The position numbers were made by a program, and so were the translations under genes. DNA of 64,000 bases. It comes from Carnobacterium divergens DSM 20623 (GTDB lineage: Bacteria; Bacillota; Bacilli; Lactobacillales; Carnobacteriaceae). The stretch spans positions 806,001 to 870,000 of the forward strand of contig NZ_JQLO01000001.1 in the NCBI RefSeq assembly GCF_000744255.1, read 5' to 3'. The first letter of the stretch is position 1, and every line of letters begins with the position of its first letter. The notes under the pieces were generated by a model. That model searched no databases. It was not told the DNA's origin and saw only the letters and a list, made by a program, of their open reading frames with translations. Shown here piece by piece: positions 1-64,000 of the stretch.

Positions 1-570
1 TTTACACCTAGCTTAACTCAATTAATTGCCACAGGTGATTTTTTAGCGATTGAAGAGAAAAAAATAGCCAACGATGATTTGATGAACTTGATTCAAGAAG
101 CCATGGACCAAGCGTTAATTGAATTGGTCACTAGTCGTAAAGCTGAAGGCGAGCGATTAAAACAACACTTAACGAATCACTTGTTTGAATTTGAAAAAGG
201 AGTTCAAGAAGTTGCCACCCATACGGAGAGCTTTGAAGCCTATTATCAAAAACGTTTGAGTACCAAGTTAATGGAAGTTGCTGGAGGATTAGTTGATGAA
301 CCAAGACTGTTAACTGAATTAGCCTTATTATTAGAAAAAGCCGACATTCATGAAGAATTAGAGCGACTTGATAGCCATCTTGCTCAATTGCGTGTATTAT
401 TAGAAAAAGATACTCCTATTGGACGTGAGCTTGATTTTCTGATTCAAGAGATGAACCGTGAAGTAAATACAATTGGCTCAAAAGCAACTCAAATTCAATT
501 GACGGATGCGGTCATTCAAATGAAGACACAACTTGAAAAAATTAGAGAACAAGTACAAAACATTGAATAA
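1..570 (+). CDS. yloC: YicC/YloC family endoribonuclease-like protein (3' part only)
   Basis: The reading frame is open from base 1, so this is the C-terminal 189 residues of a gene that begins before the window. The end is typical of the YicC family: an acidic helical stretch followed by RELDFLIQEMNREVNT and IGSKA, the conserved signature of the C-terminal DUF1732 domain. The YicC family has been linked to RNA turnover, and in Firmicutes the gene commonly sits directly upstream of gmk, as it does here (gap 39 bases). An internal ATG at 79 is not a real start, because coding continues upstream of it. The family call is firm; the biochemical role in this organism is inferred. Confidence 0.88.
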   Translation, partial: FTPSLTQLIATGDFLAIEEKKIANDDLMNLIQEAMDQALIELVTSRKAEGERLKQHLTNHLFEFEKGVQEVATHTESFEAYYQKRLSTKLMEVAGGLVDEPRLLTELALLLEKADIHEELERLDSHLAQLRVLLEKDTPIGRELDFLIQEMNREVNTIGSKATQIQLTDAVIQMKTQLEKIREQVQNIE

Positions 571-588
571 TATAAACGAATTAAATGA

Positions 589-1224
<636 letters not shown>

Positions 1225-1230
1225 GAAATT

Positions 1231-1446
1231 ATGATGTTACATCCGTCTATTGATAGCTTACTAGAAAAAATCGATTCAAAATATTCATTGGTGATTTTAG
1301 CCAGCAAACGCGCTCATGAGTTACATGATAACGCAATGCCAATGTTAGAAGAGTATCAATCTTATAAAAATGTCGGCCGCGCTTTGGAAGAAGTAGAAGC
1401 AGGAGACTTAGTCATTGATCCAACAACTGTTGGACCAGAAGAATAA
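1231..1446 (+). CDS. rpoZ: DNA-directed RNA polymerase omega subunit
   Basis: The 71-residue product matches omega, the small subunit that helps assemble and stabilise RNA polymerase around beta prime. Visible family features are [30 protein letters not shown] in pieces (residues 2-31), especially the KY-LV--ASKRA core, and the acidic tail. It starts six bases after the gmk stop with tandem ATGs (1231 and 1234), so the exact start is ambiguous by one codon. A strong hairpin follows at 1472-1512, closing the gmk-rpoZ transcript. Confidence 0.95.
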
Positions 1447-1471
1447 ACGATTAAATAAAGAAATTCAACGA

Positions 1472-1512
1472 GAAGAAGCAAAGGCGAGTTTGTGCGCTTT
1501 TGCTTCTTTTCT
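1472..1512 (+). terminator. Intrinsic terminator after rpoZ
   Basis: Arms AGAAGCAAAGGCG (1474-1486) and CGCTTTTGCTTCT (1495-1507) pair over 13 positions with one G-U, around an eight-base loop, followed by T-rich TTTCT. It sits 28 bases after the rpoZ stop. Confidence 0.85.
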
Positions 1513-1627
1513 ATTCTAAATCCATGCTAAAAAAGTTTAACCAAGACTTTAACGGAATTCCAAAGACAAAACGACTTTTTTTTAGTAAAATAGAAAAGAA
1601 TGATTTCAAACAAGGGAGTTGTTGGGT

Positions 1628-2833
1628 ATGTTAAAAAACAAAAAAATTGCCGTTTATGTTACAGGTGGCATTGCTGTTTATAAAGTTTGTGATTTGGTGC
1701 GGAAATTTATTAAAGCAGGAGCAGATGTAAAAGTAGCAATGACTGCTTCTGCCACTGAATTTGTCACACCATTGACTTTTCAAGTGTTAAGTAAAAATGA
1801 TGTTTACCTAGATACTTTTGATGAAAAGGTGAGTTCAGAAGTCGCACATATTCACTTGGCTGATTGGTGTGATTTAGCTGTCGTAGCTCCGGCAACCGCT
1901 AATATCATTGCCAAAATGGCGAACGGAATTGCAGATGACTTCGTTTCAACCGCTCTTTTAGCGACAACAGCCCCAATTTTTATCGCACCTGCAATGAATC
2001 AACACATGTTTGAAAATCCGGCAACTGTCCGCAATTTAACTACATTACAAGTCGATGGACGAATGATTATTGAACCAAATACTGGTTTTTTAGCAGAAGG
2101 CTATGTTGGAAAAGGTCGCCTACCTGAACCAGATGAAATTTTAGCATTTATTGAAGCTGGATTATTGGAACAACAAATTGATTTGCCATTATCAACTAAA
2201 AAAGTCATCATCACAGCTGGTGGGACCAAAGAACGAATTGATCCAGTTCGCTTTATTACCAATGATTCCTCAGGGAAAATGGGATACAGCTTAGCAAAAT
2301 CAGCGAGCTTATTAGGTGCTGACGTAACCTTAATCAGCACAACGAGCAATTTGCCCTTACCCGTTAATGTGACGAGAGTCATCGTTGAATCCTCACAGGA
2401 AATGGAGCAAGCCGTCCTAGAACGATTTGCAACAAGCGATATCGTAATTATGGCAGCTGCCGTTTCAGATTATCGACCAATTCAAGAAGCGAAAGAAAAA
2501 ATAAAAAAAACGGAGTCCTTGCTTACTTTAGAATTAGAAAAGACAACCGATATTTTAGCGACGCTAGGCAAAATGAAAGACCATCAATTACTAATTGGCT
2601 TTGCGGCAGAAACAACTAATTTAGCAGAATACGCTAAAGGAAAGTTAGCTAAAAAGAAAGCCGATATGATTGTTGCAAATGATGTCTCAAAAAGTAATGC
2701 TGGATTTAATTCAGATACCAATGAAGTGACCATTTTCACGAATGATCAAGAACCTATTCATGTGTCTGTCCGCAGTAAAGATTTAATTGCTGACGAAATT
2801 CTACAAGTGGCATTATCAAAAATCAAGAAATAA
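1628..2833 (+). CDS. coaBC: Bifunctional phosphopantothenoylcysteine decarboxylase / phosphopantothenate-cysteine ligase
   Basis: Two successive steps of coenzyme A synthesis: ligation of cysteine to 4'-phosphopantothenate (CoaB) and FMN-dependent decarboxylation (CoaC). The 401-residue protein has the N-terminal flavoprotein (HFCD) domain with VTGGIAVYK, the catalytic-His region AHIHLADW, and APAMNQHM. The C-terminal CoaB half has ITAGGTKERIDPVRFI, AAAVSDYRP and GFAAET. I prefer ATG 1628 because GGGAG at 1614-1618 precedes it; a TTG at 1619 in the same frame is too close to that site. It has its own weak -10 (TAAAAT, 1586-1591) and leads into priA 15 bases downstream. Confidence 0.95.
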   Translation: MLKNKKIAVYVTGGIAVYKVCDLVRKFIKAGADVKVAMTASATEFVTPLTFQVLSKNDVYLDTFDEKVSSEVAHIHLADWCDLAVVAPATANIIAKMANGIADDFVSTALLATTAPIFIAPAMNQHMFENPATVRNLTTLQVDGRMIIEPNTGFLAEGYVGKGRLPEPDEILAFIEAGLLEQQIDLPLSTKKVIITAGGTKERIDPVRFITNDSSGKMGYSLAKSASLLGADVTLISTTSNLPLPVNVTRVIVESSQEMEQAVLERFATSDIVIMAAAVSDYRPIQEAKEKIKKTESLLTLELEKTTDILATLGKMKDHQLLIGFAAETTNLAEYAKGKLAKKKADMIVANDVSKSNAGFNSDTNEVTIFTNDQEPIHVSVRSKDLIADEILQVALSKIKK

Positions 2834-2848
2834 AGGGTGTGAGAAAAC

Positions 2849-5263
2849 ATGGTTTCCATTGCAAAAGTGATTGTTGACGTGCCAACAATGCAAACAAATC
2901 GACCTTATGATTATGGCATTCCAGAAGCATTTGAAAGTCAATTAAAACGTGGAATGCGAGTAGAAGTTCCATTTGGTAAAGGTGGCAGAAAAGTTCAAGG
3001 GTTTGTAGTGGAAATCCAACACTCAACAGATTATGAAGGCATCCTTAAATTTATTGACAACGTGATGGACTTAACACCCGTTTTGAACGAAGAAATGCTA
3101 TCCCTAGGCACCTATATGGCAGCCACTACGTTTGCGTTTCAAATTACCTGTCTGCAAACGATGCTGCCAAGCGTGATGAAGGCGAAATACGAGAAAAAAA
3201 TTCGTCTAGTCTCAGAATCAATCGATCCAGACATTCAAAAATTCTTTAAAGACAACCTAGAAATCAGCTGGGAAGAAGCCGAAGAAAAAGAGTTGCTAGT
3301 TCCTCTAATGAAATTAAAACAACAACAACTCGTTGAAGTGATTTATGTTGTAAAAAATCAAGCCCGAACGAAGAAGAAGCGGATGGTCAAAAATTTATTA
3401 ACATTCACTGAAATCAAAGAAGCCCATGATTCTCTCGGGAAAAGAGGACCTAAACAACATCAATTACTAGATTTTCTTGAAACTTTAGGTGAGGAAACAA
3501 CCAGTGTGGAAGAAATTACTCAATTAACAGAGTTGACTTCTGCTGTTTTAAGAGAAGGCGCTAATAAAAAATGGATAGAAATTTTTGAAACTGAAGTGTA
3601 CCGTGATCCATTTAAAGATAAAGAGTTTGCACAAACAGAAGCATTTACGTTAACGTCAAGTCAAGCAGTAGCGTTAGCCCCCATTTTAAAAGCTGTTACA
3701 GAAGATCGCAATGAAACCTTCCTTTTAAAAGGCGTTACAGGTAGTGGCAAGACAGAGGTCTACTTACAAACCATTGCTGAAACACTTAAAAGAGGCAAGA
3801 GTGCCTTAATGTTAGTACCTGAAATTGCATTGACTCCGCAAATGGTCAATCATTTCAAAGGTCGTTTTGGCGAAGCGGTAGCTGTTTTGCATAGCGGATT
3901 ATCAGTTGGTGAAAAGTACGACGAATGGCGTAAGATTGAACGAGGCGAAGCAAAGGTTGTAGTAGGGGCAAGATCGTCTATTTTTGCTCCAGTTGAAAAC
4001 ATCGGAGTCATTATAATTGATGAAGAACATGAAGCAACCTATAAGCAAGATGAAAGCCCTCGTTACCATGCACGAGATATCGCGTTGTGGCGTAGTGAGT
4101 ATCATCACTGCCCAGTAATCTTAGGAAGTGCGACGCCCTCCTTAGAATCACGTGCTAGAGCGCAAAAAAAAGTATACACATTGCTTGAACTAACTGAGCG
4201 AGCAAATAAAAAAGCACTGCCGGAAGTTGAAGTTGTGGATATGCGAGAAGAAGTTAAAAAACAAAATCGTAGTAGCTTTTCATTAGTTTTACAAGAAAAA
4301 ATCCGAGAACGCATTGCCAAAAAAGAACAAATCGTGTTATTGTTGAACAGACGTGGCTATTCTTCCTTTGTAATGTGTCGCGATTGTGGCTTTGTATTGC
4401 CTTGTCCAAATTGTGATATTTCATTAACGCTTCACATGGACACGAAGACAATGAAATGCCATTATTGCGGGCATGAAGAAGGAATTCCCCATACTTGTCC
4501 AAGTTGTAAAGGGCACAAAATCCGTTATTATGGCACAGGTACTCAAAAAATTGAAGAAGAGTTACTAACGCTGATTCCAGAAGCTTCTGTGATTCGAATG
4601 GATGTCGACACAACTAGAAAAAAAGGGGCTCATGAAAAGCTTTTAACGGCCTTTGGCAATGGCGAAGCAGATATTTTATTGGGTACACAAATGATTGCAA
4701 AGGGACTTGACTTTCCTAACATTACCTTAGTGGGTGTTATCAATGCTGATACAGCACTAGGGTTACCCGATTTTAGAGCAAGTGAACGAACTTTCCAACT
4801 CCTCACTCAAGTTAGTGGGAGAGCGGGACGTGCTGAACTGACTGGTGAAGTCATTGTCCAAACCTACAATCCAGAACACTATGCAATACAACTAGCAAAA
4901 GAACATGACTACGATCATTTTTATCAACATGAAATGCTTTTAAGACATCGTGGCGGCTATCCGCCTTACTACTTTACAATTCTAATTACCACAAGTCATG
5001 AAGAAGAGCTAAAGGCAGCCAAAAAAATGCAAGACATTATTCAGGTGATTAAACCTGTTATAAAGCCCGAGACAATTCTTTTAGGACCAACACCCAAAGC
5101 AGTGGCTCGTGTTAATAATCGCTACTATTATCAAACGATTATCAAATATAAAAATGAACCCCAACTGTTTACAACTTTACATGAAATTTTAAATCAATCG
5201 CAACGAGAAATGGCAAAAGGTTTGCAAGTCAGTATTGATTCTGAACCCATGCACTTTATTTAA
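2849..5263 (+). CDS. priA: Primosomal replication restart helicase PriA
   Basis: Superfamily 2 3'-5' helicase that recognises stalled forks and reloads the replicative helicase. The 804-residue protein has the N-terminal 3'-DNA-binding domain, Walker A GVTGSGKTEVY, the Walker B DEEH box, motif III GSATPS, and the cysteine-rich zinc-binding insert (CRDCG, CPNC, CHYCGHEE, CPSCKG), then SGRAGRAELTGEV as motif VI. Length and domain order are normal. It lies between coaBC and def, the usual Firmicute position, so it is likely one operon with the downstream translation genes. Confidence 0.97.
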   Translation: MVSIAKVIVDVPTMQTNRPYDYGIPEAFESQLKRGMRVEVPFGKGGRKVQGFVVEIQHSTDYEGILKFIDNVMDLTPVLNEEMLSLGTYMAATTFAFQITCLQTMLPSVMKAKYEKKIRLVSESIDPDIQKFFKDNLEISWEEAEEKELLVPLMKLKQQQLVEVIYVVKNQARTKKKRMVKNLLTFTEIKEAHDSLGKRGPKQHQLLDFLETLGEETTSVEEITQLTELTSAVLREGANKKWIEIFETEVYRDPFKDKEFAQTEAFTLTSSQAVALAPILKAVTEDRNETFLLKGVTGSGKTEVYLQTIAETLKRGKSALMLVPEIALTPQMVNHFKGRFGEAVAVLHSGLSVGEKYDEWRKIERGEAKVVVGARSSIFAPVENIGVIIIDEEHEATYKQDESPRYHARDIALWRSEYHHCPVILGSATPSLESRARAQKKVYTLLELTERANKKALPEVEVVDMREEVKKQNRSSFSLVLQEKIRERIAKKEQIVLLLNRRGYSSFVMCRDCGFVLPCPNCDISLTLHMDTKTMKCHYCGHEEGIPHTCPSCKGHKIRYYGTGTQKIEEELLTLIPEASVIRMDVDTTRKKGAHEKLLTAFGNGEADILLGTQMIAKGLDFPNITLVGVINADTALGLPDFRASERTFQLLTQVSGRAGRAELTGEVIVQTYNPEHYAIQLAKEHDYDHFYQHEMLLRHRGGYPPYYFTILITTSHEEELKAAKKMQDIIQVIKPVIKPETILLGPTPKAVARVNNRYYYQTIIKYKNEPQLFTTLHEILNQSQREMAKGLQVSIDSEPMHFI

Positions 5264-5292
5264 GGCGAATTAGCAGAAAGAAGGAATCTATA

Positions 5293-5784
5293 ATGGCCGT
5301 TTTACCAGTAGTGAAATACCCAGATGAAATTTTAGAAACCCCTACTAAGAGAGTCAAAGAAATTACAGATGAAATCATCCAACTACTTGAAGATATGTAC
5401 GACACAATGATTCAACATGATGGCATTGGTATCGCAGCACCTCAGGTCAATCAAGATCTTAGAATTGCTATTGTCGAATTAGACGAAGATACTGGCTTAT
5501 TTGAAATGATTAACCCAGAAATCATTGAATCATCTGGTAGCAGTATTGATGTGGAGGGTTGCTTAAGCTTTCCAGAAGTCTATGGAACTGTCGAGCGAGC
5601 TGAACGCGTTGTCGTTCGTTACTTTGACCGCACAGGTGAAGAATACGAAGTTGAAGCCGATGATTATCTCGCAAGAGCTTTTCAACATGAAATCGAACAT
5701 TTAGATGGCAAATTATTTACCGATAAAATTATTGATCCAATAGCCCCTGAAGACTTGGAAGCCTATATGGAAGGAGAAGAGTAA
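5293..5784 (+). CDS. def: Peptide deformylase
   Basis: Metal-dependent hydrolase that removes the formyl group from nascent N-formylmethionine. All three catalytic motifs are visible in 163 residues: GIGIAAPQV (motif 1), EGCLSFPEV with the metal-binding Cys (motif 2) and QHEIEHLDG with the two metal-binding His and catalytic Glu (motif 3). The short length and the EGCLSFP form match type 1 deformylases rather than the longer type 2 found as the main enzyme in many Gram-positives. It is followed by fmt after one base, pairing removal of the formyl group with its addition. Confidence 0.96.
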   Translation: MAVLPVVKYPDEILETPTKRVKEITDEIIQLLEDMYDTMIQHDGIGIAAPQVNQDLRIAIVELDEDTGLFEMINPEIIESSGSSIDVEGCLSFPEVYGTVERAERVVVRYFDRTGEEYEVEADDYLARAFQHEIEHLDGKLFTDKIIDPIAPEDLEAYMEGEE

Positions 5785-5785
5785 T

Positions 5786-6736
5786 ATGACAAAAATCGTT
5801 TTTATGGGAACACCTGCATTTTCAGTTCCAATATTAGAAGCTTTAATTGAGGAAAACTATGAAATTCTTGCAGTGGTTACGCAACCAGACCGTCCAGTCG
5901 GTCGTAAAAAAATCTTAACTCCTCCGCCAGTCAAAGAAGCGGCATTGAAGCATCATTTAAAAGTTTTACAACCTGAAAAAATCAGTGGTTCTCCTGAAAT
6001 GGCAGAAATTATCGAGTTAGCACCAGATTTAATTGTGACAGCTGCCTTTGGTCAATTTCTACCAACTAAATTATTAGAAGTGCCTAAATATCGTGCGATT
6101 AATGTCCATGCTTCATTATTGCCAAAATACCGTGGTGGCGCTCCAGTACATTATTCATTAATAAAAGGCGAAAAAGAAACCGGTGTTTCAATTATGTATA
6201 TGGAAAAGAAAATGGATGCAGGAGATATTTTAAATCAGCGTTCCTTACCAATTACAAGAGCCGATGATGTAGGGACGTTATTTGACCGTTTGAGCGTACT
6301 GGGTCGTGATTTACTATTAGAAACCATTCCAGAACTCATTGCAGGAAATATCCAACCGATTAAGCAAGATGAAGAAAAAGTAACGTATTCACCTAATATT
6401 ACCCGTGAAGAAGAAGTGATTGATTGGAATAAAAACGCTACTGAAATCGATTGCCAAGTAAGAGGCATGCGTCCGTGGCCAGGAGCGTATACAACACTTG
6501 GTGGGAATCGTCTTAAAATATGGGCAGTAACCCCGACTAAAAAAGAAACAAAGGCTGAACCAGGAACGATTATTACAATTGAACCGACAAGTATCGCTGT
6601 TGCTTGTGGCGCAAATACAGTTTTAGAATTAAATGAAATTCAACCAGCAGGAAAAGGACGATTATCAGTAGAAGAATACCTACGCGGTGTTGGCCATAAA
6701 CTTGAAGTTGGAGAAATGGTGGGAACGAATGACTAA
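5786..6736 (+). CDS. fmt: Methionyl-tRNA formyltransferase
   Basis: Transfers a formyl group from 10-formyltetrahydrofolate to initiator Met-tRNA. The 316-residue product has the N-terminal formyltransferase Rossmann domain (FMGTPAFSVPILEAL), the catalytic region NVHASLLPKYRGGAPVHY with Asn, His and the downstream Asp of MDAGDIL, and a C-terminal OB-like tRNA-binding domain. The start ATG follows the def stop directly (overlap-type coupling, one-base gap) and the end overlaps rsmB by eight bases, indicating one translationally coupled operon. Confidence 0.97.
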   Translation: MTKIVFMGTPAFSVPILEALIEENYEILAVVTQPDRPVGRKKILTPPPVKEAALKHHLKVLQPEKISGSPEMAEIIELAPDLIVTAAFGQFLPTKLLEVPKYRAINVHASLLPKYRGGAPVHYSLIKGEKETGVSIMYMEKKMDAGDILNQRSLPITRADDVGTLFDRLSVLGRDLLLETIPELIAGNIQPIKQDEEKVTYSPNITREEEVIDWNKNATEIDCQVRGMRPWPGAYTTLGGNRLKIWAVTPTKKETKAEPGTIITIEPTSIAVACGANTVLELNEIQPAGKGRLSVEEYLRGVGHKLEVGEMVGTND

Positions 6737-8108
6737 CGAAGTGAAAAAAGAGAAACGCAATACTAAAAAAACAAGCCGTTACATTGCAATGTCTATCTTA
6801 GATAAGACTGAAAAAAATAATGCCTATTCAAATTTATTGCTAAATGATGCAATTGAAAAAAACAAACTGAGTGGACCAGATGCGGGGTTATTAACCGAGC
6901 TTGTTTACGGCGTTTTACAACGTAAAATCACCTTGGATTTCTATCTGTCAGATTTTATTGACCCTGCAAAAAAAGTGGATACATGGGTGCAAAATCTATT
7001 GCGTTTGTCGATCTATCAAATGATTTACTTAGACAAAATTCCACAACATGCGATTCTTTTTGAAGCCGCAGAAATTGCAAAGAAAAAAGGACACGATGGA
7101 GTTAGTAAATTTGTCAATGGAGTTTTGCGTAACGCTGAACGCCGTGGCTTTAAAAATATTGCAGACATCAAAGACGATATCAAACGTCTTAGTCTTGAAA
7201 TCAGCATGCCAGAATGGTTGGTAGAAAATTTTGTTGCAGAACTTGGATTAGAAGAAACAAAAGCGATGGGACTTTCCTTATTACAACCAAGTCATGCGAG
7301 CGCTCGAGTAAATGAACGCTTTTTAACCGTTGATGAAGCGATTGAAGCGATGGAAGAAGAAGGCTTTGACGTTCGTAAAAGTGAAGTATCACCTGTGGGC
7401 ATCATTAGCAATGGAGGACATTTTGCTTCTTCGCCGTTATTCTCATCCGGTCAATTAACCATTCAAGATGAAAGCTCAATGCTTGTCGCACCTGCGCTTC
7501 AAATCGAACCCCATCATTTAGTTTTAGATGCCTGTTCAGCTCCAGGTGGAAAAACGACTCATATTGCATCTTATCTGGATAAAGAAGCAGGTGGAAAAGT
7601 AATTGCTTTAGATTTACATGCCCATAAAGTTAAACTAGTAGAAGAAAATGCAGCTCGTTTACACGTTTCAGAAGTCGTAGAAGGCCGTACGTTAGATGCT
7701 AGAAAAGTTGATGAGGTATTTGAAGATGGATTATTTGATCGTATTTTAGTTGACGCTCCATGCTCAGGTTTAGGTTTAATGCGTCGCAAGCCAGACATTA
7801 AATACACTAAAAAAGCAGCAGACTTCAAAAATTTACAAAAAATTCAATTAGAAATCTTAGAAAGTGTAGCGCCAAAGTTGAAACTTTACGGTATAATGGT
7901 TTATAGTACTTGTACGATTACGAAACAAGAAAATACTGAAACCGTTGAAGCATTTTTGAAAAATCATCCAGAATTTGAGAAAATTGAAGTAGCCGTTGGC
8001 GAAAAATTACAGCCTTGTGTAACTGCAGATGGTTTTGTACAAATTTATCCTCATGATTTTGAAACAGATGGATTTTTTATTAGTTGCATCAAAAAAATAG
8101 CAGAATAA
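6729..8108 (+). CDS. rsmB: 16S rRNA (cytosine-967-C5)-methyltransferase RsmB
   Basis: S-adenosylmethionine-dependent enzyme that makes m5C at position 967 of 16S rRNA. The 459-residue protein has an N-terminal NusB-like RNA-binding domain (about residues 15-145) and a C-terminal methyltransferase with DACSAPGGKTTHIA (SAM binding), DAPCSGLGLMRRKPD and the catalytic cysteine motif YSTCT. I take ATG 6729, which overlaps the fmt end by eight bases and has a GGTGGGAA site upstream; a longer in-frame TTG start at 6687 would lie deep in fmt and adds residues not seen in the family. Confidence 0.95.
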   Translation: MTNEVKKEKRNTKKTSRYIAMSILDKTEKNNAYSNLLLNDAIEKNKLSGPDAGLLTELVYGVLQRKITLDFYLSDFIDPAKKVDTWVQNLLRLSIYQMIYLDKIPQHAILFEAAEIAKKKGHDGVSKFVNGVLRNAERRGFKNIADIKDDIKRLSLEISMPEWLVENFVAELGLEETKAMGLSLLQPSHASARVNERFLTVDEAIEAMEEEGFDVRKSEVSPVGIISNGGHFASSPLFSSGQLTIQDESSMLVAPALQIEPHHLVLDACSAPGGKTTHIASYLDKEAGGKVIALDLHAHKVKLVEENAARLHVSEVVEGRTLDARKVDEVFEDGLFDRILVDAPCSGLGLMRRKPDIKYTKKAADFKNLQKIQLEILESVAPKLKLYGIMVYSTCTITKQENTETVEAFLKNHPEFEKIEVAVGEKLQPCVTADGFVQIYPHDFETDGFFISCIKKIAE

Positions 8109-8139
8109 TCAATCATGAAGACATAAACGAGGTGGAGAA

Positions 8140-8883
8140 ATGCAAATTGTATTTCATAGTGATATTGGAAAAATAAGAAAAAATAATCAAGACTACGCTG
8201 GACATTTTAAAAATAAAAAAGGCATCACTTTAGCTGTTGTTTGTGATGGCATGGGTGGGCATAAAGCTGGTGATGTTGCCAGTGAAATGGCAGTTTCTCA
8301 CTTAGGTCATGCTTGGGAAGAAAGTCAGCTAACGACTTCTGAGGAAGTAACAAAATGGATGTTAAAACATATTAGTATCGAAAATGAGCGCATTGTAGGG
8401 AAATCTAATCAGTATTCTGATTTAGATGGCATGGGAACGACATTAGTCGCAGCTGCATTATTCGATTCAGAAATCGTGATTGCCAATATTGGTGATAGTC
8501 GTGGTTATTTATATGGAAATGACAAAATGTTGCAACTAACAGAAGACCATTCGCTAGTAAATGAACTATTAAAAAGTGGTGAAATTTCATCCGAAGCAGC
8601 CGTTAACCACCCAAGAAAAAACGTGTTAACTCGTTCGTTGGGTGTTTCAGCAGAAATTGATATCGATATTGCGATTTTCCCTGTTGGAGTTGAAAATAGT
8701 TTATTACTTTGTTCAGATGGTTTAACGAATATGTTATCAGATAATGAAATCAAAGAGATCCTAAAAGAGCCAATTTCAGTTGATTTAAAAGTTGAAAAAT
8801 TAGTATCATTAGCTAATGAACGAGGTGGAATTGATAATATAACCGTATTATTAGCTAATTTTGCCACAAGAGAGGAGCAATAA
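8140..8883 (+). CDS. prpC: PP2C-type serine/threonine phosphatase
   Basis: Metal-dependent phosphatase that counteracts the neighbouring PASTA kinase. The 247 residues carry the classical bacterial PP2C motifs: SDIGKIRKNNQD, CDGMGGHKAGDVAS with metal-binding Asp and Gly, GTTLVAA, NIGDSRGYL, DHSLVNEL, CSDGLTNM and RGGIDNITVL. The protein is soluble with no signal sequence. It is followed five bases later by prkC, the invariant Firmicute phosphatase-kinase pairing, implying balanced co-expression and control of cell-wall and division substrates. Confidence 0.96.
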   Translation: MQIVFHSDIGKIRKNNQDYAGHFKNKKGITLAVVCDGMGGHKAGDVASEMAVSHLGHAWEESQLTTSEEVTKWMLKHISIENERIVGKSNQYSDLDGMGTTLVAAALFDSEIVIANIGDSRGYLYGNDKMLQLTEDHSLVNELLKSGEISSEAAVNHPRKNVLTRSLGVSAEIDIDIAIFPVGVENSLLLCSDGLTNMLSDNEIKEILKEPISVDLKVEKLVSLANERGGIDNITVLLANFATREEQ

Positions 8884-8888
8884 TATCC

Positions 8889-10889
8889 ATGGAAATAGGA
8901 AAAAAGTTAAGTGGAAGATATAAAATCATTGGTACTGTTGGTGGCGGTGGGATGGCAAATGTCTATCTTGCACATGATTTAATTTTAGATCGTGATGTTG
9001 CTGTTAAAGTATTGCGTTATGATTTTAGAGAAGACCAAGATGTTATCCGCCGTTTCCAAAGAGAAGCCCTTTCCGCAACAGAATTGGTTCATCCAAATAT
9101 CGTGAGCGTTTATGATGTGGGTGAAGAAGATAATTCGCAATATATTGTGATGGAATATGTTAAAGGGACGGATTTAAAAAAATACATCCATAACTATTTT
9201 CCAATACCGTATCAAAAAGTGATTGATATGATGGAACAAATTCTATCCGCCGTGGCTGATGCCCATCACAATCGGATTATTCATCGTGATTTAAAACCAC
9301 AAAATATTTTAGTTGATGAAAATGGTGTCGTAAAAATTACTGATTTCGGAATTGCGGTTGCACTATCTGAAACTTCCATTACACAAACAAATTCCTTATT
9401 AGGCTCTGTTCATTATTTATCACCAGAACAAGCAAGAGGCAGCATGGCGACGAAACAATCGGATATTTATGCCATGGGGATTATCTTGTATGAGATGTTA
9501 ACAGGCACCGTTCCCTTTGAAGGCGAATCAGCTGTCTCGATTGCGTTAAAACATTTCCAAGAAACGGTTCCATCGGTAAAAGACTTTGATACGAGAATTC
9601 CACAAGCCTTGGAAAATGTCGTTTTAAAAGCGACTGCTAAAGAAGCAACAGATCGTTATACTTCAGCAGAAGAAATGGCGAGTGATTTAGCAACATCTTT
9701 GTCACCACAACGACTTGATGAACCTAAATTTGAGCCAGCTAGCATGTTAGAAGTGACTAGAATTCACGAACAGCTACCTGTTGAACCACCTGTTGAGGAA
9801 AAATCCGCTTCTCCAATTAAAGAAGAAGTAACACAAGATAATCAAAAAAAGAAAAAAAAGAAAAAGAAAAAACTAATTTTCTTCTCAATTTTAGGCATCT
9901 TACTACTAGCAGTGATTGGCTTTTTTGCCATTGCCTTAAGCGCCCCAAAAGAAGTAACGATTCCTGATTTATCAGGAATGACAGAATCACAAGCAGAACG
10001 TGAATTGGCTAAGCTTAAGTTGAAGGTAGGAAAAGTAACAGAGGAAGCCAATGAAAAAATTGCAGAAGGCAAAGTGATTCGAACAGATCCTAAAGAAGAG
10101 AAGGAAGTAAAAGAAAACTCAGCTGTAGACTTATTTATCAGTTCAGGTAAAAAAACAGTGAAGTTTGGGAATTATGTTGGCGATGACTACCAAGAAGTCA
10201 AAGCAAAATTAGTACGTCAAGGATACAAAGTAGAATTTACTGAAGAGAGTAGCGATTCTGTAACCTCAGGGTCAATTATTAGCCAAGATCTTGACTCAGG
10301 TTCAGAAGTGATTCCAAGTGAAACAACAGTTAGTTTTGTAGTCAGTTCTGGAGAAAAAGGACAAACCTTGATTGATTTTGCAGGTTATTCGAAAAAAGGT
10401 GTTCAAGATTATGCAACTAGCTTAGGTCTAAAAGTAACATTTACAGAAGAGTTTTCAGATGAAATCACCAATGGACAAGTAATCTCTCAAGAACCAAAAG
10501 CCGGTTCAACCGTTTATAGTGGTAACTCTATTTCAGCTGTTATTTCAAAAGGCCCAAAAGAAGTTCCAGTCAACACCTTTACTAAATCAATTACAGTCCC
10601 TTACAAAGCATCTCAAACAATGGATAGTGCAGTAAGCAGCGACAGCAGTTCAAGCGATAGCAGCAGTTCACAAAATTCAGCATCTTCAAGCAGTACACTT
10701 ACACCAAATACAATTGAAATTTATATTGAAGACGATGAACATAGTTACGGAACAGTTTACCAAAAACTGACGATTACGAAAGACACCGTTATTGACTTGA
10801 CCTTTAAATTAAAAGAAGGAACAGCAGGGAAATATAAAGTAGTACGTGATGGGGTTACCATTCTAGAAGATAACAACGTTGTGAAATAA
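8889..10889 (+). CDS. prkC: Membrane serine/threonine protein kinase with PASTA repeats
   Basis: Hanks-type kinase sensing cell-wall fragments. The 666 residues comprise a cytosolic kinase domain (GGGGMANVYLA loop, VAVKVL lysine, HRDLKPQN with catalytic D134, DFG, SPEQARG), a very lysine-rich juxtamembrane stretch at about 318-327, one membrane span at about 328-350, and three extracellular PASTA repeats (about 353-418, 420-486, 487-553). A Ser-rich linker (about 579-608) and a compact C-terminal beta-rich segment follow. The lysine stretch is encoded by an almost pure A tract at 9843-9874. A terminator follows at 10893. Confidence 0.95.
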   Translation: MEIGKKLSGRYKIIGTVGGGGMANVYLAHDLILDRDVAVKVLRYDFREDQDVIRRFQREALSATELVHPNIVSVYDVGEEDNSQYIVMEYVKGTDLKKYIHNYFPIPYQKVIDMMEQILSAVADAHHNRIIHRDLKPQNILVDENGVVKITDFGIAVALSETSITQTNSLLGSVHYLSPEQARGSMATKQSDIYAMGIILYEMLTGTVPFEGESAVSIALKHFQETVPSVKDFDTRIPQALENVVLKATAKEATDRYTSAEEMASDLATSLSPQRLDEPKFEPASMLEVTRIHEQLPVEPPVEEKSASPIKEEVTQDNQKKKKKKKKKLIFFSILGILLLAVIGFFAIALSAPKEVTIPDLSGMTESQAERELAKLKLKVGKVTEEANEKIAEGKVIRTDPKEEKEVKENSAVDLFISSGKKTVKFGNYVGDDYQEVKAKLVRQGYKVEFTEESSDSVTSGSIISQDLDSGSEVIPSETTVSFVVSSGEKGQTLIDFAGYSKKGVQDYATSLGLKVTFTEEFSDEITNGQVISQEPKAGSTVYSGNSISAVISKGPKEVPVNTFTKSITVPYKASQTMDSAVSSDSSSSDSSSSQNSASSSSTLTPNTIEIYIEDDEHSYGTVYQKLTITKDTVIDLTFKLKEGTAGKYKVVRDGVTILEDNNVVK

Positions 10890-10892
10890 GTT

Positions 10893-10930
10893 AAAAGCCA
10901 ATTCATTCTTACTAAATGAATTGGCTTTTT
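10893..10930 (+). terminator. Intrinsic terminator after prkC
   Basis: Arms AAAAGCCAATTCATT (10893-10907) and AATGAATTGGCTTTT form a 15-bp perfect stem with a seven-base loop, ending in TTTTT. It closes the coaBC-to-prkC run. Confidence 0.93.
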
Positions 10931-11027
10931 AAATATCTCTAAAATCATCAGAAAATAGTTGCAATCTAAGCGTTCTTTCAGTAGAGTAAAATAAGAGAAC
11001 TTTTATTCAATAAAAGGAGTGGATTTT

Positions 11028-11924
11028 TTGACAATTGGTCAAATTCGAAAAGCATTAAGTGGGTTTTATTATGTCTATCATGAGGGCGAAACTTATCAAA
11101 CAAGAGGAAGAGGAAATTTTAGAAATCAAAATCTAACCCCATTAGTTGGTGATGAGGTCCTTTTTGAAAGTGACAACGTAACAGATGGAATTTTAAAAAA
11201 GCTTTTGCCTCGAAAAAATGAACTGATTCGACCAGCTGTTGCCAATGTTGATTTAGGCGTTGTAGTAATGTCAGCGATTGAACCAACTTTTTCAACCAAT
11301 TTATTAGATCGTTTTTTAGTCACGCTGGAAAGTAAAAAAATCAAAGGCTTGATTTACATTACTAAAACAGATTTACTTGATGAAACAGCCTACCAAGAAA
11401 TGATCGCTTTTAAAAAAGCCTATCAAAAAATTGGTTATTCAGTTATTTTACCTGATCCAAAAGAACCTCCCCAAGCTGTTGAGGAACTGACTGCTGCGTT
11501 TAAAGATAAGTTAACCGTTTTTATGGGGCAATCAGGAGCAGGAAAGTCAACGCTACTCAATCAAATCGCGCCAGAACTTGATTTAGAAACAGGTGTCATT
11601 TCAAACGCCTTAGGCCGTGGAAAGCATACTACAAGGCACGTCGAACTACTGCCACTATTTGGTGGACTTGTAGCAGATACACCCGGTTTTGGTTCAATTG
11701 AATTTGCTGAAATCGAATCAGAAGAACTTCCAGAACTTTTCCCTGAATTTGTTGAGGTTCAAGCAGGATGTCGTTTTAGAGGCTGTATGCATCGTAAAGA
11801 ACCTGGCTGTAAAGTTCAAGAAGAATTGGCAACTGGAGAAATTGAAGCGTATCGTTACCAACATTACTTGCAATTTTTAGAAGAAATTGAAAATCGCAAA
11901 CCTAAATACACAAAAAAACATTAA
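11028..11924 (+). CDS. rsgA: Ribosome small-subunit-dependent GTPase RsgA
   Basis: Circularly permuted GTPase that aids late 30S subunit maturation. The 298 residues show an N-terminal OB fold, then permuted GTPase motifs in the order G4 (TKTDLL), G1 (GQSGAGKST), G2/G3 (DTPGFGS), and a C-terminal zinc finger CRFRGC-H-EPGC. I choose the TTG at 11028, giving MTIGQIRKALSGFYYV, because AAGGAG at 11014-11019 is spaced well for it and the family begins at this point; the GTG at 11019 overlaps the ribosome site. It starts the rsgA-rpe-thiN operon, the normal neighbourhood after prkC. Confidence 0.94.
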   Translation: MTIGQIRKALSGFYYVYHEGETYQTRGRGNFRNQNLTPLVGDEVLFESDNVTDGILKKLLPRKNELIRPAVANVDLGVVVMSAIEPTFSTNLLDRFLVTLESKKIKGLIYITKTDLLDETAYQEMIAFKKAYQKIGYSVILPDPKEPPQAVEELTAAFKDKLTVFMGQSGAGKSTLLNQIAPELDLETGVISNALGRGKHTTRHVELLPLFGGLVADTPGFGSIEFAEIESEELPELFPEFVEVQAGCRFRGCMHRKEPGCKVQEELATGEIEAYRYQHYLQFLEEIENRKPKYTKKH

Positions 11925-11938
11925 AAAGGAGCATCACT

Positions 11939-12592
11939 ATGAAAATTTCACCATCTATTTTAAGTGCCGATTTTGCTAATTTAGAAAGAGATATCCGTAT
12001 TGTCGAAGAAGGAGGCGCAGATTATATTCATGTGGACGTAATGGATGGTCATTTTGTGCCAAATATTACCCTTGGACCAAACATCGTTTCAGCGATTCGT
12101 CCAGTAACCAAACTTCCTTTAGATTGCCATTTAATGATTGAAAATCCAGAAAAATACATTGAAGATTTTGCAAAAGCGGGTGCAGATATTATCACGGTTC
12201 ACGTTGAAAGTACACCACACATTCATCGTGCTATTCAAATGATTAAAAATGCAGGGGTTAGAGCGGGTGTTGTATTAAATCCGGGAACACCAGTAGCAGC
12301 TGTTGAATACGTTCTTTCAGAATGTGACATGGTTTTAGTCATGACCGTTAATCCTGGTTTTGGTGGCCAAAGTTTTATTCCAGAAACATTGAAAAAAATT
12401 GAAAAGCTAAAGCAATTAAAAGAAGCAAACCACTATCATTATGAAATTGAAGTTGACGGTGGCATTGTGCCAGAAACAGCAAAACAATGTAAGCAAGCGG
12501 GGGCAGATGTTTTTGTAGCAGGTTCTTACGTTTACAATGCTGAAGATCCTCAAAAACAAATTCAACATTTGAAGGAGGCTCTTGCTAAATGA
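11939..12592 (+). CDS. rpe: Ribulose-phosphate 3-epimerase
   Basis: TIM-barrel enzyme interconverting D-ribulose 5-phosphate and D-xylulose 5-phosphate in the pentose phosphate pathway. The 217 residues show the metal-binding and catalytic motifs HVDVMDGHFVPN, DCHLMIENP, MTVNPGFGGQSFI and EVDGGI, with typical length. The gene overlaps thiN by four bases (ATGA) and follows rsgA by 14 bases, so all three are probably one transcript. Confidence 0.96.
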   Translation: MKISPSILSADFANLERDIRIVEEGGADYIHVDVMDGHFVPNITLGPNIVSAIRPVTKLPLDCHLMIENPEKYIEDFAKAGADIITVHVESTPHIHRAIQMIKNAGVRAGVVLNPGTPVAAVEYVLSECDMVLVMTVNPGFGGQSFIPETLKKIEKLKQLKEANHYHYEIEVDGGIVPETAKQCKQAGADVFVAGSYVYNAEDPQKQIQHLKEALAK

Positions 12593-13242
12593 GTTCGAAA
12601 GTAATCGCTATTTTGCTGGGTGGACCATTAGAATCAGTTCCTGATCTTATGGAGTGGTCAAAAAAAGTAGATGGTTGGATTGGTGTCGATCGTGGCTCAT
12701 TACGCTTAGTAAAAGCTGGCATCAATCAATTAATTGCGTTAGGTGACTTCGATTCCATTACAGCAACGGATTACGAACTTATTCAAGAGCATGTAAAAGA
12801 TGTTCGACGATGCCAGTCTGAAAAAGATGAAACAGATGCAGAGTTGGCTTTATCAGTAGCGTTAGATGAACTAGAAGCTACAAAAGTCATTTTATTCGGA
12901 GCAACAGGAGGTCGTTTAGATCATTTCCTTTCCAATCTGTGGATGGTCTTACAGCCACGTTTCAAAAAAAATGCAGCTAAAATTCAATTAGTCGATCAAA
13001 ACAATTCCATTCGTTATTATCTACCAGGACATTATCAACTGACAAAAGAGCCAGATAAAAAATATTTAGGTTTTACGTGTCTGACACCTGTTACAAAGTT
13101 GTCTTTATTTGATGAAAAATATCAATTAGATCAAGCTGACTTTGCGTATCCAACATCATTAGGAAGTAATGAATTCCTAAAAGAGACGGGTGAATTTTCT
13201 TTTGAGTCAGGAATCATTGCAGTCATCCAAAGTAAAGACTGA
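12589..13242 (+). CDS. thiN: Thiamine pyrophosphokinase
   Basis: Transfers pyrophosphate from ATP to thiamine, giving the cofactor thiamine diphosphate. Family motifs in the 217-residue product are GVDRGS, ALGDFDSI, the acidic KDETDAELAL stretch and FGATGGRLDHFLSNL. The start overlaps the rpe stop by four bases, so translation is coupled. No thiamine riboswitch is seen upstream; the gene depends on the rsgA-rpe transcript. A strong terminator follows immediately. Confidence 0.95.
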   Translation: MSSKVIAILLGGPLESVPDLMEWSKKVDGWIGVDRGSLRLVKAGINQLIALGDFDSITATDYELIQEHVKDVRRCQSEKDETDAELALSVALDELEATKVILFGATGGRLDHFLSNLWMVLQPRFKKNAAKIQLVDQNNSIRYYLPGHYQLTKEPDKKYLGFTCLTPVTKLSLFDEKYQLDQADFAYPTSLGSNEFLKETGEFSFESGIIAVIQSKD

Positions 13243-13243
13243 G

Positions 13244-13282
13244 AAAAAATCCCAGCTAACACGTCGTTAGCTGGGATTTTTT
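13244..13282 (+). terminator. Intrinsic terminator after thiN
   Basis: Perfect 17-bp stem AAAAAATCCCAGCTAAC / GTTAGCTGGGATTTTTT with a five-base loop and the T-run built into the right arm. It overlaps the thiN stop by only a base or two of spacing. Confidence 0.95.
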
Positions 13283-13285
13283 AGA

Positions 13286-13322
13286 TAAAAAAAGAACCTA
13301 TCTCTGATAAGAGCAGGTTCTT
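13286..13322 (-). terminator. Intrinsic terminator of rpmB (minus strand)
   Basis: On the minus strand, AAGAACCT (13322-13315) and AGGTTCTT (13299-13292) pair with an inner CTC/GAG helix, followed by a run of T (13291-13286 read on the minus strand). It faces the thiN terminator, as expected for convergent genes. Confidence 0.88.
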
Positions 13323-13334
13323 CAATGCTTTAAA

Positions 13335-13523
13335 TTAAACACGTTCAACTTTACCTGATTTAAGTGCACGAGCTGAAACCCAAACTTTTTTAGGTTTGCC
13401 GTCAACTAAAATACGAACTTTTTGTAAGTTAGCTTTCCAAGTACGTTTGTTAGCATTCATCGCGTGAGAGCGACGGTTACCACTTTTACTCTTGCGTCCA
13501 GTAATTACACAAACTTTTGCCAT
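13335..13523 (-). CDS. rpmB: 50S ribosomal protein L28
   Basis: The 62-residue basic protein matches L28, a late-assembling large-subunit protein near the E site. Visible family features are [32 protein letters not shown] and the basic C-terminal [13 protein letters not shown]. It carries a single cysteine, so it is the zinc-free (C-minus) form rather than the four-cysteine form. The frame stays open far upstream but the ATG at 13523 with AGGAGG just upstream is clearly the start. It is transcribed away from the Asp23-family gene, a common Firmicute arrangement. Confidence 0.96.
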
Positions 13524-13581
13524 TATTCTTTCCTCCTTTGCCGATATCTCGAAGCAAAGCTTCAATAATTCATACCTCAAT

Positions 13582-13610
13582 AATTTATCATAATTAGCGA
13601 TGCTTTGCAA
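13582..13610 (-). promoter_or_regulatory. Promoter of rpmB
   Basis: Minus strand: -35 TTGCAA (13610-13605), 17-base spacer, -10 TAAATT (13587-13582) preceded by TGA as an extended -10. It lies about 60 bases upstream of the rpmB start. Confidence 0.65.
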
Positions 13611-13693
13611 TAGTTTTCTTTCAAGTATTTTTACTTGACACTTAATTGAACCTATAAAAGAGTAAAATAGTAGTGAGAAATTGTTTATTTTGA

Positions 13694-13722
13694 TTGTCAA
13701 AGTCTAAAAAATTAGTTATATT
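13694..13722 (+). promoter_or_regulatory. Candidate promoter 1 for the Asp23-family gene
   Basis: -35 TTGTCA (13694-13699), 17-base spacer, -10 TATATT (13717-13722). It would give a leader of about 115 bases. Confidence 0.5.
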
Positions 13723-13786
13723 GTTTTAAGTAAATGGCATGTTTATAAGAGTTTATCGGATAAACCTTTTAAAATCGAGGGAGCTA

Positions 13787-13795
13787 TGCTAAAAT
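13787..13795 (+). promoter_or_regulatory. Candidate promoter 2 (extended -10) for the Asp23-family gene
   Basis: TGC followed by TAAAAT (13790-13795) forms an extended -10; the -35 region is weak. It is about 50 bases upstream of the start codon, a more usual leader length than candidate 1. Confidence 0.5.
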
Positions 13796-13843
13796 ATAGA
13801 ATAGTAATTTATGGCTTATTTAGCCAAAGGGAGGATTTTTAAC

Positions 13844-14206
13844 ATGGCAGTTAAAATCAAAACACAATTTGGAACAATCGACATTACTAATGAAGTTATT
13901 GCAACTGTAGTTGGTGGTGCGGCAACAGATATCTATGGAATCGTGGGTATGGCAAGTAAAAACCAAATTCGTGACAACTTAAATGATATTCTAAAAAAAG
14001 AAAACTATTCACGTGGCGTTGTAGTCAAACAAGAAGAAAATGGAGTAGCTGTAGATGTCTTTATCATCGTAAGTTACGGAACAAAAATTTCTGAAGTTTG
14101 TCGTAACGTACAAGAAAAAGTGAAGTATAATTTAGAAACAATGTTAGGCGTATCAGCAAATGCAGTGAACGTATATGTTCAAGGCGTTCGTGTAATGAAA
14201 GACTAA
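13844..14206 (+). CDS. Asp23/Gls24 family envelope stress protein (YloU-like)
   Basis: The 120-residue product belongs to the Asp23/Gls24 (DUF322) family: FGTIDITNEVIATVVGGAATDIYGIVGMAS at the front in pieces, VFIIVSYG in the middle and VNVYVQGVRV at the end. Members are abundant cytosolic proteins, some tethered to the membrane and linked to cell-wall stress. The YloU type always sits before the YloV/FakA gene, as here. I choose ATG 13844 because GGGAGG (13829-13834) is ideally placed; an in-frame ATG at 13811 would precede that site. Its exact role is not established. Confidence 0.92.
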   Translation: MAVKIKTQFGTIDITNEVIATVVGGAATDIYGIVGMASKNQIRDNLNDILKKENYSRGVVVKQEENGVAVDVFIIVSYGTKISEVCRNVQEKVKYNLETMLGVSANAVNVYVQGVRVMKD

Positions 14207-14262
14207 TAACAAATGGTCAATGTCACTCATTAAAATAAGAGTGACAAAGGAGGATAATATCG

Positions 14263-15936
14263 GTGGAAGTAACAAAATTAGAAGGTAAACAATTTCAGGC
14301 AATGGTCGCAATTGGCGCGAATCGTCTAAATAAAAATGCTGAGTTTGTCAATTCATTAAATGTTTTTCCAGTTCCAGATGGAGATACAGGAACAAATATG
14401 AATTTATCAATGACAAGTGGTGCAAAAGCTGTCAACTCTTCAACTTCTGAAAGTATTGGAGAATTAGCTGAAGCTTTATCAAAGGGATTATTAATGGGAG
14501 CTAGAGGAAACTCTGGTGTTATTTTGTCGCAATTATTTAGAGGGTTTTCAAAAGCAATCGTTGGAAAAGAAACATTAACAGCCAGTGAATTTGCAGCAGC
14601 CTTTACAAATGGTGTTGAAACAGCTTATAAAGCAGTTATGAAGCCCGTTGAAGGTACCATTTTAACAGTAGCTCGTGAATCAGCAAAAGCGGGTGAGCGT
14701 AAAGCAAAAGACACAACTGATGTCATCGAAGTGATGGAAGCCGTTGTTCGTGGTGCAAAAAAATCATTAGCTAAAACGCCGGATTTATTACCCGTCTTAA
14801 AAGAAGTGGGTGTTGTAGATAGTGGTGGTCAAGGTTTACTCTTTATTTATGAAGGTTTCCTAGAAGTTTTATCAGGAAATGTTGTCGAAGAAGACTACCA
14901 TCAACCAAACCAAAAAGAGATGACCGAAATGGTGAATGCAGAACATCACCGTAGCGTATCAAACCATATTGCGACAGAAGAAATCAAATTTGGTTACTGT
15001 ACTGAAATCATGGTTAAAATTGGCGAAGGCGAAACAGTCGACAGCGAATTTGATTATGACACTTTCCGAAATCATTTAAATTCAATTGGCGATTCTTTAT
15101 TAGTTGTTGCTGATGACGAAATTATTAAAGTTCATGTTCATACAGAACGTCCAGGCGAAGTCATGAATTATGGTCAAAAATTCGGTTCATTAATGAAGAT
15201 CAAAGTAGACAATATGCGTTTACAACATGAAACCATTTTAGAACACGAAAAAGAAACACCAGCAGCGCCTGCTAAAAAAATTCCTTATGGCATTATTGCA
15301 ATCGCAGCAGGTGAAGGCGTGCAAAACTTATTCAAGAGTTTAGGGGCTCACTATATTATTAGTGGCGGCCAAACAATGAATCCAAGTACAGAAGACATTT
15401 TAAAAGCAGTAGCAGCAGTAAATGCTGAAAAAGTGATCATCTTACCAAACAATAAAAACATCTTTATGGCTGCCGATCAAGCTGCAGAAGTAAGCGAAAC
15501 GCCAGTTGTTGTCGTACCAAGTAAAACCATTTCACAAGGAATGACAGCAATGTTAGCCTTCAATGAAATGAATGATTTAGCAACAAATAAAGAAGAAATG
15601 ACGAATGAACTTGAAAACGTTGTTAGTGGTCAAGTAACTGTCGCTGTTAGAGATACCGCAATTGATGGTGTTTCAATTAGTAAAGACGATTACATGGGGA
15701 TTATCGAAGGCAAAATTAAAATTGCTAAACCAAGTCGTGAAGAAGTAACAGTGGAAACATTGAGACAAATGATTTCAGAAGATAGCGAAATCGTGACGAT
15801 TATTCTTGGTGAGGATGCTGAATTAGCAGAAGCAGAAAATATTGCTGCAGCAATTGAAGCCGATTTTGAAGATGTTGAAGTAGAAATCCATGAAGGAAAT
15901 CAACCTGTTTACCCATACATTCTTTCTGTTGAGTAG
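14263..15936 (+). CDS. fakA: Fatty acid kinase catalytic subunit FakA (YloV, DhaL + DegV-like domains)
   Basis: ATP-binding subunit of the FakA/FakB system that phosphorylates exogenous fatty acids for phospholipid synthesis. The 557 residues show an N-terminal DhaL/Dak2 domain with the Mg-ATP motif NVFPVPDGDTGTNM and MGARGNSGVILSQ, a middle domain, and a C-terminal region with GEG and IILPNNKN. The start is GTG 14263 after AGGAGG. No fakB lies in this window, so the lipid-carrier subunit must be elsewhere. Linkage to plsX and acpP a few kilobases downstream fits a role in lipid supply. Confidence 0.92.
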   Translation: MEVTKLEGKQFQAMVAIGANRLNKNAEFVNSLNVFPVPDGDTGTNMNLSMTSGAKAVNSSTSESIGELAEALSKGLLMGARGNSGVILSQLFRGFSKAIVGKETLTASEFAAAFTNGVETAYKAVMKPVEGTILTVARESAKAGERKAKDTTDVIEVMEAVVRGAKKSLAKTPDLLPVLKEVGVVDSGGQGLLFIYEGFLEVLSGNVVEEDYHQPNQKEMTEMVNAEHHRSVSNHIATEEIKFGYCTEIMVKIGEGETVDSEFDYDTFRNHLNSIGDSLLVVADDEIIKVHVHTERPGEVMNYGQKFGSLMKIKVDNMRLQHETILEHEKETPAAPAKKIPYGIIAIAAGEGVQNLFKSLGAHYIISGGQTMNPSTEDILKAVAAVNAEKVIILPNNKNIFMAADQAAEVSETPVVVVPSKTISQGMTAMLAFNEMNDLATNKEEMTNELENVVSGQVTVAVRDTAIDGVSISKDDYMGIIEGKIKIAKPSREEVTVETLRQMISEDSEIVTIILGEDAELAEAENIAAAIEADFEDVEVEIHEGNQPVYPYILSVE

Positions 15937-15962
15937 AAGGGTTTAGTAAAGTAGGGATAGTT

Positions 15963-16628
15963 ATGGCAAATCGCTTTCACAGTGTGTTTGATATTATTGG
16001 TCCAATTATGGTAGGTCCTAGCAGTTCTCATACTGCAGGAGCTGCTAGAATTGGTAAGGTAGTAAGAAAAATTTTTGGTTCAATGCCAACACAAGTCGAT
16101 ATTTATTTGTATGAATCATTTGCCAAAACGTATCGTGGACATGGAACGGATATTGCGTTAGTTGGCGGCTTATTAGGAATGGATCCAGATGATGAACATT
16201 TGGCTGATTCAATTGAAATTGCAAACGAAAATGGGATGAAAGTAGTTTTTATTCCAACAAATGATGAAGCAGACCACCCAAATTCAGTTAAAATGGTCGT
16301 TTCTAATGAAACGAAATCATTATCTGTCGTAGGGGCTTCAATCGGTGGCGGTAAAATTCAAATTTCTGAAGTGAACGGGTTTAAAATTCAGTTGGAAGAA
16401 AATCAACCAACTTTCTTAATCGTTCATCAAGATGTCCCAGGTATGATTGCAAAAGTTTCTAATATTCTAGCAGAACAAGCGATTAATATTGGAACGATGA
16501 CTGTTTCGAGAGAATCAAAAGGCAAGCAAGCCATTATGATAATCGAAGTCGATCAGTTTGAAGTTGGCGAAACACTAAAAGAATTAAAAGAAGTTCCGCA
16601 TATTATGCAAGTGAGCTTTTTCAAATAG
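15963..16628 (+). CDS. sdaAB: L-serine dehydratase, iron-sulfur-dependent, beta subunit
   Basis: Beta chain of the two-subunit [4Fe-4S] enzyme converting L-serine to pyruvate and ammonia. The 221 residues start with FDIIGPIMVGPSSSHTAGA, the hallmark of the family, followed by a KTYRGHGTDIALVGGLLG segment, and end in an ACT domain (about residues 148-221, with VHQDVPGMIAKVSNIL) that probably binds serine. It precedes sdaAA, the usual order, but a strong hairpin separates them. Confidence 0.95.
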   Translation: MANRFHSVFDIIGPIMVGPSSSHTAGAARIGKVVRKIFGSMPTQVDIYLYESFAKTYRGHGTDIALVGGLLGMDPDDEHLADSIEIANENGMKVVFIPTNDEADHPNSVKMVVSNETKSLSVVGASIGGGKIQISEVNGFKIQLEENQPTFLIVHQDVPGMIAKVSNILAEQAINIGTMTVSRESKGKQAIMIIEVDQFEVGETLKELKEVPHIMQVSFFK

Positions 16629-16635
16629 ATACGTT

Positions 16636-16672
16636 AGAAAAGCTGAACAAGTAGTATTTGTTCAGCTTTTCT
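16636..16672 (+). terminator. Terminator-like hairpin between sdaAB and sdaAA
   Basis: Perfect 15-bp stem AGAAAAGCTGAACAA / TTGTTCAGCTTTTCT with a seven-base loop, starting eight bases after the sdaAB stop. The T-run is only the TTTTCT at the end of the stem plus an AT-rich tail, so it may terminate partially and set the subunit ratio or stabilise the upstream message. Confidence 0.7.
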
Positions 16673-16704
16673 GTTAATTATTTTAATTTAAGGAGATTTC
16701 AATT

Positions 16705-17577
16705 ATGTTTCAAAATGTAAGTGAACTAGTAGAACAAGCCAACCAATTAGGCAGTGTCTTTGAAGTAATGATCGCACTAGAAATGGAAACCACACGCATG
16801 CCGCGCACCGAAATTTTAAAAAAAATGGAACAGCAGTTGACAGTAATGGAAAATGCTGTTGAAAAAGGTGTCAATGGTGTCTCTTCAGCAACTGGTTTGA
16901 CAGGCGGAGACGCGACCAAATTAAAAGAGTACATCGAAAGGGGTAATTTTTTAAGTGGAGAAACCATTTTGACAGCTGTTCGTAATGCTGTTGCTACGAA
17001 TGAAGTCAATGCTGCAATGGGATTAGTATGTGCAACACCAACAGCAGGAAGTGCTGGCGTAGTTCCAGGTGTGCTATTTGCTGCTAAAGATCGTTTAAAC
17101 ATGAATAGAGAAGCGATGGTACGTTTTTTATTTACTGCAGGGGCATTCGGGTTAGTAATTGCCAATAATGCTTCCATCAGTGGCGCAGAAGGTGGTTGCC
17201 AAGCTGAGATTGGAAGTGCTAGTGCCATTGCCAGTGCGGCTTTAGTTGATGCTAGTGGAGGCACACCAGAAATGTGTAGTGCCGCGATTGCTATGACGTT
17301 GAAAAACATGATGGGCTTAATTTGTGATCCTGTTGCAGGTTTAGTTGAGGTTCCTTGTGTCAAACGGAACGCCTTAGGTGCAGCACAAGCCATGATTTCA
17401 GCAGATATGGCCTTAGCTGGAATTACAAGTGTGATTCCAACGGATGAAGTCATTGAAGCAATGTATAAAGTAGGACGTCAAATGCCGTCTATTTTCAAAG
17501 AAACTGCAGAAGGAGGGTTGGCAGATACGCCAACAGGACGTGAAATTAAAATGCGTATTTTTGGCAATCCTGCATAA
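16705..17577 (+). CDS. sdaAA: L-serine dehydratase, iron-sulfur-dependent, alpha subunit
   Basis: Catalytic alpha chain of the serine dehydratase. The 290 residues contain the family stretch CATPTAGSAGVVPGVL and the cluster-linked cysteines in EGGCQAEIGSA and LICDPVAGLVEVPCVKRNA. The length matches the separate-subunit form found in Firmicutes. The AAGGAG site at 16691 precedes ATG 16705. recG begins three bases after its stop, so serine catabolism and a DNA repair helicase are probably on one transcript here, which is common in this group. A long antisense open frame opposite this gene is a shadow. Confidence 0.95.
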   Translation: MFQNVSELVEQANQLGSVFEVMIALEMETTRMPRTEILKKMEQQLTVMENAVEKGVNGVSSATGLTGGDATKLKEYIERGNFLSGETILTAVRNAVATNEVNAAMGLVCATPTAGSAGVVPGVLFAAKDRLNMNREAMVRFLFTAGAFGLVIANNASISGAEGGCQAEIGSASAIASAALVDASGGTPEMCSAAIAMTLKNMMGLICDPVAGLVEVPCVKRNALGAAQAMISADMALAGITSVIPTDEVIEAMYKVGRQMPSIFKETAEGGLADTPTGREIKMRIFGNPA

Positions 17578-17580
17578 AAT

Positions 17581-19629
17581 ATGGGGAAATCAATCTATGA
17601 TCCAGTAACCGTGCTTCCTCAAGTTGGTGCTAAACGCTTGGAGGCACTCCATCAGCTTGGTATTTTTACCGTATTAGACTTACTTTCTCACTATCCTTTC
17701 CGTTATGAAGACATTCAAGTCAAAGACTTATCAGAAATTGAAGACCAAGAAAAAGTAACTTTAAAAGGCGATGTTGTTTCAGAAGCTGTTTTAACTAGAT
17801 TTGGACCAAAAAAAAATCGCCTTGTTTTTCGCATGGCCATCGATCACGCTGTAATTGCGGTTACTTTCTTTAACCAACCCTACTTAAAAAGTAAAATTCA
17901 TGCAGGCGAGGAAATTGCGGTTTTCGGAAAATGGGACGACAAACGAAAAAGTTTAACTGGAATGAAAATTCTTGGGGCACAGATAGAACAAGAAGAAGCC
18001 GGTTTTGAATCAATTTATAGCGCAAATAAAGGAATTAAGCAAAAAACCATTTTAAATCTAGTAACCGAAGCCTTTGCTCGCTATGAAGCATTGATTCCAG
18101 AGATTATCCCAGCCTATTTAAAAGAAAAATACCGATTAATCAGTCATCGAGATGCCATCTACGCGATGCATTTTCCAACAAGCGAAGAACAGACGAAACA
18201 AGCGAGACGTGAAGTTGTTTTTGAAGAATTTTTTGTTTTTCAAATGAAAATGCAAGTGTTAAGAAAACAAGAAAAAGCGGTTGGTAAAGGGACAGAATTG
18301 ACATACAACGTTGCAGATTTAAGACGTTTTATTGCCTCATTACCCTTTGAATTAACAAATGCTCAAAAAAGAGTTGTCAATGAAATTTGCGGTGATCTTC
18401 GAAAATCCCTACATATGCATCGTTTATTACAAGGAGATGTAGGGAGTGGAAAGACCATCGTAGCTGCCATTGCTCTCTTTGCAACAAGCAACGCAGGCTT
18501 TCAATCCGCTCTAATGGTACCAACTGAAATTCTAGCAGAACAACATATGGAAAGTTTGGTACAGCTTTTTGATCCATTAGAAGTGCGAATTGCCCTGTTG
18601 ACAGGTTCCACAAAAACTAAAATGCGTCGTGAAATCTTAACTGAATTAGCAAATGGGGAATTGGATGTCCTAATAGGAACCCATGCGTTAATTCAAGAAG
18701 ATGTTTCCTTTCACAATTTAGGTTTAGTCATTACGGATGAGCAGCATCGCTTTGGTGTGAATCAACGGAAAATTTTAAGAGAAAAGGGAGATCACCCTGA
18801 TGTTCTCTTTATGACTGCGACACCTATTCCCAGAACCCTTGCAATTACAGCATATGGCGAAATGGATGTGTCGATTATTGATGAACTTCCAGCCGGTCGA
18901 ATACCTATTGAAACAACTTGGACCCGACCGAAAAACTTTGAACATACCTTGCATTTTATTGAAACTCAGTTAAGAAAAGGTTCACAAGCTTATGTGATTT
19001 GTCCTTTAATTGAAGAATCAGAAAGCTTAGATGTAAAAAATGCTACCGATATTTATGAAAAGCTACAAGCGTATTACGAACCTAATTTTCAAGTAGGATT
19101 GTTACATGGGAAAATGAAACCTGCTGAAAAAGAAGCTGTAATGGAGCGCTTCAAAAACAACCAATTGCAAGTTTTAGTTTCAACAACCGTTATTGAAGTT
19201 GGTGTAAACGTGCCAAATGCGACTACAATGGTTATCTATGATGCCGATCGTTTTGGATTATCACAACTACACCAATTACGCGGACGTGTTGGACGTGGAA
19301 CGAAAGAATCTTATTGTATTTTAGTGGCAAATCCTAAAAATGATACCGGCATCGAACGGATGAAAATCATGACAGAAACGACAGATGGCTTTGTTTTAAG
19401 CGAAAAAGATTTAGAATTACGTGGTGCCGGTGATTTATTCGGGTCAAAACAGTCAGGTGCTCCAGAATTTAAAGTCGGCGATATTATCGGTGACTTTGGT
19501 GCGTTAGAAGCAGCAAGAAATGAAGCGGCTCTTTTAGTTAACCAAGAAGCATTTTACGTTTCACCTGACTATCAAAGTTTGCGTCGTGAAATTGGGATTG
19601 AAAATATGGATTCCCTTGGCTTTGATTAA
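17581..19629 (+). CDS. recG: ATP-dependent DNA helicase RecG
   Basis: Double-stranded DNA translocase that remodels stalled forks and branched recombination intermediates. The 682-residue protein has the N-terminal wedge OB domain (about 60-150), Walker A GDVGSGKT, the DEQHRFG box, TATPIPRTLA, and the C-terminal helicase motif QLRGRVGRG with the TRG region. Length is typical. It follows sdaAA by three bases with no independent ribosome site visible other than within the sdaAA end, so translation is probably coupled. Confidence 0.97.
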   Translation: MGKSIYDPVTVLPQVGAKRLEALHQLGIFTVLDLLSHYPFRYEDIQVKDLSEIEDQEKVTLKGDVVSEAVLTRFGPKKNRLVFRMAIDHAVIAVTFFNQPYLKSKIHAGEEIAVFGKWDDKRKSLTGMKILGAQIEQEEAGFESIYSANKGIKQKTILNLVTEAFARYEALIPEIIPAYLKEKYRLISHRDAIYAMHFPTSEEQTKQARREVVFEEFFVFQMKMQVLRKQEKAVGKGTELTYNVADLRRFIASLPFELTNAQKRVVNEICGDLRKSLHMHRLLQGDVGSGKTIVAAIALFATSNAGFQSALMVPTEILAEQHMESLVQLFDPLEVRIALLTGSTKTKMRREILTELANGELDVLIGTHALIQEDVSFHNLGLVITDEQHRFGVNQRKILREKGDHPDVLFMTATPIPRTLAITAYGEMDVSIIDELPAGRIPIETTWTRPKNFEHTLHFIETQLRKGSQAYVICPLIEESESLDVKNATDIYEKLQAYYEPNFQVGLLHGKMKPAEKEAVMERFKNNQLQVLVSTTVIEVGVNVPNATTMVIYDADRFGLSQLHQLRGRVGRGTKESYCILVANPKNDTGIERMKIMTETTDGFVLSEKDLELRGAGDLFGSKQSGAPEFKVGDIIGDFGALEAARNEAALLVNQEAFYVSPDYQSLRREIGIENMDSLGFD

Positions 19630-19661
19630 CCGAAAGAATCCAGGGAATTAATTAAATTCAG

Positions 19662-19689
19662 TTGCCATCTAAAAAAAATATGAGATAAT
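19662..19689 (+). promoter_or_regulatory. Promoter of plsX
   Basis: -35 TTGCCA (19662-19667), 16-base spacer, -10 GATAAT (19684-19689), about 46 bases before the plsX start. No clear FapR or FabT operator was recognised around it. Confidence 0.6.
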
Positions 19690-19734
19690 AGACAAGTAAC
19701 ATAGTTTTAGGGTACCAATTAAGGAGGGTAACTT

Positions 19735-20748
19735 TTGAGAATTGCAGTAGACGCAATGGGAGGCGACAACGCTCCTAAGGCCATTGTAGAAGGTGTTGTA
19801 ATGGCAGCAAAAGAATTTAACGATATTGAATTTATATTATATGGAAAAGAAGATGCGATTCGTAAATATATGACGGATGAAACAAATATTAAGATTGTTC
19901 ATACCGATGAAAAAATCGCAAGTGATGACGACCCTGTTCGTTCTGTTAGAAGAAAAAAAAATGCTTCCATGGTTTTAGCTGCGCAAGCCGTTAAAAATAA
20001 AGAAGCCGATGCTCTTTTTTCAGCAGGGAATACGGGTGCATTGTTAACAGCGGGCTTATTAATCATTGGTAGAATTAAAGGAATTGATCGTCCAGGCTTG
20101 ATGCCGACATTACCTGTTGTAGGAAATGATGAACGAGTCTTTAACTTAATGGATGTAGGTGCTAATGCAGATACAAAACCTGAAAACATTCATCAGTATG
20201 CCATTTTAGCTAGCTATTATGCAAAATTTGTTCGAGGTGTTAAAAAACCAACTGTTGGACTTTTAAATAACGGAACAGAAGAAAATAAAGGCAATGATGT
20301 GACAAAACGTGCCTATGCATTGTTAGCCGCAGAACCAGAAATTGACTTTATTGGAAATGTTGAGGCGCGTGAATTATTAAATGGCGTTGCCGATGTGGTG
20401 GTTACGGATGGTTTTACTGGAAATGCTGTGTTAAAAACAATTGAAGGAACCGCAATGTCCATGATGAAATTGTTAAAAGCAGCAATTTATGACAATGGTG
20501 TGAAAGAAAAAATTGGAGGCGCGCTATTAAAAAATGGTTTAATGGATATGAAAGAAAAATTAGACTATTCAAGATATGGCGGAGCTGTTTTATTTGGAGT
20601 AAAGGCACCTGTTGTAAAAACACATGGTTCTACTGAAAAAGAATCTGTTTATTTTACCATCAAGCAAATTCACGAAATGCTAGAATCACATGTGATCGAC
20701 GATTTAGTGACGTATTTTGAAACAAAAGAGACACCAATTGAAGATTAA
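19735..20748 (+). CDS. plsX: Phosphate acyltransferase PlsX
   Basis: Makes acyl-phosphate from acyl-ACP, the first donor for phospholipid synthesis with PlsY. The 337-residue product begins [20 protein letters not shown], the family signature, and has [16 protein letters not shown] and [11 protein letters not shown]. The start codon is TTG at 19735, preceded by AAGGAGGG. It is peripheral to the membrane in known cases. It heads the plsX-acpP pair and has its own promoter. Confidence 0.96.
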
Positions 20749-20772
20749 ATTTAGTATAAAATAAAAAAATAC

Positions 20773-20801
20773 TAGACAAAAGCATTCTTTATCAGTAAAA
20801 T
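20773..20801 (+). promoter_or_regulatory. Candidate promoter of acpP
   Basis: -35 TAGACA (20773-20778), 17-base spacer, -10 TAAAAT (20796-20801), in the 128-base gap between plsX and acpP. It would let acpP be expressed above plsX. Confidence 0.5.
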
Positions 20802-20876
20802 AATTGTGATACAAATGGAACATACGTTAAAGACTATCAAACAAAATGATCCAGTAAGTAGATGGAGGTGGAGCAG

Positions 20877-21119
20877 TTGTCTCAAAATGAAACTTTTGAA
20901 AAAGTTGCAAAAATTATTGTAGAACGTTTTGGCGTGGACAATGAAAAAGTCACTAGTGAATTGACTTTTAAAGACGATTTGGGAGCAGATTCATTAGACA
21001 TCGTTGAACTTGTAATGGAATTGGAAGATGTTTTCGGTACTGAAATTTCCGACGAAGATGCCGAACAAATCGAAACCGTTGGCGATGCAGTGAAATACAT
21101 CGACGCTCATCTTCAATAA
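20877..21119 (+). CDS. acpP: Acyl carrier protein
   Basis: Carries fatty acyl chains on a phosphopantetheine arm. The 80-residue acidic protein has the attachment motif [11 protein letters not shown] with Ser39, followed by the standard acidic helix and [17 protein letters not shown] choose TTG 20877 rather than ATG 20862: GGAGG at 20864-20868 overlaps the ATG and is spaced eight bases from the TTG, and acyl carrier proteins are normally about 75-80 residues long. Pairing with plsX supports a role in phospholipid synthesis. Confidence 0.94.
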
Positions 21120-21136
21120 TAATGAATAAATTCAAC

Positions 21137-21182
21137 AAAACCCAGCTTGTAGGATCTTTTAGATTTTACAGACTGGGTTTTT
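21137..21182 (+). terminator. Intrinsic terminator after acpP
   Basis: AAAACCCAG (21137-21145) pairs with CTGGGTTTTT (21173-21182) around a long AT-rich loop that can form a short inner helix. It ends in TTTTTA. Confidence 0.82.
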
Positions 21183-21325
21183 ATAGTGGAAAATGAGAGT
21201 TAAAAGATGAAAACCCCATTATTATTAAGAAAACCTTTTTTTTCAGCGGAAAAATTTTATTTTTATAGAAAAACCAAGTATAATAGAATAGGTTTAACTT
21301 GTTATACTTAAAAAGGAGTGTCGAA

Positions 21326-22021
21326 ATGAATGAATTATTTTTAAACGAACTGAAAGAAAAATTTGGCATCACGTTTAAAAACTTAGCTTTTTTACAAGAA
21401 GCATTTACCCATTCATCATATGTGAATGAGCACAGGGATTGCAAAATTCAAGACAACGAACGAATTGAATTTTTAGGAGATGCCGTTTTAGAATTAACAG
21501 TTTCTCGCTATTTATTCGATCATTATCCAGAATTACCTGAAGGAAAGTTAACTAAACTGCGTGCAACAATTGTCTGCGAAGCCAGTTTAAGTTTATTTGC
21601 TAAAGAATATGGATTTGATAAATACATTCGTTTAGGCCGTGGAGAAGAAAGAATGAATGGCAGAAATAGACCCGCGCTACTTTGCGATTTATACGAATCT
21701 TTTATCGGAGCGCTTTATTTGGATCAAGGAATTGAGGCTGTTTTAGACTTTCTAAGACAAACCATGTTCCCTAAAATTGCAACCGGTGCTTTCTCACATG
21801 TGATGGATCACAAAACAAACTTACAAGAGTGGCTCCAACAAGACGGTGAAATCATCATTGAATATCGTTTAATTGACGAAGTTGGTCCAGCCCATGAAAA
21901 AGAATTTATTGTAGAAGTCAGTGCAAAAGGAAAAGTGTTAGGCTCAGGAAGTGGAAAAACGAAAAAAGCAGCAGAACAATCTGCTGCTGAAAATGCTTTA
22001 AAAACAATTCAATCAAGATAA
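21326..22021 (+). CDS. rnc: Ribonuclease III
   Basis: Double-strand-specific endoribonuclease used in rRNA processing and regulatory RNA decay. The 231 residues show the catalytic signature NERIEFLGDAVLELTVS, the second acidic site in DLYESFIGALYLDQG, and a C-terminal double-stranded RNA-binding domain ending GSGKTKKAAEQSAAENAL. I choose ATG 21326 after AAGGAG (21314-21319); an in-frame TTG at 21299 is upstream of that site. A TATAAT at 21279-21284 probably serves it. It leads directly into smc. Confidence 0.96.
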   Translation: MNELFLNELKEKFGITFKNLAFLQEAFTHSSYVNEHRDCKIQDNERIEFLGDAVLELTVSRYLFDHYPELPEGKLTKLRATIVCEASLSLFAKEYGFDKYIRLGRGEERMNGRNRPALLCDLYESFIGALYLDQGIEAVLDFLRQTMFPKIATGAFSHVMDHKTNLQEWLQQDGEIIIEYRLIDEVGPAHEKEFIVEVSAKGKVLGSGSGKTKKAAEQSAAENALKTIQSR

Positions 22022-22040
22022 GAAAGGAGCCACGACTACA

Positions 22041-25000
22041 GTGCATTTAAAAAGAATTGACATTACTGGATTTAAATCCTTTGCAGATAAAACGATCATT
22101 GAATTTGTAGATGGCGTTACTGCAGTCGTTGGTCCTAATGGTAGTGGGAAAAGTAACATTACAGAAGCTATCCGTTGGGTACTAGGTGAAACTTCAGCTA
22201 AAAGTTTGCGTGGTGGCAGAATGAACGATGTGATTTTTGCAGGTTCTGAATCTAGAAAGCCTTTAAACTTCGCTGAAGTGACTCTTGTCTTAGAAAATGA
22301 AGATCATTTTTTACCGCTAGATTTTAGTGAAATCAGCATTACAAGACGCTTAAATCGCAATGGAGATAGTGATTTTTACTTGAACAAGCAAAGCTGTAGA
22401 TTAAAAGATATCGTTGATTTGTTTATGGATTCAGGATTAGGAAAAGAATCGTTTTCCATCATTTCTCAAGGGAAAGTAGAAGCCATCTTCAATAGTAAAC
22501 CAGAAGATCGACGCTCTATTTTTGAAGAAGCAGCAGGGGTTTTAAAGTACAAAACACGTAAGAAAAAAGCGGAGCAAAAATTATTTGAAACAGAAGATAA
22601 TTTGAATCGCGTTCAAGACATTGTGTACGAACTAGAAGATCAAGTCGAGCCTTTGCGAGAACAAAGTAGTATTGCCAAAGATTATTTATCCCAAAAAGAA
22701 CAATTAAGTGAAGTTGAAATTGCTCTAACCGTTGTTGAAATCGACTTATTGAAAGAAAAATGGCAAGCAAGCCAAAAAGAACTTTCCCAGTATCAACGTG
22801 AATTAGCAACAATTCGAGATCTGCTTAAGCATAATGAACAATCAGTTGGTGAACTACGAGAAAAGCGTCAACAATTAGATAGCGAGTTAGATCGAACGCA
22901 AGCGTTACTTGTCACGATTATTCAACAATACGAACAAACAGAAGCCTCAAAGAAAGTTTTAAGTGAACGAAGTAAAAACACAAAAGAAAATCTAGAACAA
23001 TTCCAACAAAACAAAGCAAAAATTGAAGCAAAAATAAGCCAATTAAATCAGCAACACGAAGAAATTAAAGAACGGATTGCCGTTAAACAAGAGGAAGAAA
23101 AAAAACTAAAAGCAGACTTACTTCAAGCAGAAAAAGAACGAAATATGCTTTTAGAAGACAGCGCTTATACCATAGAAACTTTACGAGATGACTATGTGGA
23201 ATGGATGCAAAAACAAACCACACTAAGAAATGAACAAAGTTACTTAGAAAAAAGTTTTCTTCATAGTTCACAAAAAAACAAACAATCCGACGAAGCCGGC
23301 AAACGATTGGAAGAAGAATTAACCGAAGCCATCGCTAAAAAAGCAGCTGTCACAGAACAATTAAAAACCATTCAACAAGATTTGGCTACTAAATTATTAA
23401 ATCATCAAGAGTTACAAACTGAATATCAAAAAAATCAAGGAACGTTAGAAATCTACGAACGAAATATGTTTGATGCAATGCGTTTAGTTCAACAAGCCAA
23501 AGCAAAAAGAGACAGCTTATCTGATTTAAACGAAGATTATGCTGGATTCTATCAAGGTGTTCGAGAAGTTTTAAAACGTAAAACCGAGATTGGCGGAGTT
23601 ATTGGTGCAGTTGCGGAAGTCATCAACGTTCCAAAGCAAACGGAATTAGCCATTGATATCGCTCTTGGTGCTCAGAGCCAAAATGTCATCGTAAAAGATG
23701 AAGAAAGTGGACGAAAAGGAATTACCTACCTCAAACAAAAACGTTTAGGTCGCGCCACTTTCTTACCACTTACAACTATTAAGCCAAGGCAATTGCCAAG
23801 TAGCGTAGAAGCAACGGTTCGCAACAATGCTGGCTTTATTGGAATTGCTAGTGAATTAGTCGACTATCCAGCAGAAGTAGCAACAGTCATCCAAAACCTA
23901 TTAGGGACCACGATTATTGCGGAAGATTTAACCTCAGCAAATGCTATTGCACGTCTTATTCAATTCAAATACCGTGTTGTAACGTTAGACGGTGACGTTA
24001 TGAATGCTGGTGGATCAATGACAGGTGGAGCTAGTAAAAAAGGCAATCAAGGCAGTATTTTTGCTAGGAAAAATGAGCTTGCTACCTTAAATCAACAGAT
24101 AGAAGCAATGGAAAAAACATTAAACGAAAAAGAGATTGAAGTACGAAGTTTAAAACAAGCTTTAAAAAAAGCTGAGCATCACTTAGAAGAGCTCCGCATG
24201 GCAGGCGAACAAAAACGCTTGGAAGAACAGCAATTAAAAAATGATTGCGAGTTATACAGCGAAAAAGAACGTCGTTTATCTCGTGAATTAAAAGCTCATA
24301 GCTTTGAATTTCAAGAAGCAAAAGAAGAAGCCGATCATTATCATTCAAGGACAGTCGAAATTAAAGCTGAAATGCTCCTAATTGAAGATGAAATGAAAAA
24401 AATCAACCATCAAATTGACATGCTTTCTTCCGAAAACGAGAAACGAACACTCTTACAAAAAGAAGCCAGTGAAAAAGTTCAACAATTGACAGCTACTGTT
24501 GCCGTCGTTAAAGAGCAACTTGCAGGCTCAAGAAAAGAACAAGCCAATTTATTGGAAGCCATCCAACAAGAAGAAGAAAATGTGAATGGGATTCAGTTAC
24601 AAATCCAAGCAATTGACGAAAACAATGGCAACCATCAATTGACAAAAGAAGAATTAGAAGTGAAAGTAGCGTCGTTGCTTTCAGAAAAAGAAACGCTTGA
24701 AGGTCAAATGCTTGAAGGCAAAGAAAAGCGTAGCATTATGGAAGCAGAAATTGATGAGCTTGACCGCTCAATTGCAGAACAGAATAATCAACAACATATT
24801 GTGTTAGAGCAAAAATCAAAAGCGGAAGTAACGATGAATCGTCAAGACGTTGAAATCGAAAATCGCTTAAATCATTTAAGTGAAGAATATGGATTGAGCT
24901 TTGAATTTGCAAAAGCGAACCATTCTTTGACGATAACACTTGAAGAAGCACGTCAAAAAGTGAAGTTATTGAAATTAGGAATTGAAGAACTAGGCTCTGT

Positions 25001-25619
25001 GAATCTAGGGGCAATTGAAGAATTTGACCGTGTGAATGAGCGTTTTACATTTTTAACCGAGCAACGAGACGATTTATTAACGGCAAAATCAAGTCTATTT
25101 GAAACGATGGATGAGATGGATGAAGAAGTGAAAAAACGTTTTTCTGAAGTGTTTGAAGCGATTCGTGAAAAATTTTCCGATGTGTTTCCAAAAATGTTTG
25201 GCGGCGGATATGCAGAACTAAGGTTAAGCGATCCGTCAGACTTGCTAAATACCGGAATCGAGATTATTGCTCAGCCGCCAGGGAAAAAATTACAAAATTT
25301 AAGTTTGCTCTCTGGTGGAGAACGCGCCTTTACAGCAATTGCGTTGTTGTTTTCAATTATTCAAGTGCGTCCCGTTCCATTTTGTATTTTAGATGAAGTT
25401 GAAGCCGCGTTAGACGAAGCCAATGTTGCGCGATTTGGACGTTATTTAAATCAATTTGAAGGGGATACGCAGTTTATTGTCATTACGCATCGCAAAGGAA
25501 CAATGGAAGAAGCCGATGTTTTGTATGGAGTAACGATGCAAGAATCAGGTGTTTCCAGAATTGTTTCCGTTCGCTTAGAAGAAATTGCAGAAACAGGCGA
25601 AATTACAACGACGAGTTAA
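22041..25619 (+). CDS. smc: Chromosome segregation protein SMC
   Basis: Condensin ATPase that organises the chromosome with ScpA and ScpB, whose genes lie at 59.7-61.1 kb. The 1192-residue protein has N-terminal Walker A GPNGSGKSNI, a long coiled coil, the hinge at about 515-650 (GVIGAVAEVI, GGSMTGGA), a second coiled coil, and the C-terminal signature LSGGERAFTAIALLFSI and Walker B FCILDEVEAALDEAN. The start is GTG 22041 with AAGGAG upstream. A strong terminator follows, so ftsY is not simply the next gene on the same transcript. Confidence 0.97.
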   Translation: MHLKRIDITGFKSFADKTIIEFVDGVTAVVGPNGSGKSNITEAIRWVLGETSAKSLRGGRMNDVIFAGSESRKPLNFAEVTLVLENEDHFLPLDFSEISITRRLNRNGDSDFYLNKQSCRLKDIVDLFMDSGLGKESFSIISQGKVEAIFNSKPEDRRSIFEEAAGVLKYKTRKKKAEQKLFETEDNLNRVQDIVYELEDQVEPLREQSSIAKDYLSQKEQLSEVEIALTVVEIDLLKEKWQASQKELSQYQRELATIRDLLKHNEQSVGELREKRQQLDSELDRTQALLVTIIQQYEQTEASKKVLSERSKNTKENLEQFQQNKAKIEAKISQLNQQHEEIKERIAVKQEEEKKLKADLLQAEKERNMLLEDSAYTIETLRDDYVEWMQKQTTLRNEQSYLEKSFLHSSQKNKQSDEAGKRLEEELTEAIAKKAAVTEQLKTIQQDLATKLLNHQELQTEYQKNQGTLEIYERNMFDAMRLVQQAKAKRDSLSDLNEDYAGFYQGVREVLKRKTEIGGVIGAVAEVINVPKQTELAIDIALGAQSQNVIVKDEESGRKGITYLKQKRLGRATFLPLTTIKPRQLPSSVEATVRNNAGFIGIASELVDYPAEVATVIQNLLGTTIIAEDLTSANAIARLIQFKYRVVTLDGDVMNAGGSMTGGASKKGNQGSIFARKNELATLNQQIEAMEKTLNEKEIEVRSLKQALKKAEHHLEELRMAGEQKRLEEQQLKNDCELYSEKERRLSRELKAHSFEFQEAKEEADHYHSRTVEIKAEMLLIEDEMKKINHQIDMLSSENEKRTLLQKEASEKVQQLTATVAVVKEQLAGSRKEQANLLEAIQQEEENVNGIQLQIQAIDENNGNHQLTKEELEVKVASLLSEKETLEGQMLEGKEKRSIMEAEIDELDRSIAEQNNQQHIVLEQKSKAEVTMNRQDVEIENRLNHLSEEYGLSFEFAKANHSLTITLEEARQKVKLLKLGIEELGSVNLGAIEEFDRVNERFTFLTEQRDDLLTAKSSLFETMDEMDEEVKKRFSEVFEAIREKFSDVFPKMFGGGYAELRLSDPSDLLNTGIEIIAQPPGKKLQNLSLLSGGERAFTAIALLFSIIQVRPVPFCILDEVEAALDEANVARFGRYLNQFEGDTQFIVITHRKGTMEEADVLYGVTMQESGVSRIVSVRLEEIAETGEITTTS

Positions 25620-25621
25620 CG

Positions 25622-25666
25622 AAAAAAGCAAAAAGACAAGAAGTTTTTCGTCTTTTTGCTTTTTTT
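25622..25666 (+). terminator. Intrinsic terminator after smc
   Basis: Perfect 16-bp stem AAAAAAGCAAAAAGAC / GTCTTTTTGCTTTTTT around a 12-base loop with a terminal T-run. Confidence 0.9.
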
Positions 25667-25729
25667 GATTCACAATACTTTCAAGAACACGTATACTAAA
25701 AGAGTAGACAGATAAGAAGGAGCAAACGA

Positions 25730-26560
25730 ATGATAAAATTAATTGCAATCGATTTAGATGGAACACTATTAAATAATGAAAAACAAATTACACCACGAAC
25801 CAAGCTTGCTTTGCAACGTGCTAAAGAAAAAGGTGTTAAAGTTGTTTTATGTACAGGGCGCCCTTTACTGGGAATGGTTCACTATTTAGATGAACTAGGA
25901 TTGCGCGACGAAGGTGACTTTGGAATCACGTATAATGGCGGTTTAGTTCAAAAAACTAATAATGGCGAAATCTTAGCTCAAAAAACGCTGACCAAACACC
26001 ATATTGAAGAGCTTTACCAATTGAGTCAAGCCCTTGAATTGCCGATGAATTTTATCGATTTGAAACAGGTGTATGCTTTGCCACATCCTGAAAATCGCGC
26101 TTCTTTATATGGCACCGTGATGAAAGCTTTGCCAATGGTTTCCGTTGTGATGGAAGAAGTGCCAGCAGACATTGCGGTTAACAAAGCTGTTTTTTGTTTC
26201 GATCAAGTAATTTTAGACGAAGCCATTACCAGAATTCCAGCTAGCTTAACTGAAAAATATACCATCATGAAATCAAGACCATTTTTACTAGAACTATTGC
26301 CACAAGGTGTTGACAAGGGTCAAGGAATCGCCTCACTTTGCAAGTTGCTAAATATTGACGCCAATGAAGTAATGACCTTAGGCGATGAAGAAAATGATTT
26401 GGCAATGATTGAATTCGCAGGGTTAGGTATTGCAATGGGGAATGCGACAGATGAAGTCAAAAAAGCAGCCCAATTTGTCACAAAAACAAACGAAGAAGAA
26501 GGCGTTGCCTACGCTGTTGAAGAATTCGTTCTTGCTGGAAAAACACTGGAGAATATCTAA
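25730..26560 (+). CDS. Cof-type HAD-superfamily phosphatase
   Basis: The 276 residues fit the Cof/YidA subfamily (HAD class IIB). Motif I is DLDGTLLNNEK, with the nucleophile and general-acid Asp; motif II is CTGRPLLG; the Lys of motif III lies near VDKGQGI; motif IV is TLGDEENDLAMI. Such enzymes hydrolyse sugar phosphates or flavin-related phosphates with broad specificity, so the true substrate is unknown. It lies between smc and ftsY, where some Lactobacillales carry one or two HAD genes. A second paralogue lies at 39735-40547. Confidence 0.9.
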   Translation: MIKLIAIDLDGTLLNNEKQITPRTKLALQRAKEKGVKVVLCTGRPLLGMVHYLDELGLRDEGDFGITYNGGLVQKTNNGEILAQKTLTKHHIEELYQLSQALELPMNFIDLKQVYALPHPENRASLYGTVMKALPMVSVVMEEVPADIAVNKAVFCFDQVILDEAITRIPASLTEKYTIMKSRPFLLELLPQGVDKGQGIASLCKLLNIDANEVMTLGDEENDLAMIEFAGLGIAMGNATDEVKKAAQFVTKTNEEEGVAYAVEEFVLAGKTLENI

Positions 26561-26623
26561 CAGAATCTAGTTTGAAATTGTGTTACAATAAGAACAAAGA
26601 AAGCAATGAAATGAGGAAATAAT

Positions 26624-27625
26624 ATGGGATTTTTTGATAAAATAAAAAAAGCTTTTACAGGTGAAGAAGTCGAAACAACAGAAGTCACCGAGAAATACGA
26701 AAAGGGCTTAGAAAAAACACGTAAAAGCTTTTCAGAACGAATGAATGAATTATTTGCCAACTTTAGAACCGTTGACGAAGACTTCTTTGACGAACTAGAA
26801 GAGGTTTTAATAGGCGCGGATGTAGGCTTTGATACCACAATGGAAATTACCGATGCCCTACGTCAAGAAGTAAAATTAAGAAATGCTAAAAATCAAGGAG
26901 CCGTTCAAGAAGCGATTATTGAAAAATTAGTCGAAATTTATGAAAAAGGCGAACCTGAAAAACCAGAAATCAACTTAAATCCTGATGGTTTAACGATTAT
27001 GCTTTTTGTTGGCGTAAACGGAGTAGGAAAAACAACTACAATTGGAAAGCTAGCCCACCAATACCAAGCAGAAGGCAAAAAAGTATTATTAGCTGCAGGG
27101 GATACCTTTAGAGCAGGCGCCATCGATCAGTTGGTCGTTTGGGGCGAGCGTGTGGGGGTAGATGTTGTTCATGGCGTACCAGGTGGAGATCCAGCAGCAG
27201 TCGTTTACGACGCAGTAAAACAGGCTAAAAGCGAGCATGCGGATATCTTAATGGTAGATACAGCCGGTCGCTTACAAAATAAAGTCAATTTAATGAACGA
27301 GCTTGAAAAAATGAAACGCATTATTGAACGAGAAGTCCCAGGAGCGCCTCATGAAGTATTACTGGTACTAGATGCGACAACAGGTCAAAACGCAATGATT
27401 CAAGCAAAACAATTTAAAGAAACAACTGACGTCACAGGTCTTGTTTTAACAAAATTAGACGGTACAGCAAAAGGCGGAATTGTTTTAGCAATCCGTAACG
27501 AACTGCACATTCCAGTTAAATTAGTCGGACTTGGCGAAGGAATGGATGATCTACAAGAATTCGATCCAAGCGAATACGTTTACGGTTTGTTTAGTCAGTT
27601 ATTACTAAAAAATGAAGAAAAGTAA
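26624..27625 (+). CDS. ftsY: Signal recognition particle receptor FtsY
   Basis: SRP-family GTPase that docks SRP-ribosome complexes at the membrane. The 333 residues comprise a short acidic N-terminal A domain (GEEVETTEVTEKY), the N helical bundle and the G domain with GVNGVGKTTTIGKLA, DTFRAGAIDQL, DTAGR and TKLDGTAKGG. The A region is short compared with E. coli, as is usual in Firmicutes. Its partner genes ylxM and ffh follow, after an intrinsic terminator. Confidence 0.96.
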   Translation: MGFFDKIKKAFTGEEVETTEVTEKYEKGLEKTRKSFSERMNELFANFRTVDEDFFDELEEVLIGADVGFDTTMEITDALRQEVKLRNAKNQGAVQEAIIEKLVEIYEKGEPEKPEINLNPDGLTIMLFVGVNGVGKTTTIGKLAHQYQAEGKKVLLAAGDTFRAGAIDQLVVWGERVGVDVVHGVPGGDPAAVVYDAVKQAKSEHADILMVDTAGRLQNKVNLMNELEKMKRIIEREVPGAPHEVLLVLDATTGQNAMIQAKQFKETTDVTGLVLTKLDGTAKGGIVLAIRNELHIPVKLVGLGEGMDDLQEFDPSEYVYGLFSQLLLKNEEK

Positions 27626-27627
27626 AA

Positions 27628-27665
27628 AAAGTAAAGCTCTAAATTTATTTAGAGCTTTACTTTTT
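27628..27665 (+). terminator. Intrinsic terminator after ftsY
   Basis: 16-bp stem AAAGTAAAGCTCTAAA / TTTAGAGCTTTACTTT with a four-base loop and TTTTT. Confidence 0.92.
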
Positions 27666-27750
27666 CATTTTAAAGAAGAGAGGCAATTTCAACCTTTACC
27701 AAAGCAACCTATTCTTTTTTGATAAATTCCTATTTTATAACGAATAACTA

Positions 27751-27779
27751 TTGACTAAAGACTGAAAAATAGGTACGCT
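27751..27779 (+). promoter_or_regulatory. Candidate promoter of ylxM-ffh
   Basis: -35 TTGACT (27751-27756), 17-base spacer, weak -10 TACGCT (27774-27779). It is bracketed by an 8-bp inverted repeat, CCTATTTT at 27729-27736 and AAAATAGG at 27766-27773. Confidence 0.4.
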
Positions 27780-27839
27780 AGTGAAGTGTGTAAACTAAAA
27801 TCACTTGACAGAACGTCTAATAAGAAAGAAGGATCAGAA

Positions 27840-28184
27840 ATGGAAATTGAAAAAACAAATCGTATCAATGGCTTGTTTGAATTTTATGAGTCCTTACTAA
27901 CTGAAAAACAACAAAATTACATGCAGTTGTATTATGCAGATGATTTTTCATTAGGCGAAATAGCTGAAGAGTTTGGTGTCAGCCGTCAAGCAGTGTATGA
28001 CAACATCAAAAGAACCGAACATATCTTGTTAGAATATGAAAAAAAATTGCATATCGTAGCTGATTTTAAACGCACGGAACAGATTGTAGAAGAATTGGCA
28101 AGCTATGTGGAAGCCAACTACTCAACTGATAAAAAGTTAACGACACTTATCCAGCAACTTCAAGATGAAAAAGATGAAAAATAA
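27840..28184 (+). CDS. ylxM: YlxM-family putative SRP-associated helix-turn-helix protein
   Basis: The 114-residue protein belongs to the UPF0122/YlxM family, which almost always lies just upstream of ffh and in streptococci is reported to modulate SRP GTPase activity. Visible features are [23 protein letters not shown], a sigma-70 region-4-like helix-turn-helix ([21 protein letters not shown]) and a coiled-coil tail. I choose ATG 27840 with AGAAGGA upstream; the longer in-frame start at 27786 adds unrelated residues. It ends 17 bases before ffh. Confidence 0.92.
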
Positions 28185-28201
28185 GGAAAAGGTGAATTTA
28201 T

Positions 28202-29620
28202 ATGGCATTTGAAGGATTATCAGAACGTCTCCAAGCAGCAATGAATAAAATGCGTCGCAAAGGGAAGATTTCTGAAGCAGACGTAAAAGAAATGATGCGT
28301 GAAGTTCGACTTGCATTACTAGAAGCCGATGTAAACTTTAAAGTAGTAAAAGAGTTTGTAAAAACGGTCAGCGAGCGATCTATTGGGGAAGAAGTGTTGG
28401 AGAGTCTATCTCCTTCTCAACAAGTGATTAAGATTGTAAACGAAGAATTAACTGCTTTAATGGGCGGAGAACAATCAACGATTCAAACGGCACCAAAGTC
28501 ACCAACTGTTATTATGATGGTTGGGTTACAAGGGGCAGGTAAAACAACAACAGCTGGGAAATTAGCTAACTATCTAAGAAAAAACCAAAACCGTCGACCA
28601 ATGCTTGTAGCAGCGGATATTTATCGTCCTGCCGCAATCCAACAATTAGAAACGATTGGGGAACAATTGGATATTCCTGTGTTTTCAATGGGCAATCAAG
28701 TTAGCCCCGTTGAAATTGCACAAAAAGGGATTGAAAAAGCAAAAGAAGAGCACCGCGATTTTGTTATTATCGATACAGCCGGTCGTTTGCATATCGATGA
28801 AACCTTAATGACTGAATTAACTGACATTAAAGCATTGGCCAACCCTACCGAAATCTTCTTAGTAGTAGATGCAATGACAGGGCAAGATGCCGTTAATGTA
28901 GCGGAATCCTTTAATGAACAATTAGACATCACAGGAGTCATCTTAACTAAATTAGACGGCGATACTCGTGGTGGGGCAGCCCTTTCTATCCGTTCAGTGA
29001 CAGGAAAACCAATTAAATTTACTGGACAAGGTGAGAAGTTAGACGCTTTAGAACCTTTCTATCCAGAACGGATGGCAAGTCGTATTCTAGGCATGGGGGA
29101 CATGTTGACGCTGATTGAAAAAGCGCAACTTGACTTTGACGAACAAAAAGCCGAAGAAATGACGAAAAAATTAAAAGAAAATAGCTTTGACTTTAACGAC
29201 TTTATCGATCAAATGGATCAGTTAAATAACATGGGACCATTAGAAGATATTTTAAAAATGATTCCTGGTATGAGCAACGCACCAGGCTTAGATCAAATTA
29301 AAATCGATCCAAAAGATACCGCTCGTATGAAGGCCGTTGTTTTATCAATGACACCACAAGAACGCGAAAATCCGGATATTTTATCTCAAAGTCGCCGTCG
29401 TCGTATCGCTCGTGGCTCAGGTCGCCCAATTGCCGAAGTAAATCGCATGATCAAACAGTTTAATGAATCTAAAAAAATGATGAATCAAATGTCAAAAGGC
29501 AATTTTAATGGCATGGATAATATGTTTGGTAGTGGTATTAAAGGCAAGCTAGGCAAAATGGCCATGAACCAAATGGTGAAAAAAAACAAAAAGAAAAAGA
29601 AAAATAAGCGCAAAAAATAA
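28202..29620 (+). CDS. ffh: Signal recognition particle protein Ffh
   Basis: SRP54 homologue that binds signal peptides and 4.5S/scRNA and targets membrane proteins. The 472 residues have the N domain, G domain (GLQGAGKTTTAGKLA, DIYRPAAIQQL, DTAGRLH, TKLDGDTRGGAAL) and the methionine-rich M domain with RRRRIARGSG for RNA binding. The tail is a very basic lysine-rich stretch encoded by an A-rich tract (29578-29617). It pairs with FtsY encoded upstream. Confidence 0.97.
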   Translation: MAFEGLSERLQAAMNKMRRKGKISEADVKEMMREVRLALLEADVNFKVVKEFVKTVSERSIGEEVLESLSPSQQVIKIVNEELTALMGGEQSTIQTAPKSPTVIMMVGLQGAGKTTTAGKLANYLRKNQNRRPMLVAADIYRPAAIQQLETIGEQLDIPVFSMGNQVSPVEIAQKGIEKAKEEHRDFVIIDTAGRLHIDETLMTELTDIKALANPTEIFLVVDAMTGQDAVNVAESFNEQLDITGVILTKLDGDTRGGAALSIRSVTGKPIKFTGQGEKLDALEPFYPERMASRILGMGDMLTLIEKAQLDFDEQKAEEMTKKLKENSFDFNDFIDQMDQLNNMGPLEDILKMIPGMSNAPGLDQIKIDPKDTARMKAVVLSMTPQERENPDILSQSRRRRIARGSGRPIAEVNRMIKQFNESKKMMNQMSKGNFNGMDNMFGSGIKGKLGKMAMNQMVKKNKKKKKNKRKK

Positions 29621-29667
29621 GCGTTAAAAAGCTTGCAACCAAAGTGTTTCACTCTGATTTGAAAAAA

Positions 29668-29710
29668 AAATCACCCTGTAAAGAAAAAACACTTTACAGG
29701 GGAGTGATTT
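29668..29710 (-). terminator. Minus-strand terminator-like hairpin between ffh and rpsP
   Basis: CCTGTAAAG/CTTTACAGG (29675-29683, 29692-29700) plus outer AAATCAC/GTGATTT form a 16-bp stem with a three-base bulge. The strong T-run is on the minus strand (A-run 29662-29670 on plus), so as an intrinsic terminator it faces leftward, although no leftward gene is visible. On the plus strand it overlaps the rpsP -35 box. Confidence 0.55.
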
Positions 29711-29721
29711 ACTGGTAATAT
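29693..29721 (+). promoter_or_regulatory. Candidate promoter of rpsP
   Basis: -35 TTTACA (29693-29698), 17-base spacer, -10 TAATAT (29716-29721), about 40 bases before rpsP. The -35 lies inside the right arm of the adjacent dyad. Confidence 0.5.
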
Positions 29722-29759
29722 ATATAAATGTGAGATAGTTATTGGAGGTGTAAAGAGAC

Positions 29760-30032
29760 ATGGCAGTAAAAATTCGTTTAAAACGTATGGGATCTAAAAG
29801 AAACCCATTTTATCGTATGGTAGTCGCTGATTCACGTTCTCCACGTGACGGACGTTACATCGAAGTAGTAGGAACATACAACCCAGTTGTAAGCCCTGCA
29901 GAAGTTAAAGTGGAAGAAGAAAAAGTATTAAGCTGGTTAGCTACAGGCGCACAACCTTCTGATACAGTTCGTAACATCCTTTCAAAAGAAGGTATTATGA
30001 AAAAATTCCATGATTCAAAAAACGTTAAATAA
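29760..30032 (+). CDS. rpsP: 30S ribosomal protein S16
   Basis: The 90-residue product starts [19 protein letters not shown] and contains [15 protein letters not shown] and GTYNP, the S16 signature; S16 helps fold the 5' domain of 16S rRNA. It has a strong GGAGG site and leads the rpsP-khpA-rimM-trmD run, the normal Firmicute order. Confidence 0.98.
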
Positions 30033-30046
30033 AAAGGATGTTTTCT

Positions 30047-30286
30047 ATGGCTGACATGAAAGAATTAATTCTTACAGTTGTTCGTCCTTTAGTCACCCAT
30101 CCGGAAGAATTGGATATTGTGATTGAGGAATCTAATGAGTATCTTGAGTATCAATTATCGGTTCATCCAGATGATATTGGTAGAGTAATTGGCAAACAAG
30201 GTCGCGTAGCTAAATCAATTCGTACGATCGTGTACAGTGTGAGGGTCAATGGACCTAAACGTGTGCGATTATCGATTGTCGAATAG
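30047..30286 (+). CDS. khpA: RNA-binding KH-domain protein KhpA
   Basis: The 79-residue protein is a single KH domain with the GxxG loop in DDIGRVIGKQGRVAKSIRT. KhpA pairs with KhpB/EloR in streptococci and lactobacilli and affects cell elongation and post-transcriptional control. ATG 30047 is chosen because AAAGGA at 30033-30037 overlaps the alternative in-frame ATG at 30038 and homologues begin MADMKELI. It sits between rpsP and rimM as in other Firmicutes (ylqC). A terminator follows. Confidence 0.94.
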   Translation: MADMKELILTVVRPLVTHPEELDIVIEESNEYLEYQLSVHPDDIGRVIGKQGRVAKSIRTIVYSVRVNGPKRVRLSIVE

Positions 30287-30305
30287 TAAATCCAAAATAA
30301 TAACG

Positions 30306-30340
30306 AAAAAACCATTTCAACTGAGATGGTTTTTTATTTT
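30306..30340 (+). terminator. Intrinsic terminator after khpA
   Basis: AAAAAACCATTTCA (30306-30319) pairs with TGAGATGGTTTTTT (30322-30335) with one G-U pair; the innermost pairs open into the loop. TTTTTTATTTT follows. Confidence 0.85.
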
Positions 30341-30362
30341 CCCACTATTTCCAAAGAAATCA

Positions 30363-30400
30363 TTGAAAATGACAGAAATAATGCTAAAATATGGTACAAT
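30363..30400 (+). promoter_or_regulatory. Promoter(s) of rimM-trmD
   Basis: -35 TTGAAA (30363-30368), 16-base spacer, extended -10 TGC-TAAAAT (30385-30390). Ten bases on, TGG-TACAAT (30395-30400) is a second extended -10. Both lie 37-50 bases before the rimM start. Confidence 0.6.
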
Positions 30401-30436
30401 AAATAAGATCAAATAAATGAAAATGAGGGAATTAAT

Positions 30437-30952
30437 GTGTCTGAATTATATAACGTAGGTAAAATCGTCAATACACAAGGGTTAAAAGGAGACGTTCGAG
30501 TGATTTCAAGAACGGATTTTCCAGAAGAACGCTATAAAAAAGGAGCAAAATTATTGCTTTGTCAAGACAATAAAGCACCATTAGAAATGACGGTTAACAG
30601 TCATCGTAAACATAAGAATTTTGATATTATTTCTTTTGTTGATCATCACAATATCAACGATGTAGAAAAATACCGCGATGCTATTTTAAAAATTACATCG
30701 GAACAATTACAAGAATTACCAGAGCATGAATTTTATTATCATGAAATTATTGGCTTAACTGTCATAGATGAAGAAGAAAATGAACTTGGCAAAATCAAAG
30801 AAATTTTATCTCCAGGAGCTAATGACGTTTGGGTAATTCAACGTCCAAAAGGAAAAGATTTACTAGTACCGTACATTGAGGATGTTGTAGTTAAAGTCGA
30901 TTTAGAAAAACAATTGGTGATCGTTCATTTAATGGAAGGATTGTTGGATTAA
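30437..30952 (+). CDS. rimM: Ribosome maturation factor RimM
   Basis: Assists 30S head maturation and binds S19. The 171 residues include the N-terminal RimM domain starting [18 protein letters not shown] and a C-terminal PRC-barrel with [10 protein letters not shown] and the highly conserved LVPYIEDVV. The start is GTG 30437 after GAGGG; the adjacent ATG at 30435 is in another frame. Its stop overlaps the trmD start by one base (TAATG). Confidence 0.95.
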
Positions 30953-31689
30953 TGAGAATCGATGTCTTGACGCTATTTCCTAAAATGTTTGAAGGTCCGT
31001 TAACAGAGTCAATTTTAGGAAAAGCGATTGAAAAAAAACTGTTAGAAGTGAATGTTGCTAATTTTCGCGATTTTTCTGAAAACAAACATCAAAATGTTGA
31101 CGATTACCCATATGGTGGTGGTGCAGGGATGTTGCTGACTGCTCAACCTATTTTTAGCGGAATCGAAGCGATTGAAGCAGAAACGCCAACGACTAAAAAA
31201 AGAGTGATTCTGTTAGATCCAGCTGGAGTCCCTTTTACCCAATCGGTCGCAGAAGAACTAGCAAATGAAGAGCATCTGATTTTTATTTGTGGGCATTACG
31301 AAGGCTATGATGAACGTATCCGGACGCTTGTAACAGATGAAATCTCATTAGGGGACTATGTGTTAACCGGAGGAGAACTAGGTGCTATGGTGATGATAGA
31401 CGCGACTGTACGCTTATTGCCAGATGTGCTAGGGAATAACTTATCGGCTCAAACAGATTCTCATTCCACAGGCTTATTAGAGCACCCTCAATACACAAGA
31501 CCTGCCGATTTTAGAGGAATGAAAGTTCCTGAAGTTTTAACTAACGGCAATCACAAATTGATTCACGAATGGCAGGAAAAAGAATCGTTACGTCGAACGT
31601 ATTTGCGCCGCCCGGATATGTTGGCAGCATTAGACTTAACAAAAGAGCAAGAACAATGGTTAGCTGAAATTAAAGAAGAAGAAAAGTAA
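30952..31689 (+). CDS. trmD: tRNA (guanine-37-N1)-methyltransferase TrmD
   Basis: SPOUT-class enzyme making m1G37, which prevents frameshifting. The 245 residues have the trefoil-knot motifs [24 protein letters not shown] and [13 protein letters not shown], plus the C-terminal [15 protein letters not shown]. One-base overlap with rimM shows translational coupling. In most Firmicutes rplS follows directly; here a terminator and about 2.2 kb of accessory DNA intervene. Confidence 0.97.
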
Positions 31690-31695
31690 TGAATG

Positions 31696-31727
31696 AAGAC
31701 AACTAGCTGGATTAGTTGTCTTTTTTT
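31696..31727 (+). terminator. Intrinsic terminator after trmD
   Basis: 10-bp stem AAGACAACTA / TAGTTGTCTT with a seven-base loop and a seven-T run. Confidence 0.92.
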
Positions 31728-31868
31728 AATTGGTAAAAAAGTGAATCAAAAGGGAGGGGATTTAAGGAGTTTTATGTTAATCTAGAGATAGATATTCAAT
31801 CAAAAGAAATGATAAAAAATCGAAGGATAGAAAATGAACATAAAAATAGTCACAGGGGGGGAATGTGA

Positions 31869-32966
31869 ATGGAAAAGAATAAAAATGAGTTGCATGGTCA
31901 ATCAAAACAGCAAGATACGCTCGTTAACAATGAAAAAAAAATCATCTCTATCGATGCAGGTCGAAAATATATTTCTAAAGCTGAGTTGAAGGAAATTATC
32001 AATCAAGCCAATTTAATGGGGTATACAGGCATGGGGCTTATCGTAGGGAATAACGGTTTGCGTTTTTTGTTAGATGATATGACAGTAACAATAAATGAAA
32101 AGGTATACAAAAATGATGAAGTAGGTGCAGCTTTACTTAAGGGGAATCAACACTATTACAATGATCCTAATGGAAATGCGTTAACTCAAGCTGAAATGGA
32201 TGAGTTGCTGCAGTTTGCGTCAGAAAAAGAGATTGAAATCATCCCTGTCATTAACAGTCCCGGTCATATGGATACAATCATAGCGATTATGAAGGAATTA
32301 AAGATTTTAAATCCAGCATTTAAATCGTCAAAAAGTACGATTGATTTAGACAACGACTTAGCTGTGGCCTTTACCAAAGCGATTGTAAAAAACTATGTGG
32401 CTTATTTTTCAACTTATGCTGAAATCATTAATTTTGGATGTGACGAATACGCCAACGATGTCGTGGAAGATGGCGGCTGGGTAGCCATTCAAAAACAAGG
32501 TACGTATCAAAAATTTATAGCTTATGCCAATGAATTAGCCCTAATGGCTAAAACCTATAAAATGAAACCCATGATCTTCAATGATGGGGTCTATTACAAT
32601 AATGACGATACTTTTGGTCGTTTTGATAAGGACTTTATAATTGCTTACTGGACATCTGGTTGGGAAAATTACGATGTTGCTTTGCCTGAATATCTAGTGG
32701 AAAAAGGGCATCCAATTTTAAATACAAATGACGAATGGTATTGGGTAATTGGGAGAAAGACAATAGCAGATGGGTATTATAACTTTAACCAAGCAGTAGA
32801 AGGTATCACGCATTTAGAAGCTTCGATGGTTAAAGGAGCCAAAGGTCCACTTGCTACTATCGGGAATATGCAAGGAATCTGGTCGGATGAACCTAACCAG
32901 CCACTTGATTTGTCAGATTTGTTTAAATTGATGCATCTTTATTCTGATAAGTACTTAAAAGAATAG
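31869..32966 (+). CDS. GH20 beta-N-acetylhexosaminidase domain protein (StrH-like)
   Basis: The 365 residues resemble the GH20 catalytic module of the pneumococcal surface exo-beta-N-acetylglucosaminidase StrH: ISIDAGRKY at the start, NGLRFLLDDMT (63-72), INSPGHMD with H133, and the catalytic Asp-Glu pair in NFGCDEYAND (D192, E193). Such enzymes cleave terminal beta-GlcNAc from glycans. Unlike StrH it has no signal peptide, sorting signal or binding modules; the first 22 residues are polar. Either it acts inside the cell on imported sugars or it is a truncated remnant of a larger secreted protein. A run of seven G (31855-31861) forms the ribosome site. Confidence 0.85.
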   Translation: MEKNKNELHGQSKQQDTLVNNEKKIISIDAGRKYISKAELKEIINQANLMGYTGMGLIVGNNGLRFLLDDMTVTINEKVYKNDEVGAALLKGNQHYYNDPNGNALTQAEMDELLQFASEKEIEIIPVINSPGHMDTIIAIMKELKILNPAFKSSKSTIDLDNDLAVAFTKAIVKNYVAYFSTYAEIINFGCDEYANDVVEDGGWVAIQKQGTYQKFIAYANELALMAKTYKMKPMIFNDGVYYNNDDTFGRFDKDFIIAYWTSGWENYDVALPEYLVEKGHPILNTNDEWYWVIGRKTIADGYYNFNQAVEGITHLEASMVKGAKGPLATIGNMQGIWSDEPNQPLDLSDLFKLMHLYSDKYLKE

Positions 32967-33031
32967 AAAAACGGTTCGTGTGAAGAGGTATAAACGAATA
33001 CATCCATCAAACTGTAAAGAGAGGGTTCTAT

Positions 33032-33411
33032 ATGGCAGATAGTTTAGTGATGATTGATTTACAAAAAGGCTTGCATTCTCCAACAAATAAATAGCGATTC
33101 ATGGTGCTTAATGGAGGAGCTGGACCATCAGCCAACAGATTATTACCTATTGAAAACCCACGCCAACTCTTTTTTCCAAACAAACCTACAAGCAACGTTA
33201 ACTGAATTAGGAGTAGAATCAATTGAATTTTGTGGGGCGCCAACAGAATATTGCGTAGATACGACTATTCGAGTTGCCCACAGTTTAGGCCTATCACTGC
33301 TGGATGAAAAGTGACTTGCATACGACAGTGGACAGTCCATTATTAACAGCGCCAGTCATCATCGCTCATCACGAAGCAATTTGGGAAAATCGTTTTTTAA
33401 ACTTACTATAA
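33032..33411 (+). pseudogene. Decayed isochorismatase-family (cysteine hydrolase) gene
   Basis: Three fragments of one family protein lie in three frames. Fragment 1 (from ATG 33032 after GAGAGGG) reads MADSLVMIDLQKGLH, the usual N-terminus with catalytic Asp, then stops at 33092. Fragment 2 (about 33088-33314) carries SDSWCLMEELDHQP, the Lys region and GAPTEYCVDTT with the catalytic Cys. Fragment 3 (about 33313-33411) carries DLHTTVDSPLLTAPVIIAHH and the C-terminus. The segment between fragments 1 and 2 (roughly 40-50 residues in homologues) is missing, so there has been an internal deletion plus a second frameshift. It is very unlikely to give an active enzyme. Confidence 0.82.
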
Positions 33412-33426
33412 AAAAGGAGAATCATT

Positions 33427-33858
33427 ATGAATCGAATCAATTTAATTTGTCTAGGAGTTACTAATTTAAAAGCATCATTGCATTTTTACAAAGAGCTAGG
33501 TTTTCAAACACCTGAAAAATCAGAAGATCCACAGATTGTGTTTTTTAATAACAAAGGAACCAAATTAGAATTATTCCCGATTGCAGAACTAGCCAAAGAT
33601 ATGAACCTTTCAGAGCCACCTAAAGAAAATAAGGCCTTTAACGGCATCACTTTCGCAATCAATGTAAAACATGAAGCAGAAGTGGATGAATTGATTCAAA
33701 AAGCGGCTACATTAGGCGGGGAAATCGTTAAGCCTCCTGAAAAAGTATTCTGGGGCGGTTATAGCGGTTACTTTAAAGACTTAGATGGTTATCATTGGGA
33801 AGTTGCCTACGCGGATAGTTGGAAATTTGATGACCAAGACATGTTGATTATTGAATAA
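33427..33858 (+). CDS. VOC family (glyoxalase/bleomycin-resistance fold) protein
   Basis: The 143-residue protein has the paired beta-alpha-beta-beta-beta modules of the vicinal oxygen chelate fold: NRINLICLGVTNLKASLHFYKELGF at the start, KLELFPI with a candidate metal Glu, and GYSGYFKDLDGYHWEVAYAD at the end with another. Members are metal-dependent lyases, dioxygenases or antibiotic-binding proteins; the substrate cannot be told from sequence. It has a good AGGAGA site 15 bases after the decayed hydrolase and may have shared its transcript. Confidence 0.85.
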   Translation: MNRINLICLGVTNLKASLHFYKELGFQTPEKSEDPQIVFFNNKGTKLELFPIAELAKDMNLSEPPKENKAFNGITFAINVKHEAEVDELIQKAATLGGEIVKPPEKVFWGGYSGYFKDLDGYHWEVAYADSWKFDDQDMLIIE

Positions 33859-33889
33859 AGTCAAAAATAAAATTATCAAGGAAAACCCC

Positions 33890-33918
33890 TTTACACCAAA
33901 GTAGAGATATGATAAACT
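33890..33918 (+). promoter_or_regulatory. Promoter of rplS
   Basis: -35 TTTACA (33890-33895), 17-base spacer, extended -10 TGA-TAAACT (33913-33918). It starts a leader of about 90 bases before rplS. Confidence 0.6.
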
Positions 33919-33920
33919 AT

Positions 33921-34005
33921 TTGAGGTGAGTAAAGAGAAACTTTACTCGATAAACGGTATTCCGCTAAGCCCAATTGGAGGCTTATGAATGGTTGTTGGA
34001 AGGAG
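33921..34005 (+). ncRNA. Candidate L19 (rplS) ribosomal-protein leader
   Basis: The leader between the rplS promoter and start can form AGTAAAG/CTTTACT (33929-33935, 33942-33948), and a second helix around AAGCCCAATTGGAGGCTT (33967-33984) lies just before the ribosome site. Firmicute rplS genes are known to carry a structured autoregulatory L19 leader; position and architecture fit, but I matched no covariance model. Confidence 0.5.
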
Positions 34006-34013
34006 AAAAAAAC

Positions 34014-34361
34014 ATGAGTCAATTAATGGAATCAATCACAAACGAACAATTACGTTCTGATATCCCAACGTTCCGTCCTGGAGATACAGTTCGTGTACAC
34101 GCACGCGTAGTTGAGGGTACTAGAGAACGTATCCAATTATTCGAAGGCGTAGTAATTAAACGTCGTGGTGCTGGAATCAGCGAAACTTATACCGTTCGTA
34201 AAATTTCTGGCGGTGTTGGTGTTGAGCGTACATTCCCAGTTCACACTCCACGTGTTGCACAAATCGAAGTTATTCGTCATGGTAAAGTACGTCGTGCTAA
34301 ATTGTACTACTTACGTGCATTACATGGTAAAGCAGCTCGTATCAAAGAAGCTCGTCGTTAA
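34014..34361 (+). CDS. rplS: 50S ribosomal protein L19
   Basis: The 115-residue basic protein lies at the subunit interface. Family landmarks are [39 protein letters not shown] and KLYYLR with KAARIKE near the end. I choose ATG 34014 with AAGGAGAAAA upstream; the in-frame ATG at 33975 lies inside the leader. It has its own promoter, consistent with its separation from trmD. Confidence 0.97.
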
Positions 34362-34374
34362 GATGAGTGTTGAG

Positions 34375-34399
34375 ACCCTTGAGTATTCAAGGGTTTTTT
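34375..34399 (+). terminator. Intrinsic terminator after rplS
   Basis: ACCCTTGA / TCAAGGGT stem (34375-34382, 34387-34394) with a four-base loop and six T. Confidence 0.9.
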
Positions 34400-34469
34400 G
34401 TTGTCCAAAAAGTTGCTGAATAGTGATTAGGATGCTACGATAAATAGGAAGAAACGAAAGGAGCAGAAT

Positions 34470-35390
34470 ATGAAAAAAATTGAACGCATTCTCTCAATCA
34501 TTGTATTGCTGTTAGAAAATGAAGTCATACCAGCTACACAACTAGCTACGCGCTTCAATGTAACCAAGCGCACCATTTTTAGAGATATTGAAACAATTGA
34601 AATGGCAGGCTTTCCGATTGTTTCATTTACTGGGAGAAAGGGTGGCTATTCTTTATTAAATTCATTTAAACTTCGTACATATACCTATACAGATGCTGAA
34701 AAACAGGATATTTTAAGTGCTTTGCAAATGAAAGAACGATTTATCGAACCAACAGACAAACAACATACAATTAAAGAAAAAATTCATCTAATGCAATTGC
34801 ATCCATCAAATGAAGTCACGAACCCGCTGATTTCGTTTGCATCTCCAACACTCCATCGTGCTGAGATTGAAGTGGAGACAAAGCAAAAAAATACCCAATT
34901 AACCAATGCCTTACACAACTATTTGAAGCTGACAATTGAGTATGTCAGCAACCAAGGCGAAGGAACTGAACGAACAATCCATCCTTATGAATTGATGCTG
35001 CTAAATGGCAGTTGGTACGTGCATGCGTATTGTGAAAAAAGAGCAGCATTTAGACACTTTAAAGTGACAAGAATACGGAAAATGACTATTTTGGATCAAC
35101 ACTTTGACCTACAAATACCACCTACAAAAAAAGAACTTCTCACAGGTGAGTGGGTCAAATTATATTTTAAAAAGGATGAGCTAGGAAAACTTTACGATTA
35201 TTACACCCAAGATGAAATTCGAGTAGTAGATAATCACGTTGAGGTAACTTTTTTTTCAGAATATCAAAAGCATTTAATTCCATTTTTACTTATGTTTGGA
35301 AATGGAGTACAAGTGATAACACCACTATCTTTAAAAAAACAACATCAAGCAGCAATCATTCACTTACAAAAAGCGTATTCAAGTAATTGA
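34470..35390 (+). CDS. YafY-type transcriptional regulator (HTH + WYL domain)
   Basis: The 306-residue protein begins with a winged helix-turn-helix of the HTH_11/DeoR type (residues about 1-55: ERILSIIVLLLENE, ATQLATRFNVTKRTIFRDIETIEMAGFPI), followed by GRKGGYSLL. The middle carries a WYL-like domain (HPYELMLLNGSWYVHAYCEKR) that binds small ligands or nucleic acid ends in other members. A C-terminal WCX-like extension follows. It may regulate itself or the following DUF1801 gene, 83 bases downstream; the target is not visible. A small GATGACA/TGTCATC hairpin follows at 35393. Confidence 0.87.
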   Translation: MKKIERILSIIVLLLENEVIPATQLATRFNVTKRTIFRDIETIEMAGFPIVSFTGRKGGYSLLNSFKLRTYTYTDAEKQDILSALQMKERFIEPTDKQHTIKEKIHLMQLHPSNEVTNPLISFASPTLHRAEIEVETKQKNTQLTNALHNYLKLTIEYVSNQGEGTERTIHPYELMLLNGSWYVHAYCEKRAAFRHFKVTRIRKMTILDQHFDLQIPPTKKELLTGEWVKLYFKKDELGKLYDYYTQDEIRVVDNHVEVTFFSEYQKHLIPFLLMFGNGVQVITPLSLKKQHQAAIIHLQKAYSSN

Positions 35391-35473
35391 ACGATGACAG
35401 CTACTTGTCATCATTTGTGGGTTACATTGATATTGAAAAGAAATTATTTAATTAGAAAAGGGGAAAAATACCT

Positions 35474-35872
35474 ATGAAACCAATTAGAAATATAGAGGTT
35501 GCTGCTGTTTTTAAAAAGTATCCAAAAATTTATCGTACACCATTATTAGAAATAAGGCAGCTTATTTTTGATACAGCTGATGGTATAGCAGAAGTTGGCG
35601 AAATTGAAGAGAGTTTAAAATGGAACCAACCGAGCTACGCAACCAATCAAACAAAATCAGGCACGTCGATTCGAATTGATCGATTTGGTGAACATCAGAT
35701 AGCACTTTTTGTTCATTGCCAAACAACCTTAATTGAAGAGTTCAGACCTTTATTTAACGGTACGTTTGAATTTTCTAAAAATCGGGGAATCCTCCTTGAT
35801 CCTCAAAAAGAACTTCCTATTCAAGAATTGGCCTTTTGTATTGAAAAAGCATTGACGTACCATCTAGTTTGA
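35474..35872 (+). CDS. DUF1801 domain protein
   Basis: The 132 residues match the DUF1801 (YdhG/YjhB-like) family: FKKYPKIYRTPLLEIRQLIFDTA, GEIEESLKWNQPSYA, and a cytochrome-c-free beta core with RIDRFGEHQIALFVHCQT. The function of the family is not settled; some members were proposed as frataxin-like iron chaperones on structural grounds. No secretion signal. It follows the WYL regulator and has its own GAAAAGGGG site. Confidence 0.8.
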   Translation: MKPIRNIEVAAVFKKYPKIYRTPLLEIRQLIFDTADGIAEVGEIEESLKWNQPSYATNQTKSGTSIRIDRFGEHQIALFVHCQTTLIEEFRPLFNGTFEFSKNRGILLDPQKELPIQELAFCIEKALTYHLV

Positions 35873-35910
35873 ACTTAAAGAAACGGACAATGGATGAATT
35901 AGTTAAATGT

Positions 35911-35940
35911 AAAAAAAGAAACCCCCACTAATTATGGAGG
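35911..35940 (-). terminator. Terminator-like hairpin after the interrupted secreted-protein gene (minus strand)
   Basis: On the minus strand CCTCCA (35940-35935) pairs with TGGGGG (35927-35922) allowing one U-G, followed by TTTC and seven T. It lies just beyond the extended stop at 35963, which supports that point as the original gene end. Confidence 0.55.
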
Positions 35941-35962
35941 CTAGAAAAAATTATTTTTTGTA

Positions 35963-36496
35963 TTATTCGAAGTTAAAATAAGGATTCCATGTCATGATGT
36001 CTAAATAGTCATCATTTGCATCTCCTGTTATAGAAGTATTTTCTACAACTTTTGAGTTATAAGCAACTCTATAAGTGACTGTTCCCCCAGACATATTGGT
36101 AAGGCTAATATTGATTGTATTAAAACCAAGCCGATGCTTCGGATCTAAATTTTTTTAAAACTGTGATGATACGTAACCTACAGTACCTACATATGGTGGC
36201 ACAAAATCTTGTCCATCATCATATCTTATTGTCTTAACTACTGCTTCAGTGGTATCTTCTTGTGTTTTTACTTGGAAGGCTAAAAGAGTAGAATGTTTTT
36301 TGTCTTTAAATAAGCTTTTTTTTAAATTATAGGATTCTCCATTTTCAAGAGTAACCATTTTAACATCGGTTGTGATTCTAGTACTAGGGTGCAATGCGTC
36401 CCTTTCAATCGTTGTTTCTTGAGCAGTTGCTGTGCGGGTAAATACGAATGCTGAAAATAAACTTAATCCAATAATTAATAATTTAATTTTTTTCAT
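35963..36496 (-). pseudogene. Small secreted protein gene interrupted by an in-frame TAA
   Basis: From ATG 36496, preceded by AAAGGGG, the frame encodes a signal peptide (MKKIKLLIIGLSLFSAFVF, cleavage probably near ATA-Q) and about 85 further residues, then TAA at 36157-36155. The same frame then stays open for 63 codons (KNLDPKHRLGFNTINISL... to NPYFNFE) ending at 35963, just before a minus-strand terminator. The composition of the second part looks protein-like, rich in Asn, Thr, Val and Tyr. The simplest reading is a nonsense mutation in a roughly 177-residue secreted protein; a truncated 113-residue product may still be made. I do not recognise the family. Confidence 0.7.
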
Positions 36497-36518
36497 TTCA
36501 AAATCCCCTTTTATATTA

Positions 36519-36547
36519 ATCATATACCTATAGTTATTTATTGTTAA
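36519..36547 (-). promoter_or_regulatory. Promoter of the interrupted secreted-protein gene
   Basis: Minus strand: -35 TTAACA (36547-36542), 17-base spacer, -10 TATGAT (36524-36519). The -35 box lies inside the large palindrome at 36541-36580. Confidence 0.6.
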
Positions 36548-36580
36548 AATAAAAAAACGTATATTTTTTTATTTTAACAA
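36541..36580. repeat. Perfect 17-bp inverted repeat
   Basis: TTGTTAAAATAAAAAAA (36541-36557), six-base spacer CGTATA, then its exact reverse complement (36564-36580). It overlaps the -35 of the leftward promoter, so it could be an operator; as RNA it could also act as a bidirectional terminator. Confidence 0.9.
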
Positions 36581-36719
36581 TCTAATTTTTTTAACAGCTT
36601 TAATCCCTAAAAAAATACTTACAAATAAAGTATAAACCAATATCTTTAAGGGAATGAAGGGAAAAAATAACTTAAAATTCAAAGAAATAAACAGAACCCT
36701 AGTTTTTATCCAAGGTCGG

Positions 36720-36728
36720 TGCTATAAT
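36720..36728 (+). promoter_or_regulatory. Extended -10 promoter for the 114-residue gene
   Basis: TGC followed by TATAAT (36723-36728), about 57 bases before the start codon; no good -35 is seen, which extended -10 promoters tolerate. Confidence 0.55.
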
Positions 36729-36784
36729 AGTTTTAAATTCTTTATGAAAGAACAGCTTTTTATGAATGAAGGGGTCTAGTAAAA

Positions 36785-37129
36785 ATGAGAAATTATTATT
36801 TTTTGGAATACGGTAGTTCAAAATGTGTTTCAGTGGTAGAAAATGACTTAGAAGAACGCTTTAAATTAGAGTTCAATAAGCATGGCGATCACCTATTAGG
36901 AAGCTGTATTAATTATTCAGGAAAGTACGCTGACCAAATGTTGATTAAACAGAATTTATACGGCGAAGAATGGCAATATCCTGAACATAAAGAGTATGAA
37001 ACCATTGTTGCAATCAGTTTCGTTGAAGGACGAGACAAAGAAAAAATGAACAAGATTGAAACGATTAAAAAATGGTTTACTGAATTAGAGCATGTACAAC
37101 TTTTAAAAGAAGAAACACTTAAAGGTTAA
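36785..37129 (+). CDS. Hypothetical protein (114 residues)
   Basis: I do not recognise this protein. It is soluble, acidic to neutral, with no signal peptide: MRNYYFLEYGSSKCVSVVEN at the front, two cysteines, several aromatic residues and a C-terminal charged helix (EGRDKEKMNKIETIKKWFTELEHV). It has its own extended -10 promoter, a plausible GAAGGGG site about nine bases upstream, and a terminator directly after, so it is a stand-alone gene. The clean expression signals support it being real. Confidence 0.75.
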   Translation: MRNYYFLEYGSSKCVSVVENDLEERFKLEFNKHGDHLLGSCINYSGKYADQMLIKQNLYGEEWQYPEHKEYETIVAISFVEGRDKEKMNKIETIKKWFTELEHVQLLKEETLKG

Positions 37130-37140
37130 AAATAGAGAGT

Positions 37141-37176
37141 GAACATTTCGTTATTTTAACAAATGTTCCTTTTTTT
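37141..37176 (+). terminator. Intrinsic terminator after the 114-residue gene
   Basis: GAACATTT (37141-37148) pairs with AAATGTTC (37161-37168) around a 12-base loop, followed by CTTTTTTT. Confidence 0.85.
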
Positions 37177-37209
37177 CTTAAATAATTGACTATAAAAAGG
37201 AGTTTAACA

Positions 37210-37629
37210 ATGACTGCTATCCAAGCATTTGAAGAATTACTTAGAGCAAAACAAATCCCATTAGTTAAATCAACAGAAAATTCCAATGGGACTTCTTATA
37301 GTGGGAGTTTTCAAGCAAGCCCTGAAAATGAAATTCTTTTTGACATTGTCTTCAAAGAAGCGACAAAACAAACGGATGTTACAATCACATATCATCGATT
37401 AATAGCGTGTTCTAATGAAGACAATCGTCTTCAACTAGTAGCGTTAATCAATCAATTAAACCAAGAAAAAACCTCTTATTATCGTTTAGTTTTAACAAAT
37501 GAGGGAGAAGTTTCTTTATTATTTGAAGGTCGAACAGGAGAAGAGATTTTACCACTTTATGAAATTTTATTAGTAGGTTCTTCGCTATTAAGTGATTTGA
37601 TGAGGGAATTAAAATTCGGCTTAGTTTAG
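37210..37629 (+). CDS. Hypothetical protein, possibly YbjN-like (139 residues)
   Basis: A soluble protein starting MTAIQAFEELLRAKQIPLV with alternating short strands (FDIVFKEA, DVTITYHRL) and helices (LQLVALINQLNQEK), then VLTNEGEVSLLFEGR and a helical tail. This layout resembles the YbjN / class I chaperone-like fold, but the match is by feel only. ATG 37210 is chosen after AAAGGAG; a longer in-frame start at 37186 precedes that site. It is followed 13 bases later by the Ohr-type gene, so the two are likely co-transcribed. Confidence 0.7.
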   Translation: MTAIQAFEELLRAKQIPLVKSTENSNGTSYSGSFQASPENEILFDIVFKEATKQTDVTITYHRLIACSNEDNRLQLVALINQLNQEKTSYYRLVLTNEGEVSLLFEGRTGEEILPLYEILLVGSSLLSDLMRELKFGLV

Positions 37630-37642
37630 GGGGCGCATCTCA

Positions 37643-38065
37643 GTGAATCAAAACGAAAAAAGTATTTATCAAACAACAGCCATTAATGAAACTGGAGTTG
37701 CTGGTGTTGCGTATATTGAAGGCAGTGAGGGCTGGAAAGTAAACGTGTCTAGTCCAGTCAGTAAAGAGCCTGGGACGAACCCAGAAGAATTGCTAGCATT
37801 GGCATATAGCACCTGTTTGAATGCAACGGTTGAAACAATTTTAAAAGAGCAACAACAGCCCAAAAAAAGCTCAGTCAAAGTAACGATTGCACTGATTCCT
37901 GAAACAATCGGGTATCATTTTAATGTAACAGCAAAAGTATTTATTGAATCCCTTAGTCAACCTGAAATTCAAGAAATAATTGAATTAGCCAATCAGCGAT
38001 GCCCCATTTCTAAACTGATGAAGGGCAGTCAAACAGTCACTGTAATGGCCACAACGACTCCATAA
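37643..38065 (+). CDS. OsmC/Ohr family peroxiredoxin
   Basis: The 140 residues match the organic hydroperoxide resistance subfamily: the first redox Cys lies in LLALAYSTCLNATVE and the second in ANQRCPISKLM, with GTNPEELL ahead. These thiol enzymes reduce lipid and organic hydroperoxides, usually with lipoyl proteins as donor. The start appears to be GTG 37643 after GGGGGC. No OhrR regulator gene is adjacent. A perfect bidirectional terminator separates it from yajQ. Confidence 0.88.
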   Translation: MNQNEKSIYQTTAINETGVAGVAYIEGSEGWKVNVSSPVSKEPGTNPEELLALAYSTCLNATVETILKEQQQPKKSSVKVTIALIPETIGYHFNVTAKVFIESLSQPEIQEIIELANQRCPISKLMKGSQTVTVMATTTP

Positions 38066-38105
38066 AAATAGCACCTAAATCCTTTAACGGTTTAGGTGCT
38101 ATTTT
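38065..38105. terminator. Bidirectional intrinsic terminator between ohr-type gene and yajQ
   Basis: Perfect 15-bp stem AAAATAGCACCTAAA / TTTAGGTGCTATTTT with an 11-base loop; T/A runs on both sides allow use by both convergent genes. Confidence 0.92.
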
Positions 38106-38114
38106 GTATTTTGC

Positions 38115-38606
38115 TTAGCGGAAGTTCGTAAATTGCAACTCAACTTTTAAATCAGCATCTCTAAGTAATGAAATGACTTGTTGCAAATCGTCACGACTTT
38201 TACCTGTGACGCGAATTTGGTCATCTTGAATGGTGCTTTTAACTTTAATGCCAGATTGTTTAATCAAGGTATTGATTTTTTTTGCATTTTCTTTATCAAT
38301 CCCACTAATTAAATCAGCGTGTTGACGAACATTTCCGCCAAACGCTTTTTCGCTTTCACCATAATGAATATTTTTAGTTGGGACGTCACGTTTAATTAAT
38401 TTACTCGTTAAAATATCTTTAACTTGACCAATCTTATACTCATCTTCAGAGACAAGAACTAATTGATTTTTTTCCAGTTTAATTTCACTAATAGACCCTT
38501 TAAAATCAAAGCGATTGGTAATTTCTTTTTTTGCAAGTGCAATTGCATTTTTTACTTCTTCTTGGTTGATTTCCGATACAATATCAAAACTAGCTTCTTT
38601 TGCCAC
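38115..38606 (-). CDS. yajQ: YajQ family nucleotide-binding protein
   Basis: The 163-residue protein begins [18 protein letters not shown] and has two tandem ferredoxin-like alpha-beta domains with RFDFKGS and [12 protein letters not shown]. Its length equals that of E. coli YajQ. Members bind GTP/ATP, tRNA or, in Xanthomonas, cyclic di-GMP; the role in Firmicutes is unclear. I choose GTG 38606 from family alignment by eye; an in-frame GTG at 38618 is closer to the AAGGAAGG site and cannot be excluded. Confidence 0.9.
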
Positions 38607-38780
38607 TAAAAAAGTCACTTCCTTCCTTTATTTCACAATTCATTGAACGCTTACATTCTACCATTTTACAGTCAAAATGTGAAGAAGCTAAGAAAACGAA
38701 AAAACTCAGTAAATTTTTCTTTCTTTATCTTGAAAAACTTGTTATATTTTAATCTGATAAATCGATTGGAGGTTTCTTTA

Positions 38781-39677
38781 GTGGCAAAATTAAAAGTTCC
38801 CAATATGTGGGCAGAGTTTTCAAAAAAAATGTTCTTTATTTTCTTTGCAGCACTAACAAATGCAATTGCGTTAAATAATTTTTTGATCCCAGCAAGAGTG
38901 TATGGTGCTGGTTTAAATGGGGTTTCACAGTTGATTTCCTCGTCTCTTTTTGACTTTGCTCATATTCATGTCAGTACAGGACTTTTAATTATCTTGTTCA
39001 ATGCACCGATTGCCTTACTTGGTTGGTACAAAATTGGACGTGATTTTACGCTGTATAGCTTTATGACGGTTGCGTTAATGTCGATTTTTTCAATGATTTT
39101 TCCCATTATTGAATTAACTCCAGATCCTATTATGAATGCCGTTGCAGGCGGCGTAATGAGTGGCGTGGGGATTGGTTGTGCGTTGAAGTACGGTTTTTCA
39201 ACAGGCGGAATGGATATCATTTCAATGGTATTGTCTAAAACAACTGGACGCTCGATTGGAAGTTTAATGTTTGGCATTAATTTAATCATCATTTCAACAG
39301 CCGGTTTTGTTTATGGATGGGAATATGCATTGTATACATTACTATCCATCTATGTGATGACTAAAGTTGTCGATACGATTCATACGAGTCATCAAAAAGT
39401 AACAGCCATGATTGTCACAAAACACAGCGACGAAATGATCAAAGCCATTAATGATAAATTAATTCGTGGCATTACAGTGATACCAGCTAAAGGCGGCTAT
39501 ACTGGAGACGATAGTGCCGTTTTAATGATCGTTATTACGCGTTATGAATTGTACGATCTAGAAATTGCAGTTAAAGAAACCGATACAAGTGCTTTTGTTA
39601 ATATTTTACAAACGAATAAATTGATTGGCGAATTTTGGGATACAGATCAGCAAAAACGCCAAAAAGAGCAATTATAA
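38781..39677 (+). CDS. YitT family membrane protein (paralogue 1)
   Basis: The 298 residues show five or so hydrophobic segments (MFFIFFAALTNAIALNNFLI, LLIILFNAPIALLGW, FMTVALMSIFSMIFPII, AVAGGVMSGVGIGCAL, LIIISTAGFVYGW) and a soluble C-terminal DUF2179 domain (about 215-290). The FSTGGMDIISMV motif is typical of the family. Its function is unknown, with transport suspected. I choose GTG 38781 with GGAGG eight bases upstream; the longer frame from 38643 runs through the intergenic region. A paralogue lies at 44302-45183. Confidence 0.88.
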   Translation: MAKLKVPNMWAEFSKKMFFIFFAALTNAIALNNFLIPARVYGAGLNGVSQLISSSLFDFAHIHVSTGLLIILFNAPIALLGWYKIGRDFTLYSFMTVALMSIFSMIFPIIELTPDPIMNAVAGGVMSGVGIGCALKYGFSTGGMDIISMVLSKTTGRSIGSLMFGINLIIISTAGFVYGWEYALYTLLSIYVMTKVVDTIHTSHQKVTAMIVTKHSDEMIKAINDKLIRGITVIPAKGGYTGDDSAVLMIVITRYELYDLEIAVKETDTSAFVNILQTNKLIGEFWDTDQQKRQKEQL

Positions 39678-39680
39678 ATT

Positions 39681-39717
39681 AAAAAGGTTCAAAGGAATTT
39701 TCCTTTGAACCTTTTTT
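39681..39717. terminator. Bidirectional terminator between yitT-type gene and HAD phosphatase
   Basis: AAAAAGGTTCAAAGGAA (39681-39697) pairs with TTCCTTTGAACCTTTTT (39700-39716); the innermost pairs form the loop. T-runs exist on both strands. Confidence 0.92.
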
Positions 39718-39734
39718 ATGTGACACTTCTAAAT

Positions 39735-40547
39735 TTAAGCTAAGTGTAAGTAATTTTCTAAATAAGAGGCAAGACCATCTTCATTATTTGTTTTTTGAGT
39801 GATATCATTAGCAATCGATTTTAATGCATCAATTCCATTTTTCATGACAACGCCATGTCCAGCATATTGAATCATTTCATAATCGTTGTCCTCATCTCCA
39901 AAAGCGATGATATCTTGCTGTTTAAAGCCGTATGCATCAGCGATACACTCAACCCCAAGAGCCTTTTGAACACCAGCAGAAACAATCTCTAAACAAGGTG
40001 TGTCGCCGCCCCAAGTTCGAATCTCAATCGAATCGCCATAGCGAGTAATTAATTCATTAGTGATGAAAGCTTGGTTTTCTTTTTTAGTAAAGACACAAAC
40101 AGAAGTTGGATCATCTTTTAAATTCTTAGCTGTTAATGTGTTCGTTCCTTTTTTTCCATCTGGAAAAAAATCTTTGTTAGGCATATAAAATTGATCCGCA
40201 TAAACACTGTCTTTTACTTCAGCTGCAATCATGTCAATTTCCATATGTTTTTTTAGCGAAAGCATGTCTAAAGCGATATCACGATGGAGCGTTTTATGGT
40301 ATTGAGCAGCCCATTCTAATTCATGTGGCATGTGACAAAGCGCACCATTGAAATTGACAATCGGTGTGTCTAAGCCTAATTGTTGGTAATATTGTTTACT
40401 AATACGGTACGGACGACCTGTTACAATTGAAATCATATGTCCTGCATGTTGAGCTTTTTTAAAGACTTCGATTGTTTTAGGGGTAATTTTTGATTCGTTG
40501 TTTAGTGTCGTGCCATCTAAATCGATGGTAATTAATTTTTTAGTCAT
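39735..40547 (-). CDS. Cof-type HAD-superfamily phosphatase (second copy)
   Basis: The 270 residues begin MTKKLITIDLDGTTLNNESK (motif I), with IVTGRPYR (motif II) and AFGDEDNDYEMI (motif IV), matching the Cof/YidA subfamily. Substrate unknown; such enzymes dephosphorylate sugars, nucleotides or cofactors. ATG 40547 has GGAGG at 40556-40552; the frame stays open far upstream but that part is opposite the next gene and not coding. It is divergent from the YitV-like esterase. Confidence 0.9.
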   Translation of the reverse strand: MTKKLITIDLDGTTLNNESKITPKTIEVFKKAQHAGHMISIVTGRPYRISKQYYQQLGLDTPIVNFNGALCHMPHELEWAAQYHKTLHRDIALDMLSLKKHMEIDMIAAEVKDSVYADQFYMPNKDFFPDGKKGTNTLTAKNLKDDPTSVCVFTKKENQAFITNELITRYGDSIEIRTWGGDTPCLEIVSAGVQKALGVECIADAYGFKQQDIIAFGDEDNDYEMIQYAGHGVVMKNGIDALKSIANDITQKTNNEDGLASYLENYLHLA

Positions 40548-40681
40548 ACATACCTCCAGAAGATTAATTTTCACAAAAAAGAGTACTCTTATGTTAAAAT
40601 CAACTAAGAGAACTACTAATAGTGTACCATAAAATGAAAACATTTGTGACGTACTTTCATAAAAGAAAAGAGGAAAAGAAA

Positions 40682-41443
40682 ATGATTGTAGTAAAACATG
40701 TCGTTGTAGCAGAAATTCCTTTGTTAGAAATGGTTGAATCTGATATCGACCACCAAAAGCTCCCAACTGTCTTGTTTTATCATGGTTGGGGAAGCTGTAA
40801 GGAAAGTGCGATGGTAAATGGGTATGAACTGGCAAAACAGGGATTTCGCGCGGTATTACCAGAAGCGTATTTACATGGTGAACGAAAAGAAGGCACCTTG
40901 AATGAGGAAGCGTATATGGAATTTTGGCAAGTTGTGGCACATAGTATCGAAGAATTCCCAACGTTAACTGATTATTATATTTCAAAAGGTTTAACAGACC
41001 CTAATCGAATAGGTGTAACGGGTTTATCCATGGGAGGCATTACAACCTGTGCTTTACTCACACAATATCCTTCCATCAAAACAGCCGTTTGTTTGATGGG
41101 CAGTCCGGCACCCGTTTTATTTTCAAGATGGTTATTAAACTCTTCATGGGCGGAGGGTTTAAATATTGACGAAGCGAACTATCAAGCAGAATTGGAGCAA
41201 TTAAAGCCGATTGATTTAAGCTTACAGCCAGAAAAAATAGCCGGTCGATACTTGCATTTTTGGCATGGAACAGCAGACAATACCGTTCCATACCAACCAA
41301 CCCTTGATTTTTACGAAAGAGTGATCAATGAGCAGCCTGAAGCAGCAAAACATGTTAGCTTTACCTCCACAAAAGGTGCAGGCCATAAAGTACCGTATGA
41401 AAGCTCAGTTGAAATGGCGACATTCTTTGCGAAACGCCTTTAA
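40682..41443 (+). CDS. Alpha/beta hydrolase, YitV-like esterase
   Basis: The 253 residues have the alpha/beta hydrolase layout: LPTVLFYHGWGSCKE (oxyanion region), the nucleophile elbow GLSMGG with the catalytic Ser, an Asp in HGTADNTVPYQ and the catalytic His in GAGHKVP. It resembles B. subtilis YitV, and the next gene resembles its genomic companion YitW, which strengthens the call. Substrate unknown. ATG 40682 follows AGAGGAAAAG; no signal peptide. Confidence 0.85.
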   Translation: MIVVKHVVVAEIPLLEMVESDIDHQKLPTVLFYHGWGSCKESAMVNGYELAKQGFRAVLPEAYLHGERKEGTLNEEAYMEFWQVVAHSIEEFPTLTDYYISKGLTDPNRIGVTGLSMGGITTCALLTQYPSIKTAVCLMGSPAPVLFSRWLLNSSWAEGLNIDEANYQAELEQLKPIDLSLQPEKIAGRYLHFWHGTADNTVPYQPTLDFYERVINEQPEAAKHVSFTSTKGAGHKVPYESSVEMATFFAKRL

Positions 41444-41520
41444 GAATTATCTTATTGAGAGATTTACTTTTTTTCTGAAACACGGTATGATAGTGTGGAA
41501 CTTACGTGGAGGTGACGTTT

Positions 41521-41862
41521 ATGACAGATGAAAATAAAAATTGGTCGCAAGAAGAAATAGATGGAATCAAAGAACGAATTATTCAAGCATTAGAACAAGT
41601 AATCGATCCAGAGCTAGGAATTGATATTGTGAACCTTGGCTTGGTTTATGAAGTAGAATTAGAAAATAACGGTCACTGTATTGTAAAAATGACGTTAACG
41701 ACAATGGGATGCCCATTAGCAGACGTTATCACCGATCAAATTATGACAGCCTTAAAAGACGTACCAGAAGTAACCAAATCAGAAGTGCAGTTGGTTTGGT
41801 ATCCTGCGTGGACAACGGATAGAATGAGCCGTTATGCACGGATTGCGTTGGGGATTAGATAA
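41521..41862 (+). CDS. YitW/SufT-type metal-sulfur cluster assembly factor (DUF59/MIP18)
   Basis: The 113-residue protein is a MIP18-family domain with VIDPELGIDIVNLGLVYEVE and the conserved TTMGCPLADVI containing the functional Cys. Such proteins help insert or deliver Fe-S clusters. GGAGGTGA directly precedes ATG 41521 (GTG 41506 in frame is within the upstream region). The Fe-S serine dehydratase encoded at 16 kb is a possible client, which is inference. A strong terminator follows. Confidence 0.9.
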   Translation: MTDENKNWSQEEIDGIKERIIQALEQVIDPELGIDIVNLGLVYEVELENNGHCIVKMTLTTMGCPLADVITDQIMTALKDVPEVTKSEVQLVWYPAWTTDRMSRYARIALGIR

Positions 41863-41893
41863 TTTAATTGAAGATTAATCCTTCTGTAGTGTC

Positions 41894-41940
41894 AAAAAAC
41901 TCTTTCACTAACACTTAGTTGTTAGTGAAAGAGTTTTTTT
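41894..41940 (+). terminator. Intrinsic terminator after the YitW-type gene
   Basis: Perfect 19-bp stem AAAAAACTCTTTCACTAAC / GTTAGTGAAAGAGTTTTTT with an eight-base loop. Confidence 0.94.
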
Positions 41941-41987
41941 GAAAAATAAAATTGGTTAAGCAAGCAAATGGTTTGGAGGACACTGCA

Positions 41988-42470
41988 TTGAAAAATATAA
42001 AATTAATTAGTCTAACCAGTCTATTAACAACTCTAGTAATAGTAACGATCTACACTATTTTAAATTCTCCATTATTTTTTGATCCACCAGATAGTTACCG
42101 TGAGCATGGAACGTCAGCAACTGGAAATTTTATCAGAATTGATGAGGAGTACACGATAAATACGACGAGTGCAATAACTTCAAGCTTGTATTACAAGACC
42201 GGCACAGCAAGCTCTATTCCTAATATTGTTGAACATGTCAATCAGGTGAATTCAGATAAAACTTATATAATAATTAGGTCGGTTTCTGATAATTTTTACA
42301 GTTTTTTTAATAAAAAATATCGGTACTATATCGTGAAAAAGACAAATCAACAAGTAGTTTCTTTTGAAACAGAAAAAGAATTTGTAGCTGAATGCCAAAA
42401 ACTTAATATTTACCCTAAACTAAGGAGCTTAGATAAGTTCGATTGGTACAATAGCGAGGAAGTATATTAG
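41988..42470 (+). CDS. Hypothetical membrane-anchored protein (160 residues)
   Basis: Not recognised. The TTG at 41988 follows TTTGGAGGA (41972-41980) at ideal spacing and gives MKNIKLISLTSLLTTLVIVTIY at the front in short, a single signal-anchor helix of about 20 residues. The rest (about 135 residues) would lie outside the cell: it is rich in Ser, Thr, Tyr and Asn, with SITSSLYYKTG-like and YIIIRSVSDNFYSFFNKKYRYYIV segments. An in-frame TTG at 41952 is possible but has no ribosome site. No neighbour suggests a function. Confidence 0.65.
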   Translation: MKNIKLISLTSLLTTLVIVTIYTILNSPLFFDPPDSYREHGTSATGNFIRIDEEYTINTTSAITSSLYYKTGTASSIPNIVEHVNQVNSDKTYIIIRSVSDNFYSFFNKKYRYYIVKKTNQQVVSFETEKEFVAECQKLNIYPKLRSLDKFDWYNSEEVY

Positions 42471-42559
42471 CTAAATTTTTATATTTGATGAACTTAAAGC
42501 TTATCTTTTTCTCTTATTATTAAGATTCGTTAGTATTTCTAATATTTTTTTGAAACCGC

Positions 42560-42589
42560 TTTACAAAAGAGAGTCGTTTAGATTAATAT
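42560..42589 (+). promoter_or_regulatory. Candidate promoter of the 100-residue gene
   Basis: -35 TTTACA (42560-42565), 18-base spacer, -10 TAATAT (42584-42589), followed by AAAAGGAGG and ATG 42611. Confidence 0.5.
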
Positions 42590-42610
42590 TAATGTAAAAG
42601 GAGGTTCATC

Positions 42611-42913
42611 ATGAAGAAAATCGGCTTTGTATTAACAGTCAGCACTGGAATAAATTATGGTTCAATATTTTCTGTACCACTTATCAAGAATCACGATGAT
42701 TTAAAAGAGTATTTTTCTAAGTATTACGACGTTTCAATTAACTATATTAGGGATAAAGACGCAGTTGATTATTTGATCGTTCCTAAACCCTTTACGCCGT
42801 TTGATAATGAAAATAATCTCCCAATAATCGAAGTACCAGCAATCTTATTTATGGAAAAGGATTTTGAAAAAATCAAAACGTATATTGACAATTATTTTTC
42901 TGTTAATCCTTAA
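42611..42913 (+). CDS. Hypothetical protein (100 residues)
   Basis: Not recognised. The small soluble protein starts MKKIGFVLTVSTGINYGSIF and contains VDYLIVPKPFTPFD and IPAILFMEKDFEKIKTYID segments; the alternation of short strands and helices suggests a compact alpha/beta fold, somewhat like a phosphotransferase IIB domain but without an identifiable active-site motif. A strong AGGAGG site and a candidate promoter support it being a real, separately transcribed gene. Confidence 0.65.
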   Translation: MKKIGFVLTVSTGINYGSIFSVPLIKNHDDLKEYFSKYYDVSINYIRDKDAVDYLIVPKPFTPFDNENNLPIIEVPAILFMEKDFEKIKTYIDNYFSVNP

Positions 42914-43232
42914 AAAGATAAAAGAAAAAGTACTCTTATGTTTTTTTTGCGGTTGTCAAGCTTCGAGAAGCGGATATTTTCAATAGGAAGAAGTCTGATA
43001 AAAAACGGAAAATGTTGAAGAGTTCTAAAACTCTCGTAAATGTCATTTTGAAAAAAACTGTCCAAAATAAAAGAGCTACAAATTAACTTAGTCAACAAAT
43101 ACAGCTTTTTTGCATGACTGCTAATTGTATTATTAAGTTTTCAATGTCGAATCTTTAAAAAGAGTCTGTTGAAAAACCAAATCATGGTATAATGTGAATG
43201 TAAAACGAATACATTCATAAGGGGGAAAAGAA
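42914..43232. other. 319-bp region without a recognisable gene
   Basis: AT-rich and full of stops in most frames. A 62-codon minus-strand frame (42910-43098) has no ribosome site and unconvincing composition. A weak hairpin AGAGTT/AACTCT (43019-43034) and a terminator-like AAAAGAGCT...AGCTTTTTT pair (about 43069-43111) are present. The right end carries the SPFH-gene promoter. Confidence 0.6.
43185..43193 (+). promoter_or_regulatory. Extended -10 promoter of the SPFH gene
   Basis: TGG followed by TATAAT (43188-43193). Start of transcription would fall near 43200, inside an inverted repeat GAATGTA / TACATTC (43196-43202, 43210-43216). Confidence 0.55.
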
Positions 43233-44096
43233 ATGCAAGAAAAGAAAACATTTTATTTAAACGGTTACTTAGGCATTGTTTTACTCATTTTACTAGGTTT
43301 GTTTGGAGCATTTTTAGGATTTAATGGAGTTGTTAATGAAAATATCGGCTTAATTGTAGCAGGAGCTTTATTTTTAATTATTGCGTATTTATTTTTCACA
43401 TCGCTAACGATCGTAGCACCCAATCAAGCCAAAGTCATTACCTTTTTTGGAAAATACCTAGGAACCATTCGAGCAAATGGCTTATTTATCACAGTTCCTT
43501 TAACTCAAAAAGCAATGATTTCGTTACGTGTTCGTAATTTCAATAGCGCCAAGCTTAAGGTGAATGATGTGGATGGAAATCCCATTGAAATAGCAGCAGT
43601 GGTCGTTTTTAAAGTAGTAGACACTGCCAAAGCTTCTTTTGATGTTGATTTCTATGAAAATTTTATTGAAATCCAAAGTGAAACGGCAATTCGCCATGTA
43701 GCGACAAAATATCCTTATGATTCATTTACCGATCAAGACATTACATTGCGAGGAAATGCTTCTGAAGTATCGGAAGAACTAGCCCAAGAATTGCAAAATC
43801 GATTAGAAGTGGCGGGTGTTGAAATTATTGAAGCACGCTTAACGCATTTAGCGTATTCAACCGAGATTGCTAGTGCGATGCTGCAACGTCAACAAGCAAA
43901 GGCCATTTTAAGTGCCCGTCAAATTATTGTTGAGGGAGCGGTAGGCATGACACAACTAGCTATTGCCCAATTAGAAGAGCAGTCTGTCTTAAAATTAACG
44001 GATGAACGTCGCCTACAATTAGTTAACAATTTATTAGTATCTATTATTACGGATAAAGGAACGCAACCAGTTATCAATACTGGAGATGTCGAATAA
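43233..44096 (+). CDS. SPFH (stomatin/prohibitin/flotillin) domain membrane protein
   Basis: The 287 residues begin with two close hydrophobic segments (LGIVLLILLGLFGAFLGF and GLIVAGALFLIIAYLFF), a likely hairpin or double span, followed by a band-7/SPFH domain (about 65-240; VAPNQAKVITFFGKYLGTIR, VFKVVDTAKASFDVD) and an Ala/Gln-rich helical part (MLQRQQAKAILSARQ). Such proteins form membrane-bound oligomers that scaffold other proteins or proteases. GGGGGAAAAG precedes ATG 43233. A terminator follows, so it is monocistronic. Confidence 0.9.
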   Translation: MQEKKTFYLNGYLGIVLLILLGLFGAFLGFNGVVNENIGLIVAGALFLIIAYLFFTSLTIVAPNQAKVITFFGKYLGTIRANGLFITVPLTQKAMISLRVRNFNSAKLKVNDVDGNPIEIAAVVVFKVVDTAKASFDVDFYENFIEIQSETAIRHVATKYPYDSFTDQDITLRGNASEVSEELAQELQNRLEVAGVEIIEARLTHLAYSTEIASAMLQRQQAKAILSARQIIVEGAVGMTQLAIAQLEEQSVLKLTDERRLQLVNNLLVSIITDKGTQPVINTGDVE

Positions 44097-44103
44097 ATCT
44101 TTT

Positions 44104-44132
44104 AGCATGGGAGTCATTTCCATGCTTTTTTT
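44104..44132 (+). terminator. Intrinsic terminator after the SPFH gene
   Basis: AGCATGG / CCATGCT (44104-44110, 44120-44126) with a nine-base loop and TTTTTTT. Confidence 0.9.
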
Positions 44133-44244
44133 GTTGCAGTTCAAGTAAAATAAAAGGATTATCATGTTTTTGTAATCGATTCATAAGTATTTTTAAAGAA
44201 CGCTGTTAAAACCGCTGATAATTCCTTTTAATATAGAAGGAAAG

Positions 44245-44253
44245 TGTTATAAT
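44245..44253 (+). promoter_or_regulatory. Extended -10 promoter of the second yitT-type gene
   Basis: TGT followed by TATAAT (44248-44253), about 49 bases upstream of ATG 44302. Confidence 0.55.
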
Positions 44254-44301
44254 AAACGCAAGCTTAAGAAATGTAGAAATCCATCAAATGGGAGCGCATG
44301 T

Positions 44302-45183
44302 ATGTTAAAAGGAAAAGAAGCAACTGAAAAACCAGATTTTAAAGCAACATCAATTCGTCGTATTGGAGCAGCTATTTTATATGGAATGCTAGCAAGTATT
44401 GGAATTAATTTTTTCTTAGTACCCGCTAAAGTCTATTCAAGTGGAATCACCGGTTTAGCGCAATTATTATCAAAAATTTTAACAGATTATATCCACTTGA
44501 ATTTATCTATTTCAACATTAATCCTCTTATTAAATTTACCCTTAGTATTTCTTTCATGGAAAAAATTAGGCAGTAGTTTTACTTGTTATAGTTTGATTTC
44601 GGTGATTGCCTCTTCCATCTTTTTGAAGATCGTTCCTGTTATGACGATTACCACAAATCCATTAGTCGCCGCAATTTTTGGTGGTGGATTGTGTGGAATG
44701 GGTGTTGGAATTTGTTTGCGATATGGACTTTCAACAGGTGGCGTTGATATTATAGCGGTTGTCATTCAGCTAGCAACAGGTCGTAAAGTCGGGCAATTAG
44801 GCTTTCTAGTTAATGGGATGATTTTGATTGTAGCAGGCTTTTTATACGGTTGGGAATTAGCCTTATATAGTATTATTGCCATCTATGTTAATGCACATAT
44901 GGTTGATTTTTTCCATACACGACAACAAAAAATGACCGTGACGATTATTACGAAAAAATCAGAAGAATTAGAAGAGGCGCTGACTTCGAAGTTTATTCAT
45001 GGGGTGACAGTTATTGATCATGGTTATGGCTTATATACAAAAGAACCTGTAAAAATGTACATTACTGTTGTCTCAAAATATGAATTGTTTTATTTGGAAG
45101 CACTCGTTCAAGAAGCCGATTCTAAGGCCTTTGTAAATGTGCAACAAACAACAGACCTAGTCGGTAATTTTAGGCAAATATAA
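44302..45183 (+). CDS. YitT family membrane protein (paralogue 2)
   Basis: The 293-residue protein shares the fold and motifs of the 38781-39677 product: IGINFFLVPAKVYSSGITG, LLNLPLVFLSW, the glycine-rich GGGLCGMGVGI, LSTGGVDIIAV and a C-terminal DUF2179 domain. About six membrane spans are predicted by eye. The family function is unknown. ATG 44302 follows GGGAG. It is monocistronic, between its own promoter and a terminator. Confidence 0.88.
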   Translation: MLKGKEATEKPDFKATSIRRIGAAILYGMLASIGINFFLVPAKVYSSGITGLAQLLSKILTDYIHLNLSISTLILLLNLPLVFLSWKKLGSSFTCYSLISVIASSIFLKIVPVMTITTNPLVAAIFGGGLCGMGVGICLRYGLSTGGVDIIAVVIQLATGRKVGQLGFLVNGMILIVAGFLYGWELALYSIIAIYVNAHMVDFFHTRQQKMTVTIITKKSEELEEALTSKFIHGVTVIDHGYGLYTKEPVKMYITVVSKYELFYLEALVQEADSKAFVNVQQTTDLVGNFRQI

Positions 45184-45193
45184 AAAAATAAGA

Positions 45194-45238
45194 AACTTGA
45201 TTTAAGAGAAGCCTATCCTTTTAAATCAGGTTTTTTTT
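45194..45238 (+). terminator. Intrinsic terminator after the second yitT-type gene
   Basis: AACTTGATTTAA (45194-45205) pairs with TTAAATCAGGTT (45221-45232), one G-U, 15-base loop, eight T. Confidence 0.85.
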
Positions 45239-45272
45239 GTAAAAAAATTTTTAGATTTTTTAAGGGTTATTT

Positions 45273-45289
45273 ATTGACCTTTTTTGACC
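45273..45289 (+). promoter_or_regulatory. CtsR-type operator at clpB
   Basis: TTGACC, three to four T, TTTGACC as a tandem heptad matches the reverse complement of the CtsR box (GGTCAAA-NAN-GGTCAAA). It overlaps the clpB -35 box. CtsR control of clp genes is established in Firmicutes. Confidence 0.8.
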
Positions 45290-45303
45290 AATGGGTGTAT
45301 AAT
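45274..45303 (+). promoter_or_regulatory. Promoter of clpB
   Basis: -35 TTGACC (45274-45279), 18-base spacer, -10 TATAAT (45298-45303), 36 bases before clpB. Bound CtsR would block it. Confidence 0.75.
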
Positions 45304-45339
45304 TGACTCAAAGATAAATTTAAGGGAGGTTACAAACAT

Positions 45340-47973
45340 ATGGATTTAGAAAAATTAACATCAACGATGCAACAAGCTTTAGGAGACGCTAGAGAAATTG
45401 CGATTACAAGACACAATCAAGATATCGACATTGTTCATCTATGGAAAATCTTTTTAACACCTGATCATTTTGCAAGAGGATTGTATCAAGATCTTGGTTT
45501 AAATATGAACCAATTTGAACAAAAAGTTGATGCAGAGTTAGATCGTTACCCATCGATTGAAGGCGGAAATGTTCAATATGGACAAGGTCTTAGCCAAAAT
45601 TTATACAATTTACTAATTGAAGCAGATAAAATCAGAGAAAGCTTTAAAGATGAATACACATCTACTGAAACAGTAGTTCTTGGTTTAATGAAATTAAAAA
45701 ATTATTCTTTGACAAAATATTTAAAAGAACAAGGAATTACTGAAAAAGCCTTAAAAGAAGAAATCGAAAAAATGAGAGGAGGAGAGCGTGTGACATCTCA
45801 AAATCAAGAAGAACAATACCAAGCGCTAGAAAAATATGGAACAGACTTAGTTCAAGCCGTAAAATCAGGGAAACAAGATCCTGTTATTGGACGTGATGAG
45901 GAAATTCGAGACGTTATTCGGATTCTATCTCGTAAAACAAAAAATAACCCAGTCTTGATTGGAGAACCTGGGGTTGGTAAAACCGCGATTGTTGAAGGCT
46001 TAGCGCAACGAATCGTTCGAAAAGACGTACCAGAAAACTTAAAAGATAAAACGATTTTCTCATTAGATATGGGGGCGTTGATTGCAGGCGCTAAATTCCG
46101 TGGTGAATTTGAAGAGCGTTTAAAAGCAGTTTTAAAAGAAGTGAAAAAAAGCGACGGTCGTATTATTCTCTTTATTGATGAAATTCATACAATCGTAGGC
46201 GCTGGTAAAACAGAAGGCAGTATGGACGCTGGGAACCTATTAAAACCAATGCTGGCTCGTGGTGAGTTGCACTGTATTGGAGCAACAACATTAGACGAGT
46301 ACCGTGAATACATGGAAAAAGACAAAGCCTTAGAGCGTCGTTTCCAAAAGGTATTGGTAAATGAACCAACCGTTGAAGATACAATTAGTATTTTACGTGG
46401 GTTAAAAGAACGCTTTGAAATTCATCACAGTGTGAATATCCATGATAACGCCTTAGTTGCAGCCGCTACTTTATCAACTCGTTACATTACAGATCGTTAT
46501 TTACCAGATAAAGCGATTGATTTAGTTGATGAGGCTTGCGCAACAATTCGAGTTGAAATGAATTCAATGCCAACGGAACTAGACCAAGTGACAAGACGTT
46601 TAATGCAACTAGAAATTGAAGAAGCGGCTTTGAAAAAAGAAAATGACGATGCAAGTAAGAAACGTTTGAACTTGTTACAAGAAGAATTGGCAGATTTAAG
46701 AGAACAAGCCAACCAATTGAAAATGAAATGGGAAACCGAAAAAGAAGAAGTATCTAAATTACGTGACAAACGTGCCGAACTAGACCAAGCACGTCGCGAA
46801 CTTGAAGATGCAGAAAGTAGCTACGATTTGGAACGCGCAGCAGTCTTAAGACACGGTCAAATTCCCGCTCTAGAAAAAGAGCTAGCTGAAATCGAACAAG
46901 AAGGAGCCAGCTACAAACAAGAAAATAGCCGTTTAGTACAAGAATCGGTCACTGAAAATGAAATTGCAGAAGTAATCGGCAGAATGACCGGTATTCCAGT
47001 TTCTAAACTAGTTGAAGGCGAACGAGAAAAGCTATTGCAACTAGGTGAAACCTTGCATAAACGCGTGATTGGTCAAAACGAAGCTGTTGATAGCGTAACA
47101 GACGCGGTTATTCGTGCCCGTGCAGGCTTACAAGACCCTAGTCGTCCGTTAGGTTCGTTCCTATTTTTAGGACCAACAGGTGTTGGGAAAACAGAATTAG
47201 CTAAAGCTTTAGCAGAAAACTTGTTTGATTCAGAAGACCACATGGTTCGAATTGATATGAGTGAGTATATGGAAAAACACAGCGTTTCCCGTTTAGTTGG
47301 TGCGCCTCCTGGTTATGTAGGGTATGAAGAAGGCGGACAATTAACAGAAGCAGTTCGCAGAAGTCCTTACACTATCGTTCTATTAGATGAAATTGAAAAA
47401 GCTCATCCCGATGTTTTCAATATTTTATTACAAGTATTAGATGATGGTCGCTTAACAGATTCGAAAGGACGCGTCGTTGATTTTAAAAATACTGTTTTAA
47501 TTATGACAAGCAATATCGGTTCTAACTTATTATTAGAAGGAACTGATGCAGAGGGTCACATTGAACCAGCGGTGGAAGATGAAGTAATGACCTTATTAAA
47601 AGGCTCCTTCAAACCAGAATTTTTAAATCGAATTGACGATACCGTCTTATTTACGCCACTTAGCCTAGAAAATGTGAAGGGCATCATCGTTAAAATGACG
47701 AAAACATTAAGCCAACGTTTAGCGGATCAAGAAATTTTATTAGAAGTTTCTGAAGAAGCTCAAACATGGATAGCAGAAAATGCTTATGACCCAATCTATG
47801 GCGCAAGACCATTGAAACGCTTCTTAACCAAAGAAGTGGAGACGCCGCTTGCAAAAGAAATCATCGCAGGTCGCGTTTTACCAAAAACCAAAGTCATTGT
47901 AAGTTTGTTAGACAATCATTTGGTTTTTGAAAACATTGCTTTAAGTGATGAAGAATTTTCAGAAAATAGTTAA
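45340..47973 (+). CDS. clpB: ATP-dependent disaggregase ClpB
   Basis: Hexameric AAA+ chaperone that rescues aggregated proteins with DnaK. The 877 residues have the N domain (about 1-145), AAA-1 ([13 protein letters not shown]), the coiled-coil M domain (about 410-525, the mark that separates ClpB from ClpC/ClpE), AAA-2 ([15 protein letters not shown], sensor GARPLKR) and an acidic tail. It stands alone between promoter and terminator. CtsR-type boxes and no CIRCE repeat suggest class III heat-shock control. Confidence 0.97.
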
Positions 47974-47976
47974 ATT

Positions 47977-48012
47977 AAAAAGACCTAGAGGGATTTGCTC
48001 TAGGTCTTTTTT
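47977..48012. terminator. Bidirectional terminator between clpB and the DUF2929 gene
   Basis: 14-bp stem AAAAAGACCTAGAG / CTCTAGGTCTTTTT with a seven-base loop; T-runs on both strands. Confidence 0.92.
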
Positions 48013-48013
48013 G

Positions 48014-48202
48014 TTAATTCTCAGTTTTAGCAGGGGCAGATTCGTTGACAACCGCACCGATTCCAAGACAAATCAATCCAGCAATCAAACCAATGATTGT
48101 AGCTGTTTTGAAATCATAGGTACCATTTACAAGCGCACTACCGATGTAGTTGACAGCTTGTCCAACAGCGAAAGCCCAGAAAAAAGTGGTTAAATATTTC
48201 AT
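48014..48202 (-). CDS. DUF2929 (YjzD-like) small membrane protein
   Basis: The 62-residue product starts MKYLTTFFWAFAVGQAVNYIGSAL and has two hydrophobic helices separated by a short loop (NGTYDFKT, then IIGLIAGLICLGIGAVV). This matches the DUF2929/YjzD family of small integral membrane proteins whose role is unknown. AGAGGTG lies upstream of ATG 48202; the longer frame to 48232 has no better site. It is convergent with clpB. Confidence 0.78.
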   Translation of the reverse strand: MKYLTTFFWAFAVGQAVNYIGSALVNGTYDFKTATIIGLIAGLICLGIGAVVNESAPAKTEN

Positions 48203-48294
48203 AGTTTTGCACCTCTTTTCATTCGCCTTCATTTTATCACATTCTCCCTAATTGTAAAGAATTATCTCCAAGTTGGAAAAAAGAAGATGTTCGA

Positions 48295-48324
48295 TTGCGA
48301 ATCCTTCCTATTACAGGGTATAAT
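48295..48324 (+). promoter_or_regulatory. Promoter of dnaE
   Basis: -35 TTGCGA (48295-48300), 18-base spacer, -10 TATAAT (48319-48324), about 33 bases before the start. Confidence 0.6.
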
Positions 48325-48356
48325 AAACAAGAGAAAAGCGAATAGGAGTGAAAAAA

Positions 48357-51300
48357 ATGTCTTTTGTACAGTTACAAGTAATTAGCGCATACAGTTTATT
48401 AAAAAGTACCACTTCTATTGAACAGCTTGTTATTTGTGCGAAAAAAAATGGCTACAAAGCAATTGCCCTAACCGATTATAATGTCTTATACGGCGTTGTT
48501 GATTTTTATAAAGCTTGTTTAAAACATGAAATCAAACCTATTATTGGTTTAACGATAGAAGTAACCGGTGCAATGCACCCAGAAACAACGTATCCAATAG
48601 TTTTATTGGCAAAAAATTACCAAGGCTACCAAAATTTAATGGCTTTATCAACCAAAAAAATGCTAGTAACAGATCATCAAGTTTTGGAATATCAACTATT
48701 AAAAGACTATTCAGAAGACTTGATTGCAATCACCCCAGGAGAAACGGGTGAAATCGAACAAGCACTTTTAAACCATCATCTTGAAGATGCCCAGCAAATG
48801 GTATCCAACTGGTTAGCTATTTTTGCTAAAGATCAATTTTATCTTGGCGTTCAACTTCATCAAACGATAAGGGATATTAATGAGGAACTGCAAGGACTAG
48901 CACAACAACATCAAATCAAAACGGTTGCCATGCACGATGTGCGTTATTTATCACCAAATGATGATTTTAGCACAAAAGTTTTACGAGCAGTTGACGAAGG
49001 CATCAAATTAGATTTAAGCATCACCTCAACAAGTGGCCCTTATTATTTGCCAACAGTTGAGACCATCGAAGCGAAATTTAGTGAAGCCGGGTTGACAGAA
49101 GCGGCGCAAGAAACAGAAAAAATTGCCAATACCATTCAAGTCGAGATTCCACTACACCAACACTTATTACCAAAATTCCCATTAAAAGAGGGGCAAGAAA
49201 CGGCTGGATTTTTACGAGAACGTTGTTTTGAAGGGTTAAAAAAACGCGTTCCAGCAGCAGATGAACGTTATCAAAAACAATTAGAGCATGAATTGACAAT
49301 CATCCATAAAATGGGATTTGAAGATTACTTTCTGATTGTTTGGGATTTAATGGCATACGCCCACCGTTCGAAGATTATCACAGGTGCTGGTCGTGGTTCA
49401 GCAGCGGGCTCCTTGGTTTCTTATGTGCTGGAAATCACCGACGTCGATCCAATCGAATTTGATTTATTATTTGAGCGTTTCTTGAATGAAGAACGTTATA
49501 CAATGCCTGATATTGACCTAGATTTTCCTGATAATCGTCGAGAAGAAATGCTTCAATATGTTAAAAATAAATACGGACAAGATCATGTTGCACAAATTGC
49601 CACATTTGGAACCTTAGCTGCTAAAATGGCCTTGCGAGATGTGGCACGTGTTTTTGGTTTAAACCAAAACGAAGCCAATGTTTGGTCAAAAGCAATCCCA
49701 AAAGTTTTAGGAATTACGTTAGAATCAGCCTACAAACAATCCAAATCACTCCAACAACTCGTTGCAAAAAATGACAAAAATAAATTGCTTTTTGATACAG
49801 CAAAAAGAATAGAAGGTTTACCTCGCCACATCTCAACTCATGCGGCTGGTGTAGTTATTAGTGATCAACCACTCGTTTCACTAATCCCTTTGCAATTAGG
49901 AAGTGGAGAAATTCATTTAACACAGTACGCGATGGGAAATGTCGAAGAAATTGGCCTGTTAAAAATGGATTTTTTGGGTTTACGAAACCTTCAAATCCTA
50001 GACAACGCTATTCAATTAGTCAAGCAAGAAAAGGGGATAGTGATTGATTTACATCAAATCCCAATGGATGACGAAGAGACCTTAACTATCTTTAGAAAAG
50101 CAGATACATCAGGTGTATTTCAATTTGAATCGACAGGTATTAAAAATGTCCTTCGAAAACTAGGGCCAACATCCCTTGAAGATATTGCCGCTGTAAATGC
50201 TTTATACCGTCCAGGTCCTATGGAACAAATCGACCTGTTTATTGACCGTAAAAAAGGCAAAGTGGCGATTGCTTATCCAGATGATAGTTTAAAAGATATT
50301 TTAGGAGTCACGTATGGCGTGATGGTCTATCAAGAACAAGTGATGCAAGTCGCTTCGAAAATGGGTGGTTTTACTCTTGGGCAAGCAGATATTTTAAGAA
50401 GAGCCATGAGTAAAAAAGAAAAATCAGTAATTGACAGAGAACGAGGACATTTTATTGAAGGTGCTTTGGCGAAAGGCTATAGTGAAGAAACAGCGGCAAC
50501 CGTCTATCAATATATTGAACGCTTTGCGAACTATGGTTTCAACCGTTCACATGCAGTAGGATATGCTTTTATTGCCTATCAACTTGCGTATTTAAAAGCA
50601 CATTACCCTCATGCTTTTTTTGCCGCCTTATTAAATTCGGCTATGAATAATCCAACAAAAATTAAAGAATATCTACTAGAAGCAAAAAAACGTAAAATTG
50701 ACGTTTTCGCTCCAGATATCAATAAAAGCTTTTATGTTTTCTCATTAAAAAAAGGCGCGATTCAATTTGGGTTAGGCAGTATTAAAGGTGTGCGACGCGA
50801 TATGATTTTAGAAGTGATTCGCTTAAGAAAAGAATATGGACCTTATCGTGATTTAATTGACTTTTTACGAAAAATTGATCCGAAGTGGTTGAAATTTGAG
50901 TTGATTGAACCTTTTATTTATGCAGGCGCTTTTGATTCATTTGAGTACCCTAGAGGCGTGTTAATTGCTTCTTTGGAAGGGATTATTGATAACATTAAAA
51001 TTAGTGGCAATAACGAAACTCTGATAAAATCGTTAGAGCCAAAATATGAAGTAGCACCAGATCTGACATTAGATACACGCTTAGAAAAAGAGGAAGAATT
51101 TTTAGGTGCCTATCTTTCAGGGCATCCGGCTGAGCGTTTTGAAAATGTTCGTTTTTTAAAACAAGCAGGCTATATTAAAGATTTGCAAAGCAATCAACTG
51201 GCTAAAATTATAGGTGCTGTGAAAAGCAGTCGTTTGATTCGAACTAAAAAAGGCGAACAAATGGCATTTGTGGTGATTAACGATCAATCAGGTGAATGCT

Positions 51301-51698
51301 CGATTACACTTTTTCCAAAAACCTATCGTCAGTACGCGAAATATTTAGAGAAAAACAACATTCTTTATATTGAAGGCAAAGCTGAGGAAGGTTTGCAAGA
51401 AGAAAAACAATTAATCGTTAATAAAATAGAAGATGCGAGTGAGTTAAGTAAGAAAAGTAGTTTCGATAAGCTTTTTATACGTGTTCAAACAGACAAAGAA
51501 AAAACAGAAACGTTGACTGAAATGCATCAAATCTTAAAAGCTGAAACTGGGAATGTACCTGTTATTTTATATTATGTTGAATCCAATAAAAAAATCGTTT
51601 TAAATGACACTGAATGGGTAACTATTTCAGAAGGCTTATTGTCTCGATTAGAAGAATTACTAGGAAAACAAAATATTGTTTGGCAAAAAGGGACTTAA
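48357..51698 (+). CDS. dnaE: DNA polymerase III alpha subunit, DnaE type
   Basis: Error-prone replicative polymerase working beside PolC in Firmicutes, extending RNA primers on the lagging strand. The 1113 residues comprise an N-terminal PHP domain, the Pol3 palm with catalytic PDIDLDFPD, fingers, a helix-hairpin-helix region and a C-terminal OB fold (about 950-1030). The PHP metal site is degenerate: where family members have VHSGYSLL and TDDH, this one has VISAYSLL and TDYN. I choose ATG 48357 after AGGAG; GTG 48348 in frame overlaps that site. Confidence 0.95.
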   Translation: MSFVQLQVISAYSLLKSTTSIEQLVICAKKNGYKAIALTDYNVLYGVVDFYKACLKHEIKPIIGLTIEVTGAMHPETTYPIVLLAKNYQGYQNLMALSTKKMLVTDHQVLEYQLLKDYSEDLIAITPGETGEIEQALLNHHLEDAQQMVSNWLAIFAKDQFYLGVQLHQTIRDINEELQGLAQQHQIKTVAMHDVRYLSPNDDFSTKVLRAVDEGIKLDLSITSTSGPYYLPTVETIEAKFSEAGLTEAAQETEKIANTIQVEIPLHQHLLPKFPLKEGQETAGFLRERCFEGLKKRVPAADERYQKQLEHELTIIHKMGFEDYFLIVWDLMAYAHRSKIITGAGRGSAAGSLVSYVLEITDVDPIEFDLLFERFLNEERYTMPDIDLDFPDNRREEMLQYVKNKYGQDHVAQIATFGTLAAKMALRDVARVFGLNQNEANVWSKAIPKVLGITLESAYKQSKSLQQLVAKNDKNKLLFDTAKRIEGLPRHISTHAAGVVISDQPLVSLIPLQLGSGEIHLTQYAMGNVEEIGLLKMDFLGLRNLQILDNAIQLVKQEKGIVIDLHQIPMDDEETLTIFRKADTSGVFQFESTGIKNVLRKLGPTSLEDIAAVNALYRPGPMEQIDLFIDRKKGKVAIAYPDDSLKDILGVTYGVMVYQEQVMQVASKMGGFTLGQADILRRAMSKKEKSVIDRERGHFIEGALAKGYSEETAATVYQYIERFANYGFNRSHAVGYAFIAYQLAYLKAHYPHAFFAALLNSAMNNPTKIKEYLLEAKKRKIDVFAPDINKSFYVFSLKKGAIQFGLGSIKGVRRDMILEVIRLRKEYGPYRDLIDFLRKIDPKWLKFELIEPFIYAGAFDSFEYPRGVLIASLEGIIDNIKISGNNETLIKSLEPKYEVAPDLTLDTRLEKEEEFLGAYLSGHPAERFENVRFLKQAGYIKDLQSNQLAKIIGAVKSSRLIRTKKGEQMAFVVINDQSGECSITLFPKTYRQYAKYLEKNNILYIEGKAEEGLQEEKQLIVNKIEDASELSKKSSFDKLFIRVQTDKEKTETLTEMHQILKAETGNVPVILYYVESNKKIVLNDTEWVTISEGLLSRLEELLGKQNIVWQKGT

Positions 51699-51785
51699 TT
51701 TTCAAAGAAAACGGTTCAAACAAAGAAAAAACGGACTTTTTTTGAAAATTGCTCATTTTGAAAAGACAATTGCTAAGAAAAGTGT

Positions 51786-51791
51786 TAGAAT
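51786..51791 (+). promoter_or_regulatory. Candidate extended -10 of pfkA-pyk
   Basis: TGT followed by TAGAAT. The -35 is weak. Transcription would start near 51798, giving a leader of about 137 bases with two inverted repeats. Confidence 0.4.
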
Positions 51792-51810
51792 GTTGATGTG
51801 AGCTTTTAAG

Positions 51811-51907
51811 TTTGTCATGAAACAACACGTTTTGGCAACTCAATGACAAATGAAAAGGTTTAGGAAGCCGTAAAAAATAACATGACTGTTTAGGGATTAT
51901 TTTTTAC
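51811..51907 (+). promoter_or_regulatory. Two-hairpin leader of pfkA
   Basis: Hairpin 1: TTTGTCAT (51811-51818) / ATGACAAA (51843-51850). Hairpin 2: GTAAAAAATAA (51870-51880) / TTATTTTTTAC (51897-51907), 11 bp perfect, 16-base loop, ending 27 bases before the start codon. No riboswitch family recognised. Confidence 0.5.
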
Positions 51908-51922
51908 AATAATAACGTATGA

Positions 51923-52897
<975 letters not shown>

Positions 52898-52969
52898 GCG
52901 AAGCATAACTTCTAACCTCTTACTAATCCTAGGCGGTTAAAAATAAATTTTGGGAGAGATAATTAAATT

Positions 52970-54727
52970 ATGAAAAAAACAAAAATAGTATGTACGATTG
53001 GACCTGCAAGTGAATCAGTAGAAACATTGGTGAAATTGATTGAATCAGGCATGAACGTTTGTCGTTTAAACTTTTCACATGGTGATTTTGAAGAGCACGG
53101 AAACCGTATCAAAAACATTCGTGAAGCATCAAAAATCACGGGTAAAATGGTTGCGATTCTTTTAGATACAAAAGGTCCTGAAATCCGTACGCATGACATG
53201 AAAGATGGAAAAATTGATTTTTCAACTGGCGATGTTGTTCGTCTTGCAATGACGCAAATCGAAGGAACAAAAGAAAAATTTTCAATTTCATACCCAGAAT
53301 TAATCAACGATGTAAACCCAGGGTCACACATTTTGTTAGATGATGGTTTAATCGATTTAGAAGTAACAGATATCGATAAAGCAGCAAATGAAATCGTAAC
53401 AGTTGTTAAAAATGCTGGAACATTGAAAAATAAAAAAGGTGTGAATGTACCAAACGTATCAATCAATTTACCAGGAATCACTGAAAAAGATGCAGCAGAT
53501 ATCCGTTTCGGTATTGAAAACGATGTTGATTTTATCGCAGCAAGCTTTGTACGTCGTCCAAGTGACGTTTTAGAAATCACTCAAATTTTAGAAGAAAACA
53601 ATGCAACACACATTCAAATCATTCCTAAGATTGAAAACCAAGAAGGTGTGGACAACATTGATGAAATTCTAAAAATTTCTGATGGTTTAATGGTTGCTCG
53701 TGGAGATCTTGGAGTTGAAATCCCAACTGAGGAAGTTCCAATTGCTCAAAAATTATTGATTTCAAAATGTAACGCTTTAGGTAAACCAGTTATTACTGCA
53801 ACTCAAATGCTTGATTCTATGCAAAAAAATCCACGTCCAACACGTGCTGAAGCCAGTGATGTTGCCAATGCGATTTTTGATGGAACAGATGCTATCATGC
53901 TTTCAGGTGAAACAGCTGCTGGGGATTACCCAGTTGAAGCCGTTCAAACAATGAACCGCATTGCAATCCGTACGGAAGAAGCATTAGTAAATCAAGATGC
54001 ATTTGCATTAAAAGCATATAGCAAAACAGATATGACGGAAGCAATTGGTCAATCAGTTGGTCACACTGCACGTAACTTAGGAATTCAAACAATTGTAGCT
54101 GCTACTGAATCTGGTCACACTGCACGTATGATTTCTAAATACCGTCCTAAATCACATATTGTTGCAATTACATTTACAGAACGTCAAATGCGCGGTTTAG
54201 CTCTTTCATGGGGTGTTTATCCTCAAGTAGCTGAAAAACCAAGCTCAACAGATGATATGTTCAACCTTGCAACTCGTGTTTCTCAAGAATCAGGATTTGC
54301 TAAAGAAGGCGACTTAATCATTATCACTGCGGGTGTTCCAGTTGGTGAACGTGGAACAACGAACTTAATGAAGATCCAATTAATTGGTTCTAAATTAGCT
54401 ACTGGCCACGGTGTTGGTACGACTTCAGTTATTGCGAAAGCAGTTGTAGCAACTTCTGCTGAAGAAGCAAACAAAAATGCAATTGATGGCGGAATCTTAG
54501 TTGTTAAAACAACTGACAAAGATTACCTTCCTGCAATTGAAAAATCAGCTGCTATCGTAGTTGAAGAAGGTGGCTTAACTAGCCATGCTGCAGTAGTTGG
54601 AATTGCTATGAGCATTCCGGTTATCGTTGGCGCAACAAATGCAACATCATTAATTAAAAATGATGAATTAATCACTGTTGATTCTCGTCGTGGAATCATT
54701 TACCGTGGTGCTACAACAGCTATCTAA
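52970..54727 (+). CDS. pyk: Pyruvate kinase with C-terminal PEP-utiliser-like domain
   Basis: Last step of glycolysis, making ATP and pyruvate. The 585 residues contain [32 protein letters not shown], the active-site Lys and Glu region ([17 protein letters not shown]) and [15 protein letters not shown]. An extra C-terminal domain of about 110 residues with [11 protein letters not shown] resembles the phosphohistidine domain of PEP-utilising enzymes, a feature of the long pyruvate kinases of bacilli and many Lactobacillales. Codon use is strongly biased, as expected for a highly expressed gene. A terminator follows. Confidence 0.97.
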
Positions 54728-54741
54728 ATTTTAAAAAAGTT

Positions 54742-54783
54742 AAAAACTCATAAATCAGAAATACCTGATTTATGAGTTTTTTT
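54742..54783 (+). terminator. Intrinsic terminator after pyk
   Basis: 17-bp stem AAAAACTCATAAATCAG / CTGATTTATGAGTTTTT with a six-base loop and TTTTTTT. Confidence 0.94.
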
Positions 54784-54877
54784 ATTTACATAATAAAATT
54801 ATGGTAAACTAATTATTTTCTTTCCTTCTTTCGATTTTTTCGTTAAACTAGTTAGAGAGAATAAAGGAGTGAGAGCG

Positions 54878-55336
54878 TTGTTAGAAAGTTGGCTATTTTT
54901 AGGTATTATTTTAATCATTGCATTAATTGCAAAAAATCAATCGTTGATTATTGCTACAGCATTTATTTTACTAATTAAATTAATTCCTCAAACAGATAAA
55001 TTATTAGAAATGGTTCAATTGAAAGGGATAAATTGGGGAGTTACGATTATTACCGCTTCTATACTAGTCCCAATTGCAACAGGTCAAATAGGATTTAAAG
55101 ATTTACTTGAAGCGTTTAAATCCCCCGTGGGTTGGGTAGCAATCCTTTGTGGAATCGGAGTATCATTACTATCAAGCAAAGGAGTGGGCTTACTGTCTGC
55201 TAGTCCAGAAGTAACAATTGCCTTGGTGTTTGGAACCATCATGGGAGTTGTTTTGTTAAAAGGTGTTGCAGCAGGACCTGTTATTGCGGCAGGTTTGACC
55301 TATTGTATTTTACAAATTTTGCCTTTTACGAAGTAA
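54878..55336 (+). CDS. DUF441 family membrane protein
   Basis: The 152 residues are almost entirely hydrophobic, with four membrane segments ([42 protein letters not shown], then [11 protein letters not shown] and a glycine-rich [21 protein letters not shown]). This matches UPF0756/DUF441 (YtwI-like), which in bacilli also sits near pyk. Function unknown. I choose TTG 54878 with AAAGGAG nine bases upstream; GTG 54869 in frame lies too near that site. Confidence 0.85.
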
Positions 55337-55421
55337 TGACTCAGATTTTAAAAGGATTCGATAGGCAAGAGAGCCATTCTACGCTATAATAGAACAAGAA
55401 GAAAATGATGGAGGCATAATA

Positions 55422-56309
55422 ATGAATCAATCCTTAGGTACAGTTGTTACGGGAATCGTAACAGATGAAAATGATAAATCTTATTTTATCCAAAAAGATG
55501 GTGTAACATACAAATTAGCTAAAACAGAAGAAACAAACTATGAATTAGGTGACCCAGTAGAAGGTTTTGTATACATTTCAATGAATAAAGACTTTGTTAT
55601 GACACAGACGATTCCTAATGTTCAAGCTGGAAAGTTTGCTTGGGGAATTGTTATAGATACGAGAAAAGACTTAGGTGTCTTTGTAGACATCGGCTTGCCA
55701 GACAAGGAAATGGTCGTTTCTTTAGATGAACTTCCAACTGAAAAACATTTATGGCCTAAAAAAGGCGATCAGTTATTGATTGGCATTCATGTTGATGCAA
55801 AAGACCGTATGTGGGGAACTTTAGCGCCAGAAGAATTTTACTACTCAATCGCTAAAAAAGCGACAGATGAAGAAGCGTTAAAAAATAAAAATATTAAAGG
55901 TACTGCGTTCCGTTTGAAGGTAGTGGGCACTTATTTAATCATGGAAGAAGATTATTTAGGTTTTGTACACCCTAGTGAGCGAAAAGATGAGCCGCGTTTA
56001 GGTGAGGTCGTTGAAGGCCGTGTTATTGGAGTTCGTGAAGATGGGATTTTAAATATTTCGTTGATGCCTCGTGCTCACGAAGCAATTGAAGACGATGCTG
56101 GTATGTTACTAGCGATTTTAGAACGCACCCGTACAGGAAGTTTCCCTTACACAGATAAAAGTGATCCAGAAGAAATTAAAGAACGTTTTGGAATCAGTAA
56201 AGGTCAATTTAAACGTGCGTTAGGAAATCTAATGAGACAACGCAAAATCATTCAAATAGATGGTGAAACTCGCTTAGTTGAATCGCCAATTGAGAATGAA
56301 AGTGAGTAA
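55422..56309 (+). CDS. cvfB: S1-domain RNA-binding protein CvfB
   Basis: The 295 residues contain repeated S1-type beta-barrels (GIVTDENDKSYFIQKDG; AWGIVIDTRKDLGVFVDIGL; LGEVVEGRVIGVREDGILNISL) and a C-terminal winged helix (IKERFGISKGQFKRALGNLMRQ). This is the YitL/CvfB architecture; in Staphylococcus aureus CvfB binds RNA and affects virulence gene expression. Here a housekeeping post-transcriptional role is likely. ATG 55422 follows GGAGGC. It is well separated from its neighbours. Confidence 0.92.
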   Translation: MNQSLGTVVTGIVTDENDKSYFIQKDGVTYKLAKTEETNYELGDPVEGFVYISMNKDFVMTQTIPNVQAGKFAWGIVIDTRKDLGVFVDIGLPDKEMVVSLDELPTEKHLWPKKGDQLLIGIHVDAKDRMWGTLAPEEFYYSIAKKATDEEALKNKNIKGTAFRLKVVGTYLIMEEDYLGFVHPSERKDEPRLGEVVEGRVIGVREDGILNISLMPRAHEAIEDDAGMLLAILERTRTGSFPYTDKSDPEEIKERFGISKGQFKRALGNLMRQRKIIQIDGETRLVESPIENESE

Positions 56310-56343
56310 AGTCTCATAAAAATGTTCAATAACACTTAAATTG

Positions 56344-56373
56344 ATTGCAATTAGATTGTAATTTTTATAAACT
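56344..56373 (+). promoter_or_regulatory. fur promoter with overlapping dyad
   Basis: -35 TTGCAA (56345-56350), 17-base spacer, -10 TAAACT (56368-56373). A 19-base imperfect palindrome ATTGCAATTAGATTGTAAT (56344-56362) covers the -35, in the style of Fur-family boxes. Confidence 0.5.
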
Positions 56374-56430
56374 AGAAGAGAAGATGTAGAAGTCAGATTA
56401 TAAAGATTATAAATAAGAGAGGCTATTACT

Positions 56431-56889
56431 TTGAAAACAACAGAATCTCCTTTACTAAAAATCAAAAATCAATTACATGAAGCAGGTTTCAAATTAACGC
56501 CACAACGGGAAGCAACTGTAGCGGTTTTACTTGAAAAAGAAAAAGACCATTTAAGCGCTGAAGAAGTTTACATGCTTGTTAAAGAAAAAAGTCCAGACAT
56601 TGGTTTAGCGACAGTTTACCGGACACTAGAAATTTTAACAGAATTAAATATTGTCAATAAAATCAGTTTTAACGATGGTCTAGCTCGTTACGACGTTCGT
56701 AAAGAAGGCGCAAAACATTTCCACCATCATTTATTATGCATTGAGTGTGGAAATATTGAAGAAGTTCATGAAGATTTACTTGAAGAAATTGAACCAATTG
56801 TTGAAAGTCGTTTCCATTTTATCGTAAAAGATCATCGTTTAACTTTTCATGGGATTTGTCAAGAATGTCAAGAAAAAGGGAAACACTGA
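56431..56889 (+). CDS. fur: Fur-family metal-dependent transcriptional regulator
   Basis: The 152-residue protein has the winged helix (GFKLTPQREATVAVLLE, GLATVYRTLEIL) and dimer/metal domain: the HHHLLC motif with CIECG and a second CQEC pair near the end for structural zinc. Fur, PerR and Zur share this layout. Location directly before the xerD gene matches B. subtilis fur, and this supports Fur over PerR. The start is TTG 56431 with AGAGAGG upstream. It may repress itself through the dyad at 56344. Confidence 0.88.
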   Translation: MKTTESPLLKIKNQLHEAGFKLTPQREATVAVLLEKEKDHLSAEEVYMLVKEKSPDIGLATVYRTLEILTELNIVNKISFNDGLARYDVRKEGAKHFHHHLLCIECGNIEEVHEDLLEEIEPIVESRFHFIVKDHRLTFHGICQECQEKGKH

Positions 56890-56907
56890 GCAACAATTAA
56901 AAATGAG

Positions 56908-56942
56908 AGAAACAATTGACTTTGTTGGTTGTTTCTTTTTTT
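56908..56942 (+). terminator. Intrinsic terminator after fur
   Basis: AGAAACAA (56908-56915) / TTGTTTCT (56929-56936), 13-base loop, TTTTTT. It ends 31 bases before the xerD start. Confidence 0.85.
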
Positions 56943-56972
56943 CTTAACAAAACACTGTTGGAGGTGACGAAA

Positions 56973-57863
56973 GTGGAGAACGATTTAACAGAGTATCTGC
57001 ATTATTTAACGATTGAAAGAGGTCTTTCCAAAAATACAATAGAAAGTTATCGTCGTGATTTAATAAGCTATATTGAATTTTTGACTATGAATCAAGTCAA
57101 AAATTGGTCGGAAGTTGATCGTTATTTAGTTCTTACTTTTTTACAGCAATTAAAAGACGAAGAAAAAGCAGCTGGTACTGTGATTCGAATGGTATCTAGT
57201 TTAAGAAGATTCCATCAATTTTTAAAACAAGAGAGACTATGTGATACAGACCCCATGTTGCACATCGATACGCCTAAAAAAGCTCAAACCTTGCCTAAAA
57301 CACTGTCGATGAAAGAAGTCGAATGCTTGATTGAAACACCGGACACGAATACTACTTTAGGGTTAAGAGATCGAGCGATGTTAGAGGTGATGTATGCAAC
57401 TGGATTACGGGTCAGCGAATTGACAGAGCTAAAACTAAGTGATTTACATTTATCGCTAGGGTTAATTCAGACAATTGGAAAAGGGGACAAGGAACGGATT
57501 ATTCCACTTGGTGATTTGGCGATTGAATGGATTGAAAAATACATGAAATATAGCCGAGTTAAGCTTGAAAAACCTGGAAAACGTGAACTAAATCTATTTT
57601 TAAATCATCATGGCAAAGGTTTAACGAGACAAGGCGTTTGGAAAAATTTAAAAGCGATTGTGAAAAAAGCAGGAATTGAAAAAGAGGTAACTCCTCATAC
57701 TTTACGACATTCATTTGCAACCCACTTGCTAGAAAACGGAGCTGACTTACGAGTTGTTCAAGAGTTATTAGGACATGCAGATATTTCAACTACTCAAATC
57801 TATACGCATATCACCAAACAAAGGATGACGTCTGTATACAAAACCTATCATCCGAGGGCATAA
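56973..57863 (+). CDS. xerD: Site-specific tyrosine recombinase XerD
   Basis: Resolves chromosome dimers at dif. The 296 residues have the N-terminal SAM-like DNA-binding domain (LTIERGLSKNTIESYRRDL) and catalytic domain with the first Arg in ATGLRVSEL, HTLRHSFATHLL (His-x-x-Arg), the second His in LGHADIS and the nucleophile Tyr in TQIYTHI. Length and the position after fur favour XerD over XerC or an integrase. GTG 56973 follows GGAGGTGA; a longer open frame upstream overlaps the fur terminator. Confidence 0.94.
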   Translation: MENDLTEYLHYLTIERGLSKNTIESYRRDLISYIEFLTMNQVKNWSEVDRYLVLTFLQQLKDEEKAAGTVIRMVSSLRRFHQFLKQERLCDTDPMLHIDTPKKAQTLPKTLSMKEVECLIETPDTNTTLGLRDRAMLEVMYATGLRVSELTELKLSDLHLSLGLIQTIGKGDKERIIPLGDLAIEWIEKYMKYSRVKLEKPGKRELNLFLNHHGKGLTRQGVWKNLKAIVKKAGIEKEVTPHTLRHSFATHLLENGADLRVVQELLGHADISTTQIYTHITKQRMTSVYKTYHPRA

Positions 57864-57908
57864 AAATAAAAAATCGTTGAAAATAGAACATTCTTTTAGC
57901 TAGTTAGA

Positions 57909-57937
57909 TTGTGAAAATGTCAAGATTATGGTAAAGT
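57909..57937 (+). promoter_or_regulatory. Promoter of lysA
   Basis: -35 TTGTGA (57909-57914), 17-base spacer, extended -10 TGG-TAAAGT (57932-57937), 40 bases before lysA. There is no room for a lysine riboswitch. Confidence 0.6.
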
Positions 57938-57976
57938 TAAATGAGCAATTTACGGGGATTGAAATGGGGAAAATAA

Positions 57977-59296
57977 ATGAATTTAACTAAACTACCAGGT
58001 ACAATGACAATCAATACTGAAGATCATCTAACGATTGGAGGAATTGACACAGTTTTACTTGCTGATAAGTACCAGACGCCATTATTTGTTTACGATATCG
58101 CTTTAATTCGAGAACGTTGTCGAGAGTTTAAAGAAACTTTCGAACGTAAACAAATCAATGCACAAGTAGCTTATGCTAGCAAAGCCTTTTCATGTTTAGC
58201 GATTTATCAATTGATGGCTCAAGAAGGAATGTCTCTTGACGTAGTTTCAGGTGGAGAATTGTATACGGCCATTCAAGCAGGTTTTCCAAGCGAGAAAATC
58301 CATTTTCATGGAAATAATAAAACAATGACAGAAATCAACGCCGCCTTAGATTATCAAATTGGCTGCTTTGTTGTAGATAATTTCAATGAATTAAACTTGT
58401 TGAATCAGTTAGCAAGTAAAAAAGAAGTCATTGTCAAAATTTTACTTCGTGTAACGCCTGGCGTAGAGGCACATACACATAATTATATTTCAACTGGACA
58501 AGAAGATTCAAAATTTGGGTTTGATTTAATGAATGGTCAAGCTGAACAAGCAGCGATTCAGGCAATAGAAATGTCAAATGTTGACTTAATTGGTCTTCAT
58601 AGCCATATTGGGTCACAAATTTTTGAATCGGATGGTTTTTTAATGGCAATTGATAAGTTACTGTCAAAAACAATTGACTGGCAAAATACTTTTGGCTTTA
58701 AACTAAGTGTGTTAAATTTAGGTGGTGGATTTGGCATTCGTTACACGGAAGAGGATCAACCGTTAGCTATTCCTGAACTGATGGAGTCGATTATCGACGA
58801 AGTTATTTTGAAAACAACAGAATTGGGCGTTGAAATGCCTGAAATCTGGCTAGAACCAGGCCGAAGCTTGGTTGGTGATGCTGGAACTACTTTATATGAA
58901 ACGGGCTCACAAAAAGAAGTTCCAAATGTGCGGAACTATTTGGCCGTTGATGGAGGAATGTCTGATAACATTCGACCAGCACTTTATGATGCAAAATATA
59001 CAGGTGTTTTAGCAAATCGCGTGACCGAACAGCCAACAGAAACCTATTCAATTGCAGGGAAATGTTGTGAGTCAGGAGATATGTTGATTTGGGACTTGCC
59101 ACTGCCTAAAGTTCAAGAAGCTAATATTTTAGCGGTCTTTAGTACAGGCGCATACGGCTATTCAATGGCGAGTAACTACAATCGTATTCCTCGTCCAGCA
59201 GTTGTTTTCGTTGAAAATAGTACCGACTTTTTAGCAATTCGACGTGAAACCTATGTAGATGTGATGCAACTTGATATTCCTTTTCCAACAGAATAG
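57977..59296 (+). CDS. lysA: Diaminopimelate decarboxylase
   Basis: PLP enzyme converting meso-diaminopimelate to L-lysine, the last step of lysine synthesis. The 439 residues show the PLP-Lys region VAYASKAFSC, SGGELYTA, HFHGNNKT, the HSHIGSQI motif, NLGGGFGI, EPGRSLVGDAG, and the Cys-Glu CCESGD near the C-terminus. The other dap genes are not in this window. It is followed 20 bases on by ribT. Confidence 0.96.
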   Translation: MNLTKLPGTMTINTEDHLTIGGIDTVLLADKYQTPLFVYDIALIRERCREFKETFERKQINAQVAYASKAFSCLAIYQLMAQEGMSLDVVSGGELYTAIQAGFPSEKIHFHGNNKTMTEINAALDYQIGCFVVDNFNELNLLNQLASKKEVIVKILLRVTPGVEAHTHNYISTGQEDSKFGFDLMNGQAEQAAIQAIEMSNVDLIGLHSHIGSQIFESDGFLMAIDKLLSKTIDWQNTFGFKLSVLNLGGGFGIRYTEEDQPLAIPELMESIIDEVILKTTELGVEMPEIWLEPGRSLVGDAGTTLYETGSQKEVPNVRNYLAVDGGMSDNIRPALYDAKYTGVLANRVTEQPTETYSIAGKCCESGDMLIWDLPLPKVQEANILAVFSTGAYGYSMASNYNRIPRPAVVFVENSTDFLAIRRETYVDVMQLDIPFPTE

Positions 59297-59316
59297 ACAC
59301 GAATGGAGGTTCATCA

Positions 59317-59679
59317 ATGCTAATTAATTATAAAAATGATTACGAGAAAATCATGATGGGGCTACTATCCTTTATTCCTGATTTAAAAGACGTGAGTCGC
59401 TTGAAATCGGAAATCGAATGGTATGAAGCTGATGAAAATCGGCAACTATATTTATGGCGCAGTGAAGAAAGTACAGACATTATTGCAGTTGTAGGTGTAG
59501 AAATAAGTGAGGAAATGGTCTTACTTCGTCATATTTCAATTAATCCTTCTTATCGTAAAGAAGGGATTAGCTATCAAATTATTAATGAACTTGAAAAAAA
59601 AGCACCAGATAAAAAAATAATTGGTACGTTAGAAACAGCTCCAATTGTAGCAAAATGGGAGCAACAAAGAAGTGAATAG
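59317..59679 (+). CDS. ribT: RibT-type GNAT acetyltransferase
   Basis: The 120-residue GNAT-fold protein has IIAVVGVEIS (core strand), LLRHISINPSYRKEGISYQIINEL, in which the acetyl-CoA-binding R/Q-x-x-G/A motif is modified to RKEGIS, and the C-terminal AKWEQQ. It resembles B. subtilis RibT, and small RibT-like genes commonly lie before scpA in Lactobacillales. The name is historical; no riboflavin genes are nearby and the substrate is unknown. Confidence 0.8.
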   Translation: MLINYKNDYEKIMMGLLSFIPDLKDVSRLKSEIEWYEADENRQLYLWRSEESTDIIAVVGVEISEEMVLLRHISINPSYRKEGISYQIINELEKKAPDKKIIGTLETAPIVAKWEQQRSE

Positions 59680-59707
59680 AAACTAGGTTGAAGGAGCGAA
59701 TCAATGA

Positions 59708-60490
59708 ATGGCTGAAATTAATGTGAAAATTGATGTGTTTGAAGGGCCGCTTGATTTGTTGCTTCATTTAATTCAACAATTAGAGTTGGATATTTACGAT
59801 ATTCCAATGGCTGAAGTCACAGCACAATACCTAGCTTATCTTCATACAATGAAAGAACTAGAGCTGGATATTGCAGGAGATTATCTAGTCATGGCAGCTA
59901 CTTTAATGGCCATTAAAAGCAAGATGTTGCTGCCTAAACAAGAACTTATTTTAGATGACGAAGATGAGTCGTTTTATGAAGATGGAGAAGATCCGCGGGA
60001 TGCTCTTGTTGAACAACTATTAGAATATCGTAAATATAAATATGCAGCGACAGTATTAAAAGATAAAGAAGAAGAACGAAGCCAGTATTATACGAAAACA
60101 CCAACAAATTTACAGCATTTACAAACAGAAGTTCCTTTAAAATCAGAACAAATTACAACAATTGATTTGTTTATGGCTTTTCATGAAATGCTAACAAAAA
60201 AGAATCGTAAAATTCCAATGCAAACAAAAATCAAAGCAGAAGAAATTACGATTGACGATAAAATGAAACTGATATTAAATAAATTAAACAGTCATCAAAG
60301 TCGTAATGGTTTGTTATTTGAAGAATTTTTTGACGCTACAACTAAATCAGAACTAGTCACAACTTTTATGGCGTTACTAGAATTGATCAAAGAAGGAACC
60401 ATTAGAATCAATCAAGAAGAAATTTGTGGAGATATTTTAGTGTTTGAAAATCAAGAGTCCGTCAATCAAGGAGAAGGTAAGAATGAATGA
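59708..60490 (+). CDS. scpA: Segregation and condensation protein A
   Basis: Kleisin subunit that bridges SMC heads. The 260 residues begin NVKIDVFEGPLDLLLHLIQQLELDIYDIPM in pieces, the signature of ScpA, with a middle linker and a C-terminal winged helix. AAGGAG (59691-59696) is 11 bases from ATG 59708; an out-of-frame ATG at 59704 opens a three-codon reading frame ending over the scpA start. It overlaps scpB by eight bases. Its SMC partner is encoded at 22 kb. Confidence 0.95.
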   Translation: MAEINVKIDVFEGPLDLLLHLIQQLELDIYDIPMAEVTAQYLAYLHTMKELELDIAGDYLVMAATLMAIKSKMLLPKQELILDDEDESFYEDGEDPRDALVEQLLEYRKYKYAATVLKDKEEERSQYYTKTPTNLQHLQTEVPLKSEQITTIDLFMAFHEMLTKKNRKIPMQTKIKAEEITIDDKMKLILNKLNSHQSRNGLLFEEFFDATTKSELVTTFMALLELIKEGTIRINQEEICGDILVFENQESVNQGEGKNE

Positions 60491-61067
60491 AATAGCAGCG
60501 ATTGAAGCATTGCTTTTTGTATCAGGTGATGAGGGCTTATCATTAGAAGAGATGGCGTCATTACTAGATACATCTACACAATTTACGTATCAATTATTAA
60601 TGCAGTTGCAACAACGGTACATTGAATCTAAAACAAATGGACTAATGCTACTTGAAGTAGGCAATCATTATCAATTGGCTACTAAAAAAGAATACGCTGA
60701 TTTAATTAAAAAATATGCAGTCTCGCCGTTATCCACGAATTTATCACAGGCCGCATTAGAAACGCTTGCGATTATTGCCTACAAACAACCGTTAACCCGG
60801 ATGGAAATTGATGAAATTAGAGGCGTGCAAACAAGTGGTGCTTTGCAAAAACTTCTTTTAAGAGGATTAATTGAAGATAAAGGGCGAGTTAATGGGCCAG
60901 GTAGAGCTATTTTATATGGAACATCCGCTTATTTTATGGATTATTTTGGCTTAAAAGATATAAAAGAATTACCAACAATTGATGAATTAGAACAAAGTCC
61001 TGATGAAAGCGAATCAGATTTATTCTTTGAAAAATTTAATCAACAATTTCAACTAAATGAAGAATAA
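60483..61067 (+). CDS. scpB: Segregation and condensation protein B
   Basis: ScpB dimer that binds ScpA in the condensin complex. The 194 residues are two tandem winged-helix domains: AIEALLFVSGDEGLSLEEMA at the front, and LAIIAYKQPLTRMEIDEIRGV with the GRAILYGTSAYFMDYFGL end that is diagnostic. ATG 60483 lies inside the scpA end with AAGGAGAAGG upstream, so translation is coupled. The acidic tail is normal for the group. Confidence 0.95.
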   Translation: MNEIAAIEALLFVSGDEGLSLEEMASLLDTSTQFTYQLLMQLQQRYIESKTNGLMLLEVGNHYQLATKKEYADLIKKYAVSPLSTNLSQAALETLAIIAYKQPLTRMEIDEIRGVQTSGALQKLLLRGLIEDKGRVNGPGRAILYGTSAYFMDYFGLKDIKELPTIDELEQSPDESESDLFFEKFNQQFQLNEE

Positions 61068-61080
61068 AGGGGATTAAATA

Positions 61081-61818
61081 ATGGAACGTTTACAAAAAGT
61101 AATGGCACACGCAGGTGTAGCTTCTCGAAGAAAAGCAGAAGAATTAATTGCAAAAGGTCACGTAAAAGTGAATGGAAAAGTTGTAACAGATATGGGGGTT
61201 CAAGTTGGAAACTCAGATAATATTGAAGTAGATGGTGTTCCAATCGACCGTGAAGAACCAGTTTACTTTTTATTGTACAAACCAAGAAATGTGATTTCTG
61301 CCGTGAGCGATGATAAAGATCGACCTGTTGTAACGGACTTTTTTGGTTCCGTAAAACAACGTATTTATCCAGTTGGACGTTTAGATTATGATACGACAGG
61401 ATTATTGCTTATGACAAATGACGGAGAACTTTCTCAAATGTTGATGCATCCTAAATACCATGTTGCAAAAACCTATGTCGCTAAAGTAAAAGGTGTTATT
61501 TATCCAACTGACACGAGAAAGTTAGACAAAGGAATTGTCATTGATGGCAAAAAAACGTCTCCTGCACAAACAAGAATTATTTCAGTCGATAAAGTAAAGC
61601 AGACTTCAATTGTTGAAATTACTATTTTTGAGGGACGTAATCATCAAGTGAAAAATATGTTTATGGCAATCAATCATCCTGTTCAAAAATTAAAACGTGA
61701 AACGTATGGTGGTTTAACTTTAGAAGGTTTAAAACCAGGAGAATGGCGTGAATTAAAAGGTTTTGAAGTGAATCAACTTCGTGTTCTTGCTAAAGAAAGT
61801 CAACAAAATAAAAAATAA
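61081..61818 (+). CDS. rluB: Ribosomal large subunit pseudouridine synthase B
   Basis: Makes pseudouridine at position 2605 of 23S rRNA. The 245 residues have an N-terminal S4 domain (ERLQKVMAHAGVASRRKAEELI) and the RsuA-type catalytic domain with the active Asp in VGRLDYDTTGLLLMTNDGEL, then GRNHQVKNMF. It belongs to the RsuA/RluB/E/F group and, by position after scpB, is the RluB type as in B. subtilis. It follows scpB by 13 bases and ends the scp operon. Confidence 0.93.
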   Translation: MERLQKVMAHAGVASRRKAEELIAKGHVKVNGKVVTDMGVQVGNSDNIEVDGVPIDREEPVYFLLYKPRNVISAVSDDKDRPVVTDFFGSVKQRIYPVGRLDYDTTGLLLMTNDGELSQMLMHPKYHVAKTYVAKVKGVIYPTDTRKLDKGIVIDGKKTSPAQTRIISVDKVKQTSIVEITIFEGRNHQVKNMFMAINHPVQKLKRETYGGLTLEGLKPGEWRELKGFEVNQLRVLAKESQQNKK

Positions 61819-61834
61819 GATCAGCCCCTTTTGG

Positions 61835-61864
61835 TTGATAAATGAAACAGTTGTTGTGTATAAT
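61835..61864 (+). promoter_or_regulatory. Promoter of the ResD/ResE-like pair
   Basis: -35 TTGATA (61835-61840), 18-base spacer, -10 TATAAT (61859-61864). A second TATAAT at 61871-61876 lies close by. Confidence 0.6.
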
Positions 61865-61917
61865 TAGTGATATAATAACAATTTTTAGATAGGGTTGGAG
61901 AAAGAGGTGTTTATCAA

Positions 61918-62640
61918 ATGAATAATGATGCAATGAATATACTGGTTGTTGATGATGAAGATCGAATTCGTCGTTTATTAAAAATGTATTTACAGCGAGA
62001 AAACTTTATCATTACTGAAACAGACAATGGAGAAGATGCTCTTTTTCTAGCTCTTGAAAATGATTATGACTTAATTTTACTTGATTTGATGCTTCCTAAA
62101 ATGGACGGTATTGAGGTTGCTAAACAACTACGTGAAAAAAAAGAAACGCCAATTATGATGTTGACAGCAAAAGGTGAAGAAACGAATCGGGTTCAAGGCT
62201 TTGAAGTTGGTGCAGATGATTATATTGTAAAGCCGTTTAGTCCAAGAGAAGTTGTCTTACGAGTAGCCGCAATTTTGAAACGAACACAATTAGCAAAACC
62301 TAAAAAACAAGAAAATCCAGATTTAATTATTTTTCCTCATCTAGAAATTGACAATCAGGCTCATCGCGTTTTATCTGATGGAAAACCTGTCAATTTAACA
62401 CCGAAAGAATACGACTTACTTCTTTATTTAGCACAAGCTCCTGATCAGATTTTTGGCAGAGAACAATTGCTTAGAGAAGTTTGGAAATATGAGTTTTTTG
62501 GTGATTTAAGAACAGTGGATACTCATGTAAAACGTTTGCGTGAAAAACTAGCACAACAATCAGAAGTAGCCTCTAAAATGATTGTGACTGTCTGGGGCTT
62601 AGGTTATAAGTTTAATTCTCACTACGAGAATAAGGAGTAG
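61918..62640 (+). CDS. resD: OmpR-family response regulator, ResD/SrrA-like
   Basis: The 240 residues have a receiver domain (VVDDEDRIRRLLKMYL, phosphorylated Asp56 in LILLDLMLPKMDG, TAKGEE, KPFSPREV) and a C-terminal OmpR-type winged helix (LTPKEYDLLLYL, RTVDTHVKRLREKL). The location after rluB and the sensor pair match ResD of B. subtilis, which controls respiration and redox genes. In fermentative Lactobacillales the regulon is likely different. An in-frame ATG at 61933 is an alternative start. Confidence 0.9.
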   Translation: MNNDAMNILVVDDEDRIRRLLKMYLQRENFIITETDNGEDALFLALENDYDLILLDLMLPKMDGIEVAKQLREKKETPIMMLTAKGEETNRVQGFEVGADDYIVKPFSPREVVLRVAAILKRTQLAKPKKQENPDLIIFPHLEIDNQAHRVLSDGKPVNLTPKEYDLLLYLAQAPDQIFGREQLLREVWKYEFFGDLRTVDTHVKRLREKLAQQSEVASKMIVTVWGLGYKFNSHYENKE

Positions 62641-62647
62641 TAACCTT

Positions 62648-64000
62648 ATGACTAAACTAAACAGCATTGTGTTTCGAACGTGGCTAGTGACGATGGCAAT
62701 TGTTGCATTCTGTTTGATTTCTAGTACAGTAATTTATTCATACATTTATCAAAAACACGTTCAAGAAATCTATTTAAGTGATTTTAAAGACGCCATTAAA
62801 AGTATTGAAAAGCGGGTAATCGATGATCCGCTTTTTGTTTTAGAAAATACAGATAAATTTACTTCTTATGATTCACATTTGTTTTTTTATCTTGAATATG
62901 ATGATCAAAAAGCAGTTTTTTATAATGATTTCTATAACGAACTACCTAAAAATTATTTGACGCAATTATTGAATCGTAAAGATGTAAAAGAAATTATTCA
63001 TTCTGGTAAAGACAGTGTGTTGTTAGAAGAGGAAAGCGATAAAGAAAGTAAAAATGGTTCTTTTATTCTAAAAATAAATTTCTTTGAACACGATGGTAAG
63101 CGTGGCGTTCTCTATTCGTACGGTGATTTATCTTTCTTAACAAAGATTGATAAAAAAATGACGGAGTGGACGGCTTTTATTTTTGTGATGCTCCTCATGT
63201 TATCTGTGCTGTTTTATCAATTCCTTAAATATAGAATTGGTACTCCGTTAGCAAAAATGCGTGATATTGCTTTTGAATACGCCAAAAATGACTTTTCACA
63301 TCAAGTGCCTGTTAACTCCAAAGATGAGTTGTCACAGTTAGCACTAGCGATGAATAAAATGGGGAAATCATTGGAAGCCATTGGAATGTCTACCAAACAA
63401 GAAAAAGAATTATTAGCTCATATTGTGTCTTCCATGACAACGGGTATTTTGTATTACAATCGAGATAAAACACTTTTAACTTCCAATCCAACAGGAGATG
63501 AATTTTTAAATCGTTGGCGCTTAAATGGTCAATATCATGAAAGTGAAATTCTTCCGTATGTCTTAGATGGGAAAATAGACGAAGTAATCGAAAAAAGAAA
63601 TGGATTGAGTTTCGAATTAGAGATTGATGATGCTTATTTTACTTTAAACTTAGTACCCCTTTTCAGTGAAGCGCCTTGTATTGTTCGTGGTGTGTTGATT
63701 ACGATTCAAAACATGACAAAAGAACGTCGATTAGACACGATGAGAGTGGATTTTATTAACAATGTGTCTCATGAATTAAGAACACCCTTAGTGATGATAA
63801 GAGGTTATAGCGAAGCAATACTAGATGATGTTGCTGAAACAAATGAAGAAAAACATGAAATGGCAAAAATTATCTGGGAAGAATCAGAACGAATGAGCCG
63901 GATGGTTAACGAGATGTTAGATCTGTCAAGAATGGAAGCAGGCTATATTGAGTTAACAAAAACAGAGGTCGATTTATACGAATTTTTTAAAGACCTCTTG
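62648..64000 (+). CDS. resE: Membrane sensor histidine kinase, ResE/SrrB-like (5' part)
   Basis: The frame runs from ATG 62648 (AAGGAG at 62631) beyond the window end, 451 codons visible. Domains in order are: first membrane helix (about 10-33, VTMAIVAFCLISSTVIYSY), an extracellular sensor of about 140 residues, second helix (about 172-192, FIFVMLLMLSVLFYQF), HAMP (about 193-245), a PAS-like domain (about 255-360) and the HisKA motif FINNVSHELRTPL with phospho-acceptor His375. The ATPase domain lies outside. It begins eight bases after resD, so it is the cognate kinase. Confidence 0.9.
   Translation, partial: MTKLNSIVFRTWLVTMAIVAFCLISSTVIYSYIYQKHVQEIYLSDFKDAIKSIEKRVIDDPLFVLENTDKFTSYDSHLFFYLEYDDQKAVFYNDFYNELPKNYLTQLLNRKDVKEIIHSGKDSVLLEEESDKESKNGSFILKINFFEHDGKRGVLYSYGDLSFLTKIDKKMTEWTAFIFVMLLMLSVLFYQFLKYRIGTPLAKMRDIAFEYAKNDFSHQVPVNSKDELSQLALAMNKMGKSLEAIGMSTKQEKELLAHIVSSMTTGILYYNRDKTLLTSNPTGDEFLNRWRLNGQYHESEILPYVLDGKIDEVIEKRNGLSFELEIDDAYFTLNLVPLFSEAPCIVRGVLITIQNMTKERRLDTMRVDFINNVSHELRTPLVMIRGYSEAILDDVAETNEEKHEMAKIIWEESERMSRMVNEMLDLSRMEAGYIELTKTEVDLYEFFKDLL

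Follow-up and report, generated by a model that had tools for sequence, protein, structure and literature searches.

A perfect palindrome overlaps a predicted promoter between divergent genes

Within the window, the 64,000-nucleotide stretch of Carnobacterium divergens DSM 20623 DNA analysed here, a long perfect inverted repeat lies between two divergent genes. On the minus strand, a gene for a secreted protein (36155 to 36496) starts at 36496 and encodes 113 amino acids before a premature in-frame stop, beyond which the frame is open to about 35966. On the plus strand, a gene for a protein of 114 amino acids (36785 to 37129) starts at 36785, and this gene was matched in 3 of the 3 genus genomes compared. 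No family in Pfam or NCBIfam matched the secreted protein above cut-off, nor did any PDB entry up to an E-value of 1, and the 114-residue protein matched no known protein family above cut-off. For comparison with the window's own genome (G000), we used two other genomes of the same genus, G001 and G002, with one genome per species.

The initial annotation placed the palindrome at 36541 to 36580 with 17-bp arms. The sequence, coordinates and exact complementarity were correct, except that the outermost pair had been missed. The full repeat spans 36540 to 36581, with 18-bp arms (left, 36540 to 36557, ATTGTTAAAATAAAAAAA; right, 36564 to 36581, TTTTTTTATTTTAACAAT) that pair at 18 of 18 positions around the loop CGTATA (36558 to 36563). 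Each arm has a single G/C pair, and the A7 and T7 tracts of the palindrome sit at the loop side rather than at the outer ends. Four bases past the right arm, the plus strand carries a further run of seven T residues (36586 to 36592). An Rfam search of 35800 to 37300 gave no match up to an E-value of 1, and the accessible parts of the matches listed by a literature search name the site nowhere, which is no proof of its absence from print.

The left arm contains the −35 hexamer of a promoter predicted for the secreted-protein gene. As the initial annotation had described, TTAACA on the minus strand (36542 to 36547) is separated by a 17-bp spacer from TATGAT (36519 to 36524), a combination with 10 of 12 consensus matches. 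Promoter-like matches of such quality were not above chance in number, with 15 found between 34000 and 39000 against 17.8 expected, and 3 found around the secreted gene of G002 against 4.9 expected. The aligned promoter in G002, TTGACA-17-TATATT, has 11 of 12 consensus matches. We infer that the promoter functions. Transcription of the secreted gene is predicted to start at about 36512, which puts the centre of the dyad near −48 and the palindrome outside the gene's own mRNA. On the other side of the intergenic region, the sequence TATAAT (36723 to 36728, plus strand), the likely −10 hexamer of the 114-residue gene, is identical in G002.

The frame remaining after the premature stop is similar to the intact 177-aa protein of G002. 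Overall, the secreted gene has evolved under purifying selection (dN/dS 0.12), and the break therefore looks recent, or else may be a sequencing error. Downstream of the gene, a hairpin at 35920 to 35942 has 9 pairs compared with 11 in its clean counterpart in G002, with 4 G-C pairs in both.

The palindrome is not a standard terminator

The perfect pairing of the palindrome is far beyond chance. Dinucleotide shuffling of the 288-bp intergenic region never gave arms of at least 17 bp with a loop of at most 20 in 5000 trials. Shuffling only the local 100 bp (86% AT) likewise gave an 18-bp arm in 0 of 5000 trials, the largest arm being 17 bp, and perfect arms of at least 17 bp occurred in none of 40 shuffles of the whole window, whereas the real window has 6. 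Terminators in this genome use long perfect repeats, which are common for that reason, and we asked how the palindrome compares with the others through a census covering 464 kb of the same chromosome (the window and 20 stretches of 20 kb spaced evenly along it), with genes taken from simple ORF calls made for this analysis. Of the 51 perfect repeats with arms of at least 14 bp in this sample, tandem genes flank 24 and convergent genes another 24, one is inside an ORF, one is at an edge, and a single one, the palindrome at 36540 to 36581, lies between divergent genes. Among the other 50 repeats, 49 are within 43 bp of the 3′ end of a gene and one is at 264 bp. The palindrome also stands apart in base composition, with a single G/C in its arm where all the others have 2 to 8; when arms down to 12 bp are counted, one tandem-gene repeat likewise has just one. 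With this lower limit, divergent genes flank 1 of 73 perfect repeats in the G000 sample, 5 of 79 in G002 (including one for which the right-hand gene call lies beyond a stretch of Ns) and 4 of 63 in G001, with 400 kb sampled in each of the latter two. A perfect repeat in a divergent setting thus has precedents within the genus.

The initial annotation had noted that no gene ends immediately nearby and that a terminator role was not obvious. The flanking genes are indeed divergent, and the census, the G/C content and the fold energy all make a standard terminator unlikely. The predicted fold of the palindrome is −13.7 kcal/mol on the plus strand and −15.7 kcal/mol on the minus strand, compared with −26.2 and −22 kcal/mol for two nearby hairpins that adjoin gene ends. 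A terminator scan that requires three G-C pairs called neither the palindrome in G000 nor the corresponding dyad in G002 (see below). With one G/C pair per arm, a T7 run four bases off on the plus strand and no such run on the minus strand, the palindrome lacks the features of an intrinsic terminator. Intrinsic (Rho-independent) terminators of this genome, such as those at 41894 to 41939 and 38065 to 38105, do resemble it in having perfect or nearly perfect long arms and a short loop; however, their A runs are outside, their G/C pairs inside, and they stand at gene ends. Together, the divergent context, low G/C content, weak fold and inner A/T runs mean that the standard terminator reading fails.

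A related species has an imperfect dyad at the corresponding position

The secreted gene has a narrow distribution. Matches were found in 3 of 395 genomes of the order, G000 included; G002 is the one other genome in which the gene is convincingly present, and the third match is weak, partial and contains a stop. G001 had no match to the secreted gene, and two scans of a species-level collection, which may omit G000 or very near genomes, confirmed no relative of it.

The palindrome sits in a part of the chromosome where G000 and G002 are highly diverged. In 60-base windows, identity is mostly 85 to 100% on either side of a block at about 34540 to 36690, in which it is mostly 60 to 93%, with gapped windows down to 30%; the palindrome falls within the least conserved parts of the block (60 to 72% windows). 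Synonymous divergence (dS) in the block is 0.64 for a WYL regulator, 1.07 for a DUF1801 protein and 0.74 for the secreted protein, compared with 0.05 for the 114-residue gene to the right and 0.38 in both genes that follow it. It is possible that the block, with the WYL regulator, the DUF1801 protein, the secreted gene and the palindrome, is a replaced segment. The intergenic region is 288 bp in the window and 306 bp in G002 and, as it is not longer than its counterpart, bears no sign of an insertion. Elsewhere in the alignment, the window has about 160 bp more than the aligned G002 region at approximately 33092 to 33273, within an ORF (33054 to 33314) that we take to be isochorismatase-like.

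Outside the −35 block, the sequence of the palindrome is not conserved in G002, although the promoter hexamers are kept. The initial annotation had held that a lack of conservation in related strains would count against a regulatory site, and in the one related species compared this lack is largely what we found for the sequence; a weaker dyad is, however, present there. At the homologous place, G002 has the imperfect dyad GTCAAGAGTTTTTGAAAACAA / TTGTTTTTAAAAAGTTGAC, followed directly by T8 on the plus strand. With the test centred no more than 5 bp from the position where the window palindrome aligns, 4 of 1500 full shuffles scored as well as the G002 dyad, as did 7 of 1500 in which the promoter was kept fixed. 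For the RNA fold of the G002 dyad, the shuffles that did as well were 8 of 1000 on the plus strand and 16 of 1000 on the minus strand. Not every test favors this dyad: a simple score, unconstrained and taken across the full intergenic region of G002, was reached by 17 of 100 shuffles, and of 36 real divergent intergenic regions in G000, with the palindrome's own counted, 5 hold a dyad somewhere that is at least as good as that of G002. The outer ends of the two dyads (GTTAA/TTAAC in the window, GTCAA/TTGAC in G002) are distinguished by a single substituted pair, in which pairing is kept, but are offset in spacing by 4 bp. Being one pair in two sequences, this paired change is only a hint.

No regulon emerges from searches for further copies

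The initial annotation suggested that the palindrome might be an operator and that other copies be sought near promoters. Under this explanation, a dimeric or tetrameric regulator on the dyad would cover the −35 hexamer and repress (or, acting from upstream, activate) the secreted gene, and perhaps the divergent gene. The position is as an operator would have it, since the −35 of a promoter whose hexamers are conserved in G002 lies within the left arm. The palindrome is also the strongest dyad of the 36 divergent intergenic regions sampled, G002 has a dyad at the same place, and a gene for the WYL/HTH regulator is nearby (34470 to 35390). BrxR, another WYL regulator, binds inverted repeats near a promoter according to the available part of one report (PMC9122601).

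The copies themselves did not turn up. Searching the 2.62-Mb genome with the outer 10-bp half-sites TTGTTAAAAT..ATTTTAACAA, with gaps of 8 to 32 and no mismatches, we found the palindrome alone. The shorter pattern TTGTTAA..TTAACAA (gap 2 to 31) occurs twice more in G000, and G002 has sites nearly identical to these; we rejected both G000 sites as operators, as each is in a terminator by position and sequence. For this pattern, a reversed-pattern control exceeded the real count in all three genomes (6 vs 3 in G000, 6 vs 3 in G002 and 20 vs 5 in G001). Matches to one arm with up to two mismatches numbered 63 vs 35 for the reversed control in G000, 47 vs 34 in G002 and 73 vs 62 in G001, counts from which we read these matches as A/T-rich background.

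A palindrome in G001 shares the 10-bp half-sites GTTAAAATAA with the window palindrome at nearly equal spacing. Across the order, this half-site pair is present in 4 of 395 genomes, including G000 and G001, and the reversed control in 1 genome. The two further matches are a terminator stem and a hairpin between tandem genes, and we therefore rejected an operator family shared with G001. The G001 palindrome (L099, 10503 to 10537) reads GTTAAAATAACAAT-ACATGTC-ATTGTTATTTTAAC and, lying between genes that are presumably TetR-like and aminopeptidase-like, looks like an ordinary operator.

As far as these sequence patterns can tell, there is no regulon, though a regulator with the palindrome as its single target may be conceivable. 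The operator explanation is further weakened by the comparison between species. Rather than conserved half-sites, the window and this one relative share the −35 block and short outer GTYAA/TTRAC ends whose spacing differs by 4 bp. Over its first 60 residues, which include the HTH, the WYL regulator differs at one place between the two species, yet the supposed operator is not kept. The BrxR sites, as given in the part of the report available (PMC9122601), are also built differently, with 11-bp arms and a 5-bp spacer, unlike the 18-bp arms and 6-nt loop found here, and the window palindrome has no half-site conserved between the two species. We retain from the initial annotation the overlap with the −35 of a promoter, which is conserved in a relative, and regard the operator, now lacking a second site and conserved arms, as rather unlikely while still the main rival to the explanation developed below, with a plus-strand hairpin next.

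An imperfect dyad may have been made perfect by template switching

We tentatively favor, without holding it to be probable outright, an origin in which an ancestral imperfect dyad was made perfect in the lineage of the window, most simply by template switching, with the perfection itself probably serving no dedicated function. We propose that an imperfect dyad upstream of, and including, the −35 hexamer would predate the split of the two species, as would the promoter itself. In the lineage of the window, this dyad would have become the perfect palindrome with 18-bp arms, and the simplest route would be a template switch during replication that copied one arm onto the other (quasipalindrome correction). 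Any effect would then be secondary and fall on the adjacent promoter, through the A/T tracts or the potential to form a hairpin or cruciform.

One line of support is the dyad of G002, an imperfect repeat at the equivalent position in a relative and the kind of substrate on which template switching would be expected to act. Also in favor are the pairing at 18 of 18 positions, the absence of a second site with these half-sites from the genome, the divergence of the arms outside the −35 block, in a region whose synonymous sites have diverged strongly as well, and an intergenic region that is no longer than that of G002. Imperfect repeats in E. coli become perfect, or more perfect, through template switching according to the accessible text of one study (PMC7202029), and a second, likewise available in part, describes perfect stems that can arise in one template-switch event (PMC8794818). 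As in those mutations, an imperfect repeat would here have become a perfect one with a short loop, and function is unneeded; however, the palindrome comes without a parent sequence close enough to reveal the copying step. Its arms are too different from those of G002 to tell which served as template. The two dyads and the kept promoter hexamers are seen in the sequences themselves, whereas we infer the template switch, the ancestral dyad and the absence of function. The premature stop in the downstream gene suggests that selection on the secreted-gene promoter may be relaxed. Counting against a lack of function, the purifying selection on the secreted gene means that its regulation may matter, and the presence of dyads at equivalent positions in two highly diverged species could equally mean selection for a dyad or hairpin.

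A further rival is a plus-strand hairpin that ends or insulates plus-strand RNA, from antisense leakage or divergent starts, ahead of the 114-residue gene. Both species have the hairpin with a plus-strand T run (directly following in G002, after four bases here), and a structure kept while its sequence changes is typical of hairpins. In the plus direction, there is a 9 of 12 promoter-like match at 36490 to 36517; the G002 scan, however, has no matching promoter in that direction. The stem, with its one G-C pair, folds more weakly than the two local gene-end hairpins, and in neither species does the scan report a terminator here. The other 50 repeats are all richer in G/C, with 49 of them at gene ends, and no plus-strand gene ends for about 670 bp upstream. 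We consider this hairpin improbable. Pseudo-symmetrical bidirectional promoters give divergent transcription in E. coli, as stated in the available part of one report (PMC12825309), and we speculate that a hairpin at this site could matter for such transcription.

UP elements are A/T-rich and positioned upstream of the −35 hexamer. The A7/T7 tracts, and the nearly pure A/T sequence just upstream of the −35, could be such an element or curved A/T-tract DNA, with the mirror symmetry being incidental, and G002 has A/T tracts too. This explanation neither needs nor explains perfect pairing at 18 of 18 positions, and we judge it very improbable. Least credible to us is a cruciform or hairpin element, with the −35 in one arm, whose pairing is maintained across species although its sequence changes. 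Either cruciform extrusion under negative supercoiling from the two divergent genes or a plus-strand RNA hairpin would then switch or insulate the secreted promoter.

If the palindrome is a template-switch product, it would be a clean natural case of an imperfect repeat turned perfect on a promoter hexamer, and it would show that such events can mimic operators when a sequence is read. Were the dyad instead kept for structure, control of divergent promoters by a hairpin or cruciform could be tested on it. At present its practical weight is small, as this is a single site of unconserved sequence beside a gene with a premature stop.

A comparable palindrome in these two genomes is at 384401 to 384437 of G000 (C1), which corresponds to 18638 to 18674 of L095 in G002. 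It too has perfect arms with one G/C (15 bp, around a 7-nt loop) and lies between divergent genes, presumably an sstT-like transporter gene and a GtrA-like gene. Unlike the window palindrome, it is identical in both species, and it has promoter-like hexamers on both strands.
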